Assembly (NCBI RefSeq): GCF_000165465.1
Contig: NC_017455.1
Location: forward strand, 1 to 64,000
DNA: 64,000 nucleotides
From: Halanaerobium praevalens DSM 2228
Lineage (GTDB): Bacteria > Bacillota > Halanaerobiia > Halanaerobiales > Halanaerobiaceae
Direction of reading: 5' to 3'
Under the pieces are notes generated by a model, which was given only the letters and a program-made list of their open reading frames with translations, made no database searches and was not told where the DNA came from. How positions within the stretch are numbered: position 1 is the first letter of the stretch; the number at the start of each line of letters is the position of its first letter. This document shows positions 1 to 64,000 of this stretch, piece after piece. A program made the position numbers and the translations under genes.

Positions 1-308
1 TAATCAACAATTAAGCCAAATACTCGATTTTGACTCTAGTTATCCACAATTTCTCAGCAACTTATCCACAAACTGTTAGTAACTTGTCTTGTTTGGGGAT
101 AACTTTTCTTTTTTTATTAACAATTTTTTTAACTGTTTTGCTTTAAAAAAAGAGTTTTTACTATCAGAACTGCGTTTTTAATTTTTAATTTGCTGTGGAT
201 AAGTCTTTGATTTATTCACAATCTTGTGGATAAAACCTTAGTTATCCCCATTTTTTGGGGATAACTCTAACTTAAGCACAATTTTTTTAGAATTACAGGA
301 GGTATTTT
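1..308. other. oriC: oriC, upstream DnaA-box cluster
   Basis: Intergenic region before dnaA with at least eight 9-mers matching or close to the DnaA box TTATCCACA. On the + strand they lie at 40-48, 62-70, 212-220 (TTATTCACA) and 242-250 (TTATCCCCA). On the - strand they lie at 94-102, 194-202, 225-233 and 256-264. Between them is a very AT-rich stretch (about 105-195). Together with the second cluster after dnaA this is the split oriC layout known from Bacillus-type chromosomes. The dnaA promoter must also lie here and is probably autoregulated by DnaA. Confidence 0.9.
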
Positions 309-1709
309 ATGTCTTTCTCACAAAAAGAATTAGATCACATTTGGAAGAAAACTTTAGAAAATATTAAAGAAAAAATTACAAATCCCAGTTTTAATACCTG
401 GTTTTCTGAAACAAAAGCAGTTATGACTACTGCAGAAAATCAACTTGTCTTACAGGTCCCAAATAATTTTATTCAAGAATGGATAGAAAGTCAGTACACA
501 GATTTAATTGAAGAAATACTGACTGATTTAACTGGCAATCAGTGGTCTTTGATTTTATTAACCCCTGCCGAGGTTAAAGATTTTAAGGCAAATAAGAAAA
601 ATAAACAAAATCCAAAAACAAAAAAAGATATTAAAGAAGATAAAAAAGAAAAAAGGGATACTGAATCAGAATTAAAACAAAATGGATTTAATCCAAAATA
701 TACTTTTGATACTTTTGTTGTCGGTAATAGCAATCGTTTTGCTCATGCAGCCTCACTTGCTGTTGCCGAAGCTCCAGCAAAGGCATATAATCCTCTCTTT
801 ATTTATGGTGATGTGGGTCTTGGTAAAACACACTTAATGCAGGCTATTGCACATTTTATATTAAAAAACAATCCTGACTATAAAGTTGTTTATGTTTCTT
901 CTGAAACTTTTACTAATGAATTAATTAATTCAATTAAAGATGACTCTACTGTTGACTTTAGAGATAAATATCGTAATATTGATATTCTCTTAGTTGATGA
1001 TATTCAATTTTTAGCTGGTAAAGAAAGGACTCAAGAAGAATTTTTCCATACTTTTAATACCTTACATGAGTCAAATAGGCAACTTATTATCTCAAGTGAT
1101 CGACCTCCTAAAGAAATTCCTACTTTAGAAGAAAGACTCCGTTCACGCTTTGAATGGGGTTTAATTACTGATATTCAAAAGCCTGATTTAGAAACAAGAA
1201 TTGCTATTTTAAGAAAAAAAGCAGATATCGAAAATTTAACTATTCCAAATGAAGTAGTTATTTATATTGCTAATAAAATTCAATCTAATATTAGAGAATT
1301 AGAAGGAGCTTTAGTTAAAGTTATTGCCTATTCTTCTTTAGTTGACCGTGAAATCGATGTTGATTTGGCCAGAGAAGCTCTCAAAGATCTAGTTAATAAT
1401 AAAAAAGAAGCAAATATAGAAGTAGATATTGAAAGAATTAAAAAAATCATAACTGCTGACTATAATTTAAGAATGGAAGATATGCATTCTAAAAAAAGAA
1501 CTCAAAATATAGCTTTTCCACGTCAAATTGCTATGTATTTAAGCAGAGAACTAACTGACTTTTCTCTACCTCATATTGGAAATGAATTTGGAGGAAGAGA
1601 TCATACAACTGTAATTCACGCTCATAATAAAATTAAGGAAAAAATAGAAAATGAAGCTGATTTTAGTAACAAAATTGAGCGTTTAACTGATCAAATAAAA
1701 CATGGTTAA
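309..1709 (+). CDS. dnaA: Chromosomal replication initiator DnaA
   Basis: Initiator ATPase that binds DnaA boxes and melts oriC. At 466 aa it has normal length. Domain I occupies about residues 1-85. A Lys/Glu-rich linker (about 95-122) is followed by the AAA+ core with Walker [10 protein letters not shown] (about 168), Walker [10 protein letters not shown], and sensor 2. Domain IV carries the DnaA signature [15 protein letters not shown] near the C-terminus. The ATG follows AGGAGGTATTTT. It is the first gene after the origin and is flanked by DnaA boxes on both sides, so it is probably autoregulated. Identity is certain from the signatures and location. Confidence 0.99.
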
Positions 1710-2001
1710 CTCAACTAATTTAAATTTTTTTTAAGTATTTAATTAATCAACAATTTTTGTGGAAACTTATGCAGGTCACTGTTAATAAAATGTTAATAGA
1801 TTTTTATTGTTAATATGTGGATAACTCTTAGCCTATCCATTAACAACTTATCTACAGGCTAATTTAGGCTCTCACTACTCTTAAAGGACTTTTCCACATA
1901 TTCACAGCCCCTACTACTACTACTACTAGTTTTATTAATATATTAACCATAATTAACTTGAAGCAAAATTGTTAATAACTTTTAATTTGGAGGGATACAC
2001 T
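1710..2001. other. oriC: oriC, dnaA-dnaN part with DnaA-trio
   Basis: Second half of the origin. DnaA-box-like 9-mers lie at 1816-1824 (TGTGGATAA, - strand), 1848-1856 (TTATCTACA), about 1890-1898 and 1898-1906. Immediately after the last pair comes a short GC patch (CAGCCC, 1905-1910), then six perfect CTA triplets at 1911-1928, then an A+T tract (TTTTATTAATATATTAACC). Boxes, GC patch and TAG-trio (read on the - strand) followed by an AT-rich unwinding element is the arrangement described for the B. subtilis basal unwinding system. Melting probably starts around 1930-1955. Confidence 0.8.
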
Positions 2002-3114
2002 TTGAAATTTTCAATTAATCAAAAAGAATTATACAAAGCTTTAAATATTGTGCGGAGAGCTGTAGCTAAAAATCAGACTTTACCTATTTTAACTGGTATA
2101 TTTTTAAGTTTAGATAATAATATTCTAACTTTAAAATCAACTGATTTAGAATTAGGCATTAAATATGATCTAAAAGTAGAAGGTCAAGTAAATGGTTCAA
2201 TTGTACTGCCTGCTACTCAGTTTTTAAATATTATTAGAGAACTACCAAATCAAAAAATAGAAATAGATCTAAATAAAGATAAATGGCAATTAGAAATTAA
2301 ATGTCTTAATTCTTTATTTAAAATTAATGGATTTGATCCAGATGAATTTCCTAATTTACCAAAGGTAGAAGATAGTGCTAATTTTAGTTTACCAGCTAAG
2401 AAGTTTAAGGAAATGATAAAAAAAGTTAGAATTTCTACTTCAAAAGATGAAACTCAACCAGCTTTAACAGGTGCTTTTTTTGAAGTTGAAACAGAAAAGG
2501 TAAAAATGGTTTCTACTAATACATATCGCCTTTCTTATATTGAAGCACCACTTAAAACTTCTGTAGCAGAAAAAATTGCTGTAATTTTACCAGGTAGTAC
2601 TTTACAGGAATTAAATAATCTTTTAGAAGCAGATGAAAGTGTAGAAATTGAGGTTGATAATAATTATGCTCGCTTTACTTTTGCTGGGATAGAGGTAATT
2701 TCTCGTTTAATTGAAGGTAAATTCCCTAATTATGAGTTAGTAATTCCTGATGAATCAAATAGTAAATTTTCAGCAGATTTATCTCAATTACATGGAGCTG
2801 TAAAAAGAGCTTCTTTAATTGCTAAACTTGATGCTAATATAATTACTCTTTTAGCAGAAGATGGCTTAATGGAAATTAATTCTGCTGAAGGTAGTTCAGG
2901 TTATGCTCATGAAGAACTAAAAATTGAGATAGAGGGACCAAAGCAAAAAATTAATATAGATGCTGGTTATTTTATTGATGTTTTAAAAGTATTAGATGCT
3001 GAAGAAATTAATATAGAAATGATAGGACCTTTAAATCCTTTAGTAGTCAAATCTCAATCTGAAGCAGGAGATAAATTTATTTATCTAATTATGCCAGTAC
3101 GTTCTCAAGCTTAA
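2002..3114 (+). CDS. dnaN: DNA polymerase III beta sliding clamp
   Basis: Ring-shaped processivity clamp for DNA polymerase III. I place the start at the TTG at 2002, preceded by GGAGGG at 1989-1994; this gives 370 aa beginning LKFSINQKELYKAL, the usual clamp N-terminus. The upstream ATG at 1969 would add 11 residues and lacks a ribosome site. Three clamp domains of about 120 aa are recognisable, including DGFDPDEFP-like and IEGKFPNYE regions and the C-terminal VMPVRS-type ending. It sits in the conserved dnaA-dnaN-yaaA-recF-remB-gyrB-gyrA order. Confidence 0.98.
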   Translation: MKFSINQKELYKALNIVRRAVAKNQTLPILTGIFLSLDNNILTLKSTDLELGIKYDLKVEGQVNGSIVLPATQFLNIIRELPNQKIEIDLNKDKWQLEIKCLNSLFKINGFDPDEFPNLPKVEDSANFSLPAKKFKEMIKKVRISTSKDETQPALTGAFFEVETEKVKMVSTNTYRLSYIEAPLKTSVAEKIAVILPGSTLQELNNLLEADESVEIEVDNNYARFTFAGIEVISRLIEGKFPNYELVIPDESNSKFSADLSQLHGAVKRASLIAKLDANIITLLAEDGLMEINSAEGSSGYAHEELKIEIEGPKQKINIDAGYFIDVLKVLDAEEINIEMIGPLNPLVVKSQSEAGDKFIYLIMPVRSQA

Positions 3115-3207
3115 CCAGTATTTTCTGATTCTAAAAAGTGTACTGTTTTCAATAAATGTTAATAACTTTTAACAATAATTTTTATAATTTACAAGGAGGA
3201 ACTAAAA

Positions 3208-3426
3208 ATGGAATCAATAAAAATAAAGAGCAATACAATTAAATTAGATCAATTTTTAAAATGGGGTAATATTGTAATGAGTGGTGGAGAAGCTAAACAT
3301 TTAATTCAGGCAGGAGAAGTAAAGGTTAATGGAGAAGTAGAGTTAAAGAGGGGAAGAAAGTTAGAAGTTGGAGATATTGTTACTCTAACTGATGTAGCTA
3401 AAAAATATAAAGTAAGTCAGGGATAA
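3208..3426 (+). CDS. yaaA: S4-domain RNA-binding protein YaaA-type
   Basis: A 72-aa protein made almost entirely of one S4 RNA-binding domain: LDQFLKWGNIVMSGGEAK, then IQAGEVKVNGEVELKRGRKL. In Bacilli the equivalent gene between dnaN and recF is yaaA (rlbA), implicated in ribosome assembly; that role is taken from the family, not from this sequence. The start follows AAGGAGGAACTAAA. It lies 4 nt before recF, so the two are translated together. This YaaA is unrelated to the E. coli-type YaaA encoded at 52253-52987. Confidence 0.93.
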   Translation: MESIKIKSNTIKLDQFLKWGNIVMSGGEAKHLIQAGEVKVNGEVELKRGRKLEVGDIVTLTDVAKKYKVSQG

Positions 3427-3429
3427 TAA

Positions 3430-4554
3430 ATGTATTTAGAAAGAGTTCTCTGCCGTAATTTTCGTAATTTTAAGGAGTTAATGCTTGATTTAAATCCTAA
3501 TTTAAATATTTTTTTGGGAGCAAATGGACAGGGTAAAACTAATTTTTTAGAATCAATTTATTTAATGGCCACTGCTAACTCCCATCGCAGCAGTATTAGT
3601 TCGGAAATGATTAACTGGCAGCAAAATAAATCTCTAGTTCAGTTGCTTTTAAGACGCAGAGAAGGTAAAATAAAGTTAGCTATGCGTTTAGAAAAAAATA
3701 ATAAACAAGTTGAGATTAACGATAATCCTTTGGATAAAGTAAAAGAACTGTTTGGTTATTTAAATGCAGTTTTATTTTCTCCTGAGGATTTGAAATTGAT
3801 TAAAGAAGGACCTTCTCATCGTAGAGAGTTTATTGATCTCGAAATATCACAGGTTAGTCCTTATTATAATCATCTTTTGAGTAAATATGATCATCTTTTA
3901 AGTCAAAGAAATAAGCTCTTAAAGTCAATTAGAGAAGGAAAATCTAAAAATAGAGAAATGCTTCCTGTTTGGGATGAACAACTTGCTACTATTGGAACAA
4001 AAATTATTCTAAAAAGAATAGAAGTTATAAATAAATTGAAAATATTAGCCCGACTTTCTCAACGGAAAATAACTGAGGGAAGAGAAAATTTGGAGCTTGA
4101 ATATGATACTTCTTTAAATCATTTTTCTCCTAAAATGGGAGAAGCAGAATTAAGGAATCTTTTTATAGATAGCCTGATTTCAAAACGGGATCAGGAAATT
4201 TCGCGTGGTTATACTGTTATTGGTCCTCATAGAGATGATATAATATTAAGGGTCAATGAAATGAATTTAAGGAAATATGGTTCACAAGGACAGCAGAGAA
4301 CTGCTGCTTTAGCTTTAAAATTAGCAGAGCTGGAGTTTATGAAATCAGAGACCGGAGAATATCCAGTTTTGCTCTTAGATGATGTTTTTTCTGAGTTAGA
4401 TGGTTTAAGAAGAAAAGCATTAATTAATATTATAGCTGATAAAATTCAGACTATAATTACAGCAACAGATGGAGAAAATTTATCCGGACTTAAAAATAAC
4501 TCCTATAATGTTTATCAAGTTAAAAAAGGGAGAATAAAAAAGAGGGTGAATTAG
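3430..4554 (+). CDS. recF: DNA replication and repair protein RecF
   Basis: SMC-like ATPase that helps load RecA at gapped DNA. At 374 aa it has typical length. The Walker A motif GANGQGKTN is at about residues 31-39, the ABC-type signature region with YGSQGQQRT is at about 285, and Walker B VLLLDDVFSELD is at about 315-326. It starts 4 nt after the S4-domain gene and ends 4 nt before the remB-like gene, so it is part of a tight dnaN-gyrB transcription unit. No strong upstream ribosome site of its own is seen, consistent with coupled translation. Confidence 0.97.
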   Translation: MYLERVLCRNFRNFKELMLDLNPNLNIFLGANGQGKTNFLESIYLMATANSHRSSISSEMINWQQNKSLVQLLLRRREGKIKLAMRLEKNNKQVEINDNPLDKVKELFGYLNAVLFSPEDLKLIKEGPSHRREFIDLEISQVSPYYNHLLSKYDHLLSQRNKLLKSIREGKSKNREMLPVWDEQLATIGTKIILKRIEVINKLKILARLSQRKITEGRENLELEYDTSLNHFSPKMGEAELRNLFIDSLISKRDQEISRGYTVIGPHRDDIILRVNEMNLRKYGSQGQQRTAALALKLAELEFMKSETGEYPVLLLDDVFSELDGLRRKALINIIADKIQTIITATDGENLSGLKNNSYNVYQVKKGRIKKRVN

Positions 4555-4558
4555 ACAT

Positions 4559-6741
<2,183 letters not shown>

Positions 6742-6773
6742 ATTTACTAAAAGTTAAAGGTTGGTGAAATATT

Positions 6774-9368
6774 TTGGATCAAAAAGCAGCAAGAGTTAAA
6801 AAAATTGATATAGATCAAGAAATGAGAACATCTTATCTCGATTATTCAATGAGTGTAATTGTAGGTAGAGCTCTCCCTGATGTTAGAGATGGTCTAAAGC
6901 CTGTTCATAGAAGAATTTTATATGCTTTAGATGATTTGGGAATGACTCATAAAAAACCGCATAAAAAATCTGCAAGAATAGTTGGAGAAGTATTAGGTAA
7001 GTATCACCCACACGGAGATACTGCAGTTTATGATACTATGGTTAGAATGGCTCAGGATTTTTCTTATCGCTATATGTTAGTAGATGGCCACGGAAACTTT
7101 GGTTCTATTGATGGTGATAGTGCAGCAGCTATGCGTTATACTGAAGCAAGAATGTCACCTATTGCCTCAGAAATGATGACAGATATAAAAAAAGAGACTG
7201 TTGATTTTGTACCTAATTTTGATGAGTCTTTAGAAGAACCGGAAGTCTTACCTGCTCGCTTCCCTAATTTATTAGTTAATGGTAGTTCGGGGATTGCAGT
7301 TGGAATGTCAACTAGTATTCCTCCCCATAATTTGGGAGAAGTAATTGATGGAGTTATTAAATTAATTAATAAGCCTGAGATTAATACTAAAGAATTAATG
7401 GGCACAATTAAAGGTCCTGATTTTCCTACTGGTGGCCAGATTATGGGCCGAGGTAGTATTTATAAGGCTTATAAAAATGGTAGAGGTAAATTAACTGTTA
7501 GAGCTAAAACTAGAGTGGAAGATTTATCTACAAGTAGAAAACAAATTATTGTAGATGAGCTTCCTTATCAAGTAAATAAAGCTCGTTTAATTAAAAAAAT
7601 AGCAGATTTAGTTAAAAACGAAAAATTAGAAGCTATTTCAGATATTAGAGATGAATCAGATAGAGATGGAATGAGAATAGTAATTGAGTTAAAAAGAGAA
7701 GCAACTCCGAAAGTTGTTTTAAATCAGTTATATAAACATTCACGTTTACAAGTTACTTTTAGTGTAATTATGATTGCTTTAGTAGATAAAGAACCTAAAG
7801 TTTTATCTCTAAAGCAAATTTTGGAACATTATTTAGAACACCAAAAGGAAGTTGTTAGACGTAGAACCCAATATGATTTAGATAAAGCTTTAGATAGAGC
7901 CCATATTTTAGAGGGTTATAAAATTGCTCTAGCAAATATTGATGAGATAGTAGAGATGATTAAAAATGCTGATCAGGTTGATACAGCAAGAATTAATTTG
8001 ATGGAGAATTATAAACTATCAGAAACTCAAGCAAATGCAATTTTAAGAATGCGTTTACAAAGTTTAACTGGTTTAGAAAGAGATAAAATTGAATCTGAAT
8101 ATACTGATCTACAAGAGCAAATAACATATTATAGATCTATTTTAGCCAGTGAAGAAAAATTATTAGAAATTATTAAAGAAGAAATTTTAGCAATTAAAGC
8201 TAAATATAATGATGAGCGTAGAACTTCAATTATGAATAGAGCTACCGATTTAGAGTTAGAAGATTTAATAGAAGAAGAGCAGATTGTAGTTACTATGACT
8301 AATCAAGGTTATATTAAGCGCATGCCTTTAGATTTATATCGGAGTCAGCGCCGTGGAGGTAAGGGTGTAATTGGGATTAGTACAAAAGAAGAAGATTTTG
8401 TGGAAAATATTTTCACAACTACTACCCATTATAAATTCTTATTCTTCACTAACCAGGGAAGAGTTTATCGTCTTAAAGGATATCAAATTCCAGAAACTGG
8501 TAGACAGGCAAGAGGAACAGCTATTATTAATCTCTTAGAGTTAGAAGAGGGAGAGAAAATTAATGCTGTAATTCCAATTAAGGAATTTCCTGCTGATGCT
8601 TATCTAATTATGGCAACTAAGAATGGTTTAATTAAAAAGACTGCCTTAGAAGAGTATAATACTAATTATACTGGCCTAATTGCTATTAATTTAAGAGAGA
8701 ATGATGAACTGATTGGAGTTCGAGTTATTGAAGCAAAAGAAAATATCTTTTTGGTTACTCGTAATGCTAAGGCTATTCACTTTAGTGAAGCTGATGTACG
8801 TTCTGTAGGACGTAATTCTTACGGAGTAAAAGGTATTAATTTAGAAACAGAAGATGAAGTAATTGATCTCGGAATTGATTCAGCTGGTGATGAACTATTA
8901 GTAATCACTGAAAATGGTTATGGTAAAAGAACTCTTATTTCTGAATATAGAGTTCAAAATAGAGGTGGTAAAGGAATCTTAACTGCTAATCTAACTGAAA
9001 AGAATGGTCAACTAGCTGCTGCCAGAATAGTAGATGATAGTCTTGAAATGATGGCGATTACTCAAGCTGGGATTATTATTAGAGTAGCTGCCTCAGAAAT
9101 ATCTACTACAGGTAGAAATACTATGGGAGTGAAAATAATTAATGTAGGTGAAGAAGATCAGGTAGTTTCTTTAGCTAGAATTAATGATGATATTTTAGAA
9201 GATCAAGAAGATAACAAAGAAGAAAAAGAAGAATTAAGTCCAGAAGCTAAAGCAGAAGCTCGTTTTAATAAAATTGTTGCTAAAATAGATAAAGAAGATA
9301 GAGAAAAAGAATTAAGTGAGCAAATAGAAAATAAAATAGATTTTAATTCTGAAATAGATAAAAATTAA
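6774..9368 (+). CDS. gyrA: DNA gyrase subunit A
   Basis: DNA-cleaving subunit of gyrase, 864 aa, starting at a TTG after GGTTGGTG. The breakage-reunion domain contains the catalytic Tyr in [12 protein letters not shown] and the quinolone-pocket region [17 protein letters not shown]. The GyrA box is [10 protein letters not shown], and the C-terminal beta-pinwheel repeats (for example [18 protein letters not shown]) follow. The last 60 residues form an acidic, lysine-rich tail ([11 protein letters not shown] and onward) beyond the pinwheel, as is common in halophile-type relatives. A rho-independent terminator follows the gene. Confidence 0.99.
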
Positions 9369-9392
9369 AATTTAAAAATAAAAACACATTAA

Positions 9393-9448
9393 GATCCCTG
9401 TAATTAAACAGTTAAGAGTTAAAGCTGTTTAAAAGCAGGGATTTTTTG
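9393..9448 (+). terminator. Terminator after gyrA
   Basis: GATCCCTG ... AAACAG/CTGTTT ... CAGGGATTTTTTG: a long interrupted hairpin ending in six T residues, 25 nt after the gyrA stop. It closes the dnaN-gyrA cluster. Confidence 0.85.
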
Positions 9449-9583
9449 ATTTGAAAAACTAAGTTAAAAAAAGAACTTAATTTTTTGTAATATAGTTAAC
9501 ATAATAATAATTATTATCAGTTATAATATAATTAACAAGTAATAAAGAGCTAGAACTTAATAAAATTATAAGAGGTGATTATT

Positions 9584-9673
9584 ATGAGAAAAAGAAACAT
9601 TGAAAAGTTCATTAATGATTTTAGTAAAGTAGATTCTTTTGGATTTTGGGAAAGGTTTAAATCTAAAAAATAA
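9584..9673 (+). CDS. Possible 29-aa small protein
   Basis: Short open frame of 29 codons, MRKRNIEKFINDFSKVDSFG then FWERFKSKK. It has a well-placed ribosome site (AGAGGTG at 9571-9577, 6 nt before the ATG). It is isolated between the gyrA terminator (ends 9448) and another terminator-like hairpin (9744-9797), so it would be its own transcription unit. The peptide is basic with an amphipathic look and no membrane segment. I do not recognise a family. It could be a chance frame, but ribosome site, isolation and its own terminator together argue for expression. Confidence 0.5.
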   Translation: MRKRNIEKFINDFSKVDSFGFWERFKSKK

Positions 9674-9743
9674 ATATAGAGTTTAGTAATTAATAAAATT
9701 ATAACTATAAAAAATTAGAAAAAAACCATAAATTTAGTTTAAA

Positions 9744-9798
9744 GATCCTTTATAGTAGCTTATCTGAGATAGATAAGTTGCTTAAAGGATTTTTTTTA
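9744..9798 (+). terminator. Terminator before the rRNA promoters
   Basis: Stem GATCCTTTA.../...TTAAAGGAT with an inner stem AGCTTATCT/AGATAAGTTGCT, then eight T residues. It would end transcription from the small ORF at 9584 and insulate the rRNA operon. Confidence 0.8.
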
Positions 9799-9807
9799 TA
9801 ATTCTGC

Positions 9808-9836
9808 TTGACAAAAAGATAGTTAGCTGATATACT
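9808..9836 (+). promoter_or_regulatory. rRNA promoter P1
   Basis: TTGACA (9808-9813), 17-bp spacer, TATACT (9831-9836). This is a near-perfect sigma-A promoter, about 530 bp upstream of 16S. Confidence 0.8.
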
Positions 9837-9903
9837 AATATCTGTTGTTGAGAAATAATAATTTTCAGCAAAGGAATATTTTTCAAATTATCTTAAAAAG
9901 TTC

Positions 9904-9932
9904 TTGACAAACTAAAAAGAACTTGATATGAT
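9904..9932 (+). promoter_or_regulatory. rRNA promoter P2
   Basis: TTGACA (9904-9909), 17-bp spacer, TATGAT (9927-9932). It is followed by GATGTCGC, a start-site sequence shared with P3. Confidence 0.85.
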
Positions 9933-10104
9933 AATAGATGTCGCACAAATAATCTCTAGTTTTTAAAGTTTAGTTTTAGAGATTTGAAGAACTTCATTTT
10001 TTAAAGCTTAAAAATTTCTCTTCTTTATATATAAGGGAAATAACGCAAGTTAAAAGTTTTAAAAAATAAAGAAAATCTTTTTCAAAAGTTTTTCTAAAAA
10101 GTTC

Positions 10105-10133
10105 TTGACAAAGTGAGTGAGAGTTGATAAGAT
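10105..10133 (+). promoter_or_regulatory. rRNA promoter P3
   Basis: TTGACA (10105-10110), 17-bp spacer, TAAGAT (10128-10133). AAAAAGTTCTTGACAAA is shared word for word with P2, and TTGTCGC follows at the expected start. Confidence 0.85.
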
Positions 10134-10363
10134 ATTAATTGTCGCTGATAAAAAACGCGGCAAATTATAAAAACAAATTACTTCTACATACTGCTTTTAA
10201 TAAGTAAGTGTAAATTTAAAATTTGTTTTAATAAAAGAGTTTATATGAACCTTGAAAATTAAACAGCAAGCCAACGTTAATATACTTTGAGTGTTAAAAC
10301 TTAAAAGTAATTATTATAGTTTAAAGCTTATATTAAATAATATGAGCCAAATTCAAATTCTTT

Positions 10364-11919
<1,556 letters not shown>

Positions 11920-12075
11920 AGAGAACGTGAGCTTGCTGTTTAATTTTGAAGGTTTAATTAGACTTTCTTTAACTAAAAGATTGTTTGAAATCCAACCTTA
12001 ATTTTAACTAAATATTGAATAGAATAAATAAAATCCTTTAAAGATTGAGGATTATATTTATTTAAAAAAGAGAAT

Positions 12076-12152
<77 letters not shown>

Positions 12153-12189
12153 TTTAATTTTGTTTTTAGTTTTAATTAAGACTAAAGAT

Positions 12190-12265
12190 GGGGGTATAGC
12201 TCAGCTGGGAGAGCGCCTGCCTTGCAAGCAGGAGGTCAGCGGTTCGAATCCGCTTACCTCCACCA
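12190..12265 (+). tRNA. tRNA-Ala (TGC)
   Basis: 76 nt with encoded CCA. The acceptor is GGGGGTA/TACCTCC with one G-T pair, the anticodon loop CTTGCAA gives TGC, and the T-loop is TTCGAAT. Second spacer tRNA between 16S and 23S. Confidence 0.97.
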
Positions 12266-12438
12266 TTTATTAGATTCTTTTTTGCTGTTTAATTTAATAA
12301 GATTAGATCTTAGAAAATAGAAGTTAAACTTTAATTAGCTTAACTACTGATTTGTAAGATCTAGTTAAACTGAACTTGAATTGAAGTTTAGTTGCTAGTT
12401 AAAAACTGTACATTGAAAAATGCATATAGGAAATAGAT

Positions 12439-15415
<2,977 letters not shown>

Positions 15416-15473
15416 TTATTTCCTATATGTGTTTTTGATTGTATAGTCTAATATACAATACAATTTTATAGCT

Positions 15474-15591
15474 TTCCGGTGGTAATAGCGGAGGGGCAAC
15501 ACTTGTTCCCATCTCGAACACAAAAGTTAAGTCCTCCTGCGCCTATGGTACTGCATTGGTAACGATGTGGGAGAGTAGGTCGCTGCCGGTC
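15474..15591 (+). rRNA. rrf: 5S ribosomal RNA
   Basis: About 118 nt. It contains the conserved TTCCCATCTCGAACACAAAAG and GGGAGAGTAGGTCGC segments. Helix I is formed by CCGG near the 5' end and CCGG at 15586-15589. A T-run follows directly and may act as a terminator with the 5S 3' stem. Confidence 0.95.
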
Positions 15592-15692
15592 CTTTTTTTA
15601 ATTAAAAATAACAAAAAATTATAAATAATACTGGAAATAACATTTTATTTGTGCTATAATACATTATAGTATAGTAAAAAATAATATTATAC

Positions 15693-15768
15693 TCCCCGAT
15701 AGCTCAGTTGGTAGAGCAGATGACTGTTAATCATCTTGTCGCAAGTTCGAGTCTTGCTCGGGGAGCCA
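15693..15768 (+). tRNA. tRNA-Asn (GTT)
   Basis: 76 nt with encoded CCA. The acceptor TCCCCGA pairs with TCGGGGA, and the anticodon loop CTGTTAA gives GTT. It follows 5S by about 100 nt. The gap contains GCTATAATACATTATAG, a possible separate -10 region, so it may be transcribed independently of the rRNA operon. Confidence 0.96.
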
Positions 15769-15889
15769 TTTTTATGTCTTGAATATTCAGAATAATTAAA
15801 TTTAAAAAGTCATTTTCTTTTATTTGCTATTATTAACTAAATGTGAATTAAATAACTATTAATTCACTATTTTTTATATTAAAAATTAT

Positions 15890-15918
15890 TTGACAATTGC
15901 GATATTGGGTGGTATAAT
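15890..15918 (+). promoter_or_regulatory. Promoter of the glycerol operon
   Basis: TTGACA (15890-15895), 17-bp spacer, TATAAT (15913-15918): a consensus sigma-A promoter. Such strength fits control after initiation by the leader terminator at 15966-16030. Confidence 0.88.
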
Positions 15919-15958
15919 TTGTTTAAATTGAAAATAAAATATTTTTTAGGTGGAGAAA

Positions 15959-15976
15959 ATGAGAAAACCTTATTAA
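15959..15976 (+). promoter_or_regulatory. Possible five-codon leader peptide
   Basis: ATG AGA AAA CCT TAT TAA preceded by AGGTGG at 15949-15954. The last codons overlap the left arm of the leader hairpin, so a translating ribosome would mask that arm. It may be fortuitous. Confidence 0.3.
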
Positions 15977-16032
15977 TAATACCTTGATATCTTTATGTCC
16001 AAAAAATCAAATTATTAATAAGGTTTTTTTTA
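15966..16032 (+). promoter_or_regulatory. Leader terminator, probable GlpP antitermination target
   Basis: Perfect 15-bp arms AACCTTATTAATAAT (15966-15980) and ATTATTAATAAGGTT (16011-16025), followed by TTTTTT. The stem lies between the glycerol promoter and the first gene, so it is a leader terminator. The loop holds GATATCTTTATGTCCAAA (15986-16003). The same motif, GATATTTATGCCCAAA, lies at 42463-42478 in the leader hairpin before the glycerophosphodiesterase gene. GlpP, known to antiterminate glp leaders in Bacillus, is encoded at 41694-42266. The 15769-16137 interval has no gene that I accept. Confidence 0.75.
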
Positions 16033-16137
16033 ATTGTATTAAAAATTTAGAAAAGGGGGTAGATAAAAATATTAAGTTTCAAAAAGGGATTTTAATTATA
16101 TTTATTCTCAAAAAAATGAGAGAGGTGAAAAGAATTT

Positions 16138-16497
16138 ATGAAAAGACAATTAGGAACAATGGTAGGTGGAGCAATAGCTGGTGTTTTTGTTTTTAATATC
16201 TGGGGTATTTTAGCTGGTACTCAAGCACTTGGAGATGCTGGAGGCTGGTTAGGTGGACTTTTAATAGTTGGTTTTATCTGGACTGTTAATCATTATGTAG
16301 GAGTTATTTATAATCCTGAAGGTTCGGTTGCAATTGATATGGCTACAGCCATTGCTGTTGCTGGTACAATGCAGGGAGTATTTGGTGGCTTACCACTTAG
16401 TGGAGCTTTACCAACTTTATTGTGGGTTGCTGTTGGAGCAGTCTTAGGTGGTACATTTGCTGCAATTGTTCAAAATGCAATAGCTGAAGACGAATAA
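16138..16497 (+). CDS. Small membrane protein, candidate glycerol transporter subunit A
   Basis: A 119-aa protein with about four hydrophobic segments (about 7-27, 35-52, 66-88, 92-114). Key pieces are GGLLIVGFIWTVNH, IDMATAIAVAGTMQG and LPTLLWVAVGAVLGG. These align with GGLVMGGFIVGTSWLANH, IDMAWAASIGIMTHG and VPTLIFAIIGGIIGG in the next gene, so the two are paralogous subunits. The start follows GAGAGAGGTG. It lies in a glycerol operon that lacks a glpF gene, directly before glpK. I recall a family annotated as a two-subunit putative glycerol transporter (Lin0368 type) in Listeria-like glycerol loci, but could not check it. Transport is inferred from context. Confidence 0.75.
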   Translation: MKRQLGTMVGGAIAGVFVFNIWGILAGTQALGDAGGWLGGLLIVGFIWTVNHYVGVIYNPEGSVAIDMATAIAVAGTMQGVFGGLPLSGALPTLLWVAVGAVLGGTFAAIVQNAIAEDE

Positions 16498-16517
16498 AAG
16501 AGAGGGGGAGTTAACAA

Positions 16518-16859
16518 ATGGGTATTCAAGAAATAGCTACTACGGTTTTTGGTGGAATGCTTTTCCCATTCTTAATTTTAATGGTTTGGGGTAAAGGTGT
16601 TGAAGAAAGAGGTATTTTTGGTGGATTAGTAATGGGTGGCTTTATTGTTGGAACAAGTTGGCTTGCTAATCACGGTGGTGCGGCTTTAATTGTACAGGGT
16701 CAAGGTGCTCCTTGGATTGATATGGCTTGGGCTGCTTCTATTGGGATTATGACACATGGAATAATAACTGGTGGAGATTTCAAAAAATCTGTACCTACAT
16801 TGATATTTGCAATAATTGGTGGAATTATTGGTGGATATATTTTATTTGCAGCAGCTTAA
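16518..16859 (+). CDS. Small membrane protein, candidate glycerol transporter subunit B
   Basis: A 113-aa membrane protein starting 20 nt after the previous gene, with ribosome site AGAGGGGGAG. Hydrophobic segments lie at about 8-25, 33-50, 66-86 and 93-112. It shares with its neighbour the Asn-His pair after a glycine-rich helix (WLANHGG against VNHYVG), the IDMA motif and a final glycine-rich helix. A pair of similar short subunits suggests a heteromeric channel or carrier. GlpK lies 74 nt downstream. The likely substrate is glycerol, inferred from the operon only. Confidence 0.75.
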   Translation: MGIQEIATTVFGGMLFPFLILMVWGKGVEERGIFGGLVMGGFIVGTSWLANHGGAALIVQGQGAPWIDMAWAASIGIMTHGIITGGDFKKSVPTLIFAIIGGIIGGYILFAAA

Positions 16860-16900
16860 AAAATGAAATACTTAAATTTAATTATATTTTAAAGTTTTAA

Positions 16901-18430
<1,530 letters not shown>

Positions 18431-18480
18431 AAAGATAATGACAGTTAAATAAGGAACTATAATTGGTCAGACAAAAGTAT

Positions 18481-18530
18481 AAACCCAATGCAAAAAACTG
18501 AATTTAAATGTTTTTTGCTTGGGTTTTATT
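18481..18530 (+). terminator. Terminator between glpK and the G3P dehydrogenase
   Basis: Arms AACCCAATGCAAAAAAC (18481-18497) and GTTTTTTGCTTGGGTT (18509-18524), then TTATTT. It would reduce read-through into the dehydrogenase genes. It lacks the GATAT..TTATG.CC motif found in the two GlpP-type leaders. Confidence 0.75.
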
Positions 18531-18568
18531 TGATTAAAAACTTTTAAAGAATATGGGAGGTAATTTAA

Positions 18569-20044
18569 TTGTCTAAAAATAATTATGATGTAATTATTGT
18601 TGGAGGAGGTATTTCTGGTTGTGCAGTTGCCTGGAAACTTGCTCGTTATAATTTAGATGTACTATTATTAGAAAAAGAACCTGATGTTGCGACTGGTACA
18701 ACAAAGGCTAATACAGCAATTATTCATGCTGGTTATAATGCTGATCCCGAAAAGCAAAAGGGAAGATTAAATAATAAAGGTAATGTGCAAATTAAAGAGA
18801 TAGTAAAAGATTTAAATGTACCCTTTGAAGAAATCGGCTCTTTAGTGGTTGGAATGGAGGGTGATGATTTAAGTGTTTTAGATGATCTATTAGAAAAAGG
18901 TAAGAAAAATGGGGTAGAAGGTTTAAAAATAGTTGATAAAGAATGGCTGCAAAAAGAAGAACCAAATTTAAGTGATAAAGCAGTAAAGGCTTTATGGGCA
19001 CCTACTGCTGGGATAATAACCCCTTGGGAATTTGCTTTAGCTATGGCCGAAAATGCTGTAGCAAATGGAGTGGAAGTAAAATTAGAAACTGAAGTTTTAG
19101 ATGTTTATACAGAAGCAGATCAGGTAAGAGGAGTTAAAACTAATCAAGGAGATTTTAAAGCTGATTATGTTATTAACGCTGCTGGTCTTTATGCTGATGA
19201 AATAGCTAAAATGGTTGGAGTAGAAAAAATTGATATTCATCCTAGAAAAGGTGAATACTTTATTTATGACCATGCAAAGGATTTTGAAATAAACCATGTT
19301 TTATTCCCAATTCCAACAAAAATTTCTAAAGGAATTGTTTGCACTAAAACTGTTGAAGATAATCTTTTGATTGGGCCAACTTCTGATTTTGTTGATAGTA
19401 AAGAAGATCTTGCTACAACTAGAGAAGGTTTAGATCATGTTTTTAATGGTGCTAAAAAAATGTTTCCAGATTTAACTTTAAAAGATAGTATTAGAGTTTT
19501 TGCGGGTTTAAGAGCTGCTGATACAACTGAAGATTTTGTAATTGAAGCTGCAGAAAATGTTGCTGGTTTTGTTAATGTTGCTGGAATTCAATCTCCTGGT
19601 TTATCTTCAGCTCCAGCTATTGCAGATCTGGTAGCTGAAATATTAGAAGATCAAGGCTTAAAGCTAGAAGCTAAAGCTGAAGTAATAGAAACCAGAGAAG
19701 ATCCTGCTAGATTTTATGAAATTTCAAATGAAGAAAGAGCAGCCTATGCTGAAAAAGATAAAGATTATGGTAAAATCATTTGCCGCTGTGAAACTGTATC
19801 TTATAAAGAAATTGTAGATGCGATTAATGGTCCAATTCCAGCTAGAACTATAAATGCTGTTAAAAGAAGAACTAGAGCTGGAGCTGGAAGATGTCAGGGA
19901 GGATTCTGTGGACCTAGAGTTACAGAAATAATTGCTGAAGAACTTGGAATTGAGACAACTGAGGTTAGACTAGAAAAAGATAATTCAAATATTGTTGAAC
20001 ATAAAATCAAAGGATTACTCGGGAGTCAGGGTGATGTAGAATGA
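18569..20044 (+). CDS. Anaerobic glycerol-3-phosphate dehydrogenase, GlpA-like
   Basis: FAD enzyme expected to oxidise G3P to dihydroxyacetone phosphate. It has 491 aa from a TTG preceded by GGGAGG. The Rossmann motif VGGGISGCAVAWKLAR is at about 11-26. The C-terminal BFD-type [2Fe-2S] domain has Cys in IICRCETVSY (about 411/413) and GRCQGGFCGP (about 446/451). The next two genes overlap or abut it, giving the three-part GlpA / GlpB-like / DUF1667 module of anaerobic Firmicutes. Naming as glpA or glpO differs between databases, so I leave the symbol open. Confidence 0.92.
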   Translation: MSKNNYDVIIVGGGISGCAVAWKLARYNLDVLLLEKEPDVATGTTKANTAIIHAGYNADPEKQKGRLNNKGNVQIKEIVKDLNVPFEEIGSLVVGMEGDDLSVLDDLLEKGKKNGVEGLKIVDKEWLQKEEPNLSDKAVKALWAPTAGIITPWEFALAMAENAVANGVEVKLETEVLDVYTEADQVRGVKTNQGDFKADYVINAAGLYADEIAKMVGVEKIDIHPRKGEYFIYDHAKDFEINHVLFPIPTKISKGIVCTKTVEDNLLIGPTSDFVDSKEDLATTREGLDHVFNGAKKMFPDLTLKDSIRVFAGLRAADTTEDFVIEAAENVAGFVNVAGIQSPGLSSAPAIADLVAEILEDQGLKLEAKAEVIETREDPARFYEISNEERAAYAEKDKDYGKIICRCETVSYKEIVDAINGPIPARTINAVKRRTRAGAGRCQGGFCGPRVTEIIAEELGIETTEVRLEKDNSNIVEHKIKGLLGSQGDVE

Positions 20045-21321
20045 TTAAAATTAAAAAAGATGTAGTAGTTATTGGTGGAGGTCCTGCTGGTTTAGCTGCA
20101 GCTGCTCAGGTTTATGATAATGGAATTAAAGATGTCATGATTTTAGAGCGTGATTTTGAATTAGGGGGAATTTTACCACAGTGTATTCATAATGGTTTTG
20201 GACTTCATCATTTTGGGGAAGAATTAACTGGCCCAGAATATTCTCAAAGATTTGAAAATGATGTAGAAGCAAGAGATATAGAGGTAAAGCTTGATACAAT
20301 GGTACTTGATGTTACAGCAGATAAAAAAGTTTTTGCAATGAATAAAGATCAAGGTGCAATGGAGATTCAGGCAAAAGCTGTAATTTTAGCAATGGGATGT
20401 CGGGAAAGAACAGCTGGTGCTTTAGGAATTCCGGGGACTAGACCAGCTGGAGTTTTAACTGCAGGAACTGCTCAAAGATTTACTAATATTGAAGGATTTG
20501 TACCTGGTAAAAAAGTAGTTATTTTAGGTTCTGGAGATATTGGTTTAATTATGGCCAGAAGGATGAGATTAGAAGGGGCAGATGTAAAAGCAGTATGTGA
20601 AATTTTACCATATACAGGTGGTTTAACTAGAAATGTAGTTCAGTGTTTAGAAGATTACGATATTCCTTTAAAGTTAAAGCATACAGTAACTAGAATTATT
20701 GGTAATGATAGACTAGAAGCTGTAGAAATAACAGAAGTTGATGATCAGATGAATCCGATTCCTGAAACTTCGGAAATCGTAGAAGCTGACACCTTATTAC
20801 TTTCAGTTGGTTTGATACCAGAAAATGAATTATCTAAAAAAGCCAATGTTAGTTTAGATGATCGAACAGGTGGTCCGATAGTAAATGAAGGTCGGGAAAC
20901 AAATATTGATGGTATTTTTGCTTGTGGTAATGTATTACATGTGCATGATTTAGTTGACTGGGTGACTGAAGAATCACAAATTGCTGGTGACTGGGCAGCA
21001 AAATATATTAAAGAAGAATATCAAAGAGCAGATCAAAAAATAGCAGTTAAGGCAGGGAAAAATGTTGCTTATGTAATTCCTCAAAGTATTGAATTAGAGT
21101 CTGAAAGTAGAAAAAGAATACCTTTATATATGAGAGTTAGTACTCCTTTGACAGCTGTTGACATTGAGTTATATGCTGATGGAAAAGAACTTTATTCATT
21201 TACAGAGCCTTTTGCTAAACCTGGTGAAATGATTAGTGTTCCTCTAGCTCAAAAAACACTTGATGATTTAGAAGGCGTTAGTGAAATAAGGGTTGATATT
21301 ATAGAAAAGGAGGCTGAATAA
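20041..21321 (+). CDS. FAD/NAD(P) oxidoreductase, second G3P dehydrogenase subunit
   Basis: A 426-aa flavoprotein. The first dinucleotide motif VIGGGPAGLAAAAQ is near residues 10-23, PQCIHNGFGLHHFGEELTGP follows, and a second nucleotide motif VVILGSGDIGLIMARRM lies near 160. It has a C-terminal small domain. The ATG overlaps the previous stop (ATGA at 20041-20044), and the following gene starts immediately after its own stop. It probably passes electrons from the GlpA-like subunit through the Fe-S protein encoded next to NAD or another acceptor; the acceptor cannot be told from sequence. Confidence 0.9.
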   Translation: MIKIKKDVVVIGGGPAGLAAAAQVYDNGIKDVMILERDFELGGILPQCIHNGFGLHHFGEELTGPEYSQRFENDVEARDIEVKLDTMVLDVTADKKVFAMNKDQGAMEIQAKAVILAMGCRERTAGALGIPGTRPAGVLTAGTAQRFTNIEGFVPGKKVVILGSGDIGLIMARRMRLEGADVKAVCEILPYTGGLTRNVVQCLEDYDIPLKLKHTVTRIIGNDRLEAVEITEVDDQMNPIPETSEIVEADTLLLSVGLIPENELSKKANVSLDDRTGGPIVNEGRETNIDGIFACGNVLHVHDLVDWVTEESQIAGDWAAKYIKEEYQRADQKIAVKAGKNVAYVIPQSIELESESRKRIPLYMRVSTPLTAVDIELYADGKELYSFTEPFAKPGEMISVPLAQKTLDDLEGVSEIRVDIIEKEAE

Positions 21322-21693
21322 ATGCTTGAAAAACAAACTATTACCTGTGTTGCTTGTCCAAAAGGATGTGAAGTAACAGTTGAGCATGATGGTGAAGAAA
21401 TAATAAATATAATGGGTAATGCCTGTCCTCAAGGAGCTGACTATGCAAAAGAAGAAATAGTTGCTCCAACTAGAATTTTACCAACAACAGTTAAAGTCAA
21501 AGGTGGAGCTTTACCACTTTGTCCAGTCAAAACTACAAAGCAAATTCCTTTAGAAAATATGGATCAGGCGATGGCAATTATTGGCTCCAAAGAAATAGAA
21601 GCACCTTTGAAGATGGGAGATGTGATTATCGAAAATATTTTAGATACAGGGGCAGATGTAGTTGCTACTAGAGATTTACCTAAAAAAATATAA
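21322..21693 (+). CDS. DUF1667 iron-sulfur-type subunit of G3P dehydrogenase
   Basis: A 123-aa cysteine-rich protein. Conserved Cys occur in ITCVACPKGCEV (8, 11, 15 by rough count), GNACPQGA and LPLCPVKTT. This pattern is the DUF1667 family, which accompanies the two flavoprotein subunits. The cysteines suggest a metal or Fe-S site for electron transfer. The start codon abuts the previous stop, so stoichiometric coupled translation is likely. A T-poor hairpin (21718-21766) follows the gene. Confidence 0.88.
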   Translation: MLEKQTITCVACPKGCEVTVEHDGEEIINIMGNACPQGADYAKEEIVAPTRILPTTVKVKGGALPLCPVKTTKQIPLENMDQAMAIIGSKEIEAPLKMGDVIIENILDTGADVVATRDLPKKI

Positions 21694-21717
21694 AAAAGTC
21701 TCAATAATTTATAAAGT

Positions 21718-21766
21718 GCTAAATCAGATTAATTTAAACAGTAAAGTAATTTTAGTCTGATTTAGC
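21718..21766. terminator. Hairpin after the G3P dehydrogenase genes
   Basis: Arms GCTAAATCAGATTA (21718-21731) and TAGTCTGATTTAGC (21753-21766). No real T-run follows, so termination is uncertain. It may instead stabilise the upstream mRNA. Confidence 0.5.
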
Positions 21767-21803
21767 ATTATGATTATTATCTTGAAATAGAGGGAGTCAG
21801 ATT

Positions 21804-23648
21804 ATGGAAATATTAAAAACTTTTAATTTAATTAGTTTTATTTTTGGAATTATTATCTCATCTTTATTATTTTTAAGTATTAATTATTTTAAAGCAGAAA
21901 AAAACAAAGCTGAAGAAAAAGATCTTAAGCATCAAAATGATTTTCAAAAAAGTGAAAATAAAAAAGAACATGCCAATAAATTATTAAATTTGTCCCAAGA
22001 AATTTCTTTTAAATCTCAAGATTTAATTTGGTTAATTAATGAAAACAATAAAAAAGCAGCTGAATTAGTTAAGAGGTTTGAAAATATATCTGGTTCAGTT
22101 GAGAATAATGCAGCTGCAGCTGAAGAAATTTCAGCTACAATTGAAGAACTTTCTTCTTCTTCTAATATTATTAAAGAAGAAATGACTAAATTAGAAGCAA
22201 TAGCTCAAAACTTAGTTTTAGATTCAGAAAAAAATAAAAATTGGATTCAAGAATCAAACAATACTTTGCTTGAAATAGCAAAAAATGTTAAAAAATCTGG
22301 AGATTCTATTGGTAGTGTAGAAAAAGCAGTTGAAAAGGCAAATCAACTCTTAGCAGGGATTATTCAAATAACTGATCAAATAAATTTATTAGCTTTAAAT
22401 GCTTCAATTGAAGCTGCTAGAGCAGGTGATGCTGGTCGAGGTTTTAATATAGTTGCAGGAGAAATAAAAAGTCTTTCTGAAGAAACTGAAACTTTAACTG
22501 CAGAAATTAGAAGAGCAATTAATGATATAAATTTAGAAATTAAAAATACTGATCAAATAATTGAAAATGGACTTGAAAATATTGAAGGAGTAGAAGAATT
22601 AGCTGGTAAGTCAATTGAATCTTTTAGTTTAATGAATGAAAAACTACATAAAGTTATGGATTCAGTCTCAAAATTATCTGAGAGTACTGATAATCAAGCT
22701 TCAGCAACTGAACAAACAACTGAAGCTGTTGAATCAATGACCCAAGAATTTATCAATATTTCTGAAAATATTGCAGAAGTAGATAAAAATATAAAAGATC
22801 AAAAAGATAATTCTAAGACAATACTAGATTATTCTGAAAATTTAAATACAGTTTCTTATAAACTGCATAAAATTTCAGTAGCAAATAAGACTAGTGAAAT
22901 GTTGATTTTTGGAGTTAATCCTTTTACTAAACCTGAAAGAATTGAAGAATTATATGTACCAATTATTACTAAATTAGCTAAAAAAATTGGCAAAAAGGCT
23001 AAAACAATTATAGTTGCTGATTATGAAGAATTAGGTAAGTATATAAAAAATGATTTAATTGATATAGGTTGGTTTTCGCCAATGGCTTATGTAACAGCTA
23101 AGAGAAAAACTAATATAATTCCTTTAGTAACTCCTTTAATTGAAGGTAAAGCTAGTTATCAAGGTTATATTTTTAGCCGCAGAGATAGTAAATATAATAG
23201 TTTAAAAGATTTAAAAAATAGCAACTTTGCTTTTGTAGACCCATTATCAACTTCTGGTTATGTTTATCCAAAGCAGATGTTAAAAGAAGTAGGGATTAGG
23301 GTACCAAATGATCTGCAAAAACAAGAATTTATGGGGAATCATGATAATGTGATTAAAGCAGTTTTAAATTCTGAAGTTGATGCTGGAGCAACTTATAATG
23401 AAGCTTGGGAAAGGGCTGCCCAAACTTTTAATTTAAACAAATTAGAGATTTTAGCAAAAACTGATCCGATTCCAAAAGATGTCATTGCAGCGAGATCAGG
23501 ACTGGAGCAAGAAATTTTAACTGCAGCTAAAACTATTTTCTTAGAAGCAGATAAGGAAATAAAATCTACTTTAAATAAAACAAATATTACTGGTTTTACA
23601 GCAAGTGATGATCAGAAATTTGATATTATTAGAAAATATAGCAGCTAA
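21804..23648 (+). CDS. Chemoreceptor signalling domain fused to PhnD-like binding domain
   Basis: A 614-aa protein with unusual order. One N-terminal membrane helix (about 7-28) is followed by a Lys-rich stretch, predicting that the rest is cytoplasmic. A long methyl-accepting coiled coil follows (about 60-360), with the hairpin tip [17 protein letters not shown] at about 199 and the flank [10 protein letters not shown]. From about 368 to the end it resembles PhnD-type phosphate/phosphonate binding proteins: [41 protein letters not shown]. The PhnD part is homologous to the secreted protein at 33945. Position between G3P dehydrogenase and dhaK suggests sensing tied to glycerol use. No che genes are nearby. 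Confidence 0.88.
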
Positions 23649-23744
23649 AATTAAAAAAATTAGCTTTTATATATTTGATAAATAAAAATTAGAGTGATAA
23701 AATTATGTTAGTAAGTTTATATCTAATCTAAGGAGGGTTTATTT

Positions 23745-24737
23745 ATGAAGAAAAAATTAATTAATAATCCAGAACAGGTAGTAGAAGAGATGATTGAAGG
23801 AATAGTAATGGCCACTCCAGATAAACTGAAAAAATTAGATGATTATAATATTGTAGTTCGCAAAGATAAAAAAGAAGGAAAAGTTGCTTTAGTAAGTGGT
23901 GGAGGTAGTGGACATGAACCAGCTCATGCTGGTTATGTTGGTGCAGGTATGCTTGATGCTGCTGTTGCAGGTGATGTTTTTACATCTCCAACTCCAGATG
24001 CTGTTTTTGAAGCTATTAAAGCTGTTGATACAGGTAATGGTGTTTTATTAGTTGTTAAAAATTATACTGGTGATATTATGAATTTTGAAATGGCTGCAGA
24101 AATGGCAGAAGCTGAAGGTATAGAAGTTGACCATGTTGTTGTTAATGATGATGTAGCAGTAGAAGATAGTTTGTATACTACTGGTCGCCGTGGAGTAGCA
24201 GGTACTATATTTGTGCATAAAATTGCTGGAGCCAAAGCTGCAGCAGGGGCGGATTTAGCTGAAGTCAAGGCAACTGCCGAAAAAGTGATAGATAATGTTA
24301 GAACTAAGGGAATGGCTCTTTATCCTTGCCGAGTTCCAGCTGCAGATGAGTCCACTTTTAGTTTAGCTGAAGATGAAATAGAATTAGGAATTGGAATTCA
24401 CGGAGAGCCAGGAACAGAAAGAACGGAATTAATGGAAGCAGATCAAATTGTAGAAGAATTATTAAATAGTGTTTTAGAGGATTTACCTTATGCTGAGGGA
24501 GATAATGTGGCCCTAATGATTAATGGTATGGGAGGAACTCCTTTAATGGAACTATTTCTTGCTAATAGAAAAGCTAATCAAATGCTGCAGGATAAAGGAA
24601 TTAAGATTGAAAAAACTTTTGTGGGAGAATATATGACTTCTTTAGAAATGGCAGGAGTTTCAATTACTTTATTGAAACTAGATGCTGAATTAAAAGAATT
24701 ACTTGCAGCAGCAACTGAAATCCAAATTATGAAATAA
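23745..24737 (+). CDS. dhaK: Dihydroxyacetone kinase subunit DhaK
   Basis: Substrate-binding subunit of PEP-dependent dihydroxyacetone kinase, 330 aa. GGGSGHEPAHAGYVG near residues 47-61 forms the phosphate-side loop. GIGIHGEPGTER contains the His that binds dihydroxyacetone covalently. The start follows AAGGAGGG. dhaL follows after 19 nt and dhaM after that. Together they convert dihydroxyacetone to DHAP. A glycerol dehydrogenase to supply dihydroxyacetone is not in this window. Confidence 0.97.
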   Translation: MKKKLINNPEQVVEEMIEGIVMATPDKLKKLDDYNIVVRKDKKEGKVALVSGGGSGHEPAHAGYVGAGMLDAAVAGDVFTSPTPDAVFEAIKAVDTGNGVLLVVKNYTGDIMNFEMAAEMAEAEGIEVDHVVVNDDVAVEDSLYTTGRRGVAGTIFVHKIAGAKAAAGADLAEVKATAEKVIDNVRTKGMALYPCRVPAADESTFSLAEDEIELGIGIHGEPGTERTELMEADQIVEELLNSVLEDLPYAEGDNVALMINGMGGTPLMELFLANRKANQMLQDKGIKIEKTFVGEYMTSLEMAGVSITLLKLDAELKELLAAATEIQIMK

Positions 24738-24756
24738 TTATTGAGGAGGACTTTTT

Positions 24757-25374
24757 GTGGTAGAAAAAACTAAAGAGATTATAAATAAAATGGCAGATCT
24801 AATTATTGAAAATAAAAAATATTTAACTGAGTTAGATTCTGCTATTGGTGATGGAGATCACGGAATTAATATGACTAAAGGTTTTAAAAAAGTTAAGGAA
24901 AAGTTAGCTGCTAAAGATTATGAAAATAATAAAGAATTGATAAAAACTGTGGCTATGACCTTGATTTCAACTGTTGGTGGAGCTTCTGGCCCACTTTATG
25001 GAACAGCCTTTTTAAATATAAGTAAAATTATACCAGATGCTGATTTTGATTTAGATTCTTTAATCGAGATTGGAGAAGAAGCAGTAGCAGGTGTCCAAAA
25101 AAGAGGTAAAGCAGAACAGGGAGAAAAAACAATGTTAGATACTATGATCCCAGCTGTTAATTCACTTAAGGAAAGTAAAGAACAGGATCATGATTTAGAA
25201 ACTGCTTTAAAAAAGGCTAAAGCAAGTGCAGAAGAGGGAATGAAAGCCACCATTGAGATGCAGGCAACTAAAGGAAGAGCAAGCTATTTAGGTGAAAGAA
25301 GTATTGGACATCAGGATCCAGGTGCTACTTCTACTTATTTAATAATTAAAACTGTTGTAGATGAATTGTATTAA
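24757..25374 (+). CDS. dhaL: Dihydroxyacetone kinase subunit DhaL
   Basis: ADP-binding subunit, 205 aa, with a GTG start after GAGGAGG. The Mg-nucleotide site shows DSAIGDGDHGINM (about 27-39), GGASGPLYGTAF and GEKTMLDTM. The C-terminal RASYLGERSIGHQDPGA is typical. In the PTS type, DhaL keeps ADP permanently bound and is re-phosphorylated by DhaM, which is encoded next. Confidence 0.97.
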   Translation: MVEKTKEIINKMADLIIENKKYLTELDSAIGDGDHGINMTKGFKKVKEKLAAKDYENNKELIKTVAMTLISTVGGASGPLYGTAFLNISKIIPDADFDLDSLIEIGEEAVAGVQKRGKAEQGEKTMLDTMIPAVNSLKESKEQDHDLETALKKAKASAEEGMKATIEMQATKGRASYLGERSIGHQDPGATSTYLIIKTVVDELY

Positions 25375-25392
25375 AAAAATTGGAGGCTATTA

Positions 25393-25785
25393 ATGGTAAA
25401 TATAATTTTAGTTTCACATGTTAAAGAAATTGCTGAAGGTACTAAAAGACTAGCAGAACAAATGAATCAAAATCAAGTTAAAATAACTGCTATTGGTGGA
25501 ACTACAGATGGAGAAATAGGTACAAGTCCAGATTTGATTGAAGAAGCTGTAGCAGAAGCTAATAAAGAGGATGGAACTATAATTTTAGCTGATTTAGGTA
25601 GTGCAGTAATGAGTGTGAATATGGTTTTAGACTGGTTAGATGAAGCAGAAAGAGAAAAAATTGTTTTAGCAGATGCACCATTTGTAGAAGGTGCTGTAGT
25701 TGCTGCTGTTGAAGCTGGAATGGGTAATAAAATGGAAGAGATCTTAGAATCAATCCAGGCTGTAGAAATGATAAAAAAGAAATAA
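25393..25785 (+). CDS. dhaM: PTS-dependent DHA kinase phosphoryl carrier DhaM
   Basis: A 130-aa EIIA-like (mannose-type fold) protein. The phosphorylated His is in ILVSHVKEIAEG (His 9), and IILADLGSAVMS is the second conserved motif. It is a single-domain DhaM, without the HPr and EI-like extensions found in E. coli, so it must receive phosphate from general PTS proteins encoded elsewhere. It is the last gene of the glycerol/DHA block and is followed by a strong terminator. Confidence 0.95.
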   Translation: MVNIILVSHVKEIAEGTKRLAEQMNQNQVKITAIGGTTDGEIGTSPDLIEEAVAEANKEDGTIILADLGSAVMSVNMVLDWLDEAEREKIVLADAPFVEGAVVAAVEAGMGNKMEEILESIQAVEMIKKK

Positions 25786-25821
25786 AAAGATAATTTAATT
25801 GTGTTTTAGTATAAAAACTAT

Positions 25822-25882
25822 GCACTTCTTGATTTTTAATTGATTATTTGATAATTAGTTAAATTAAGAAGTGCTTTTTTAT
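25822..25882 (+). terminator. Terminator after dhaM
   Basis: GCACTTCTT (25822-25830) pairs with AAGAAGTGC (25866-25874), with a long AT loop, then TTTTTTATT. Confidence 0.85.
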
Positions 25883-26002
25883 TGCAATAATAATATTTAA
25901 ATTTAAAAAAAGTAGATGTTTCACGTGCAACAATAATTGGGCTTATAAAATTTAAGTATTTTGAAAATAATTAAATTTTGATTAGAAATAAGTTGTCTGT
26001 CT

Positions 26003-26030
26003 TTGCTAAACCTTTATTTTATGGTATAAT
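26003..26030 (+). promoter_or_regulatory. Promoter of the foldase gene
   Basis: TTGCTA (26003-26008), 16-bp spacer, TATAAT (26025-26030) with an upstream TG (extended -10). About 50 nt before the coding start. Confidence 0.65.
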
Positions 26031-26079
26031 TTAAAGTGGAAATAAATTTAAATTATAATTAATTTGGGAGTGTTTATTA

Positions 26080-27111
26080 ATGAATTTTAAAAGAAATATT
26101 CTAGTTATTACAGGTATTATAATGTTAATTTTAGCAGTGCCAGCAGCTGCCCAAGATATTCAAGAAGTAAATGAAACAGTAACTGAAGCAGATCAGGAAA
26201 TAGCTGCTTATGTTAACAGTGAAGAAATTTCTATGCAAGAATTAGAGCAATTTGCAGGAGTAAGAAATATTTTGATGCAAATTTTACAAACAAACCAAGA
26301 ATTTGGTTCTGTTATGCTGCAGACTGAAGCAGGTCAACAAGTTGTAGATGAATTTCAGAAATTAAAGCTTGAACAGTTGATAACTAATAAATTAATGGTT
26401 CAAGAAGCTAAAAGTAGAAAGCTTAAAGTAAGTGATGAAGAAATGAATAAGATTTTTGACCAACAAATTCAGGCTTTAAAACAGCAAAATCAATTAAGTG
26501 AAGAGCAGTTAGAAGCAGCGATTCAGAAGCAAGGTTTTGAATCTATGAAAGAATATAAAGAGCTGTTTTTTGAAAATAATATGAATGGTTTTTTAATTAA
26601 TAAATTAAGAGAAGAAGTAGTTAATAAAGTTAAAGTAAGTGAAGAAGAGGTAAAAGATTATTATCAAAATAATAAAAAGCAATTTGAAAGTGAAGCTGAG
26701 AAAAAAGTAAGTCATATTTTATTTGATGATCAAGCAAAAGCAGAAAAAGTATTAGCAGAAATTAAAGCAGGTGCTGACTTTGCTGAAATGGCTAAAAAAC
26801 ATTCTACAGGACCAACTGCTGATAAAGGTGGAAATTTAGGTTATGTTTCAGCAAATGAGAGAGGTTTAGATCAGACCTTTAGAGATGCGGCTATGAAACT
26901 TGAGGTTGGAGAAATAACTAATGAGCCAGTTAAAACTCAATTTGGTTTTCATTTAATTAAGGTTACTGATTATCGAGAAGCAGGAGTAAGAGATTTTGAA
27001 GAAGTTAAAGCACAGATTGAAAGCAATTTAAAAAATAAGAAAAAGAGTCAGGCTTTTCAAGATTTTGTTGAAAACTTGCGAGAAAAAGCTGAAATAGATA
27101 TTAAACTTTAA
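26080..27111 (+). CDS. Extracytoplasmic peptidyl-prolyl isomerase (PrsA/SurA type)
   Basis: A 343-aa exported foldase. The signal peptide is residues 1-24 (ends AVPAAAQ, no lipobox Cys, so apparently secreted rather than lipid-anchored). A SurA-type N-domain with VNSEEISMQELEQF lies at about 46-180. A parvulin (PpiC) domain lies at about 202-300, with KKVSHILF, GADFAEMAKKHSTGP and TQFGFHLIKV. A short helical tail follows. It is monocistronic: own promoter upstream, strong terminator downstream. Confidence 0.92.
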   Translation: MNFKRNILVITGIIMLILAVPAAAQDIQEVNETVTEADQEIAAYVNSEEISMQELEQFAGVRNILMQILQTNQEFGSVMLQTEAGQQVVDEFQKLKLEQLITNKLMVQEAKSRKLKVSDEEMNKIFDQQIQALKQQNQLSEEQLEAAIQKQGFESMKEYKELFFENNMNGFLINKLREEVVNKVKVSEEEVKDYYQNNKKQFESEAEKKVSHILFDDQAKAEKVLAEIKAGADFAEMAKKHSTGPTADKGGNLGYVSANERGLDQTFRDAAMKLEVGEITNEPVKTQFGFHLIKVTDYREAGVRDFEEVKAQIESNLKNKKKSQAFQDFVENLREKAEIDIKL

Positions 27112-27128
27112 ACTTAATTTATTTAGCT

Positions 27129-27170
27129 GAGAGTATCTAATCTAGCTTAGATTAGATACTCTCTTTTTGA
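27129..27170 (+). terminator. Terminator after the foldase gene
   Basis: Perfect 16-bp stem GAGAGTATCTAATCTA (27129-27144) / TAGATTAGATACTCTC (27148-27163), then TTTTTG. Confidence 0.92.
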
Positions 27171-27284
27171 GTTTTAGGAGAAAATTTTCAATTAATAAAA
27201 AACTTTTTTTAAAGTAAAATTTTTGATACTATAATTATAAATAATAATCTATTTTAGTTAATTATTTGTTTAAGGGAGGTAAAA

Positions 27285-28418
27285 ATGGAGCAAGAATTAG
27301 AAAGACCAGCTTGGCTTGAAATTAAAATGAAGGCTCTAGCAAAAAATTATAAATTTATTCGGAGTAAATTAAATAAAAAAACTAAAATTGCAGCTGTTGT
27401 AAAAGCAGATGCTTATGGACATGGCGCTGTTAAAATAGCTAAAAAGTTAGTTTGTTTAGGCACAGAATATTTATGTGTTGGTAGTCCAGAAGAAGGGATT
27501 GAGCTTAGAAATGCAGGCCTAGAAGTGCCAATTTTAGTTTTGGCTGAAGTTTTGCCTGCTCAATATCAGTCAATTTTGGCAGGAGATTTAATTCAAACTG
27601 CTGCTAGTCGAGAAACTTTATTTGCTTTAAATAAATTTGCTGCTAAAAATAATAAAAAAATAAAAATCCATTTAAAATGTGATACGGGAATGGGAAGGAT
27701 TGGTTTTCTACCAGAGGAATTATTTGAAGTTTATAAGTTAGCTCTGAGTTTAGATAATCTTAAACTAGAAGGTATTTTTAGCCATTTAGCTCGAGCAGAT
27801 GAAACTGAGAAAGAGTTTTCCAATAAGCAGTTAGCTAGATTTGATTGTGCTTTAAATAAAATTAAGAAATCAAATTTCAAACTGCCTTTAATTCATATTG
27901 CTAATAGTGCTGCTGTAATAGATTTAAAAGCAACTTATTTAGATTTAGTTAGACCAGGTATTATTTTATATGGTCTTTTACCTTCAGCAGAGCTAAAAGA
28001 AGAATCTTTTTTAGAGCCGATTTTGGAGTTTAAGACAAAAATTGTTCAGCTGAGAGAATTACCGCCAGCTTCTACAATTAGTTATGGCTCTACTTACAAA
28101 ACTGAAGCTTCAGAAAAATTAGCAGTGCTTCCAATTGGTTATAAAGATGGTTATCCTAGATTATTATCTAATCAGGGTGAAGTCTTAATTAGAGGCCAGA
28201 GAGCTCCAATTAGAGGTAAAGTTTGTATGGGTCAAACTATTGTTAGCGTAGAAGAGATAGAAAATGCAGCAATTGGAGATGAAGTTGTACTAATTGGGAA
28301 GCAAGGTACAGCAGAAATAACTGCTGCTGAAATTGCAAAGCTTGCTTCCACTATTAGTTATGAAATAGTTTGTAATCTTGACCGGAATTTAAAGAAAATT
28401 TATTTAGAAGATCAGTAA
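27285..28418 (+). CDS. alr: Alanine racemase
   Basis: PLP enzyme interconverting L- and D-alanine for peptidoglycan. At 377 aa it has normal length. The PLP lysine is in AAVVKADAYGHGA (about 40). CDTGMGRIGF and HIANSAA follow, then LVRPGIILYG. The second catalytic base, Tyr, is in TISYGSTYK. VCMGQTIV follows. The start has AAGGGAGG upstream. Its stop lies 4 nt from the stop of the convergent SIMPL gene, with no room for a separate terminator. Confidence 0.97.
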   Translation: MEQELERPAWLEIKMKALAKNYKFIRSKLNKKTKIAAVVKADAYGHGAVKIAKKLVCLGTEYLCVGSPEEGIELRNAGLEVPILVLAEVLPAQYQSILAGDLIQTAASRETLFALNKFAAKNNKKIKIHLKCDTGMGRIGFLPEELFEVYKLALSLDNLKLEGIFSHLARADETEKEFSNKQLARFDCALNKIKKSNFKLPLIHIANSAAVIDLKATYLDLVRPGIILYGLLPSAELKEESFLEPILEFKTKIVQLRELPPASTISYGSTYKTEASEKLAVLPIGYKDGYPRLLSNQGEVLIRGQRAPIRGKVCMGQTIVSVEEIENAAIGDEVVLIGKQGTAEITAAEIAKLASTISYEIVCNLDRNLKKIYLEDQ

Positions 28419-28422
28419 ATTT

Positions 28423-29148
28423 TTATTTTATTGAGAAAGTTGTATGAGCAGTAACACTGATTTCTTTATTTTTACTGCTAGTATTATAGACACCTAAACT
28501 GGAAGTATTAGTAGAATAAGGTTCAGTTATTTGAAAAACGCCTGAGTTCATTGAAATTACTTTATCTATTTTTAGATTAGTATTAGCTAGCATTTTTTCT
28601 GCTCTAGTTTGGGCATTTACAGTTGCTTCAGCTAAGATTTCTTTTTTCAGTTCATCAATTTCAGAATAAAAATATTCTAAATTAGAAGCAGCTATTATAA
28701 TATCTTTGTTATATAGTTTTAAAGGATCAAGAACTAAATCTTCTACAGCCTCAATATCTTCTGTAATTAAAAAGAGATATTGTTTTAGTTTATAGCCTGT
28801 AAAAACCCTTTGGCTATTTCCATTTTTAGTTATATAATTAAATTCTTTATTAACTGTAATTGGCTGAACATTAAACTGTTCAGTTTCAATACCCACATTT
28901 TTAATTTCTTTTTTAAAGTCGCTTAATTTTTTTTGCATTTCTAAATAACCTTGTTCAAGTTGATCTTGATCAGCTTTTGTTTCAAAAGTTAAAGCCCATT
29001 TTAGTTTATCAGCGGTAAAAGCTTTTTTAGAAATACCAACAACTTTGATTGTATTTTGATTTTTGACTGCTTGATAGAAAAAGCCACCTAAAATAAGAGC
29101 AGCGATTATTAGGCCAACTGTTAGAATATAATAATTTTTATTTTGCAT
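28423..29148 (-). CDS. SIMPL (DUF541) domain protein
   Basis: A 241-aa protein with one N-terminal membrane anchor (about 7-27) and an exported SIMPL/DUF541 domain. Family marks are IKVVGISKKAFTADKLKWAL near the start, KNVGIETEQFNVQPITV, KQYLFLITEDIEAVEDLV and the alanine/arginine stretch AEATVNAQTRAEKMLAN. The biochemical role of the family is poorly defined. On the - strand, AAGGAGTC precedes the ATG, and GTGATATAATAG further upstream is a plausible extended -10. Convergent with alr. Confidence 0.88.
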   Translation of the reverse strand: MQNKNYYILTVGLIIAALILGGFFYQAVKNQNTIKVVGISKKAFTADKLKWALTFETKADQDQLEQGYLEMQKKLSDFKKEIKNVGIETEQFNVQPITVNKEFNYITKNGNSQRVFTGYKLKQYLFLITEDIEAVEDLVLDPLKLYNKDIIIAASNLEYFYSEIDELKKEILAEATVNAQTRAEKMLANTNLKIDKVISMNSGVFQITEPYSTNTSSLGVYNTSSKNKEISVTAHTTFSIK

Positions 29149-29299
29149 AAAATCAGACTCCTTTTTTATTTTATTTAATCTAATAAAACTATTATATCAC
29201 AGCTAATAATTATTTTGGGAATTAATTTCAGCTTGATTTAACTTGATTTTGCTTGCTGCTTATAATATAATAAAGCCAATAATTAAATAGCCATTTATT

Positions 29300-29527
29300 A
29301 AAAAGCTTTGAAGGACATTAGTAAATTTATTAACTGAAATAAGAGAACTGGTGGCTGCTGCAAATCAGTCAGTTAATTATTGAATCCAGTCTGGAGCTGT
29401 GAAGCCGAAAATTTGACTAAGCTGAGCCGGTTGAGTCCGTTAAAACTATTAAGCGGCAGCAATTTGCTGTCATTAGGGTGGCACCACGAGTACGCTCGTC
29501 CCTTTTTGAGGGAGGGGTTTTTTTATT
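29300..29527 (+). promoter_or_regulatory. T-box leader of serS
   Basis: tRNA-sensing leader. It carries GAAGGACATTAGTA (stem I base), GGTGGCTGCTG, then TGAATCCAGTCTGGAG and the diagnostic T-box AGGGTGGCACCACGAG at 29475-29490. A terminator CGTCCCTTTTTGAGGGAGGGG with a T-run ends near 29524. In the pattern GAA-nnn-A...CTGGAG the triplet is TCC (29385-29387), a serine codon, matching the gene downstream. Uncharged tRNA-Ser(GGA) would favour read-through. Confidence 0.93.
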
Positions 29528-29578
29528 TTTAAATAATTTTATTCAATAAATTCAAATTTACTTAAAATGTTAGAGTAA

Positions 29579-30871
<1,293 letters not shown>

Positions 30872-31063
30872 ATAAATATATATATATAGTGTTTTTTTTC
30901 ACTTGTACCCGGTACCAAAAATATCTTTGTGCCGGGTTTAAATCTTTCTGGTAGATTTGTTAATTTATACTTAAAGAAATCTGCTTTTTATGCTATAATA
31001 ATTATTCAAGTAAAAAAATATATATAAATAATATAAATAGAAAACTTTAAGGAGGTTTTTATT

Positions 31064-31768
31064 TTGAGCAAATCCGACATGACGGTTATTAAGCGAGATG
31101 AAAGAGAAGTAGCTTATAGTCGGGATAAAATTACTAAAGCTATTTATCGAGCTATGATAGAATCAGGTGAAGATGCAACTGAAGATGATGCTGAACAAGT
31201 AGCTTTGGATGTAGAATCAGATTTAATACTTGAATTTTATAATGAAGATCAAATACCTAAGGTGGAAGAAATTCAGGATTTAGTCGAAGAAAAATTAATG
31301 AAAGCAGCTTATGTTACAACTGCTAAGGCCTATATTTTATACAGAAATAAAAGACAAAAAACTAGGTTAAAGCGTAAAAAAGATCGCCAAGAAAATCCAT
31401 TATTATCAAATGATTTTTTGAGTAAATATAAGCACCAGCCTAATCCTTTTCCAACTGAGTTAGGAGAATTTATTTATTATCGAACTTATTCTAGGTGGTT
31501 AGAAGAAGAACAAAGGCGCGAATATTGGTGGGAAACTGTAAAAAGAGCTGTCGAATATAATTGTTCGCTGGCCCCAACAACAAAAAAAGAAGCAGAAAAA
31601 TTATATGATAATGTCTATAATTTAAATAACTTTTTAGCTGGTAGAACACTTTGGACTGCTAGTACAGAATCATCTAAGAAATATGGAATGAGTAATTATA
31701 ATTGTTCTTTTACAGTAATTGATAGTTTTAAAGCTTATCAGGACTTATTTTACTTACTCATGATCGGT
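31064..31768 (+). CDS. nrdJ: Class II ribonucleotide reductase NrdJ, exon 1
   Basis: First 235 codons of an adenosylcobalamin-dependent ribonucleotide reductase. The start is a TTG with AAGGAGG at 31048-31054. An ATP-cone (VIKRDEREVAYSRDKITKAI to about residue 100) is followed by the reductase N-domain with the redox Cys in NYNCSFTVIDS. The frame ends in a TAA at 31769-31771. I interpret that TAA as the first intron bases: codons M-I-G (ending GGT at 31766-31768) join to S-G-V-G-F at 32180, restoring FYLLMIGSGVGFRV, as expected for this enzyme. The joined protein is 797 aa. Confidence 0.9.
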
Positions 31769-32179
31769 TAATTAGTAGCCGCTTATTACAGTAATGTGAT
31801 AATGAAAAATCTTGTGAACCTTATACTCAAGGGTGTGCTATTTTAATAGTGCTAACGGTATCAGTGAATAAATAATAAACTGACTAAGAAAACCTGTTGT
31901 CCCATCGGGATAGATGGTAATACCGTGCCAAGTTATTCTACTCTTTCTTTTTAATAAAGGAAGTGAATTTAAATATATGTATAATGGAGTTATTTATAAA
32001 ATTAGCAATTTTATTAAAGAAAAAATAGCTTATGGTTTTAAATGGAAAATTGTAGAATAAAAGGTTTAACGACTATCCTTAAATGGAGTAGAATAAGAGT
32101 TGAGTACTTATTCAAAGCGCAAGATCCCCAATTGGGGAAAGATATAGTCTGCACTGCAGTGAAAGCTGTGGATAATGTG
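31769..32179 (+). ncRNA. Group I intron in nrdJ
   Basis: A 411-nt self-splicing intron. P1 is formed by exon end CGGT (31765-31768) and intron GCCG (about 31778-31781), closing with the expected U.G pair. A Q-like segment, AATACCGTGCCAAG, lies near 31919. An R-like segment GTTTAACGACTAT (about 32066-32078) pairs through GACTA with TAGTC of the S segment AAGATATAGTC (about 32141-32151). A CACTGCAGTG hairpin (P9-like) follows. The last intron base is G (32179). Splicing restores the nrdJ frame exactly. No intact endonuclease is present. Confidence 0.88.
31977..32060 (+). pseudogene. Remnant of a homing endonuclease tail inside the intron
   Basis: A 27-codon frame in the region expected to be the P6 extension of the intron. 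It begins MYNGVIYKISNFIKEK and ends IAYGFKWKIVE then a stop. The ending resembles the C-terminal NUMOD-type ends of HNH and GIY-YIG homing endonucleases, which often read AYGYKWKY. No catalytic domain is left. I infer that an endonuclease gene once sat here and was deleted. The resemblance is short, so chance is possible. Confidence 0.5.
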
Positions 32180-33868
32180 TCAGGAGTAGGATTTCGTGTA
32201 TTACCACGTGATGTAGATAAACTACCTAAAATTAGAACTGATATTGAAGTTATTCATAAATATTATGAACCAGTAGCTAAAGATCAAAGAAGAGAATATA
32301 CAGATTTTGATTTTGATGAAGATGATGTAGTAACAATTAATGTGGGTGATTCTAAAGAAGGTTGGATCCAGTCTTTGGAATATTACTTTAAATTTTTAGT
32401 TAACCATGCTTATCGACCTTTAAAAAGAATTATATTTAATTATGATTCTGTGCGACCTAAAGGTGAAAAGCTTAAAACTTTTGGTGGTACAGCTTCTGGT
32501 CATCAGAGTTTAAAAAGAATGTTTACTAAAATTGATAAATTATTAAAAGAAAAGCCTGCTCGTGCTTTAGATCAGATAAAAAGAGTGAAATTAAAGCCAA
32601 TAGATGCTATGGATGTTGCAAATATTATAGCAGAAAATGTTGTTTCTGGTGGAGTTAGACGTTCTTCTCAAATTTGTCTCTTTAGTCAAGAAGATAAAGA
32701 AATTGCTCAGGCTAAAAATAATTTATATGTTAAAGAAAATAATGAGTGGATCATTAATAAAGAGATATCTCACCGCCAGATGAGCAATAATAGTATTTTT
32801 TATGAAGCCAAGCCTTCTAAAAAGCAGCTGCAGTGGCATGTAAAGCAGATGCGTTTTAGTGGTGAACCTGGTTTTATTAATGCTGTAGAAGGAAGTAGAA
32901 GAAGAGAAAACTTTAAAGGTGTTAATCCCTGTGCTGAGATTCTTTTAGATTCTCGGGGAGTTTGTAATTTAACTTCTTTAAATGTAATGGCTTTTGTTGA
33001 TGATGAAGGTCAACTTGATAAAAAAGCTATGTTTGAAGCGCAAAAGCTTTCTGCTAGGGCTGGTTATCGGATGGCTTTAATAGAATTTGAATTACCTGAG
33101 TGGGATCAAATTAATAAAAGAGATCGTTTAATAGGTACTTCCTTAACTGGCTGGCAGGATATGAAAAATGCAGCAGATTTAAATGAAGCTGCAGAAGCTA
33201 AATTATTAGAAGAATTGCGTCAAGTTGCTAAAAAAGCAGCTATAGAGATTGCTAAAGAAGCAGGAGATAATGAGCCTAAATTAATAACAACAGTTAAACC
33301 TGAGGGAACTCAAACTCAAATGCCTACAGTTTCTAGTGGACTCCATTATTCACATAGTGCTTATTATATTCGTCGAGTTAGAATTTCTGCTTCTGATCCT
33401 TTAGCAAGAGTTTGCGAAGAGTTAGAATATCCAATTCATCCTGAAGTTGGTCAAGATCCAGATGATCCAGAAACATTAGTAGTAGAATTCCCAGTTAAAG
33501 CACCTGAAGGTCAAGTTAAAGGTGATGTGGATGCTATAGATCAGTTAGAAACATATAAAATGTTTATGGAAAATTATGTGGATCATAATGCTTCAATAAC
33601 TGTTCATGTTCGTGATGATGAGTGGGAAGCGGTAGAAGAATGGTTATGGGAAAATTGGAATAGTGTAGTTGGTATTTCCTTTATTTCCTATAGTGATAAC
33701 TTTTATGATTTAATGCCTTATGAGGAAATAACTGAAGAAGAATATCAAGCAAGAAGAAAAGCAATGGAAAAGTTTAATCCTTCTTTAGTTTCTAAATATG
33801 AGACTGAATATCTAGAAAGAGAATTAGATAGTTCTTCTTGTGAAGGTGGAGCTTGCCCAGTTAGATAA
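32180..33868 (+). CDS. nrdJ: Class II ribonucleotide reductase NrdJ, exon 2
   Basis: Remaining 562 codons. The real coding part starts at TCA 32180 (S-G-V-G-F-R-V). The open frame upstream to 32042 is intron sequence read by chance. Active-site marks are GVNPCAEILLD and GVCNLTSLN, with ENVVSGGVRRSSQI, HSAYYIRRVRISASDPLARV and the C-terminal redox pair in CEGGACPVR. The protein reduces ribonucleotides using a radical from adenosylcobalamin. B12 uptake genes under a cobalamin riboswitch lie at 61180 onward. Function depends on intron removal. Confidence 0.92.
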   Translation, partial: SGVGFRVLPRDVDKLPKIRTDIEVIHKYYEPVAKDQRREYTDFDFDEDDVVTINVGDSKEGWIQSLEYYFKFLVNHAYRPLKRIIFNYDSVRPKGEKLKTFGGTASGHQSLKRMFTKIDKLLKEKPARALDQIKRVKLKPIDAMDVANIIAENVVSGGVRRSSQICLFSQEDKEIAQAKNNLYVKENNEWIINKEISHRQMSNNSIFYEAKPSKKQLQWHVKQMRFSGEPGFINAVEGSRRRENFKGVNPCAEILLDSRGVCNLTSLNVMAFVDDEGQLDKKAMFEAQKLSARAGYRMALIEFELPEWDQINKRDRLIGTSLTGWQDMKNAADLNEAAEAKLLEELRQVAKKAAIEIAKEAGDNEPKLITTVKPEGTQTQMPTVSSGLHYSHSAYYIRRVRISASDPLARVCEELEYPIHPEVGQDPDDPETLVVEFPVKAPEGQVKGDVDAIDQLETYKMFMENYVDHNASITVHVRDDEWEAVEEWLWENWNSVVGISFISYSDNFYDLMPYEEITEEEYQARRKAMEKFNPSLVSKYETEYLERELDSSSCEGGACPVR

Positions 33869-33895
33869 ATAAAAAATAGATAATTATAAAATATT

Positions 33896-33923
33896 TAGGT
33901 CCTGCTTTTAAAAGCAGGACCTA
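33896..33923. terminator. 28-bp perfect palindrome after nrdJ
   Basis: Arms TAGGTCCTGCTTTT / AAAAGCAGGACCTA with no loop bases, 28 nt after the nrdJ stop and 22 nt before the next start. There is no T-run. It probably stabilises or ends nrdJ mRNA, but an operator role for the next gene is possible. Confidence 0.5.
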
Positions 33924-33944
33924 GGTATATAAAAGGAGTTTCAA

Positions 33945-34796
33945 ATGAAAAAAAAGCTAAGATTTATTCTATTATTATTATTTTTTATGCTACTAAACAA
34001 TTTTCTTTATGGAGTAATAGCTGCTGCTGAAACTGTTAGTTTAGGTATCCCTTCTAAAAATTCAGCTTTAACATTATTTAGTAATTGGAAGCAAATAACA
34101 GCAGAAGTTTCTAAAAGAAGTGGTTATCCTCTAGAAATTGTAATGGTCAAAAATCATCAGCAGTTAACAGAAAAAATGAAAGCAGGTGAAATTGATTTAG
34201 GTTATTATTCTCCTTTTTTTTATGTTGAAGCTGCTAAAAAAATTGATTTAACTCCTTTAGTGATGCGGGTTAAATTTGGCAGTCCTTATTATCGCGCTGG
34301 TTTTATAGTTAGTAAAGAATCTGAAATTAATTCAATAAATGATTTAAAAGATAAAAAAATAGCTTTAACAGCAGAAGCAGATTCTACTTCTGGCTATTAT
34401 ATTCCACTATCTATGTTAAAAAATAATAACTTGGATTTAAAAAAAGATCTCAAGCTTGTTTTTACAGGTAAACATATTAATGTTTTAAAAAGTGTAGTTT
34501 ATCAGTCAGTTGCTGCTGGTGCCATAAAATTGTATATTCTAGATGAAGCTGCTAATCAAAAATTTAGGTCTCAGATTAAAATTATAGAGCGTTCTTTTTA
34601 TTTGCCTGGTTCTTCAATTGCTGTGCTTAGTAATTTTGATCCAGAAAAACTAACTAAAATCAAAGCTGCTTTTTTAAGTTTAGCTACAGATAGTAAAGGT
34701 TTAGAAGCTCTTAAAGCAATGCAATTTGATGGTTTTGTAATTAGTAATGATCAATTATATAATCCAGTGAGGGATTATTTGAAAAATTTAGATTAA
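33945..34796 (+). CDS. Exported PhnD-like phosphate/phosphonate-type binding protein
   Basis: A 283-aa protein with a signal peptide (about 1-28, ending YGVIAAAE). It is a periplasmic-binding-protein fold of the PhnD type: VSLGIPSKNSALTLF, IDLGYYSPFFYVEAA, YRAGFIVSKES, ALTAEADSTSGYYIP and AGAIKLYILDEAA. No phosphonate ABC transporter or phn enzymes are nearby. Instead a histidine kinase and its regulator follow directly, so I infer it is the ligand-binding partner of the kinase rather than a transport protein. Homologous to the C-terminal half of the protein at 21804-23648. Confidence 0.85.
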   Translation: MKKKLRFILLLLFFMLLNNFLYGVIAAAETVSLGIPSKNSALTLFSNWKQITAEVSKRSGYPLEIVMVKNHQQLTEKMKAGEIDLGYYSPFFYVEAAKKIDLTPLVMRVKFGSPYYRAGFIVSKESEINSINDLKDKKIALTAEADSTSGYYIPLSMLKNNNLDLKKDLKLVFTGKHINVLKSVVYQSVAAGAIKLYILDEAANQKFRSQIKIIERSFYLPGSSIAVLSNFDPEKLTKIKAAFLSLATDSKGLEALKAMQFDGFVISNDQLYNPVRDYLKNLD

Positions 34797-34846
34797 TTTA
34801 AGTATCTATTTTAATAAATAGAAATAAAAATTAAGAGGTTTTTATC

Positions 34847-36235
34847 TTGTCCTTAAAAAAACGTTTAATTATATATATAATGCTTATTTTCTTATTTGTC
34901 ATGGTTTTTGTTGGCTATATTTTAATTTCTCAACAAAAAGATATATTTCAAGAAGAAATAGAAAGAAGAGGTCGACTTTTAGCAAGTACTTTAGCTAAAA
35001 TAAGTAGAGAGCCAATCCTTGTTTATGAATTTAGTGCTCTTAATCAAAATGTACTTTCCTTTAAAGGTGAAAAAGGAGTAATTGAAGCTAAAATTTTAAA
35101 TAATAAAGGTCGCATTGTAGCTTCAATTGATAAAACAGAAGAAGGAGAATTTGCAGCTGCTAAATACTTTTCGGATTCCAAACAAAGTTATTTTGCAGAT
35201 AAACTTTTGAGTATAGAAAAAATTAAGCATAACGAACTTGAAATGGGAAGAGCAGTTATAGTTTTATCTTTAGATTCAATGAATAAAAAAATAAATTATT
35301 CTGTTAAAATGATAGTTTTTATTTTAGGAATATCCTTTGTATTTTTATTTATATTTATTAATTTTGCTTCTAGTTATTTACTTAAACCAGTAATTTTACT
35401 AACTAATTTAGTTAGAAAAATTCCAGACAGTAAATTTGAAATTGAAGCATTAAAAAAGCAAAATCCACCAGCAGAATTAGAAGAACTTTATAATTCAATT
35501 ATCTGGATGTACGAAGAAATGCTCCTTATTCGTAAAAGATTAATTGAAAAAACACAAATGGCAACTATCGGTAAAATGTCTGCCTATTTTGCTCACGAAA
35601 TAAGGAACCCCTTAGAAGCAATGTCGGGAGCAGTAGAGGTTTTGAAAATTAAAGGTGATTTTTCTAATTCTAATAAAATGTTTTTTGATATTATAAAAGA
35701 AGAAATAGCTACTCTGAATAGTTTTTTAGATGAATTTTTAAATTTTACTAGAATTAAATCATATTCTTTTGAAAAATTTAATTTACCTAAACTAATTAAA
35801 GATATTATAATTTTATTGAAACCAATGTTTAAAGCTAAAAATATTGAATTAGTTTTTGATTTTGCAGAAAATGAAATTTTAATCGAAGCTGATCTTAATA
35901 AAATAAAAAGTGTAATTACAAATATTTTATTAAACGCCAAAGATGCGATTAAAGAAAAGGGACTTGTTAAAATAGAGCTGACTAAAAAGCAAGATTTAAT
36001 CGAAATTAGAATTACAGATGATGGTCAGGGAATAAATAAAGCTGATTTAGATAAAATATTTAATCCCTTTTTTAGTACCAAAAAGGCAGGAAACGGAATT
36101 GGTTTAAGTATTGCTAAAGAAATAATTGAAGCTCATAAAGGCAAGATTTTAGTTAACTCTACTGCAAATACTATTTTTAGGATCCAATTACCTTTATCTG
36201 AGGATGATATAAATGAAAAAAATTCTAATAGTTGA
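34847..36235 (+). CDS. Sensor histidine kinase
   Basis: A 462-aa membrane kinase, TTG start after AAGAGG. TM1 is about 5-27, an extracytoplasmic region about 28-148, and TM2 about 149-175. A linker follows, then the H-box AYFAHEIRNPLEAMSG (His about 249), N-box NILLNAKDAI, G1 TDDGQGI and G2 GNGIGLSIAKEI. It resembles the NtrB/DctB-type kinases that partner with sigma-54 regulators. The regulator gene overlaps its 3' end by 23 nt. The PhnD-like protein encoded upstream may deliver the signal to its outer domain. Confidence 0.93.
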   Translation: MSLKKRLIIYIMLIFLFVMVFVGYILISQQKDIFQEEIERRGRLLASTLAKISREPILVYEFSALNQNVLSFKGEKGVIEAKILNNKGRIVASIDKTEEGEFAAAKYFSDSKQSYFADKLLSIEKIKHNELEMGRAVIVLSLDSMNKKINYSVKMIVFILGISFVFLFIFINFASSYLLKPVILLTNLVRKIPDSKFEIEALKKQNPPAELEELYNSIIWMYEEMLLIRKRLIEKTQMATIGKMSAYFAHEIRNPLEAMSGAVEVLKIKGDFSNSNKMFFDIIKEEIATLNSFLDEFLNFTRIKSYSFEKFNLPKLIKDIIILLKPMFKAKNIELVFDFAENEILIEADLNKIKSVITNILLNAKDAIKEKGLVKIELTKKQDLIEIRITDDGQGINKADLDKIFNPFFSTKKAGNGIGLSIAKEIIEAHKGKILVNSTANTIFRIQLPLSEDDINEKNSNS

Positions 36236-37520
36236 TGACAAAAAGAATATCTGTCGAGTTTTGACTGCAATTTTGGCAGCTGAAAATTATCTTGTTGACT
36301 CTGCTAATGATCCTTTAAAAGCTGTTGAGAAAGCTAAGAAATTTAAGCCAGATTTAATTATTTCAGATATTAAAATGCCTGGTTTAAATGGTTTAGAATT
36401 TTACCAACTTCTATTGCAAAATAATTTGGATTTAAAATTAATATTTATGACTGCTTTTGGTAGTATTCCAATGGCTGTTGAGGCAATTAAAATGGGGGCT
36501 TCGGAATTTTTAACTAAACCAATTGATTATGAAGAGTTAAAATTAAAAATTCGTAATTTATTATTTGATAATCAAAGTAATATTGCTTCTCATTATACTG
36601 AAAAATATCCTAAAATTATTGGTCAGAGTCAGGCAATTATAGATTTAATTGAAAAAATAGATTTAGCAGCAGATTATAGTTCAACAGTTTTAATTCAAGG
36701 AGAGAGTGGAACTGGCAAAGAGCTTGTAGCTCAAGCTTTACATTATCACAGTCAGAGAGCTACCGAAAAGTTTGTTGCTGTTAATTGTGCTGCTTTAGGT
36801 AGGAATTTAATTGAATCAGAGTTATTTGGCCACCGTAAAGGAGCTTTTACAGGTGCTATAAGTGATAAGAAAGGAAAATTTGAAATAGCAGATGGTGGTA
36901 GTATACTTTTAGATGAAATCAGTGAAATTGATTTAGATATTCAGGCAAAACTTTTACGTGTTTTACAAGAAAAAGAATTTGAAAAAGTTGGTGAAAATAG
37001 GACAATTAAAAGTGATGTGAGAGTAATTGCAACTACTAATCAAAATTTAGCTGAAATGGTAAAAAATAATAAATTTAGAGAAGACCTTTATTATCGTTTA
37101 AATGTGATTCCGATTTTTATGCCTCCTTTAAGAGCCAGAAAAGAAGATATTAAATTATTAGTTGATTTTTTTATAGATAAAATTTGTGAGAAAGAAAAAA
37201 TTGTAAAGAAAACAATTAGCCAAGAAGCTATTGATGTCTTAAAACAGCATAATTGGCCAGGGAATGTAAGAGAATTAGAACATGTAATAGAGCGTTTAAT
37301 AATTACAAACAGAAGTGAGAAAATATCTGCTTTAGCTGTTTATAATGAGCTGCCAAAGAGTAAATTAGAGGCTGCTAAATCTGGTTTAACAGAAAAAGAG
37401 AAATTAATTGAGGCTTTAAAAATAGCAAAAGGGAATAAAACAGAAGCAGCTAAAATTTTGGCAATCTCGAGAAGGACTCTTTATAACTGGCTGCAAAAAT
37501 ATGGTTTAGAAGAAGCCTAA
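36213..37520 (+). CDS. NtrC-family sigma-54-dependent response regulator
   Basis: A 435-aa activator. The receiver domain (1-118) has DD at 8-9 and the phospho-acceptor Asp in IISDIKMPGLNG. The AAA+ domain has Walker A GESGTGKE, the sigma-54 contact loop GAFTGA, DGGSILLDEI and RLNVIPIFMPPLR. The Fis-type helix-turn-helix is KTEAAKILAISRRTLYNWL. It is translated in overlap with the kinase. A -24/-12 promoter at 37723-37736 before the transporter genes and a palindrome at 37542-37558 are its likely targets. Confidence 0.95.
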   Translation: MKKILIVDDKKNICRVLTAILAAENYLVDSANDPLKAVEKAKKFKPDLIISDIKMPGLNGLEFYQLLLQNNLDLKLIFMTAFGSIPMAVEAIKMGASEFLTKPIDYEELKLKIRNLLFDNQSNIASHYTEKYPKIIGQSQAIIDLIEKIDLAADYSSTVLIQGESGTGKELVAQALHYHSQRATEKFVAVNCAALGRNLIESELFGHRKGAFTGAISDKKGKFEIADGGSILLDEISEIDLDIQAKLLRVLQEKEFEKVGENRTIKSDVRVIATTNQNLAEMVKNNKFREDLYYRLNVIPIFMPPLRARKEDIKLLVDFFIDKICEKEKIVKKTISQEAIDVLKQHNWPGNVRELEHVIERLIITNRSEKISALAVYNELPKSKLEAAKSGLTEKEKLIEALKIAKGNKTEAAKILAISRRTLYNWLQKYGLEEA

Positions 37521-37541
37521 TTTCAGCTGAGAAAGCTTTAC

Positions 37542-37558
37542 ATTTTGGTGTGCAAAAT
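37542..37558. promoter_or_regulatory. Candidate enhancer site for the NtrC-type regulator
   Basis: Inverted repeat ATTTTG-GTGTG-CAAAAT just after the regulator gene, about 185 bp upstream of the sigma-54-like promoter; a usual distance for activator sites of this class. Confidence 0.45.
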
Positions 37559-37600
37559 AAAAAAAATTATACATTTTAAGAAAATAATTTATTTCAATTA

Positions 37601-37633
37601 AGGAAACCAGTTTTGAGTGGTTTCCTTTTTTTT
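37601..37633 (+). terminator. Terminator after the response regulator gene
   Basis: GGAAACCA-GTTTTGA-GTGGTTTCC followed by nine T residues, separating the sensor genes from the transporter genes. Confidence 0.9.
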
Positions 37634-37720
37634 ATTAATTAAATGAGATTAAGGGCTGTTAAAATAGGCTTCAAGCTTAAATAAATAATTTGTTATCTTT
37701 TAATTATACTTTAGTTAAGT

Positions 37721-37738
37721 TAGGAATAAAAATTGCAT
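37721..37738 (+). promoter_or_regulatory. Sigma-54-type promoter of the TTT transporter
   Basis: TAGGAATAAAAATTGCAT: GG at 37723-37724 and GC at 37735-37736 with exactly 10 nt between, matching the invariant GG-N10-GC of -24/-12 promoters. It lies 38 nt before the coding start and downstream of a sigma-54 activator gene. Confidence 0.65.
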
Positions 37739-37774
37739 TAGTTATAGTTGAATAAAAAAAGGGAGGAATTTAAA

Positions 37775-38725
37775 ATGAAAAAAGTTCTATTAATTTTATT
37801 AATCTTAGCAATGTTTTTTAGTTTAACTATTAGTAATGCAGCTGCAGCTTATCCAGAAAAACCAGTGCAGATGATTGTTGCTTTTAGTGCTGGTGGAGGA
37901 ACAGATACAGCTGCTAGAACAATAGCAAAATATTTTAAAAGATATACCGATCAGTCTTTAGTAGTTGTTAATAAACCAGGTGGAAGTGGGGAAGTTGGAT
38001 TTACTCAATTAGCTATGGCCAAAACAGATGGTTATACAATTGGTTTTCTAAACACACCTCATGTTGTTACACCACCAATTATGAGAAAGACTAATTTTAG
38101 TTTAGATAGTTTTGTTCCCATTGCAAATATTGTTACAGATCCTGGTGTTTTAGTTGTTAGAAATGATGATCAGTTTGCAAATTTAGCTGAATTTATTCAG
38201 TATGCTCAAGCAAATAAGATTAGTACTGCAAGTGGAGCTCCTGGTGGAGATGACCATTTAGCCGGTTTAAATATTATGGATGAGACAAATGTTAAATTGA
38301 CTATGATTCCATTTAATGGTTCTTCAGAACAAAAAAGTCAATTATTAGGTAAACATGTAGATGCTGCCTTAATGAATGCAAGTCAGGTTAAATCATTAGT
38401 TGATGCTGGTGATTTAAAAGTATTAGCAGTAATGGCTAAGAAAAGAAGCAGTTATTATCCAGAGGCACCAACCTTTATTGAAGCAGGTTATGAAGTTGTT
38501 TCTGGTTCTTCAAGAGGAATAGCAGCTCCTAAAGGAATGGACCAAGCTCAGATTGAAAAATTAGCTGCAGTTTGTGCAAAAATTGTAAAAGATGAAGATT
38601 TTTTAAGAGAAGCTGAAAATCTTAATTTAATTATGGATTATATGCCTCAAGCTGAATATCAAGCTTATTTAGCAGAAATGAATGCTAAATACAGCAAAAT
38701 GTGGGAAGCTAATCCTTGGAATTAA
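37775..38725 (+). CDS. tctC: Tripartite tricarboxylate transporter, binding protein TctC
   Basis: Exported solute-binding protein of a TTT carrier. I use ATG 37775, which follows GGGAGG by 8 nt, giving 316 aa; an in-frame TTG at 37748 lies before that ribosome site. The signal peptide is about 1-24. Typical Bug/TctC motifs are YPEKPVQMIVAFSAGGGTD, VVNKPGGSGEVGF and the C-terminal AAPKGM. The substrate is probably a carboxylate but cannot be read from sequence. A terminator downstream would make this protein more abundant than the membrane subunits. Confidence 0.93.
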   Translation: MKKVLLILLILAMFFSLTISNAAAAYPEKPVQMIVAFSAGGGTDTAARTIAKYFKRYTDQSLVVVNKPGGSGEVGFTQLAMAKTDGYTIGFLNTPHVVTPPIMRKTNFSLDSFVPIANIVTDPGVLVVRNDDQFANLAEFIQYAQANKISTASGAPGGDDHLAGLNIMDETNVKLTMIPFNGSSEQKSQLLGKHVDAALMNASQVKSLVDAGDLKVLAVMAKKRSSYYPEAPTFIEAGYEVVSGSSRGIAAPKGMDQAQIEKLAAVCAKIVKDEDFLREAENLNLIMDYMPQAEYQAYLAEMNAKYSKMWEANPWN

Positions 38726-38737
38726 ATTTTAAATTTA

Positions 38738-38766
38738 AAGTCGGGAATTAGTCCCGGCTTTTTCTT
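38738..38766 (+). terminator. Attenuating terminator between tctC and tctB
   Basis: AAGTCGGGA-ATTAG-TCCCGGCTT then TTTCTTT. Partial read-through would give excess binding protein over the membrane subunits. Confidence 0.8.
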
Positions 38767-38833
38767 TGCTTAAAAAATATAATTATTTTAATTAGTAATT
38801 ATTATAAAATTAGAAACTAAGAGGTGAATTTAA

Positions 38834-39331
38834 ATGGAAATGTGGAAAAGAGATAGAATAGTTGCTATCTTTATGCTTGTTTTATCAGGCTTAGCTTATT
38901 ATGGGAGTAGATCCTTTTCAGAAATGGCACAAATTTTTCCTACTTACATCATTTATGTTTTAGCAATTCTTTCTTTGCTGCTTTTGCTAAAAACTTTTAA
39001 TAAGGATAATTATAAGCATATAGAACAAGAAGTAGATCAAAAAACAGGTGAAGTTAAAGAGGTTATTGAAAAAGCTGAGGTAGTTACAATTGATCAAGAA
39101 GGTAAAAAAAGAGTGTTAATTACTGTACTTGCAACTATTGCTTATATATATTTAATGAATTATTTAGGCTTTTTTGTGACAACTTATTGTTTTATGTTTG
39201 TTTTATTTACCCTGCTAAAAGTAAATAATTTAATGGTGAAAATATTTGTACCATTATTTACTTCTGCTTTTGTTTTTTTGATTTTTAGAGTCTTTTTAAC
39301 AGTTCCCACCCCAAAGGGGATATTTTTCTAA
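38834..39331 (+). CDS. tctB: Tripartite tricarboxylate transporter small subunit TctB
   Basis: A 165-aa membrane protein with four hydrophobic segments (about 9-25, 33-52, 95-115, 120-160) and a charged cytoplasmic loop between the second and third. It belongs to the TctB family by length, topology and position between tctC and tctA. The start follows AAGAGGTG. tctA begins 16 nt later. Confidence 0.88.
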   Translation: MEMWKRDRIVAIFMLVLSGLAYYGSRSFSEMAQIFPTYIIYVLAILSLLLLLKTFNKDNYKHIEQEVDQKTGEVKEVIEKAEVVTIDQEGKKRVLITVLATIAYIYLMNYLGFFVTTYCFMFVLFTLLKVNNLMVKIFVPLFTSAFVFLIFRVFLTVPTPKGIFF

Positions 39332-39347
39332 AAAGGAGTTGAGATAA

Positions 39348-40850
39348 ATGTTTGGAATGGTATTTAATGCTTTTTCGGTTTTATTAATGCCTATCAATTT
39401 ATTAGCTGTTGCGGCAGGGATGGTTTCGGGAATTATAGTTGGAGCTCTGCCTGGATTAACAGCAACAATGGCTGTGGCTTTATTAGTGCCAGTAACTTTT
39501 AGTATAAATCCAATTACAAGTTTAGCTATGTTAGGTGGAGTTTATTGTGGTGGTATTTATGGAGGTTCTATTTCTTCAATACTTTTAGCTACTCCAGGAA
39601 CACCAGCTGCAGCAGCTACTGCTATTGATGGTCATCCAATGGCCCAAAAAGGAGAAGCTGGTCAAGCTTTAGGAATAGCAACTATTAGTTCTTTTTTCGG
39701 AGGAATTACTAGTGCAGTTGCTTTATTATTTATTTCTACCTGGTTAGTTCAATTTGCCTTAAAATTTGGCCCTTCAGAGTATTTCTTTTTAGCTGTTTTA
39801 GGTTTAACTACAATAGTAACTTTATCAACTGATTCATTACTAAAGGGACTTTTAAGTGGAGTTTTTGGACTTTTAATTGCAACAGTGGGGATGGATCCAA
39901 TTAGTGCTTTTCCTCGCTTTACTTTTGGCAATGTTAATCTTTTAAGTGGGATTCCTTTTATGCCAGCTATGATAGGGTTATTTTCTGTTAGTCAGGTTTT
40001 GAAATTAATTCGTAAAGGTGGTACAATTTCTAATTCTACTGATAAAGTTAAAATAGGTAGAGTAATGCCTAATTTTAAAGAGTTTAAGAGATTATTACCA
40101 ACTATTTTAAAAGGCTCAGGGATGGGAACAGTAATTGGTATCTTACCTGGAGCTGGTTCAACAATTGCTTCTTTTATTAGTTATAATGAGGCTAAACGCT
40201 CAGGCAAAAAAACAGATATATTTGGAGAAGGAGAACCTAAAGGGGTAGCTGCTACAGAGTCCGCTAACAATGGTGTAACAGGTGGTTCTTTGATTCCTTT
40301 ACTTACTTTAGGAATTCCTGGTAATTCAGTTGCAGCTGTTTTATTAGGTGGATTAATGATTCAAGGTTTAATTCCTGGTCCAGATCTTTTTACTCTATAT
40401 GGTGATATAACTTATGCTTTTATTGTTTCCTTATTTATAAGTAATATTTTTATGTTAGTTATTGGTTTAGCAGGTGCTAAATATTTTGCGAGGGTAACAA
40501 ATGTTTCAAATAAAATATTAGTACCTATTATTTTAGTCTTAAGTGTTATTGGTTCTTTTTCAATTCAAAATAGTATTTTTGATGTTTGGTTGATGTTTGG
40601 TTTTGGTCTTTTAGGATTTTTATTTAATTTCCTTGGTTTTTCTTCAAGTCCAATTGTTTTAGCTTTAATTTTAGGACCAATAGCAGAAGAAGGATTTACT
40701 AGATCAATGCTTTTATCTGGAGGAGAATGGGGAATCTTTTTTAGTAACCCAATTTCTATAATTTTAATTAGTCTTTCAGTTATAGCTTTAATACCACCAA
40801 TTATCCGTTATCTTAAAGATAGAAAGAAAATTTCGGAAAAAAATAATTAA
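39348..40850 (+). CDS. tctA: Tripartite tricarboxylate transporter large subunit TctA
   Basis: A 500-aa permease with about 12 membrane helices. Family motifs are GALPGLTATMAVALLVPVTF, GGVYCGGIYGGSISSILL, TPGTPAAAATAIDG and the second-half repeat GILPGAGSTIASFISY with EGEPKGVAATESANN and LTLGIPGN. It would import a carboxylate with the TctC protein using an ion gradient. Expression is probably controlled by the two-component system encoded upstream. The mgtC-like gene follows within 6 nt. Confidence 0.95.
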   Translation: MFGMVFNAFSVLLMPINLLAVAAGMVSGIIVGALPGLTATMAVALLVPVTFSINPITSLAMLGGVYCGGIYGGSISSILLATPGTPAAAATAIDGHPMAQKGEAGQALGIATISSFFGGITSAVALLFISTWLVQFALKFGPSEYFFLAVLGLTTIVTLSTDSLLKGLLSGVFGLLIATVGMDPISAFPRFTFGNVNLLSGIPFMPAMIGLFSVSQVLKLIRKGGTISNSTDKVKIGRVMPNFKEFKRLLPTILKGSGMGTVIGILPGAGSTIASFISYNEAKRSGKKTDIFGEGEPKGVAATESANNGVTGGSLIPLLTLGIPGNSVAAVLLGGLMIQGLIPGPDLFTLYGDITYAFIVSLFISNIFMLVIGLAGAKYFARVTNVSNKILVPIILVLSVIGSFSIQNSIFDVWLMFGFGLLGFLFNFLGFSSSPIVLALILGPIAEEGFTRSMLLSGGEWGIFFSNPISIILISLSVIALIPPIIRYLKDRKKISEKNN

Positions 40851-40856
40851 AAAGGG

Positions 40857-41537
40857 GTGATTGCAGTAGTTTCAGAAAAGAATATAATAATCAACTTAAT
40901 TTTGGCTTTGTTTTTAAGTGGTTTAATTGGCTTTGAAAGAGAACAGCATGAGAGACCTGCAGGTTTAAGAACTCATGTTTTAGTTGGGACTGGAGCAACA
41001 ATAATTATGATGATTTCGCTGGCAATGCATGAGATTAATGTCGAAAATGATGCAGGTCGAATAGCAGCTCAGGTAGTTAGTGGAGTTGGTTTTTTAGGAG
41101 CAGGGACAATAATTAAAGAAGGATTTTCAGTTAAAGGTTTAACTACTGCAGCCAGCCTCTGGGCAACAGCAGCAATTGGTTTAGCAATTGGAGCTAATTA
41201 TTATTTTTTAGCTGTTTTAACTACTTTGTTTGTCATAGTCAGCTTGTATTTGCTAAATAGTATAGAGTTTAATAAAAACTCAAAAAAATATAGACGTTTA
41301 AAATTTAGACTAAAAAATGAAAATGAAATTTTAAGTAAAATCAGTAATATTTTAAACACAGATCAGCTTCGGATTAGAGGTATGCAGATTAAAAGAGATT
41401 TTCGGAAGCTAAGTGAAAGTGAAAATGAAATAATAGTTAAATATAAACTAGAAAGTAGAGATAAAGAGAAATTATTACAAGCAGCAAACAAACTATTAGA
41501 AAATGAAGAAATAATAGAATTAGATATTAGTGATTAA
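40857..41537 (+). CDS. MgtC/SapB family membrane protein, copy 1
   Basis: A 226-aa MgtC-type protein. It has about four membrane helices with SGLIGFEREQHERPAGLRTH, GRIAAQVVSGVGFLGAGTII and GLTTAASLWATAAIGLA. A C-terminal ACT-like cytoplasmic domain starts about residue 145. The start is unclear: GTG 40857 lies inside the apparent ribosome site AAAAAGGGGTGA, and the codon matching the ATG of copy 2 is GTA here. Nearly identical at DNA level to 46283-46954. Known members affect magnesium and membrane-potential homeostasis; the role here is unknown. Confidence 0.85.
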   Translation: MIAVVSEKNIIINLILALFLSGLIGFEREQHERPAGLRTHVLVGTGATIIMMISLAMHEINVENDAGRIAAQVVSGVGFLGAGTIIKEGFSVKGLTTAASLWATAAIGLAIGANYYFLAVLTTLFVIVSLYLLNSIEFNKNSKKYRRLKFRLKNENEILSKISNILNTDQLRIRGMQIKRDFRKLSESENEIIVKYKLESRDKEKLLQAANKLLENEEIIELDISD

Positions 41538-41592
41538 AAAATTAATATTAAAATAAGATGTTAACAAAGTCTACCTTAATTGGTAGGCTTTT
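40869..41592 (+). repeat. mgtC direct repeat, copy 1
   Basis: 724 bp, colinear with 46286-47009, with only scattered substitutions (for example AGTGGTTTAATT against AGCGGCTTAATT). It covers the whole gene and the downstream terminator. The two copies bracket glpP, the phosphodiesterase and the TRAP genes. Confidence 0.95.
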
Positions 41593-41597
41593 TTTGA
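41566..41597 (+). terminator. Terminator after mgtC copy 1
   Basis: AAGTCTACC-TTAATT-GGTAGGCTT then TTTTT. Confidence 0.88.
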
Positions 41598-41693
41598 GCA
41601 AATTATTAGAAAAATAAAGGAAAATGCGAATAATTGTAGAAAATAATAATTAGCCAAATAAATTTAAGTTACTTAATTAGATGAGGTGTTAAA

Positions 41694-42266
41694 GTGTCAT
41701 ATTTAGCAAAAATTTTAAATCAGAGTCCTGTAATTGCTGCAGTTAAAAGTATTAGTGATATTCAAAAGGTACCTGAAAAAATAAATGTTATTTTAATTTT
41801 ATATACTGATATTTTTTATTTGGAAAAAATGATCGACTTAGCAGTTGCCAAAGATCTCCTTGTTTTATTACATGTAGATTTATTTAAGGGGCTAAGTCGA
41901 GATGAATATGGAATTAAATATTTAGCTCAAAAAACAGGAATTGATGGTATTGTTTCAACTAAAGGCTATTTGATTAAAGCTGCTAAAAAACATAATTTAA
42001 TTGCTGTCCAAAGATTGTTTATTTTAGATTCATCCGCTTTTGAAAAAGCTTTGAGAATTGTAAATGATGCTCAACCAGACTTTATAGAGGTTTTACCTGG
42101 ACTTGTTTATCCCCGGATTGCGAAAAAGCTGAGAAGAAGGATTAATCAACCTTTAATTGCAGGTGGAATGATCGAAAAAACTAAAGATATTGATGATATT
42201 TTAGCTGCAAAGGCAATTGCTATTTCTACTAGTAATAAAAAATTATGGACTTATAGAAATTATTAA
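41694..42266 (+). CDS. glpP: Glycerol-3-phosphate-responsive antiterminator GlpP
   Basis: A 190-aa RNA-binding TIM-barrel-type regulator; GTG start after GAGGTG. Family marks are SPVIAAVKSISD, HVDLFKGLSRDEYG, DGIVSTKGYLIKAAKK, AVQRLFILDSSAFEKA, FIEVLPGLVYP, PLIAGGMIE and AISTSNKKLW. In Bacillus, GlpP with G3P binds glp leader RNAs and blocks a terminator. Two leader hairpins sharing a motif in this window (15966-16032 and 42412-42499) are the natural targets, so this gene probably links G3P level to glycerol and glycerophosphodiester use. Confidence 0.93.
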   Translation: MSYLAKILNQSPVIAAVKSISDIQKVPEKINVILILYTDIFYLEKMIDLAVAKDLLVLLHVDLFKGLSRDEYGIKYLAQKTGIDGIVSTKGYLIKAAKKHNLIAVQRLFILDSSAFEKALRIVNDAQPDFIEVLPGLVYPRIAKKLRRRINQPLIAGGMIEKTKDIDDILAAKAIAISTSNKKLWTYRNY

Positions 42267-42322
42267 ATTAAAATATTTTGTTAATAAATATATTGTAATA
42301 TTTTTAAAATTTAAAAAATTAT

Positions 42323-42351
42323 TTGACTTTTATCCCAAAAAAGATTATAAT
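42323..42351 (+). promoter_or_regulatory. Promoter of the phosphodiesterase gene
   Basis: TTGACT (42323-42328), 17-bp spacer, TATAAT (42346-42351). It lies upstream of the GlpP-type leader hairpin, the same order as in the glycerol operon. Confidence 0.85.
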
Positions 42352-42411
42352 AATAATTGTTAAATTACTTTGAATTATTAAATTAAATAGTTAAATAGGT
42401 GAATTTAGAGA

Positions 42412-42499
42412 AATCCTATTTGTATAATTAAAGGCTGTTTAGAAACTTTAAATAGTCTCTGGGATATTTATGCCCAAATTATACAGATAGGATTTTTTA
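42412..42499 (+). promoter_or_regulatory. Second GlpP-type leader terminator
   Basis: Arms AATCCTATTTGTATAAT (42412-42428) and ATTATACAGATAGGATT (42478-42494), one mismatch, followed by TTTTTATTTT. GATATTTATGCCCAAA (42463-42478) sits just before the right arm, as in the glycerol-operon leader. The hairpin ends about 25 nt before the coding start, so it directly gates the phosphodiesterase gene. Confidence 0.75.
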
Positions 42500-42524
42500 T
42501 TTTAAAAAGATGGGAGGTGAAAAA

Positions 42525-43259
42525 TTGAAAAAAATATTAAATATTGCTCATAAAGGGGCTAGTGGTAACTATCCAGAAAATTCTATGCTTGCCTTTACTA
42601 AAGCAATAGAAATGGGGTGTGATGGTTTTGAAGCTGATGTTCAGTTAACTAAGGATCAAGTACCAGTTATTTTCCATGACGAAAAATTAGATAATTTAAC
42701 AGATGCTAAAGGCTTATTAGCTGATTATAGTTACCAAGAATTAAGTAAGTTTGAGTTATTAAAAAATAAAAACGATAACTATGAAGTTCAAAAAATACCT
42801 AAATTGGACCAATTATTAGCTTTAGTTAAAAAGCATAACTTATTTCTTAATTTAGAATTAAAAAATAATATAATTTTTTATAAAAATTTAGAAAAAATAG
42901 TTTTGGCTAAACTAAAAGAATTTAACTTAGAAAACAAAGTTCTGATTTCTTCTTTTAATCACTATTCTTTAAAGAATTTTGCAGAATTAGCTCCCACAGT
43001 TGATTTAGGCTTATTATATGAGTCAAATCTATATCAACCAGAAAAATATGCTAATTCTTTAGATTTTTCAGTGAAATCTTTAAACCCAGCTTTTACAACT
43101 TTAAACTCTGAAAATGTAAAAGAAATTCAGGTAAATGGTTATCAAGTTTTTCCTTATACTTTAAACAAAAAAGAAGATTTTATCAAAATGAAAGAATATG
43201 GAGTTGATGGGATTATTACAGATTATCCAGATCAGTTAAAAAATATTCTTAATAATTAA
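42525..43259 (+). CDS. Glycerophosphodiester phosphodiesterase
   Basis: Hydrolyses glycerophosphodiesters to G3P plus an alcohol. The true start is probably TTG 42525: GGGAGGTG at 42511-42518 is its ribosome site, while ATG 42510 lies in front of that site. The protein is 244 aa without a signal peptide, so cytoplasmic. GDPD motifs are IAHKGASGNYPENSMLAF (catalytic His), DGFEADVQLTKDQVPVIFHDE (catalytic acids and second His), LNLELKN and DGIITDYPD. Preceded by a GlpP-type leader; TRAP genes follow. Confidence 0.93.
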   Translation: MKKILNIAHKGASGNYPENSMLAFTKAIEMGCDGFEADVQLTKDQVPVIFHDEKLDNLTDAKGLLADYSYQELSKFELLKNKNDNYEVQKIPKLDQLLALVKKHNLFLNLELKNNIIFYKNLEKIVLAKLKEFNLENKVLISSFNHYSLKNFAELAPTVDLGLLYESNLYQPEKYANSLDFSVKSLNPAFTTLNSENVKEIQVNGYQVFPYTLNKKEDFIKMKEYGVDGIITDYPDQLKNILNN

Positions 43260-43301
43260 TTTTTATTTAAGTTTTTTTAAAAAAATAAGGGGGATAAAAA
43301 A

Positions 43302-44321
43302 ATGAAAAAAATTACTTTAACTTTAGCTGTGCTTTTAATTCTAGGAACTGTGATTTTTGGTGGAACTGCTTTAGCTGCTGATGATTATGATATTACTATT
43401 CGCTTAAGCCATGTTTTTCATCCAGATGAAGATTTATCAATAGTTATTGAAAATGTAACTGAGAGAATTAAAGAAAAAACTGATGGTGATGTAAATATTA
43501 TTGTTTTTCCAAATAACCAGATAGCTTCTTATAAAGATGGTGTTGAACAGGTAATAAGAGGAGCCAATTTTATTTCAGCAGAAGATCCTACTTATATTGG
43601 AGATTATGTACCTGATTTTACTGCTTTAGTGGGACCAATGCTTTATGACAGTTATGATGAATATTTAGCAATGACTAAAACTGAATTAGTTCAGGATCTT
43701 AAAAAAGAAGCTGAAGAAGAGCATAATATTAAAATCTTATCTTTAGATTATATCTTTGGTTTTAGAAATTTAATTACTGATCAGGTAATTAGAACTCCTG
43801 AAGATTTAGAAGGAATAAAGCTTAGAGTTCCAGGAAGTCAGTTATTTATTGATACTTTAAATGCAATGGGAGCTAATTCCACTCCTTTACCATGGGGAGA
43901 AACTATTTCTGCTTTACAACAGGGAGTAGTAGATGGAATAGAGGGTACAGAATTTACAAATTTAGCAGATGGAATTTATGAAATTAAGAAAAATGTAGCT
44001 ACAACTCGTCATTTCTTGGGAACTTTAGGTATTTATATTTCAGCTGATGTATGGGATGAAATGCCTGCAGAGTACAGAACAATTGTCCAAGAAGAATTTG
44101 ATAAAGGTTCTTTAGAGTTAGTAAATAGACTAAAAAATAGTCATGCAGAAGTTGTATCTGAATTAGAAGCTAATGGAGTTAAGTTCAATAGTGTTGATCG
44201 AGAAGCTTTTGTTGAAGCAACTGAGCATATCTATGATGAATTCCCTGGTTTCAGTCCTGATATTTATCAGAGACTCCAAAGTGAATTAGAAATAATTAGA
44301 GAAGATTTAGAAAATAAATAA
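43302..44321 (+). CDS. dctP: TRAP transporter binding protein (DctP family)
   Basis: A 339-aa exported binding protein with signal peptide (about 1-25, ending TALAAD). DctP marks are IRLSHVFHPDEDLS, the carboxylate-binding region GIKLRVPGSQLFIDTLNAMG, and PLPWGETISALQQGVVDGIEG. The start follows AGGGGGAT. Because it follows the GlpP-controlled phosphodiesterase by 42 nt it may share its leader. The substrate is unknown, and a glycerol-derived or glycerophosphodiester-linked compound is only a guess. Confidence 0.9.
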   Translation: MKKITLTLAVLLILGTVIFGGTALAADDYDITIRLSHVFHPDEDLSIVIENVTERIKEKTDGDVNIIVFPNNQIASYKDGVEQVIRGANFISAEDPTYIGDYVPDFTALVGPMLYDSYDEYLAMTKTELVQDLKKEAEEEHNIKILSLDYIFGFRNLITDQVIRTPEDLEGIKLRVPGSQLFIDTLNAMGANSTPLPWGETISALQQGVVDGIEGTEFTNLADGIYEIKKNVATTRHFLGTLGIYISADVWDEMPAEYRTIVQEEFDKGSLELVNRLKNSHAEVVSELEANGVKFNSVDREAFVEATEHIYDEFPGFSPDIYQRLQSELEIIREDLENK

Positions 44322-44345
44322 AGCTTAAGTAAATAGCTTAAACTT

Positions 44346-44382
44346 AAATTGTCCTAACAATAAATCATGTTAGGGCAATTTA
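44346..44382. terminator. Attenuating hairpin after dctP
   Basis: AAATTGTCCTAACA (44346-44359) pairs with TGTTAGGGCAATTT (44369-44382) with one mismatch. Few T residues follow, so read-through to dctQ is expected, with more binding protein than membrane subunits. Confidence 0.65.
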
Positions 44383-44413
44383 ATTCTATTAGAAGGCAAA
44401 GGAGGAAAGTAGA

Positions 44414-44884
44414 ATGAAGATTTTAGGGAAATTAGAAGAAATTTTGAGCGCTTCTTTTATTTTGATTACAGTAATTTTAGTAATTATGAATGTTATTATG
44501 AGATATTTATTAAATATGGGCATTTTTTGGACAGAAGAAGTAGCTACTTATTGTTTTGTTTGGAGTGTTTTTTTAGGTGCTAGTGCTGCTTATAAACAGA
44601 GGATACATATTGGTATAGATCTTTTAACTAGAATAGTTCCTGAAAATTTAAAACCTTTAAGTAAAATGATTATTAATTTCTTTATGATTTTAATTAATGG
44701 TTATATTACTTATTTAGCTGTTATTTTTGTCAGTTTTTCAATTGGAAAGCCAACTCCAGTTTTGGGTGTTTCTTCTGCTTATGTAAATTCGGCAGTATTA
44801 GTTGCTTTTGCTTTAATGACTTTTCATGCTCTAAGGTATTTTATTAAGAATTTAAAATTAATGGTCAAGGAAAACAATAACTAA
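44414..44884 (+). CDS. dctQ: TRAP transporter small membrane subunit (DctQ family)
   Basis: A 156-aa protein with four membrane helices (about 13-30, 45-60, 88-108, 125-143). DctQ features are NVIMRYLLNMGIFWTEEVATYCFVW and the loop KQRIHIGIDLL (the quoted stretches are separate landmarks). The start has AAAGGAGGAAAG. It joins the binding protein and the DctM permease, which begins 16 nt later. Confidence 0.9.
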   Translation: MKILGKLEEILSASFILITVILVIMNVIMRYLLNMGIFWTEEVATYCFVWSVFLGASAAYKQRIHIGIDLLTRIVPENLKPLSKMIINFFMILINGYITYLAVIFVSFSIGKPTPVLGVSSAYVNSAVLVAFALMTFHALRYFIKNLKLMVKENNN

Positions 44885-44899
44885 AAAAGGAGTGATTTT

Positions 44900-46180
44900 A
44901 TGGCTTTTGTTCCCGTTATTATAGCCTTTATTTTATATTTTACTGGTATACCGATTGCTTTTGCTTTAATAGCTGCGGCTTTATCTTATTTTTCCTTTAT
45001 TAATGTTGGCATGCCACCAGATTTGATTTTGCAGAGATTTGTTTCTAGCTCAGCTTCTTTTCCGATGTTAGCAATTCCATTTTTTATTATGGCTGGTTCG
45101 ATTATGAATTACTCTGGAATTAGTGCTAGTTTAATGAAAATGGCTGATGTGTTAACAGGACACTTGACTGGGGGACTAGCTCAAGTTAATATAGTTTTGA
45201 GTTTATTAATGGGTGGAATTTCTGGTTCTGCTAATGCTGATGCTGCTATGCAGTGTAAAATTTTAGTGCCAGAAATGGAAAAAAGAGGCTATAGTCGAGC
45301 TTTTTCAACAGCAGTTACAGCTGCTTCATCTTCTGTGGCACCTGTAATTCCACCAGGAATTGATTTAATAATTTATGCTTTAATTGCTCAAGTTTCTGTT
45401 GGAAAAATGTTTTTGGCTGGCTATGCTCCAGCTATTATTATGGGTTTAACTTTAATGGTTACAGTTTCAATTATTGCTAAAAAAAGAAATTATGCTCCTT
45501 CGCGAGCAAAGAGAGCAAGTTTAAAAGAAATATTTACCCAAGCTAGAAAATCAATTTGGGCACTTTTTTTACCTTTTGGAATAATTTTAGGTTTAAGAGC
45601 AGGGATGTTTACCCCAACTGAAGGTGGAGCTATAGCTGTTTTATTTTGTACTTTAGTTGGAATTTTCGTTTATAAAGAATTAGAATTAAAGCATTTACCT
45701 TTAATTTTAAAAGATACAATTTATAGTACAAGTACAGTCATGTTTATTATTATTGCAGCTTCTATTTTTGGTTATTATATGACTTGGGAAATGATTCCTC
45801 AAGCTTTATCTGCAGCTTTACTTAGTGCTACAAATAGCAAAATTTTAATGCTTTTAATGGTTAATTTATTATTACTTATTTTAGGTATGTTTTTAGAAGG
45901 TGGAGCAGCTTTAATAATTTTAGCACCTTTATTAGTACCAGTAGTAACTGGTTTAGGTGTTGATCCAGTTCATTTTGGAGCAATTGCTATTGTTAATATT
46001 ATGATTGGAGGGATTACTCCACCTTTTGGCTCAATGATGTTTACTTCTTGTAGTATAACTGGAGTAGAAATTAGTGATTTTGTCAAAGAGGTCTATCCTT
46101 TTATTTTAGCCTTAATCGTAGCTTTACTTGTAGTAACTTATGTTCCAGGAATTGTAATGTTTTTACCTAATTTATTTTAA
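44900..46180 (+). CDS. dctM: TRAP transporter large membrane subunit (DctM family)
   Basis: A 426-aa permease with about 12 helices. DctM motifs are FPMLAIPFFIMAGSIMNYSG, GGISGSANADAAM, SSSVAPVIPPGIDLIIY, TPTEGGAIAV and NIMIGGITPPFGSMMF. It carries out ion-coupled uptake with the DctP and DctQ proteins. The second mgtC copy follows after about 100 nt with no clear terminator between. Confidence 0.94.
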   Translation: MAFVPVIIAFILYFTGIPIAFALIAAALSYFSFINVGMPPDLILQRFVSSSASFPMLAIPFFIMAGSIMNYSGISASLMKMADVLTGHLTGGLAQVNIVLSLLMGGISGSANADAAMQCKILVPEMEKRGYSRAFSTAVTAASSSVAPVIPPGIDLIIYALIAQVSVGKMFLAGYAPAIIMGLTLMVTVSIIAKKRNYAPSRAKRASLKEIFTQARKSIWALFLPFGIILGLRAGMFTPTEGGAIAVLFCTLVGIFVYKELELKHLPLILKDTIYSTSTVMFIIIAASIFGYYMTWEMIPQALSAALLSATNSKILMLLMVNLLLLILGMFLEGGAALIILAPLLVPVVTGLGVDPVHFGAIAIVNIMIGGITPPFGSMMFTSCSITGVEISDFVKEVYPFILALIVALLVVTYVPGIVMFLPNLF

Positions 46181-46282
46181 TTAGAAAATCAAGCTAAAAT
46201 AATTTTAGTTTAGCTGTTCTTAAGTTTAGATAGAAACTAAGGCTAATTAATCTTAGAATTTGATTAACTAAAGGGTGATAGA

Positions 46283-46954
46283 ATGGTTTCAGAAAAGAAT
46301 ATAATAATCAACTTAATTTTGGCTTTGTTTTTAAGCGGCTTAATTGGCTTTGAAAGAGAACAGCATGATCGACCTGCAGGTTTAAGAACTCATGTTTTAG
46401 TTGGGACTGGAGCAACAATAATTATGATGATTTCGCTGGCAATGCATAATATTCATGTCGAAAATGATGCAGGTCGAATAGCAGCTCAAGTAGTTAGTGG
46501 AGTTGGTTTTTTAGGAGCAGGGACAATAATTAAAGAAGGATTTTCAGTTAAAGGTTTAACTACTGCAGCCAGCCTCTGGGCAACAGCAGCAATTGGTTTA
46601 GCAATTGGTGGTAATTTTTATTTTTTAGCTGTTTTAACTACTTTATTTGTCATAGTCAGTTTGTATTTGCTAAATAGTATAGAGTTTAATAAAAACTCAA
46701 ATAAATATAGGCGTTTAAAATTTAGACTAAAAAATGAAAATGAAATTTTAAGTAAAATCAGTAATATTTTAAATACAGATCAGCTTCGAATTAGAGGTAT
46801 GCAGATTAAAAGAGATTTTCGGAAGCTAAGTGAAAGTGAAAATGAAATAATAGTTAAATATAAGCTAGAAAGTGGAGATAAAGAGAAATTATTACAAGCA
46901 GCAAACAAACTATTAGAAAATGAAGAAATAATAGAATTAGATATTAGTGATTAA
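46283..46954 (+). CDS. MgtC/SapB family membrane protein, copy 2
   Basis: A 223-aa protein almost identical to the product of 40857-41537. It has a clean ATG after AAAGGGTGATAG, which helps place the start of copy 1. Differences cluster in two spots: EREQHDRPAG against EREQHERPAG, and AMHNIHVEND against AMHEINVEND. Membrane helices and ACT-like tail are as in copy 1. The high DNA identity, including the terminator, shows a recent duplication or gene conversion. Confidence 0.92.
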   Translation: MVSEKNIIINLILALFLSGLIGFEREQHDRPAGLRTHVLVGTGATIIMMISLAMHNIHVENDAGRIAAQVVSGVGFLGAGTIIKEGFSVKGLTTAASLWATAAIGLAIGGNFYFLAVLTTLFVIVSLYLLNSIEFNKNSNKYRRLKFRLKNENEILSKISNILNTDQLRIRGMQIKRDFRKLSESENEIIVKYKLESGDKEKLLQAANKLLENEEIIELDISD

Positions 46955-47009
46955 AAAATTAATATCAAAATAAGATGTTAACAAAGTCTACCTTAATTGG
47001 TAGGCTTTT
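46286..47009 (+). repeat. mgtC direct repeat, copy 2
   Basis: 724 bp, colinear with 40869-41592 and in the same direction, 5.4 kb apart. Recombination between the copies would delete glpP, the phosphodiesterase and the TRAP genes. Confidence 0.95.
46983..47009 (+). terminator. Terminator after mgtC copy 2
   Basis: Same stem as copy 1 (AAGTCTACC/GGTAGGCTT), but the T-run is cut to four residues where the repeat ends, so it is probably weaker. Confidence 0.7.
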
Positions 47010-47128
47010 AAATTTATTATTAACTATATTATTTATTATAAAAACGAAAACAAATTTATTTTTAATTAAAAAATTTTCGTTTTAGTTAATTATTTAAGCT
47101 TAAATCTTTAAGACTGTAATCTTTTTGG

Positions 47129-47170
47129 TTGACTTCTGGCTCTAATTTGACTATCCTATTAGTTAGGATA
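47129..47170 (+). promoter_or_regulatory. Promoter and operator before the MATE exporter
   Basis: TTGACT (47129-47134), 17-bp spacer, TATCCT (47152-47157). The -10 lies in a perfect inverted repeat TATCCTA-TTAGT-TAGGATA (47152-47170), a layout expected for a repressor site. Its regulator is not identifiable here. An upstream hairpin, AAAACGAAAA (47041-47050) / TTTTCGTTTT (47074-47083), may be a terminator. Confidence 0.5.
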
Positions 47171-47201
47171 ATAAATATTTAATGATTATTGGAGGGTTAA
47201 A

Positions 47202-48569
47202 ATGGAAGTTAAGTCAAAATCAAGTAGAATGGGTGAAGAACCTATTTTAAAGTTACTTTTTAAATTATCTGCACCTGCTATTGCAGGAATGCTTATCCAA
47301 GCACTTTATAATATTGTAGATAGTATTTATGTAGGTCGTTTAAGTACAGATGCTTTATCAGCTTTATCAATTTCATTTCCAGTGCAGATGTTTTTAATTG
47401 CAATTGGAGTTGGAACTGGAGTTGGAACTAGTTCTTTAATTTCTAGATTATTAGGAGAGGGAAATAAATGTCGAGCTAATAATGTGGCAGAACACGTCTT
47501 TTTTATTGCCATTATTTATGGAATTTTAGGTGGATTAGTCGGAATCTTTTTTTCAGAGGATATTGTGCGCCTATTTACTGATGATCCTGTTTTGATAGAT
47601 TTAGGTTATCAGTATATAAATATAATTTTAACAGGCTCAATTGCAATCTTTTTACCAGCAATTTTTAATTATACATTAAGAGGTGAAGGTAATACTTTTT
47701 TGCCAATGTTAACAATGGTTATTGGTGGAGTCTTAAATATGATTCTGGATCCATTTTTAATTTTTGGTTTAGGTCCTTTTCCTCAACTTGGAGTAGCTGG
47801 TGCTGCTTATGCAACTGTTTTTTCGCGGATTATTGGTGGTATTTTTATTAGTTTTATTTTATTTAGTGATAAAAATGAGTTAACCTTAAAATTAAAAGAT
47901 TTTAAATTTGATTTTCAAATTATAAAAGAAATATATAATGTTGGAATTCCAGCAATGGCAAATAGATTATTATTTAGTATGGCAATTGTTTTTATTAATT
48001 TAATTTTAGGTGCTTTTAATTCAACTGCTATAGCTGTAATGGGTTTAATTTTTAGAATGCAGTCTTTCTTTTTAATGATGGTTTTTGGTTTAACTCAAGG
48101 TTATTTGCCAATAGTTGGTTATAATTATGGTCATAATAATCCTGAACGAATGAAAAAAACTATTTTAGTAGGAAATGCAGTTGCTTTAAGTTTTGGGGTT
48201 TTTGGCTTTGTTATTTTCCAATTATTTCCGGAAGCAATTATTAGCTTATTTAATAGTGATCCTAAGTTATTAAGAATTGGAATTGATGCTTTTAGAAAAG
48301 TTAGTTTGTCATATTTCTTTTTAGTTTTAAATATAGTTGGAGTGGCTACTTTCCAGGCAATTGGTCGGGGAATGCCTAGTTTTATTTTGACTTTTTTAAG
48401 GCAGGCTGTGTTTTTAGTTCCAGGAATGTATCTTTTAGGAGAATTTTTTGGTTTAGATGCAGTGTGGTTTGGTTTTCCAATCGCAGAATTGACTTCTTTT
48501 TTGATTATGCTTTTTTGGTTAACTATTGCTATTAAAGATGCAATGGCTAATATGAGAAAAGCAGCTTAG
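47202..48569 (+). CDS. MATE family efflux transporter
   Basis: A 455-aa cation-coupled multidrug exporter with about 12 helices. MATE landmarks are LFKLSAPAIAGMLIQALYNIVD, GVGTGVGTSSLISRLLG, TLRGEGNTFLPML, and the second-half MGLIFRMQSFFLMMVFGLTQG with PIVGYNYG. The start follows TTGGAGGG. An ABC-2 exporter pair follows within 33 nt, so the three genes likely form one export operon behind the promoter and palindrome at 47129-47170. The drug or metabolite substrate is unknown. Confidence 0.92.
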   Translation: MEVKSKSSRMGEEPILKLLFKLSAPAIAGMLIQALYNIVDSIYVGRLSTDALSALSISFPVQMFLIAIGVGTGVGTSSLISRLLGEGNKCRANNVAEHVFFIAIIYGILGGLVGIFFSEDIVRLFTDDPVLIDLGYQYINIILTGSIAIFLPAIFNYTLRGEGNTFLPMLTMVIGGVLNMILDPFLIFGLGPFPQLGVAGAAYATVFSRIIGGIFISFILFSDKNELTLKLKDFKFDFQIIKEIYNVGIPAMANRLLFSMAIVFINLILGAFNSTAIAVMGLIFRMQSFFLMMVFGLTQGYLPIVGYNYGHNNPERMKKTILVGNAVALSFGVFGFVIFQLFPEAIISLFNSDPKLLRIGIDAFRKVSLSYFFLVLNIVGVATFQAIGRGMPSFILTFLRQAVFLVPGMYLLGEFFGLDAVWFGFPIAELTSFLIMLFWLTIAIKDAMANMRKAA

Positions 48570-48602
48570 TTTTAGTTTAGTCGAGTTTTGAAGGAGGAAA
48601 AA

Positions 48603-49526
48603 ATGAGTAGAGCAATCAAAATTGAAAATGTAAATAAGAGTTATGGTGATTTGCAGGCTTTAGCAGATATAGATTTGGAGATCAAACAAGGTGAATTTTT
48701 TGGCTTATTAGGTCCTAATGGAGCTGGTAAGAGTACTTTAATTGGAATTTTAGGTGGTTTAGTTAAAAAAGATTCAGGACAGGTCACTGTTTTGGGAAAA
48801 GATATTATTAGTGATTACAGAAAAACTAAAAAATCTTTGGGAATTGTTCCCCAAGAAATAACCTTTGATCCTTATTTTACAGTTAGAGAAACATTAGAAA
48901 TGCATTCTGGCTATTTTGGGATTAAGGATAATTCGGCTAAAATAGATGAGTTATTAAGAGCTTTGAGTTTAAAAGATAAGGCAGAAATTGGCCCCCGTGA
49001 ACTATCAGGTGGGATGAAAAGAAGATTGCTGATTGCTAAAGCTTTGGTCCATGATCCTGAAATAATTGTTTTAGATGAGCCAACTGCTGGAGTGGATGTT
49101 GAGTTAAGAAATAGTTTGTGGGACTATGTCATTGATCTTAATCAAAAAGGAAAAACAATTATTTTGACAACTCATTATTTAGAAGAAGCAGAAGCACTTT
49201 GTGATCGAATTGCAATTATGGATCAGGGGAAAATTATTAAGATAGATAGTAAAGAAAATCTAATTAATTCAATAGATAAAAAATTAATTAAGATTCAATT
49301 TAAAAATTTGGCTTCGAATATAGAAAATGAGTTAGCAGAATTTCAATTTGAGTTAAACAAAACAGAAAAAGAGCTTATAATTGAGGCTGCTAAAAAAGAT
49401 CTAGATCAAATAATGACTAAAATTAATAATTTGAAGCTAGAAATTGTAGATTTAAATATTGAAAGTGCAAAATTAGAAGATGTCTTTATTAAGCTGACTA
49501 ATTTGGGTGGTGAGACTGATGAATAA
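48603..49526 (+). CDS. ABC exporter ATPase
   Basis: A 307-aa ABC ATPase of the multidrug/NodI (DrrA-like) type. The ATG at 48603 follows AAGGAGG; an in-frame TTG at 48588 precedes that site and is rejected. Walker A is LGPNGAGKSTLIG, the Q-loop VPQEI, the signature LSGGMKRRL, and Walker B IIVLDEPTAGVD, with switch His in TTHYLEEAE. A C-terminal accessory region starts about residue 225. It overlaps the permease gene by 8 nt. Confidence 0.94.
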   Translation: MSRAIKIENVNKSYGDLQALADIDLEIKQGEFFGLLGPNGAGKSTLIGILGGLVKKDSGQVTVLGKDIISDYRKTKKSLGIVPQEITFDPYFTVRETLEMHSGYFGIKDNSAKIDELLRALSLKDKAEIGPRELSGGMKRRLLIAKALVHDPEIIVLDEPTAGVDVELRNSLWDYVIDLNQKGKTIILTTHYLEEAEALCDRIAIMDQGKIIKIDSKENLINSIDKKLIKIQFKNLASNIENELAEFQFELNKTEKELIIEAAKKDLDQIMTKINNLKLEIVDLNIESAKLEDVFIKLTNLGGETDE

Positions 49527-50280
49527 TATTACTTTTTTAAGTTTAGTTAAGAGAGAAATTTCTCGTTTTTCTAAAGTTGCTATTCAGACTATTTTTGCAC
49601 CTTTGATTTCTACTGGTTTGTATTTAATTATATTTTCTTATTCTTTTCAAAATAGAGAGGTAGCAAGATATGCCATTCCTTATATTGATTTTATAGTGCC
49701 TGGTTTAATTATGATGAGTTTAATTCAAAATTCATTTGCTAACACTTCTTCTTCTTTGATTGGAGCTAAATATAATGGGATTATTATTGACTTTTTGCTG
49801 GCCCCTTTTTCTCATATTGAACTAACTTTAGGTTTTATGATTGGAGGAATGGTTAGAGGAATTTTGGTAGGAAGTGTAACTTATTTAGTGGCTACTTTCT
49901 TTTATGGAGGAGCAGTTGCTCATCCTTTTTTGGCTCTCTTTTTTGCTATTTTAGTTTCTGCAATTTTTTCTCTTTTTGGAATAATTGCTGGCTTATGGGC
50001 TGAAAAATTTGACCATGTTTCTATTTTTTCTAACTTTTTTATTACTCCTTTAACCTTTTTAAGTGGTGTTTTTTATTCTGTTAAAGGTTTACCAGGAATT
50101 TGGAGCACAGTATCTTTATTTAATCCGGTTTTTTATATGGTAGATGCAGTTCGCTATTCTTTTATTGGTCAATCCGATATAGCACCTGCTTTTTCCGCTT
50201 TGATTATGGCTAGTTTGGCTGCTCTTTTATTAGTAGTAGTTACTTATTTATTTAAAATTGGTTATAAAGTGAAAAGCTAG
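49519..50280 (+). CDS. ABC-2 type exporter permease
   Basis: A 253-aa membrane protein with six helices. It carries the ABC-2 family pieces FAPLISTGLYLIIF, DFIVPGLIMMSLIQNSF, LLAPFSHIEL and the late signature FFITPLTFLSGVFYSVKGLPG. The ATG at 49519 lies inside the end of the ATPase gene, and GGTGGTGAG serves as its ribosome site; GTG codons at 49507 and 49510 belong to that site. It forms the exporter with the ATPase. Confidence 0.92.
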   Translation: MNNITFLSLVKREISRFSKVAIQTIFAPLISTGLYLIIFSYSFQNREVARYAIPYIDFIVPGLIMMSLIQNSFANTSSSLIGAKYNGIIIDFLLAPFSHIELTLGFMIGGMVRGILVGSVTYLVATFFYGGAVAHPFLALFFAILVSAIFSLFGIIAGLWAEKFDHVSIFSNFFITPLTFLSGVFYSVKGLPGIWSTVSLFNPVFYMVDAVRYSFIGQSDIAPAFSALIMASLAALLLVVVTYLFKIGYKVKS

Positions 50281-50343
50281 TTTTTAATTATTTTTTGTTT
50301 TTTAAAATATTTAAAGTTTAATCTTTAATTGGAGGTAAAAATT

Positions 50344-51126
50344 ATGGCATGGATGGGAAAACTTTTGGGAGGCACAATTGGTTTATCTTTTGGTGGCCCT
50401 TTAGGAGCTGTAATTGGAGCTGCGATTGGTAATCATTTTGATCAGAGTAGTTCAAATTATAGTCAGACAAGAGTTAGTGGAACTAGAGCGAGACAAAGAA
50501 CTAATTTAAATCAGCAGGAAAAAAAGCAGACTATATTTTTTACTAGCATATTTTCTATGTTAGCAAAATTTGCTCAAGCTGATGGTACAGTTAATCGGGC
50601 AGAAGTTAAAACTATTGATAATTTTATTAAAAATGAACTTAAATTAAGGGGAGAAGCCCGTCAATTAGCAATTAAAGTTTTTGATGAGGCTAAAAGAAAA
50701 AATAATAGTTTTGAAGAGTATGCCCAACAATTTTATAATAATTTTAAAAATGAACAAACTTTGGTTTTAGGAATGTTTGATTTATTATTTAGAATTGCTG
50801 CAGCAGATAATGATTTTCATCATAAAGAAAAAGAATATATTAAAAAAGCTCAAAGAATATTTGGATTAAATGAAAGTCAATATCAAAGTATTAGATCTCA
50901 ATATTTTGAGAGTGCTGATTTAGATAATTACTATAAGATTTTAGAGTGCTCTCCTCAGGCAGACTTTAAAGAAGTTAAGCGTCAATATCGAAAAAAGGCT
51001 AAAGAATTTCATCCAGATAATGTAATAGGTAAAGGATTACCAGAAGAATTTGTTGATTTTGCTGAACAAGAGTTTAAAAAAATTAATGATGCTTATGAAA
51101 AAATCAAAGCAGAAAAAAATGCTTAG
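50344..51126 (+). CDS. DjlA-like TerB plus DnaJ protein
   Basis: A 260-aa protein. The ATG 50344 follows TTGGAGG; a TTG at 50329 overlaps that site. A glycine-zipper membrane segment (GGTIGLSFGGPLGAVIGAA) lies at about 5-30. A TerB domain follows (about 62-185, with KFAQADGTVNRAE and RIAAADNDFH), then a C-terminal J domain (about 193-258) with the DnaK-activating HPD in KEFHPDNV. This is the DjlA arrangement: a membrane-tethered co-chaperone recruiting DnaK. It is monocistronic, with no clear link to its neighbours. Confidence 0.9.
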   Translation: MAWMGKLLGGTIGLSFGGPLGAVIGAAIGNHFDQSSSNYSQTRVSGTRARQRTNLNQQEKKQTIFFTSIFSMLAKFAQADGTVNRAEVKTIDNFIKNELKLRGEARQLAIKVFDEAKRKNNSFEEYAQQFYNNFKNEQTLVLGMFDLLFRIAAADNDFHHKEKEYIKKAQRIFGLNESQYQSIRSQYFESADLDNYYKILECSPQADFKEVKRQYRKKAKEFHPDNVIGKGLPEEFVDFAEQEFKKINDAYEKIKAEKNA

Positions 51127-51160
51127 AGTTTAAGTAAATTCTAATTTTGGGGGAATGAAA

Positions 51161-52111
51161 ATGAAGATTGTGATAATTGAGCCACTTAATATTTCTATGG
51201 CGAAAATAGAAGAGTACAGAAAAAAAATGGAGCTTGAAGGTCATCAGTTAATTGCTTATTCTAAGCGAGCCGAAACTGAAGCAGAAATGATCAAAAGAGC
51301 AGAAGTAGCTGATATTCTAGTTATAGCTAACCAGCCATTATCAGCTGAGGTAATTAATGCTTGCCCCAAGTTAAAGTTTATTTCTGTTGCTTTTACTGGT
51401 TTTGATCACTTAGCAATAGAGGCTTGTCGTAAAAATGAAATTTTAGTTGCTAATGCTGCTGGTTATGCAAACCAAGCTGTGACAGAATTAGTTTTTGGAT
51501 TAGTAATTGATTTAATGAGAAAAATTAAAAAAGCAGATGCTTTTGTTCGAAATTCTAAAACGAAAGCTAGTTTAATTGGCACTGAATTAGCTGGTAAAAA
51601 TTTTGGAATAGTTGGTTTTGGTGCTATTGGTCAAAAAGTTGCTCAAGTTGCTAATTCTTTTGGCTGTAAAATTTTAGTTGATAAACATAAAGAGTATAAT
51701 TTTGAAGCAGATTTTGAGGTAGAATATTTGGAATTAGAAAAATTAATGCAGAAAAGTGACATTGTTAGTCTGCATGTTCCTCTAAAAGAAACAACTCAAA
51801 ATTTAATTACAAGCGAAGAACTTGCCTTAATGAAAAAAAGTGCAATCTTGATTAATACAGCTCGTGGCCCAGTTGTTAATAGCCAGGACTTAGCTAAGGC
51901 CTTAAATAATGGAGAAATTGGTGGAGCTGGGATCGATGTTTTTGAAATGGAACCTCCAATTCCAAAGAGTCATCCCCTTTTAAAGGCCAAAAATACAATT
52001 TTGACTCCTCATTTAGCCTTTGCTACAGAAGAAGCATTTTTAAAAAGAGCTGAAATTGTTTTTGAAAATATAGAAAATTGGTTAGCAGCTAAGCCGCAAA
52101 ATCTTGTTTAA
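51161..52111 (+). CDS. D-isomer-specific 2-hydroxyacid dehydrogenase
   Basis: A 316-aa NAD-dependent dehydrogenase. Either ATG 51155 or 51161 is possible; 51161 has the better distance from GGGGGA. The nucleotide fold has FGIVGFGAIGQKVAQVA. The catalytic trio is Arg in NTARGPVV, Glu in DVFEMEPP and His in LTPHLAFAT. Substrate could be D-lactate, glycerate, hydroxypyruvate or phosphoglycerate; sequence alone does not decide. It is followed by a strong terminator. Confidence 0.9.
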   Translation: MKIVIIEPLNISMAKIEEYRKKMELEGHQLIAYSKRAETEAEMIKRAEVADILVIANQPLSAEVINACPKLKFISVAFTGFDHLAIEACRKNEILVANAAGYANQAVTELVFGLVIDLMRKIKKADAFVRNSKTKASLIGTELAGKNFGIVGFGAIGQKVAQVANSFGCKILVDKHKEYNFEADFEVEYLELEKLMQKSDIVSLHVPLKETTQNLITSEELALMKKSAILINTARGPVVNSQDLAKALNNGEIGGAGIDVFEMEPPIPKSHPLLKAKNTILTPHLAFATEEAFLKRAEIVFENIENWLAAKPQNLV

Positions 52112-52168
52112 TTTTTTTAACAAATAATAAATAATAAATATTTATTCAATATAATTTAAATTTGAGCT

Positions 52169-52209
52169 TCCCTGTCTGAGTTATTTTACTTCTAGACAGG
52201 GATTTTTTT
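52169..52209 (+). terminator. Terminator after the hydroxyacid dehydrogenase
   Basis: TCCCTGTCT (52169-52177) pairs perfectly with AGACAGGGA (52194-52202), then seven T residues. Confidence 0.92.
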
Positions 52210-52252
52210 AGTTTTAGAGAATTTAGGTTATCTCCAATTATAAAATTATAGT

Positions 52253-52987
52253 TTATTTATAAGCTTTGATAAATTTATAATTATTTGCATCTGATTCTTT
52301 GGGCTCAAACTGATAACCATTAACATTTAATTCTTTAATTTCTTTTAAGCTTTGAACTTGATTTTTTATTAGCTTATTTAGTAATTTACCTCTATTTTGT
52401 TTAACATAATAACCAACTGTTTTTAAGCTGCCATCTTCTTTTTCTTCTTTAAAATAAAAGTTGATTATTTTCCCCTGATAATTATCTTTAACGACTTTAC
52501 TATATTCATTTGAGGCTAAATTAATAATTAAGTCAGTTTTGGCAAAATAATTTTTCATTATTTCTTGCCAATATTCTTTTAGTTTAATTCTATTTGGCTT
52601 AAGTTTCATTTCTAGCCTATAAGGCCAAATTTCTGTCTGAGCTGTTAAAGGTCCATACATAGGAGAGATTATAACTAGTTTTTCTTGGAGATAGTTAATT
52701 TCTTTTTTTTCGAAATTTTCAAGTTCTATTTGTTTAAAAACAGCACCATTATAGCATTCTAAGGCAGGAATTGTCTTATCGGAAAACTTATGATTTTGAT
52801 AAAGCTCATAAGTTCTATCTAATAAGTTGCCCTGAATATCAAGTTCTGTAGCTAATTCTTTTTTGGATAAGCTTTTTAGGTAATTAAATAATTTTTGAGT
52901 CATTTTTTCGGCTATAATAGATTTTCCTTTTTTAGTGCTTTTTCTTTTATGATTTTGAGTTTTACTAGGAGATAGAATTATTTTCAT
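52253..52987 (-). CDS. YaaA-family (UPF0246) peroxide-stress protein
   Basis: A 244-aa protein starting MKIILSPSKTQ, the hallmark of the UPF0246/YaaA family. In E. coli this protein limits intracellular free iron under peroxide stress and binds DNA. The second ATG (52987) is chosen because AAAGGATG provides its ribosome site; the first ATG (52996) overlaps it. Conserved pieces are ALECYNGAVF, ISPMYGPLTAQTEIWPYRLEM and LIINLASNEYSKVV. A single gene on the - strand. Useful in an anaerobe exposed to oxygen, by inference. Confidence 0.88.
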   Translation of the reverse strand: MKIILSPSKTQNHKRKSTKKGKSIIAEKMTQKLFNYLKSLSKKELATELDIQGNLLDRTYELYQNHKFSDKTIPALECYNGAVFKQIELENFEKKEINYLQEKLVIISPMYGPLTAQTEIWPYRLEMKLKPNRIKLKEYWQEIMKNYFAKTDLIINLASNEYSKVVKDNYQGKIINFYFKEEKEDGSLKTVGYYVKQNRGKLLNKLIKNQVQSLKEIKELNVNGYQFEPKESDANNYKFIKAYK

Positions 52988-53094
52988 TTTTAACATCCTT
53001 TCTTTTTTAAAGTTAACTTATTTAGTTTACTTAAGCTATTATTTCAAGAAAACAAAGAATATCCCTTTTTATTAAAATATTTTTTGAATTATCC

Positions 53095-53123
53095 TTGACA
53101 ATAACTAAAAGATGTAGTACAAT
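53095..53123 (+). promoter_or_regulatory. Promoter of tRNA-Ser
   Basis: TTGACA (53095-53100), 17-bp spacer, TACAAT (53118-53123), about 18 nt before the tRNA. Confidence 0.88.
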
Positions 53124-53141
53124 GTTATTCGTGACATAAGT

Positions 53142-53229
53142 GGAGAGATGTCCGAATTGGCTAAGGGGCCGGACTTGAAATCCGGTGAAGCCGAAAGGTG
53201 TCAGGGTTCGAGTCCCTGTCTCTCCGCCA
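53142..53229 (+). tRNA. tRNA-Ser (TGA)
   Basis: 88 nt with encoded CCA and the long variable arm of class II tRNAs. Acceptor GGAGAGA/TCTCTCC; the anticodon loop CTTGAAA gives TGA; T-loop TTCGAGT. It has its own promoter and terminator, so it is a single-gene unit. Confidence 0.96.
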
Positions 53230-53260
53230 TTGAATATTAAGGGCTAAAGCCCATTTTAGA

Positions 53261-53287
53261 AACCTGCCGAGAGGCGGGTTTTTTTGT
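53261..53287 (+). terminator. Terminator after tRNA-Ser
   Basis: AACCTGCC-GAGA-GGCGGGTT followed by a T-run, about 30 nt after the tRNA. One mismatch in a GC-rich stem. Confidence 0.9.
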
Positions 53288-53359
53288 TTTAAATTATTTA
53301 TTAGCTTATAGAAAATTAATTAGCACTAATTTTTGCTGATTTTAAATTAATTATATCAA

Positions 53360-53394
53360 AAAAGAGAGGACTTCTTTTAAAAGGAGTCCTCTTA
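53360..53394 (-). terminator. Terminator of the two-gene unknown operon
   Basis: On the - strand, AGAGGACT and AGTCCTCT arms around CCTTTTAAAAGA, then CTTTTTT. It lies 6 nt after the stop of the gene at 53400. Confidence 0.85.
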
Positions 53395-53399
53395 CTAAA

Positions 53400-53813
53400 T
53401 TATTCAGCAGCTACTATCTTAAAAGAACTTTTAAGTTTTTTGCTAGGCTGATTTAACTTTTTATAAACGGCTGCTGTATTTACATATTGAGATAATCCTT
53501 TTGGTATATCTTTGCTTTTAATATTATCATAGCCAAAAGTTCTGAGTATATCTTTAACCATGACCCCCATAGTTTGTTTAGAGAAGCTATGATTAAGATT
53601 AAATAGCTCCTGGTCTCCATAGATACTTTCTATTTCAGAAATAGAAGCAGCTAAAGCTGGTATTTCTAACTCACTAAAGACCATCATTCTATAGATATTT
53701 TCACCTGCTGCTAAAAGATTATATATTTTTTTAGCTATTTGATTGTCTCTAAATTTTTGGTGTCTGGGATTTCTCTCGATAAAAGAATTAAAATTAATTT
53801 TATAATTTTCCAT
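53400..53813 (-). CDS. Hypothetical protein, 137 aa
   Basis: I do not recognise a family. It has a good ribosome site (AAAGGAGTGG before the ATG at 53813). The protein is soluble, mostly helical and basic at the C-terminus (KKLNQPSKKLKSSFK). Landmarks are FIERNPRHQKFRDNQIAKKI and SFSKQTMGVMVKDILRTFGY; the region around GVMVKDILRTFG could be a small DNA-binding helix pair, but this is a guess. It is the second gene of a two-gene operon with the 174-aa gene (44 nt apart) and has its own terminator. Confidence 0.7.
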   Translation of the reverse strand: MENYKINFNSFIERNPRHQKFRDNQIAKKIYNLLAAGENIYRMMVFSELEIPALAASISEIESIYGDQELFNLNHSFSKQTMGVMVKDILRTFGYDNIKSKDIPKGLSQYVNTAAVYKKLNQPSKKLKSSFKIVAAE

Positions 53814-53857
53814 TTAATCCACTCCTTTTAACCTACTCCTTAAATCTAATTTATTAA

Positions 53858-54382
53858 TTAAAATCTATTTAAAGTTTTAAAATAATCAATATTATAAGAT
53901 GACTCTTCGCTGAAAATTAGGGCTTTAAAAAATGCAATGTTATAGTTATTTTCTGCTTTCAGTTTAAAAATAGCGAAAGAATTTTCCTCTTCTGAAAAAG
54001 CATAAATATAATTTTTAGGTTCAAAAATTTCTGCTTCAGGAGCAAAACAGATACAATAATACTGATTGTCTCTAAACTTAAAACTTTTTATTTGATAACT
54101 ATCTATTAATTTTTTGAATTTTTTTGACTTCATCTCAAATTCTATTCCTTTTATAGATAAATCATCAGCAAGATCATTCTGAAATTCTTCTATAAAATCT
54201 TTATTTTTTGCTTCAACATATTTTTTGTCAGCCCAATTAAGTTTATTTAACTGTTCGCTGAGCTTATTATCTGCTGTTAAAGTAGAGTTTATTCTTTTGA
54301 ATGCAGTTTCACCCTCATCACAGCAATAATTATCCTGAAGATAAATATATCCCATATTCCACTCATTATAAGTAATATCCAT
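53858..54382 (-). CDS. Hypothetical protein, 174 aa
   Basis: I do not recognise a family. ATG 54382 is preceded by AGGGGG; a TTG at 54385 is possible. The protein is acidic, rich in Asn, Lys, Phe and Tyr, with no signal or membrane segment. An N-terminal Cys pair lies in DNYCCDEGE and another Cys in YYCICFAPE. It is first in the operon with the 137-aa gene. Base composition matches the neighbours, so there is no obvious sign of recent transfer. Confidence 0.7.
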   Translation of the reverse strand: MDITYNEWNMGYIYLQDNYCCDEGETAFKRINSTLTADNKLSEQLNKLNWADKKYVEAKNKDFIEEFQNDLADDLSIKGIEFEMKSKKFKKLIDSYQIKSFKFRDNQYYCICFAPEAEIFEPKNYIYAFSEEENSFAIFKLKAENNYNIAFFKALIFSEESSYNIDYFKTLNRF

Positions 54383-54507
54383 CAATTTAACCCCCTATTT
54401 TATTTTAAACATGCTATATTCAAGCCTTTGTATTTAATATATTTATTATAGTATATTTAAATTTAGGTGTCAAGAAATTTTATAGTCATAATAAAAAATA
54501 TTTAAAT

Positions 54508-56463
54508 TTAACTATTTTTTAAACTCTCTATAAATATTTTAGCTAATTTGGGATCAAATTGTTTACCTGCACAATTTTTTATTTCGTTTAAAGCTTCTTC
54601 TTTGAGCATAGGTTTTTTATAAGGCCTGCCATTAGTCATTACATCATAGGCATCGACAATTGTAATGATACGGGCTAGAAGTGGAATTGATCGTCCTACA
54701 AGTTTTTGGGGATATCCCTTGCCATCCCAGCGTTCATGATGGCATAAAATTCCTTCAGCTACTTCATTTAATTTAGGAGATGATTTAGCTATTTTATAGC
54801 CTGCTTCTGGATGTCTTTTTATTTCTTTCCATTCTTTATTGGTTAATGAACCTGATTTTTGTAATATTTCTTTAGAAATAGTAATTTTTCCTAAGTCATG
54901 TAAATTTGCTAATGAAGCTAAAACATCTAACTCATGTTGGGATAGGTCTAGCTTTTTTCCTAAGGCTATAGCTAAATTATGAAGTCTTTGACTGTGTTTT
55001 AAAGTTTCATTTGTTGTTTCTCTAAGCATTGTTTCTAATGAGGCCAAAATAGTATTATGCACACTTTGACTTTCATGAACTTTATTTTGATACATTTTGT
55101 CTTCTGCTTTTTTTAATACTTTTTCAAAATCAATGCCGATTTCTCTTTTAGATGCAATTCCAAGAGCAATACTAAGCTCAATTGGCTCAGATTTAGCTTC
55201 TTGACAGGCAATTTTTATTCTTGCATAAATTTCTTTGGCTTCTTTTTCAGAAGTCTTAGGTAATAAAATTATAAATTCATCTCCTCCAGTACGCGCTACT
55301 AAATCTTCTTTCCGGCAGGAATCTTTAATTATTTGAGCAATTTTTTTTAAAAGTTTGTCACCTTGTTGATGACCAAAGCTATCATTAGCTATTTTTAAGC
55401 CATTAATATCTCCCATAATCACACTGAGGGGCAATTGTCTTTTATTATCATAGCGTTTTATTTCCTCATTAAAGTAGGCTCTATTATATAATCCAGTTAG
55501 TTCATCGTGAAAGGTTCTATATTTTAATTCGGCTTCTACTTTTTTACGTTCAGTTATATCTGAAAATATAGTCGCAAATTTACCTTGTTCTGGGGAGAAG
55601 GCCCGGACTATAAAATATTTATCTTGTTCTCGTGCATATTTTTCAAAAGAAATAGATTCACCTGTGGCTGCTACTCTGCCATATTTATCAATCCAGTCTT
55701 GTTCTATTTTAGGTAATACTTTTTTGACTGTATTTCCAATTAAATTAGAAGCACTAAGGCCAGTTAATTCCTCAAAAGCAGGGTTTAGATCTAAAAAACG
55801 ATAATCAATAGCCTTTCCTTGCTCATTATAGATCATTTGATGGAGAGCAAAACCATTTTTCATATTTTCAAAAAGATTTCTATATTTTTTTTCGCTTATT
55901 TTTATTTCTTCATATGATTTTTTCAGTAAATTATTTAATTTTTCTTGTTCCATTTTTTCAACAGTTAAATCTGAAATCATTTCAATTATTTGAACTAATA
56001 CTTTCATGATCGATTTAACTTTAGCCTCTGATACTACAGGCACTTTTTTGATTGCTGCCAGATATGAATTTTTATCAAAATTATATTTAGCTGCTTGTTT
56101 TTCGAAAAACTCTATTGAAGGTTCAGTAAAGAAAAATTGGCCTGTAAAAAGATTAGCAAAATGTTCTCCTTGGATAATAATTGGAACCACAACATCAACT
56201 AAACCATTTAAGCAACTATAAGCATGATAATTTTCTCCCTCAAACATTTTATTTGCTAGGAAGGTATCACTTTTCCAGCAATTTTTTTTAGTTTCTTGAT
56301 TAATTCTATGAAAATCAGTACAAACTTCTCTCCAACCTGATTTAGATAATACATTGCCTTCAAGGTCAAGAATAGCAGTTACAAAACCGGTTGCTTGATT
56401 AAAACTTTCAAGTACTAAATTAAGTCTTTTAAAATCAAAATGGTCATTGATCTTTATATCCAT
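54508..56463 (-). CDS. PocR-PAS-GGDEF-HD-GYP signalling protein
   Basis: A 651-aa cytoplasmic sensor for cyclic-di-GMP turnover; ATG after GGGAGGGAGAAG. The PocR ligand domain is about 5-170 (SKSGWREVCTDFHR, CLNGLVDVVVPI, GEHFANLFTGQFFF). The PAS domain is about 190-310 (YRNLFENMKNGFALHQ). The GGDEF domain is about 315-470 with intact RTGGDEFIILLP. HD-GYP is about 475-648 with LHDLGKI, HPEAGYKI and HHERWDGKGYP. So both synthesis and breakdown domains look active. PocR domains are known from propanediol/B12 regulators and bind small diols or related ligands. Confidence 0.92.
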   Translation of the reverse strand: MDIKINDHFDFKRLNLVLESFNQATGFVTAILDLEGNVLSKSGWREVCTDFHRINQETKKNCWKSDTFLANKMFEGENYHAYSCLNGLVDVVVPIIIQGEHFANLFTGQFFFTEPSIEFFEKQAAKYNFDKNSYLAAIKKVPVVSEAKVKSIMKVLVQIIEMISDLTVEKMEQEKLNNLLKKSYEEIKISEKKYRNLFENMKNGFALHQMIYNEQGKAIDYRFLDLNPAFEELTGLSASNLIGNTVKKVLPKIEQDWIDKYGRVAATGESISFEKYAREQDKYFIVRAFSPEQGKFATIFSDITERKKVEAELKYRTFHDELTGLYNRAYFNEEIKRYDNKRQLPLSVIMGDINGLKIANDSFGHQQGDKLLKKIAQIIKDSCRKEDLVARTGGDEFIILLPKTSEKEAKEIYARIKIACQEAKSEPIELSIALGIASKREIGIDFEKVLKKAEDKMYQNKVHESQSVHNTILASLETMLRETTNETLKHSQRLHNLAIALGKKLDLSQHELDVLASLANLHDLGKITISKEILQKSGSLTNKEWKEIKRHPEAGYKIAKSSPKLNEVAEGILCHHERWDGKGYPQKLVGRSIPLLARIITIVDAYDVMTNGRPYKKPMLKEEALNEIKNCAGKQFDPKLAKIFIESLKNS

Positions 56464-56676
56464 CTTCTCCCTCCCCTTTAATAGCTATAAATTATTTAAT
56501 ATTTTGGAAGTATTATTTTAGTTATATCATCTAATTCGCCAAAAAATAATTTCTTCCTCTTATTATTTTTGCAAATGTCAGAAATTTAGCACAAAATAAT
56601 TGACGACATTCAACAATTAATGCTATAATATTAATATAATGTAAAAATATTTAATAAATTCAAAAGGTGGGGAAAA

Positions 56677-57697
56677 ATGAAAAAATTAAAAATTGTTTTG
56701 TGTACACTTATGATTTTGTTTGTTTTTAGTAGTGGAAGTGTACTTGCTTGTAGTGCAGTTTATGTTGGAAAAGATGTAAGTGCAGATGGGAGTACAATTT
56801 TTGCCAGAAGTGAAGATCAAAGTACAGGTGCTTATAATAAAATGTTTAAGGTTGTTGAAAGAGTAGAAAATGAATCTGGTCGGACTATTGATGATGTAAA
56901 TGGATTTTCTTATAAATTGCCAGAGACCACTTATAAATATACAATTATTCCCGATTCGTCTACTTATGAAGATGGCCCTTATTATGGAGCTTCTACAAAT
57001 GAATTCTACAAATGAATATGGATTATCTATTAGTGGAACTGTATCTGCTTATCCAAAGGAAAGTGTTTTAGAAGTAGATCCATATGTTGAAGCTGGACTT
57101 CGTGAATCTATTCTGCCTGGAGTTGTAGCTGCAACAACAAAGACTGCAAGAGAAGGTGTTAAACTTTTAGCAGATCTAGTTGAAAGTTATGGTTCAGCTG
57201 AAGGAAATGTAATCATGCTTGCTGACCAAAAAGAAGCCTGGGTATTTGAAGTTTATAGTGGTCATTTGTGGGCTGCTAAAAAAATGCCAGCAGATAAAGT
57301 AGCTGTTTTTGGAAATCAATTTATGATTGAAACTTTAGATCGAACTGATACAGAAAATGTAATGTTTCATGAGGATCTATTTAACATAGCTGATCAACAT
57401 AACTGGACTCAAAAAGTAAATGGTAAAGTACATATTGCTTCAACTTTTGGAGAAGCAAGAGAAGATTATTCTAATATGCGTACTTGGATGGGACATCGTT
57501 TATTAGCACCATCTAGTGTAGGTGAATATAAGACAGATAGATATTACCCATTTTTTTATAGCCCAGATAAAAAAGTATCTGCTTTAGAGGTAATGGATGT
57601 ACTCCGCAATCGCTATGAAGGAACAAAATATGATGCTTCACTTCCTGAAAACAAAGATTTGCGTGTAATTGGAGTAGAGCGTCAGTCTCAAATCCAT
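56677..57697 (+). pseudogene. C69-family dipeptidase, frameshifted and IS-truncated
   Basis: Remains of an exported N-terminal-nucleophile peptidase (PepD type). A signal peptide (about 1-24) is followed by the nucleophile Cys in LACSAVYVGKDVSADGST and FARSEDQS. The frame breaks at a 13-bp tandem duplication, TTCTACAAATGAA at 56991-57003 and again at 57004-57016. Removing one copy restores YGASTNEYGLSISGTV. The second frame runs on to ERQSQIH at 57697, where an IS200/IS605 element begins. Across the element, GTA ATT TAA continues (V, I, stop), so the gene carries a further lesion and lacks its last third. Confidence 0.92.
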
Positions 57698-58105
57698 TTG
57701 ACATCCTCCCCGCCCGTTCGCAAAGCTTAGGACCGAGGATTCCTTAAAGGAACTTTCACCGAAACTCTTTTTTTGTATTACGAAATTCTAGTTTCAATAT
57801 TAGCCAGCGAGCCTATTTCAATAACCCTACATTTGTGATACGCATAGTTGGGTTAGCATTAGGCTATCGAGGCCTTCACGAGGTTGTCTGCTGATTAAAT
57901 GCCAGTCCATTTCTGGTAGGCAAGTGCACTGAAACTCTCTTTGTAGTTGCGTATTGATAGTTTCAGTATTAGGTCATCGAGACCGTCATGACGCAAACTT
58001 TAGGCTGTGTCATCAGCCCTCCTGAGATAGCCGACTATGCATTCTAATAGCATATTCCTAGCACTATTGCTAATATAGGCACTCAGGCACTTAGACTATT
58101 ACCAT
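57698..58105 (-). ncRNA. Probable omega (right-end) RNA of the IS element
   Basis: 408 nt between the tnpB stop and the right end with no open frame. It holds repeated modules. GAAACTCT...AGTTTCA.TATTAG occurs at 57757-57813 and 57927-57984, each able to form a GAAACT/AGTTTC stem, and ATTAGG-type...ATCGAGGCC recurs at about 57858-57877. TnpB proteins work with an RNA from this end whose guide is the flanking DNA; here that would be ATGGATTTGAGACTGACG, from the interrupted peptidase gene. RNA limits are inferred. Confidence 0.65.
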
Positions 58106-59194
58106 CTAAGCAGATTGTTGTTCTAAATATTTATTAGCTATATTACGACTTGCATTTAAATCAGAGTGGATATGATTACCACACTCACAAGAGTATAGAT
58201 TAGCTTTGCGGTTAGATTTTTTAACTTTAGCACATCTAGAACAACTCTGGGAAGTGTACTTTGGATTTATATATTCCACCTTCATCCCAGCTAATTCAGC
58301 TTTGTATTCAATAAACTGTTGAAGTTGATAAAAAGTCCAGCTATGGATGTTTCTATCAGCTCTATTAAGACTCTTAGCAGTATTTCGGATATTCTCTAGA
58401 TTTTCCATAATTATAGTACCAACTTGCTTTTGCACAGCAAGATTAATAAGTTGGCGACTAATTTTATGGTTTAAATCAGTCATCCTTCTCTGCTCTTTGT
58501 CATTAATATTTTTAATAGCTTTAATTTTTTTAGATTGACCCAGTTTTTTTCTTAACATACGATACTTTTTGCGGATAAAACCTGCCTGTTTACCATTGTA
58601 GAATTGGCGATTAATCTCTTTGCCTTGAGGAGTTTTAACACTAGCAACTGCTAATTGGCGAAGCCCTATATCAATTCCCATTAAATTAGAGTTAGTGGTT
58701 TTTTTATCAGCAATTTTAATTGTTACAGCAAAATACCATTTACCTTTTTTGTAGAAGAGACAGGCTTTACCCAATTTGCATCCACTATCGATATGCTGGT
58801 GCAGCTTTTCAAATCTTTTAGTTTGCTTAACAGGGAAGGCAAACCGCTGACATTTAGTTGTATAAAGAGGTATTGAGATTATATGATGATCAATCTTATA
58901 ATTTTGATTATTATAGCAGATGGGCTGGTTATCTTTAAATTCGATATTATCTTTATTAGAACCAGATTTTAAAAATCGTTTATAGAGAGCTTTAACTTCT
59001 CTAATATTCTGATTTTTAACAGCAGAAGGTAGTTTTATATTTTTAAAGTCAGCAGAACTTAATTTAGTTTCTCCTGTTTTAAGTTTTGCAGCAATAGCCT
59101 GACGATTCTTAACTACTTCTACAATGTTATTTAAGAATATATTTTGTTTTCTTTTAGTTGGTTTTAATAACTCTAAAATATAGGTTAGCTGCAT
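58106..59194 (-). CDS. tnpB: TnpB RNA-guided nuclease
   Basis: 362 aa from ATG 59194, which has AAAGGTG ahead of it. The RuvC active site looks complete: Asp in MGIDIGLRQLAV, Glu in TIIMENLENIR, Asp in HSDLNASRNIA. The zinc finger CSRCAKVKKSN...CECG is also complete. TnpB uses the right-end RNA to cut DNA next to a TAM, which for this element should be TTAC. It begins just after the tnpA stop, so the two are co-transcribed. Confidence 0.94.
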   Translation of the reverse strand: MQLTYILELLKPTKRKQNIFLNNIVEVVKNRQAIAAKLKTGETKLSSADFKNIKLPSAVKNQNIREVKALYKRFLKSGSNKDNIEFKDNQPICYNNQNYKIDHHIISIPLYTTKCQRFAFPVKQTKRFEKLHQHIDSGCKLGKACLFYKKGKWYFAVTIKIADKKTTNSNLMGIDIGLRQLAVASVKTPQGKEINRQFYNGKQAGFIRKKYRMLRKKLGQSKKIKAIKNINDKEQRRMTDLNHKISRQLINLAVQKQVGTIIMENLENIRNTAKSLNRADRNIHSWTFYQLQQFIEYKAELAGMKVEYINPKYTSQSCSRCAKVKKSNRKANLYSCECGNHIHSDLNASRNIANKYLEQQSA

Positions 59195-59199
59195 ATTAA

Positions 59200-59589
59200 T
59201 CACCTTTGATTTTCAATGTAGTGTTGGATAGTTTCAGAACTCATATTACCTGCAGTAGCTACAAAATATGCTCTAGTCCAAATAGAACCTTTAATATTCA
59301 ACTCTGGAAAGTGCTTTGATATTCTCCCTCCAGTAGTACCTTTAATGATATTCATTAGCTTACTGGGAGAATACTTAGGCAAAGCTGATATAAAAAGGTG
59401 TATATGATCTGGCATTATTTCAGTAGCTAACACTTCAAATTTATGTGTATCAGCTAATTCATTGATAGTATCTAAGGTTAATTGTTTAATTTTAGGATTA
59501 TCTAAAATATGTTTTCTATATTTAGGAATCCATATAAAATGATAATTTAAAAGAAACTTTGCATGTCTTGTGTTTTTATAGGTATTCAT
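59200..59589 (-). CDS. tnpA: IS200-type Y1 transposase TnpA
   Basis: 129 aa, full length for the family. HUH motif PDHIHLFI at about 61-68, catalytic Tyr in TIQHYIENQ near residue 124, and the typical opening LLNYHFIWIPKYRK. It excises and inserts the element as single-stranded DNA, recognising the end hairpins. Gene order tnpA-tnpB with a 5-nt gap is the IS605 arrangement in parallel orientation (IS608-like). Confidence 0.95.
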   Translation of the reverse strand: MNTYKNTRHAKFLLNYHFIWIPKYRKHILDNPKIKQLTLDTINELADTHKFEVLATEIMPDHIHLFISALPKYSPSKLMNIIKGTTGGRISKHFPELNIKGSIWTRAYFVATAGNMSSETIQHYIENQR

Positions 59590-59756
59590 TATTAAAATCT
59601 CCTAAATGTTAGCTGTTAAACACATTATATCATAAACATATGTTCATTTTCAAGAACATATTATACAAAATTTTAATTTCCACATTAACTAAAAATTAAA
59701 ATAGCTGATTCATCCCCGCCCATTATCATAGGCGAGGCTTTCTCAGCTATAATTCG

Positions 59757-59794
59757 GTAATTTAAAGACCAGTAAGGAGATTTTTTTATTAATC
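59757..59794 (+). pseudogene. Short remnant of the C69 peptidase after the IS element
   Basis: In the restored frame, CAT | GTA ATT TAA AGA CCA reads H-V-I-stop-R-P. Known C69 proteins often have HVIQ.RP-like sequence here, so TAA may be a mutated CAA. After about 12 codons similarity is lost and an IS30-type element begins. This supports the mapped IS end and shows that the 3' part of the gene is gone. Confidence 0.5.
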
Positions 59795-61068
59795 TTTAAA
59801 TCTTTAAAGATAAATTGTATAATTAAATGCACGCGGTGATTTGAAAAAAAATAGACACATACCTGTACCTTTTGTATAATGTTAATAACCACAAAAACAT
59901 TAGGAGGGTACAGAATATGTGTCAAAATAATTGTAACATAAAAAGAGAAAAAGGTGAACACCTAAGTTATGAAGATCGCGTTAAAATTGAGCATTTATAC
60001 AATCAACAGGATAAAAATTATACTGAAATAGGTGAAGAACTAAACTGTCATAGAACTACAGTAAGTCGTGAAATTAAAAAGGGTGAAATAAAGCAAAAAA
60101 ATTATGATTGGACTTATAGAAAAGACTATAGTGCAAAAAGAGGACAGGAAGTTTATGAGCAAAATAATACTGCTAAAGGGCGAGATTTAAAAATAGGTAA
60201 AAACAAAGATTTAGCTAAATTTATAAAAGAACAGATACTTAAATTAAGATCACCTGCAGCACTTGCAAAAGATATTAAAAAATCAGATGATTATGACCTA
60301 CAATTACACTGGAAAACAATCTATAATTATATAGATAAAGGTGTTTTGGATATAGATAGAGATGATCTGATACATGGCAATTATAAACCTGAGAAAGATA
60401 GGCCTAAAGAAAGTGCAAGCACTACAAGACGCAAGGAAGGGCGGACAATTAGGGATAGACCTAAAGGGGCTGATACCAGGGAAGAGTTTGGACACTGGGA
60501 GATGGATTTGGTAGAGGGTTTAAAAGAAAAAGGAGAACCGTTTTTACTAGTCTTAACAGAAAGACAGACAAGACAGGAAATCATAGAGAAAATACCCAAC
60601 AAAAAAGCAGAATCAGTAGTAAAAGGATTGGATCGAATAGAAAGACGATTTGGGGTAGTTAATTTCAGGGAGACTTTCAAAACGATAACCACAGACAATG
60701 GATCAGAATTTGCAGATTATGAAGGGATAGAAGAATCATTTACAGGCAGTAGCATCCCCAGAACCAGCCAGTATTATTGTGATGCATACTGCAGCTGGCA
60801 GAGAGGCTCAAATGAGGTAGCTACCCGGTTTATTCGAAGATTTTTACCTAAAGGCACAAGTTTCAAAGGAATCAAAAGAACCCTGGTAAAAAAGATTCAG
60901 GAATTCATAAATACTTATCCCAGAAAGATGTTTGACTACGGTAATTCAGATGAAATATTTAGAGAAAAACTAAATTTTAGCATCTAGAAATACTGAAGGT
61001 ACAGGTTATTTAAAAAAAATCAAAAAAACCGTGCATTGCAACTTGCAATTCACCTTTAAATCTTTAAA
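59795..61068 (+). mobile_element. IS30-family element
   Basis: About 1.27 kb around the transposase gene. The flanks are imperfect inverted repeats over roughly 80 bp. Matching pieces are CTTTAAA (left, about 59801) with TTTAAAG-type sequence (right, about 61054), AATTG, TGCACG (59828-59833) with CGTGCA (61030-61035), and CCTGTACCTT (59862-59871) with AAGGTACAGG (60996-61005). The exact tips are uncertain to about 20-40 bp, and no clean 2-bp target duplication could be assigned. Confidence 0.7.
59917..60987 (+). CDS. IS30-family transposase
   Basis: 356 aa from ATG 59917, with TAGGAGGG at 59901-59908; an in-frame upstream start (59872) precedes that site. An N-terminal helix-turn-helix (HLSYEDRVKIEHLY, NCHRTTVSREIKKG) is followed by the DDE domain: Asp in GHWEMDLVEG, Asp in TTDNGSEF, Glu in RGSNEVATRFIRRFLPKG. 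All catalytic residues are present and the frame is unbroken, so it may be active. It lies 160 nt from the IS200/IS605 element. Confidence 0.93.
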   Translation: MCQNNCNIKREKGEHLSYEDRVKIEHLYNQQDKNYTEIGEELNCHRTTVSREIKKGEIKQKNYDWTYRKDYSAKRGQEVYEQNNTAKGRDLKIGKNKDLAKFIKEQILKLRSPAALAKDIKKSDDYDLQLHWKTIYNYIDKGVLDIDRDDLIHGNYKPEKDRPKESASTTRRKEGRTIRDRPKGADTREEFGHWEMDLVEGLKEKGEPFLLVLTERQTRQEIIEKIPNKKAESVVKGLDRIERRFGVVNFRETFKTITTDNGSEFADYEGIEESFTGSSIPRTSQYYCDAYCSWQRGSNEVATRFIRRFLPKGTSFKGIKRTLVKKIQEFINTYPRKMFDYGNSDEIFREKLNFSI

Positions 61069-61179
61069 TTAAATTTTACCCTTGTTTTTTATGTTAATTA
61101 GTATTATTATGGTATATAAGTCTAATAATATAACTTATAATTATTTAGTTTAGATCTCAAAATAAAATATTATTTTACT

Positions 61180-61365
61180 AAGGTGCCTCTAGCTAATAAG
61201 AGGAGAATAGGGAATCAGGTTAAAATCCTGAGCGGTCCCGCCACTGTAACTAGCATTTTTGGACTTTGTTCCACCTAATTTTTAGGGAAGGACTAAGTTT
61301 TTCAGCTAGAAGTCAGGAGACCTGCCTGAGTAAATTACCTATAATTCAGCGATGGACATGAAATA
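61180..61365 (+). promoter_or_regulatory. Cobalamin riboswitch
   Basis: Adenosylcobalamin-sensing leader. AAGGTGCCTC at the 5' side, GGGAATCAGG, the conserved GCCACTG (about 61240) and the B12 box AGTCAGGAGACCTGCCT (about 61312-61328) are all present in order. A terminator-like hairpin at 61484-61507 follows, before the first gene. High B12 would promote termination and shut off the uptake genes. Confidence 0.94.
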
Positions 61366-61483
61366 GGTAAAACTATTAAAATTTTTAGTTTGCAAATTAA
61401 AGTTAGTTAAATTTGATTGCTTAATTTTGATTTATTTTAAAAGCTAAAATTAATATTTTGATTATAAATAGTTTTTACTTACT

Positions 61484-61511
61484 CAACCTCTATCGGGTTG
61501 GGTTTTTTATT
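61484..61511 (+). terminator. Riboswitch expression-platform terminator
   Basis: CAACC-TCTATC-GGGTTG followed by GGTTTTTTATTTT, about 60 nt upstream of the binding-protein gene. Confidence 0.75.
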
Positions 61512-61570
61512 TTGGACTGAATAATTTAATATTTAAGTGAAGATTATATTTTAAAAGGGAGGAATTAAAA

Positions 61571-62530
61571 ATGAGAAAAAGAATTATTTTTTTAATAATT
61601 ATCTGTTTATTTAGCTTTCTGTTTTTAGGAGGAAGTGTTTTAGCTGCAAATCATTATCCAGTTACAATTACCAATTTCAATGAGCAGGGTGAAGCTCAGA
61701 CAATAACTTTTTCTAAAAAGCCTGAGCGGGTGATTACTACTAACCAACCCCCAACTGAACTTTTATTAAAATTAGGTTTAGAAGATTATATGGTAGGTAC
61801 TGCTTGGTTGGATAATCCTATTTTACCAGAATTAAAAGAAAAATATCAACAGATACCAGTCTTAGCAGATAGATATCCAGCTAAAGAAATAGTGATTGCT
61901 AAAAATCCTGATTTAATTATTGGCTGGAAGAGTGTTTTTGCAGCTAATAATCTGGGTTCTACTTCTAGCTGGAAACAAAAAGGTGTTAAAACTTTTATTC
62001 AAAGAAATTCTGGTGTTAAAGAAAAAAGTAGTTTAGAAAATGTTTTTAAAGATATTAGAGATTTAGCTACAATTTTTGCTGTAGAAAAAAGAGCAGCTGA
62101 GCTAATTGAGCCAATTGAAGCTAAGATAGACTATATTGCTCAAAAAACTAAAGGGAAAGAACCAGTTAAAGTTCTTATTTTAGAAAGCTCTGGCAATAAT
62201 AAATATCGGGCTTATGGACAAAATTCTTTAGTGAATGATTTAGTAGAAAAAGCTGGTGGGGAAAATTTGGTTCAAAAAAAGGCTAATCAAAGTTATGGCC
62301 CAGAAAATATTATTGCCAAAAATCCAGATGTTATTATTTCAATTTATTATTTAGAGCAGAGCCAAAATCAAGCTAGTTTAGCAAATAATAAAGTTTTAGC
62401 AAATGTTAAAGCAATAAAAGATAAAAGAATAGTAAATACTCCTCTTGCTGAAACTTATGCAGGTGGAATTAGGACAATAAATAGTATTGATAGATTTGCT
62501 CAAGCTTTTTATCCTGAGCTATTCGAATAA
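61571..62530 (+). CDS. btuF: B12-type ABC transporter binding protein
   Basis: A 319-aa exported binding protein of the iron/B12 class. Signal peptide about 1-25 (ends SVLAAN). Motifs are KKPERVITTNQPPTELLLKLGL, IAKNPDLIIGW, the C-lobe LILESSGNNKYRAYGQNSLV and IIAKNPDVIISIYYLE. The ligand is assigned as cobalamin because of the riboswitch directly upstream; the protein alone could also suit a siderophore. The start follows AAGGGAGG. Permease and ATPase genes follow. Confidence 0.88.
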   Translation: MRKRIIFLIIICLFSFLFLGGSVLAANHYPVTITNFNEQGEAQTITFSKKPERVITTNQPPTELLLKLGLEDYMVGTAWLDNPILPELKEKYQQIPVLADRYPAKEIVIAKNPDLIIGWKSVFAANNLGSTSSWKQKGVKTFIQRNSGVKEKSSLENVFKDIRDLATIFAVEKRAAELIEPIEAKIDYIAQKTKGKEPVKVLILESSGNNKYRAYGQNSLVNDLVEKAGGENLVQKKANQSYGPENIIAKNPDVIISIYYLEQSQNQASLANNKVLANVKAIKDKRIVNTPLAETYAGGIRTINSIDRFAQAFYPELFE

Positions 62531-62585
62531 ATTTTAATTGACTTAGAGCTTAAGTTTTATAATTTAGAGAAAAATAGGTGGTTTT

Positions 62586-63686
62586 TTGTTTAAAAAAGGT
62601 AATTTAGATCAAAATGAGTTTAAAAATAAAATAAAGATTAAAAAGAAATCATTATTGATAACTATTGCTTTATTAGCTTTGATTCTTTTTGCTTCGATGG
62701 GAATTGCTGTTTTTTTTGGCCCTGTTTCTATCCAAATCACTAAAATCTTTAGAATATTATCTTATAATATTTTTAAAGTCTTTTTAGGTCCTCAAGCAAG
62801 TTTAACTACTGGAATGACTTATGATATAGTCTGGGGAATTCGTTTTCCGAGAGTTTTAATGGGGGCTATTGTAGGAATGGGTTTATCAATCGTTGGGGTT
62901 GTAATGCAAGCAATGGTTAAAAACCCTTTAGCTAATCCTTATATTTTAGGGATTTCTTCAGGAGCTTCATTAGGAGCAACATTTGCTATTATGCTAGGGG
63001 TTGGTTCTTTACTAGGGTCTAATTTTATTGGTTTAGCAGCTTTTATTGGTGCCTTATTAGCTTCAATAGCAGTCTATAGTATTGCAAATTTAGGTGGTAA
63101 ATCTTCTTCAGTTAAATTGCTTTTAGCAGGGATGGCAATTAGTGCTTTATGTTCTGCTTTTACTAGTTTTATTATTTACCTTGCTAATGATGCTCAGGGG
63201 ATGAAAACCTTAACTTTTTGGCTGATGGGAAGTCTTGTTCCAGCTGCTTGGGAAAACATCTTGATGCCAGCAGTGATAATAGTTTTAGGAGTAATTTATT
63301 TTTTATTTCAGTTTAGAAATTTAAATATGATGTTAATTGGAGATGAAAGCGCTTTAACTTTGGGAACTAATTTAAAATCTTATCGCAAAAAATATATAGT
63401 AGTTACTTCAATAATGACAGGAATGGTAGTTTATACTGCAGGCACCATAGGCTTTGTAGGTTTAATTATCCCTCATATTGTAAGATCATTTGTAGGTACT
63501 GATCATAAAAAATTAATTCCTATTTCTGCTTTAGTAGGAGCAATTTTTTTAGTTTGGACAGATGTTTTAGCCAGACTATTAATTACTAATTCAGAAATGC
63601 CAATTGGAATTATTACCTCATTATTAGGAGCACCATTTTTTATTTGGCTTTTGATAAAAAAATCATATGGATTTGGAGGTAATTAA
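62586..63686 (+). CDS. btuC: B12-type ABC transporter permease
   Basis: A 366-aa FecCD/BtuC-family permease with about ten helices. TTG start after AGGTGG. Family marks are FPRVLMGAIVGMGLSIVGVVMQ, NPLANPYILGISSGASLGA, FWLMGSLVPAAW and the ATPase-contact stretch GTIGFVGLIIPHIVRSFVG. An N-terminal lysine-rich tail of about 20 residues precedes the first helix. It ends immediately before the ATPase start codon. Confidence 0.92.
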   Translation: MFKKGNLDQNEFKNKIKIKKKSLLITIALLALILFASMGIAVFFGPVSIQITKIFRILSYNIFKVFLGPQASLTTGMTYDIVWGIRFPRVLMGAIVGMGLSIVGVVMQAMVKNPLANPYILGISSGASLGATFAIMLGVGSLLGSNFIGLAAFIGALLASIAVYSIANLGGKSSSVKLLLAGMAISALCSAFTSFIIYLANDAQGMKTLTFWLMGSLVPAAWENILMPAVIIVLGVIYFLFQFRNLNMMLIGDESALTLGTNLKSYRKKYIVVTSIMTGMVVYTAGTIGFVGLIIPHIVRSFVGTDHKKLIPISALVGAIFLVWTDVLARLLITNSEMPIGIITSLLGAPFFIWLLIKKSYGFGGN

Positions 63687-64000
63687 ATGGAGTTAGAAAT
63701 TGATAAACTTAGTCTAATGATTGAGGGAAAAAAGATAATAGAAAAAATAAAAGCTCAGGTTTTTAAAGGTGAATTTATAGGTTTGATTGGCCCAAATGGT
63801 AGTGGTAAAAGTACTTTGTTAAAAACTATTTATAGAGTTTTAAAACCGCAAGCAGGTTTAATTAAACTTGATCAACAAAAACTTCAAGATTTATCTTTTC
63901 AGGCAAGTGCAAAAAAAATGGCCGTAGTGAGACAACTTAATAATTTTAACTTTGATTTTACAGTTGAAGAAATAGTAATGATGGGTCGTTCACCTCATAA
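63687..64000 (+). CDS. btuD: B12-type ABC transporter ATPase (partial)
   Basis: The first 104 codons before the window ends. Walker A is LIGPNGSGKSTLLK, the Q-loop region is MAVVRQLNNFNFDFTVEEIV and it continues VMMGRSPHK, as in FepC/BtuD-type ATPases. The ATG directly follows the permease stop, with TTGGAGG as ribosome site. The signature motif and Walker B lie beyond the window. It completes a B12 importer under riboswitch control. Confidence 0.9.
   Translation, partial: MELEIDKLSLMIEGKKIIEKIKAQVFKGEFIGLIGPNGSGKSTLLKTIYRVLKPQAGLIKLDQQKLQDLSFQASAKKMAVVRQLNNFNFDFTVEEIVMMGRSPH

Follow-up and report, generated by a model that had tools for sequence, protein, structure and literature searches.

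The first 64,000 nucleotides of contig NC_017455.1 of Halanaerobium praevalens DSM 2228 (the window, read on the forward strand; the genome is a single contig of 2,309,262 bases) contain a gene in which the signalling hairpin of a chemoreceptor is joined to a PhnD-type ligand domain and which is flanked by genes of glycerol metabolism (Table 1). This raises the questions of where in the cell a binding fold located behind such a hairpin would operate, which ligand it would hold and whether the glycerol genes around it reveal its function.

Table 1. Features of the fusion gene and of the glycerol array that surrounds it (positions in the window).
Feature	Position	Strand	Basis or remark
Perfect sigma-70 consensus TTGACA-17-TATAAT before the whole array	15890..15918	+	consensus match only
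Two tandem small membrane proteins, DUF6905, upstream of glpK	16138..16859	+	domain search
Glycerol kinase GlpK	16934..18430	+	ORF; 66-94% identical homologues recur beside fusions
GlpA-like FAD G3P dehydrogenase (DAO + Fer2_BFD)	18569..20044	+	domain search
GlpB-like pyridine nucleotide-disulphide oxidoreductase (Pyr_redox_2)	20041..21321	+	domain search
DUF1667 protein	21322..21693	+	domain search
18-bp A+U-rich RNA hairpin between DUF1667 and fusion genes	21715..21769	+	z -4.45; no U tract
Fusion CDS (membrane helix, MCP hairpin, PhnD-type domain)	21804..23648	+	614 aa; ORF and domain search
Single N-terminal membrane helix, no HAMP behind	21828..21893	+	about residues 9-30; hydropathy
MCP hairpin arms	21927..22883	+	residues 42-360; Pfam MCPsignal core 22251-22745
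Hairpin tip region, expected CheA/CheW contact	22398..22463	+	residues 199-220; invariant or near-invariant positions
PhnD-type (type II PBP) ligand domain	22899..23645	+	residues 366-614; Pfam match 22908-23618
Stretch with ligand-site residues Y407, Y452, S482, S484, H513, E533, D559	23022..23480	+	
DhaK	23745..24737	+	domain search
DhaL	24757..25374	+	domain search
DhaM (EIIA-man, PTS phosphoryl donor)	25393..25785	+	domain search

The initial annotation described an N-terminal helix followed by the MCP part and a PhnD-type domain, an order that is confirmed by Pfam, hydropathy and an AlphaFold model. Hydropathy predicts one membrane helix, at about residues 9-27. MCPsignal (PF00015) covers residues 150-314 (E 2.5e-31, 109.3 bits against a cut-off of 34.6) and Phosphonate-bd (PF12974) residues 369-605 (E 4e-64, 216.7 bits against 27), and a Pfam search of the whole 614 aa found neither a HAMP domain nor any further sensor or input domain. 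With NCBIfam, the PhnD-type part exceeds the cut-off of TIGR01098 (163.1 against 112.05 bits) and falls short of that of the PhnD equivalog TIGR03431 (152.6 against 261.1 bits); matches to PF12974 and TIGR01098 over the curated cut-offs place it in the PhnD/PhnT substrate-binding family. The AlphaFold model, based on an alignment of 61 sequences and with a mean pLDDT of 85.8, consists of a helix at residues 9-36, a helical stretch at 42-360 that forms the MCP hairpin (one run in DSSP) and, directly behind the hairpin, a type-II binding-protein fold at 366-614 with a pLDDT of about 93. As in the MCP family generally, residues 199-220 are the expected contact with CheA and CheW.

The location of the PhnD-type domain can be approached through the membrane helices of its relatives. 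Of 75 full-length homologues, two N-terminal membrane helices are predicted in 40 and one in 8; in the other 27 none was detectable, although this class may contain a few weak helices below the prediction threshold; no membrane helix was found after residue 120 in any of the 75, and none lies between the MCP and PhnD parts. At least 13 members start about 50 residues later, directly before the coiled coil, which leaves no space for a membrane helix. The layout of a classical transmembrane MCP is not present either, as the segment between the helices is too short for a domain and HAMP is absent. The tip of an MCP has to meet CheA in the cytoplasm, and because no later membrane crossing exists, a cytoplasmic location of the PhnD-type domain is well supported by the sequences. 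Comparison of the homologues thus shows the predicted role of the N-terminal helix to be that of an anchor, with all remaining parts of the protein inside the cell. The original proposal that both domains are cytoplasmic stands, and export of the PhnD-type domain is ruled out by the helix-free members together with the absence of a helix between the two parts. A weak charge bias in the sequence around the single membrane helix could speak for an inverted topology that places the domain outside, or the C-terminal domain could be a docking or structural part that binds nothing; this is extremely improbable, since the ligand-site residues rank among the most conserved of the domain, the soluble members exclude export and the MCP part must meet CheA inside.

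The same architecture recurs widely. An architecture search for the MCP-PhnD order, which had been proposed as a check, aligned the fusion over both domains in 21 of the 398 genomes sampled from the phylum, and a scan of genome contigs with the PhnD part as query gave at least 565 relatives; for 73 of the best 80, the match belongs to a full reading frame of 540-745 aa in which the domain order is unchanged. Hosts include Halanaerobium, Halanaerobacter, Tepidanaerobacter, Pelosinus, Anaerovibrio, Selenomonas, Clostridium, Acetobacterium, Alkaliphilus and Lachnospiraceae, as well as Acetomicrobium (Synergistota) and Spirochaetota MAGs outside the Bacillota. A chance or purely local fusion is ruled out by the recurrence of the order in other genomes, and because orthologues and far homologues retain it, neither the fold nor the domain order can be accidental. 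The MCP tip and the ligand site are invariant in the alignment of 61 fusions. In a tree of PhnD domains, a single branch (98/94) separates the fusions from the standalone proteins, with the standalone rows S_L064 and S_L067, which are in the wrong frame and form a false long branch, disregarded by eye. This topology is consistent with the fused domain having arisen once. A search of plasmids yielded no fusion spanning 80% of the query.

Among known receptors, Helicobacter pylori TlpD (PMC12871147) is comparable, being a cytoplasmic receptor whose sensor comes behind the MCP hairpin, at the opposite end from the CheA tip; the AlphaFold model of the fusion likewise has a C-terminal sensor behind the hairpin. 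The two differ in the sensor itself, which is a CZB zinc domain (a helical bundle) in TlpD and a two-lobed PhnD-type domain without a CZB match in Pfam here, and the fusions, unlike TlpD, are often membrane-anchored and occur mainly in Bacillota.

Membership in the MCP family is indicated by the MCPsignal match, by near-invariant tip residues and by the presence of CheA in the genome. H. praevalens has one CheA (dimer domain at 608290) and 18 MCPs. In a second genome of the genus (G013), the orthologue (L166, 9423-11261) lies outside any glycerol operon and near fliW, cheA, two cheW, cheC, cheD, a gene for a CheY-like regulator and flagellar rod genes. This neighbourhood, together with the cheA and the 18 MCPs of H. 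praevalens, supports the role in swimming that was suggested from the sequence.

In H. praevalens, the fusion gene is part of a same-strand array with the order DUF6905-DUF6905-glpK-glpA-glpB-DUF1667-[fusion]-dhaK-dhaL-dhaM, in which no terminator-like site was found. Domain searches bear out the flanks as first described, with G3P dehydrogenase genes upstream and DhaK, DhaL and DhaM downstream, and add glpK, which the initial annotation did not mention and which heads the array behind the two DUF6905 genes. The DUF1667 protein is probably a GlpC-like partner of clostridial G3P dehydrogenase, and the RNA hairpin preceding the fusion gene is possibly an element of mRNA processing or attenuation. 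No MIP/GlpF is present in the H. praevalens genome, and none of the glycerol-linked fusion loci combines DUF6905 with GlpF beside glpK; pairs of DUF6905 proteins may act as a glycerol facilitator that has so far gone unrecognised. GlpP, the G3P-responsive antiterminator (PF04309, 4.1e-60), is encoded at 41694-42263, about 18 kb from the fusion and outside the glp array.

The link to glycerol extends well beyond this locus. The commonest neighbours of the fusions are GlpK, GlpP, GlpA, GlpB-like proteins and DUF1667, with GlpF close behind. In 25 of the 66 loci that could be scored, i.e. those with enough flank, glpK, glpA, glpB, glpP, glpF or dhaK lies within 8 kb of the fusion in varying orders; the remaining 41, including those of Selenomonadaceae, Anaerovibrio, Lachnospiraceae and Acetobacterium, have no glycerol gene within 8 kb and the same mapped pocket residues. 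The gene glpK is immediately upstream of the fusion in Clostridium carboxidivorans, C. muellerianum and C. magnum, glpP lies upstream and glpK downstream in Alkaliphilus, glpP-glpA-glpB-DUF1667-glpF-glpK sets are found on either side in Clostridium bovifaecis (L091, 8816-10756), and dhaKLM follows in Tepidanaerobacter and Halanaerobium. When mapped on a tree of the 90 fusions, the glycerol label requires 13 changes, and well-supported branches force at least 9 of these, so the link was gained or lost many times. The figures for proximity and co-occurrence are partly inflated by kinship and uncorrected for motility: glpK lies within 12 kb of the fusion in 13 of 24 fusion genomes (0.4 expected), 1 of 84 other MCP genes in six such genomes is as close to it, and GlpK was found in 20 of the 21 genomes with a fusion compared with 157 of the 377 without one (Fisher 6e-7). 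Close pairs of fusion and glpK occur in 5 of 12 families. The differing gene orders and the scatter of the label over the tree argue that the association is not a local chance. Operon partnership, on the other hand, can reflect shared regulation alone. Two further observations concern single loci: the adjacent glpK of C. muellerianum (L120, 7063-8778) matches in two overlapping pieces, perhaps due to a frameshift or an assembly error, and genome G307 has a short MCP-like ORF about 5 kb past glpK (L175, 6835-7485).

Further indications of the ligand come from the fold. The nearest solved folds are HtxB, ArrX, PtxB, PhnD, AioX and GpxB (Z 25.5 to 21.8); of these, ArrX and AioX are established sensor subunits. 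PtxB, ArrX and AioX, which bind phosphite, arsenate and arsenite in the periplasm, resemble the domain with Z scores of 25.0, 25.2 and 22.3 but act outside the membrane, and the fusions lack the capping tyrosine: Asp559, present in 90 of 90 fusions, takes the place of PtxB Tyr208. PtxB owes its preference for phosphite to an aromatic cap over the P-H bond (PMC5700983), and with the PtxB/HtxB-type cap lost, specificity for phosphite, hypophosphite or methylphosphonate is disfavoured. Elsewhere in the window (33945-40850), a second PhnD-type protein is encoded that stands alone and has an N-terminus resembling a signal peptide; the genes behind it specify a histidine kinase, an NtrC-type regulator and a TctCBA transporter. 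The protein appears to be a periplasmic sensor of the PhnD type that serves a two-component system, similar to AioX or ArrX.

The pocket itself can be compared with that of E. coli PhnD (3p7i), a periplasmic protein that binds 2-aminoethylphosphonate (2AEP) and shares the fold, the head residues and a Glu/Asp tail pair with the fusion. Its residues Y47, Y93, S127, S129, H157, E177 and D205 correspond to Y407, Y452, S482, S484, H513, E533 and D559. The phosphoryl-head pattern Tyr, Tyr, Ser-x-Ser, His is found in 90 of 90 fusions, and as all of these residues are kept, the predicted head site is complete; in the tail, D559 is present in all 90 and E533 in 84. The mapped pocket columns are alike in glycerol-linked and other fusions, and the columns that differ most between the two groups lie outside the mapped pocket. 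In contrast to the fusion domain, which is predicted to be cytoplasmic, is joined to an MCP and is 23% identical, E. coli PhnD is the secreted part of an ABC importer. No signal peptide precedes the domain and its neighbours are glycerol genes, which is not the setting of a PhnD/PhnT ABC importer.

The tail pair admits more than one reading. According to PMC12718374, which cites Alicea and Schreiter, Glu177 and Asp205 of E. coli PhnD hold the amine of 2AEP, and the register of E533 and D559 with these two residues would suit a receptor of the same cytoplasmic type that binds a phosphonate or phosphate ester carrying an amine, such as 2AEP or phosphoethanolamine. Such a ligand is credible but unlikely, as none of the 20 annotated common neighbour families serves the use of phosphonate or ethanolamine and glycerol genes are the commonest. 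Carboxylates bind sugar-type hydroxyls as well, and those of E533 and D559 could just as well bind the two hydroxyls of G3P. A complete phosphoryl head might also serve for inorganic phosphate or the general pool of phosphate esters, with the receptor reading the phosphorus or energy state of the cell, and phosphate-bound structures of this fold exist for AioX and Synechococcus PhnD. We consider this very unlikely: cytoplasmic phosphate, being millimolar, would keep a PhnD-type site saturated, the conserved tail pair suggests a ligand that has a tail, and the gene context is that of glycerol.

The ability of the PhnD fold to hold G3P is evident from GpxB (9lf9; Z 21.8), the one protein with this fold for which a report of G3P binding was found. 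GpxB is a periplasmic transporter component of the PhnT family with the same phosphoryl-head residues and binds G1P and G3P, the latter with a Kd of about 1 uM (PMC12718374). However, a GpxB-like G3P site is rejected for the fusion, in which Arg223 and Thr247, the glycerol-tail contacts of GpxB, align with E536 and D559. G3P would therefore need a different binding mode, which lowers confidence in this ligand, and because the tail of the pocket is of the E. coli PhnD type and not of the GpxB type, gene context is the main basis of the ligand claim.

Taken together, gene context and pocket point to a cytoplasmic chemoreceptor for a phosphorylated C3 intermediate of the glycerol pathway, with sn-glycerol-3-phosphate (G3P) as the first candidate and DHAP as the second, a reading that we regard as narrowly probable. 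DHAP could take the place of G3P as the signal, being the joint output of the flanking G3P dehydrogenase and the DhaKLM kinase, and dhaK directly follows the fusion in Halanaerobium and in Tepidanaerobacter with its kin. That DHAP is the signal is nevertheless distinctly unlikely, since glpK occurs with glpP or glpF and without dhaK at many of the glycerol-linked loci (L079, L083, L086, L108, L119, L120 and L129), and two carboxylates suit the two hydroxyl donors of G3P better than the single one of DHAP.

A mechanism for a receptor of G3P can be outlined from these comparisons. In the predicted structure, the PhnD-type domain hangs off the C-terminal end of the hairpin, distal to the CheA tip. 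It would close on a small phosphorylated glycerol metabolite, most likely G3P made by GlpK and next DHAP, and closure of the lobes may shift the C-terminal arm of the hairpin and thereby change CheA activity at the tip, as is conceivable by analogy to TlpD-like receptors. Swimming would then be set by the amount of glycerol taken up and phosphorylated and not by external glycerol, and the cell would be attracted to glycerol according to the amount imported and phosphorylated. An internal sensor within a glycerol operon implies that the cell probably steers by a product of glycerol that is already being consumed. Glycerol chemotaxis of E. coli requires glpK as well, with a signal that enters via the PTS and no dedicated receptor (PMC4996493); a response after phosphorylation by GlpK is common to that system and to the one proposed here.

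Cytoplasmic receptors with C-terminal sensors and binding proteins of the PhnD fold are already known, each separately. What appears to be new, as judged from the literature searched, is their combination inside the cell and its tie to a metabolic operon: a limited search of open-access literature found no paper describing an MCP-PhnD fusion, although domain databases may list the architecture. Metabolism-dependent chemotaxis is a long-standing idea, and few receptors are known to bind a defined intracellular intermediate. Tentatively, and as a claim that is plausible but falls just short of probable, the fusions may form a class of cytoplasmic chemoreceptors that is widespread in Bacillota, occurs also in Synergistota and Spirochaetota and apparently has not been described before. 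In this class, an internalised periplasmic-binding-protein fold would measure the central metabolite G3P, and metabolic flux would guide swimming directly via the receptor instead of via energy state or the PTS. The question can be tested at the bench, as there are more than 500 candidate relatives, the soluble sensor domain lends itself to expression on its own and the operon suggests only a few ligands; cultured members are available in Pelosinus, Clostridium magnum, C. carboxidivorans and Tepidanaerobacter. If true, a binding fold of the transporter type would work inside the cell, behind rather than before the signalling hairpin.

Follow-up and report, generated by a model that had tools for sequence, protein, structure and literature searches.

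A predicted group I intron with a homing endonuclease relic in the class II ribonucleotide reductase gene of Halanaerobium praevalens

The interrupted nrdJ gene

The window analysed here, a stretch of 64 kb, is the first part of the genome of Halanaerobium praevalens DSM 2228, a single contig of 2,309,262 bp. Within it, the frame of the ribonucleotide reductase (RNR) gene nrdJ is broken by an in-frame TAA at 31769-31771, directly after exon 1, and resumes at 32180 (Table 1). When 31768 is joined to 32180, with 411 nt left out, a single open frame of 797 residues plus stop is obtained, which ends at 33868 and reads ATG ATC GGT + TCA GGA GTA across the junction. The original prediction, made from the sequence alone, had proposed this break and resumption, and the restored product agrees at the junction with 12 uninterrupted homologues.

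The profile TIGR02505 (adenosylcobalamin-dependent RTPR) matches the joined product with positions 9-125 in exon 1 and positions 127-724 in exon 2. The nearest solved structure, the ribonucleoside triphosphate reductase 1L1L, aligns through the C terminus CEGGACP and places its LMKGGGVGF opposite the junction LMIG^SGVGF. The full-length RTPR profile and the cysteine-bearing C-terminal tail are those of a class II RNR (RTPR type, NrdJ), and nrdJ is assigned on its sequence as an adenosylcobalamin-dependent, and hence vitamin-B12-dependent, reductase. Alignment of NrdJ homologues at the junction, a check proposed with the original prediction, showed the motif unbroken in 12 of the 14 family genomes. 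The accompanying expectation that the intron would occupy a conserved site of a DNA-metabolism gene also fits, as the join lies inside a conserved RNR motif.

The frame of exon 2 has no stop codon across the 3' half of the intron (32042-32179), and a false call of a 608-aa ORF is possible; the deposited nrdE record of phage PMBT8 has a similar miscall, with an ORF starting inside the intron. For annotation, the two nrdJ exons are to be joined and not called as two ORFs. Elsewhere in the window, a cobalamin riboswitch (61164-61343) precedes genes for a periplasmic-binding protein and an ABC importer (61571-63998), which plausibly serve B12 uptake in a genome with a B12-dependent RNR. An IS30-like transposase ORF, named by eye from its sequence, lies at 59872-60987.

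Table 1. Coordinates of the nrdJ locus and of the separate nrdD locus (window positions unless stated otherwise; the labels P3.1 and P3.2 are those of this analysis; G011 is the second genome of the genus)
Feature	Position	Strand	Remarks
RBS-like AAGGAGG, 5' of nrdJ exon 1	about 31049
nrdJ exon 1	31064..31768	+	TTG start, 235 codons; ATP-cone and RNR alpha (RNR_Alpha) domains
P1 exon side CGGU	31765..31768	+	last U forms U.G pair with 31778
Group I intron (predicted)	31769..32179	+	411 nt, 31% GC; in-frame TAA at 5' end, G at 3' end
P1 internal guide GCCG	31778..31781	+	from sequence
P2 hairpin	31783..31802	+	8 bp
P3 5' strand AUCUUGUG	31809..31816	+	P3 covariation over 22 introns
Hairpin P3.1	31819..31833	+	covarying in A1 alignment; one-sided pair-keeping changes in G011
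Hairpin P3.2	31837..31850	+	compensatory A-U to G-C in G011
P segment GCUAACGGU, P4 5' strand	31851..31859	+	invariant in 21 relatives
P5 hairpin	31861..31883	+
Q segment UAAUACCGUGCCAA, P4 3' strand	31918..31931	+
P6 5' strand UUAUUCUAC	31933..31941	+	compensatory U-A to C-G in G011
Putative GIY-YIG homing endonuclease relic ORF in P6 loop, MYNGVIYKISNFIKEKIAYGFKWKIVE then stop	31977..32060	+	27 codons, ATG; by comparison with sister-intron endonucleases
P6 3' strand GUAGAAUAA	32052..32060	+	overlaps stop codon of endonuclease relic
P7 5' strand GACUAU (R)	32071..32076	+
P7.2-type hairpin between P7 and P3'	32091..32113	+	IA feature; compensatory A-U to G-C in G011
P3 3' strand CGCAAGAU	32118..32125	+
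P8 hairpin CCCC-AAUU-GGGG	32126..32137	+
P7 3' strand AUAGUC (S)	32144..32149	+
P9 hairpin with GAAA tetraloop	32154..32171	+	closing pair U.G becomes U-A in G011
Terminal guanosine (omega G)	32179	+	G in G011 too
nrdJ exon 2	32180..33868	+	562 codons plus stop; class II insertion and barrel domains; C-terminal CEGGACPVR
Main nrdD ORF	L023 1109..4294 (genome 226608-229793)
Detached-strip ORF of NrdD	L023 4971..5207 (genome 230470-230706)

Architecture and group I identity of the insert

The insert contains the elements of a group I core in the order P3, P4, P5, P6, P7, P3', P8 and P7', with the strands of P4 and P7 invariant and P3 covarying. Three further features are those of group I introns: the 5' splice site is set by the pair U31768.G31778 within CGGU/GCCG, which is identical in the second genome of the genus (G011); the last intron nucleotide is G32179, with a G likewise in G011; and precise excision restores nrdJ. 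The motifs named in the original prediction, namely CGGT/GCCG (P1), AATACCGTGCCAAG (Q), GTTTAACGACTAT (R), AAGATATAGTC (S) and the final G, were all found where it had placed them. For P10, no convincing helix was seen, with at most one pair (weak or absent). The extra hairpin between P7 and P3' is a mark of subgroup IA, and by this P7.2-type hairpin the intron is assigned to IA, probably IA2. The minimum free energy of the intron has a z-score of -3.3.

A cmscan search against all of Rfam returned one family at the insert, RF00028 (Intron_gpI), with 25.9 bits and an E-value of 2e-4, aligned over the R/S/P9 part. This check, suggested with the original prediction, supported it in naming a sole family and fell short in score, which is below the 50-bit gathering score of RF00028, a detection cut-off and not a defining property. 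The G011 intron, matched over its whole length with 42.5 bits (E 1e-7), misses this cut-off as well, and the phage relatives bearing homing endonuclease genes have no RF00028 match at all. Because the RF00028 model responds poorly to introns whose P6 insert is large, other evidence was sought.

A pattern of the P and Q segments retrieved 27 viral contigs and one Clostridium MAG that share the 5' domain of the intron; in many of these introns, matching R, P3', P8 and S segments follow, either directly or several hundred bases on. An independent covariance model (R1), composed of 21 phage and clostridial introns with no halanaerobial (Halanaerobium) rows, matches the window at 31803-31931 with 91.3 bits (E 2e-16), a score of which much is primary sequence because the R1 structure has only 13 pairs. 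This is the sole match in the 64 kb, with none elsewhere in the genome, and it upholds the group I identity originally proposed.

RNAalifold recovered only P4 and one hairpin from the 5' domain, because variable stems align poorly, and the P3 pairing was therefore tested separately. In the group I fold, the long-range P3 helix makes up the core. Over 22 introns, 112 of 132 P3 positions are paired, against 71.3 +/- 4.4 with re-dealt partners, and none of 20000 such re-dealings reached the observed value. Four or more standard pair types occur at some P3 positions, and in many relatives the two strands are parted by an endonuclease gene. An automatic P3 search, in which the best-pairing 8-mer was chosen, was dropped as biased. 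Taken by its sequence, the 411-nt insert is assigned to the group I introns.

A second copy in the genus

In G011, the same intron interrupts nrdJ at the same nucleotide and is 320 nt long. Comparison of the helices of the two introns shows three double compensatory changes (P3.2, P6 and P7.2) and seven one-sided substitutions with pairing preserved. None of the pairs has become a mismatch, and an alignment gap removes one pair at the end of P6. The ends of the two introns are 90% and 85% identical, compared with 76% and 79% for the exons. This pattern looks like that of a functioning ribozyme under selection, to which a recent transfer could add, and the intron is judged functional-looking. 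Over its first 40 nt, exon 2 is 90% identical to that of G011, versus 62-82% in the others, while exon 1 shows nothing of the kind; this is suggestive only of co-conversion of exon flanks.

A homing endonuclease relic in the P6 loop

The size gap between 411 and 320 nt sits in the P6 loop, where the window intron holds a relic ORF that is absent from G011. A purine-rich stretch, AAAGGAAG, lies upstream of the relic ATG. Sister introns carry complete GIY-YIG endonucleases in the corresponding P6 loop; the enzyme of the phage intron L037 starts MGFIYKISNNFDGKLYIG and ends KVAYGYKWKILE ahead of the R segment, and that of L044 starts MGYIYKIENLINHKIYIG. The N part of the relic resembles the N termini of the L037, L040 and L044 endonucleases, and the C part resembles the C termini of L037 and of phage CF9. 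Scores of the P6 loop lie above all 2000 shuffles for the L037 C terminus (60; best shuffle 40), the L040 N terminus (50; best shuffle 42) and the N termini of L037 and L044. The 39-aa P6 peptide alone gave no Pfam, PHROGs or meaningful tblastn match, and the relic was recognised only by comparison with the complete endonucleases of sister introns. Its reading as an HNH tail, suggested by phage CF9, was rejected, both halves fitting GIY-YIG enzymes better.

The simplest reading is that the relic represents an endonuclease gene after an in-frame internal deletion that fused its start and end. The last endonuclease codons may have been retained because they double as a P6 strand. In place of the intact endonuclease ORF of a mobile intron, there is only the 27-codon GIY-YIG relic. 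The original description of the intron as ORF-less accordingly fails in the strict sense, the P6 loop keeping what appear to be both termini of an endonuclease ORF; the term seems right functionally and wrong historically. With the endonuclease cut to 27 codons here and gone in G011, the intron would therefore now be immobile in cis, yet must stay splicing-competent. As a separate observation on the phage contig L044 (204-277 and 2386-3250), its GIY-YIG endonuclease is open only with TAG as a sense codon, apparently for Gln, and an HDV-like ribozyme match, which at 43.6 bits narrowly misses the cut-off, lies immediately upstream of a tRNA.

A second reductase and the supply of dNTPs

The original prediction had also suggested that dNTP supply would depend on the splicing of this RNA if NrdJ were the only reductase. 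Such dependence on this RNA alone does not hold, as a class III NrdD with NrdG is encoded at about 227-230 kb of the genome (nrdD 226.6-229.8 kb); of the class I/II-type barrel, the genome encodes only one. NrdD has an insert of about 300 residues, exactly between the SM and CCRLRL of intein-free homologues, which starts with Ala, ends ITHQ/C and contains a LAGLIDADG-like domain, and on these grounds NrdD is predicted to carry an intein. A weaker form of the claim thus survives: judged by sequence, neither RNR of this genome can do without a self-splicing element, which is an RNA (the intron) for nrdJ and a protein (the intein) for NrdD, and both dNTP routes appear to need such an element.

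Long in-frame insertions, which would fit inteins and differ in position, are present in eight NrdD genes of the 14 family genomes (L023 1109..4294; L067-L073), with ORFs of more than 1040 aa as opposed to about 690. The window genome and G001 share the NrdD intein, with Ala-1 and an end in HQ/C. In at least 13 of these 14 genomes, the C-terminal glycyl-radical strip of NrdD (RVVGYLSP.S.WNKGKKEEFKDR) is missing from the end of the main chain and is encoded by a small ORF of its own (open frames of 43-78 aa), which lies downstream of the main nrdD ORF and, in the window genome, also of nrdG. This detached peptide is reminiscent of spare-part proteins such as YfiD/GrcA, and a literature search found no paper on a detached NrdD glycyl-radical peptide.

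Distribution and origin

The intron is patchily distributed, being present in 2 of the 14 family genomes (the window genome, G000, and G011), which are not sisters. In the nrdJ tree, G011 groups with G002 and G004, both of which lack the intron (support 0.93-0.96), and the window genome falls outside this group; horizontal transfer or several losses are therefore required. A class-wide search of 59 genomes found the intron in nrdJ only in the window genome and G011; a further match, in G043, is on a phage-like contig and not in nrdJ. Across the phylum, the covariance model matched one of 398 sampled genomes at E 1e-5, the window's own.

None of 27 viral nrdJ relatives has this intron, and a plasmid search gave no match. 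Viral-contig nrdJ genes that are 40-68% identical (L092, L094, L098-L101, L103-L106) have interruptions at several sites; those of L094, L098 and L106, whose junctions were read, are short inteins ending HN/C, at sites other than that of the intron. The phage contigs L036 and L042 each have two group I introns with near-identical 5' domains about 720 bp apart. From the relatives that share its core, we infer that the intron derives from a phage-type family carrying homing endonuclease genes in the P6 loop.

Proposed mechanism and alternative explanations

The boundaries, core architecture, pairing-constrained conservation, relatives, relic and patchy distribution obtained by computation are best explained by a spliced group I intron of phage-type origin, with a reduced endonuclease and still competent for splicing (probability about 0.95). 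Ribosomes on exon 1 would halt at the TAA that is the first intron codon and so would not hinder folding of the ribozyme; for such bacterial introns, a stop codon in frame at the 5' end has been reported and discussed (PMC3984707). P1 would then set the CGGU end of exon 1, with its U.G pair, into the core. Most likely, splicing would proceed by guanosine-initiated two-step transesterification, in which exogenous guanosine attacks after 31768 and exon 1 next attacks after G32179, and the joined mRNA would encode the intact 797-residue RNR.

It is very unlikely that the gene is simply split, with chains of 235 aa and 608 aa (from an ATG at 32042, inside the intron) that assemble in the manner of NrdJa/NrdJb. 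The frame of exon 2 is indeed open backwards to 32042, and class II RNRs made of two chains are known from Pseudomonas (PMC4520616) and from a phage (PMC3653736). However, the join lies within a conserved glycine-rich motif that belongs to one chain in 12 relatives, the interval holds a constrained ribozyme core in two species, and the ATG at 32042 is located in the decayed P6 loop with no ribosome-binding site seen just upstream. Slightly less credible again is a dead intron in a decaying nrdJ pseudogene, tolerated as NrdD supplies dNTPs, which would accord with the decayed endonuclease and the existence of a second RNR. Against this, both exons are fully open over 797 codons up to the CEGGACP tail, the differences between the two introns keep pairing, and the complete P3-P9 core and both splice sites are present. 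An artefact of assembly or sequencing, for which no supporting point was found, can practically be discounted, given an intron at the same nucleotide, 10-15% diverged, in the separate assembly of another species (G011).

Beyond the spliced intron itself, splicing might act as a control point that responds to salt, Mg2+, GTP or temperature and, with the NrdD intein, gates dNTP supply, the intron having been kept for this role after loss of its mobility gene; this is considered improbable.

Significance and comparison with known systems

Bacterial protein-coding genes are reported to contain group I introns only rarely (PMC3984707). RNR genes are a known target of such introns in Bacillus, cyanobacteria and phages (PMC3984707, PMC3653736, PMC12702839), with over 100 group I introns in RNR genes recorded in RNRdb (PMC2795772). 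Among the papers searched, none was found that describes such an intron in an RNR gene of Halanaerobium. What is new here is a group I intron in the nrdJ of a salt-loving anaerobe, an unusual bacterial host gene, at a conserved motif of a chromosomal class II RNR; the kind of intron is already known. The two Halanaerobium copies appear to show two steps of the endonuclease-loss stage in the life cycle of the intron: a 27-codon relic and, in the other species, clean loss. With an intein in the genome's only other RNR, the locus also offers a concrete, testable case of a whole dNTP supply that needs self-splicing elements.

Among named phages, the closest DNA matches are the nrdE introns of staphylococcal Sextaecvirus (PMBT8, MK893987, L028; PG-2021 phages, L025), beside phage G. 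The Sextaecvirus introns are 73-74% identical to the window intron over the P3-P4 domain and also interrupt an RNR large subunit at the corresponding glycine-rich motif (LGGG/INL versus LMIG/SGVGF). In contrast, their host gene is a class Ib NrdE in a phage, their site is about two codons off by our own motif alignment, and the P6 loop of the PMBT8 intron is occupied by a long endonuclease ORF. The intron of Bacillus phage G (L027, region after dnaE, endonuclease gp330) has near-identical P, Q and R segments, but another host gene and a full endonuclease. The phage introns L037 and TAG-recoded L044 share the core and the endonuclease placement, and their endonuclease termini match the halves of the relic, whereas their endonucleases are intact and no nrdJ match is found at the intron. 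Rfam RF00028, the only family matched, aligns over the R/S/P9 part, with a score below gathering. Group I introns of chromosomal RNR genes, like the window intron but from other phyla, have been described in Bacillus nrdE and, with an IS element, in the RIR gene of Nostoc punctiforme (Meng et al. 2007, as cited in PMC3984707, PMC12702839).
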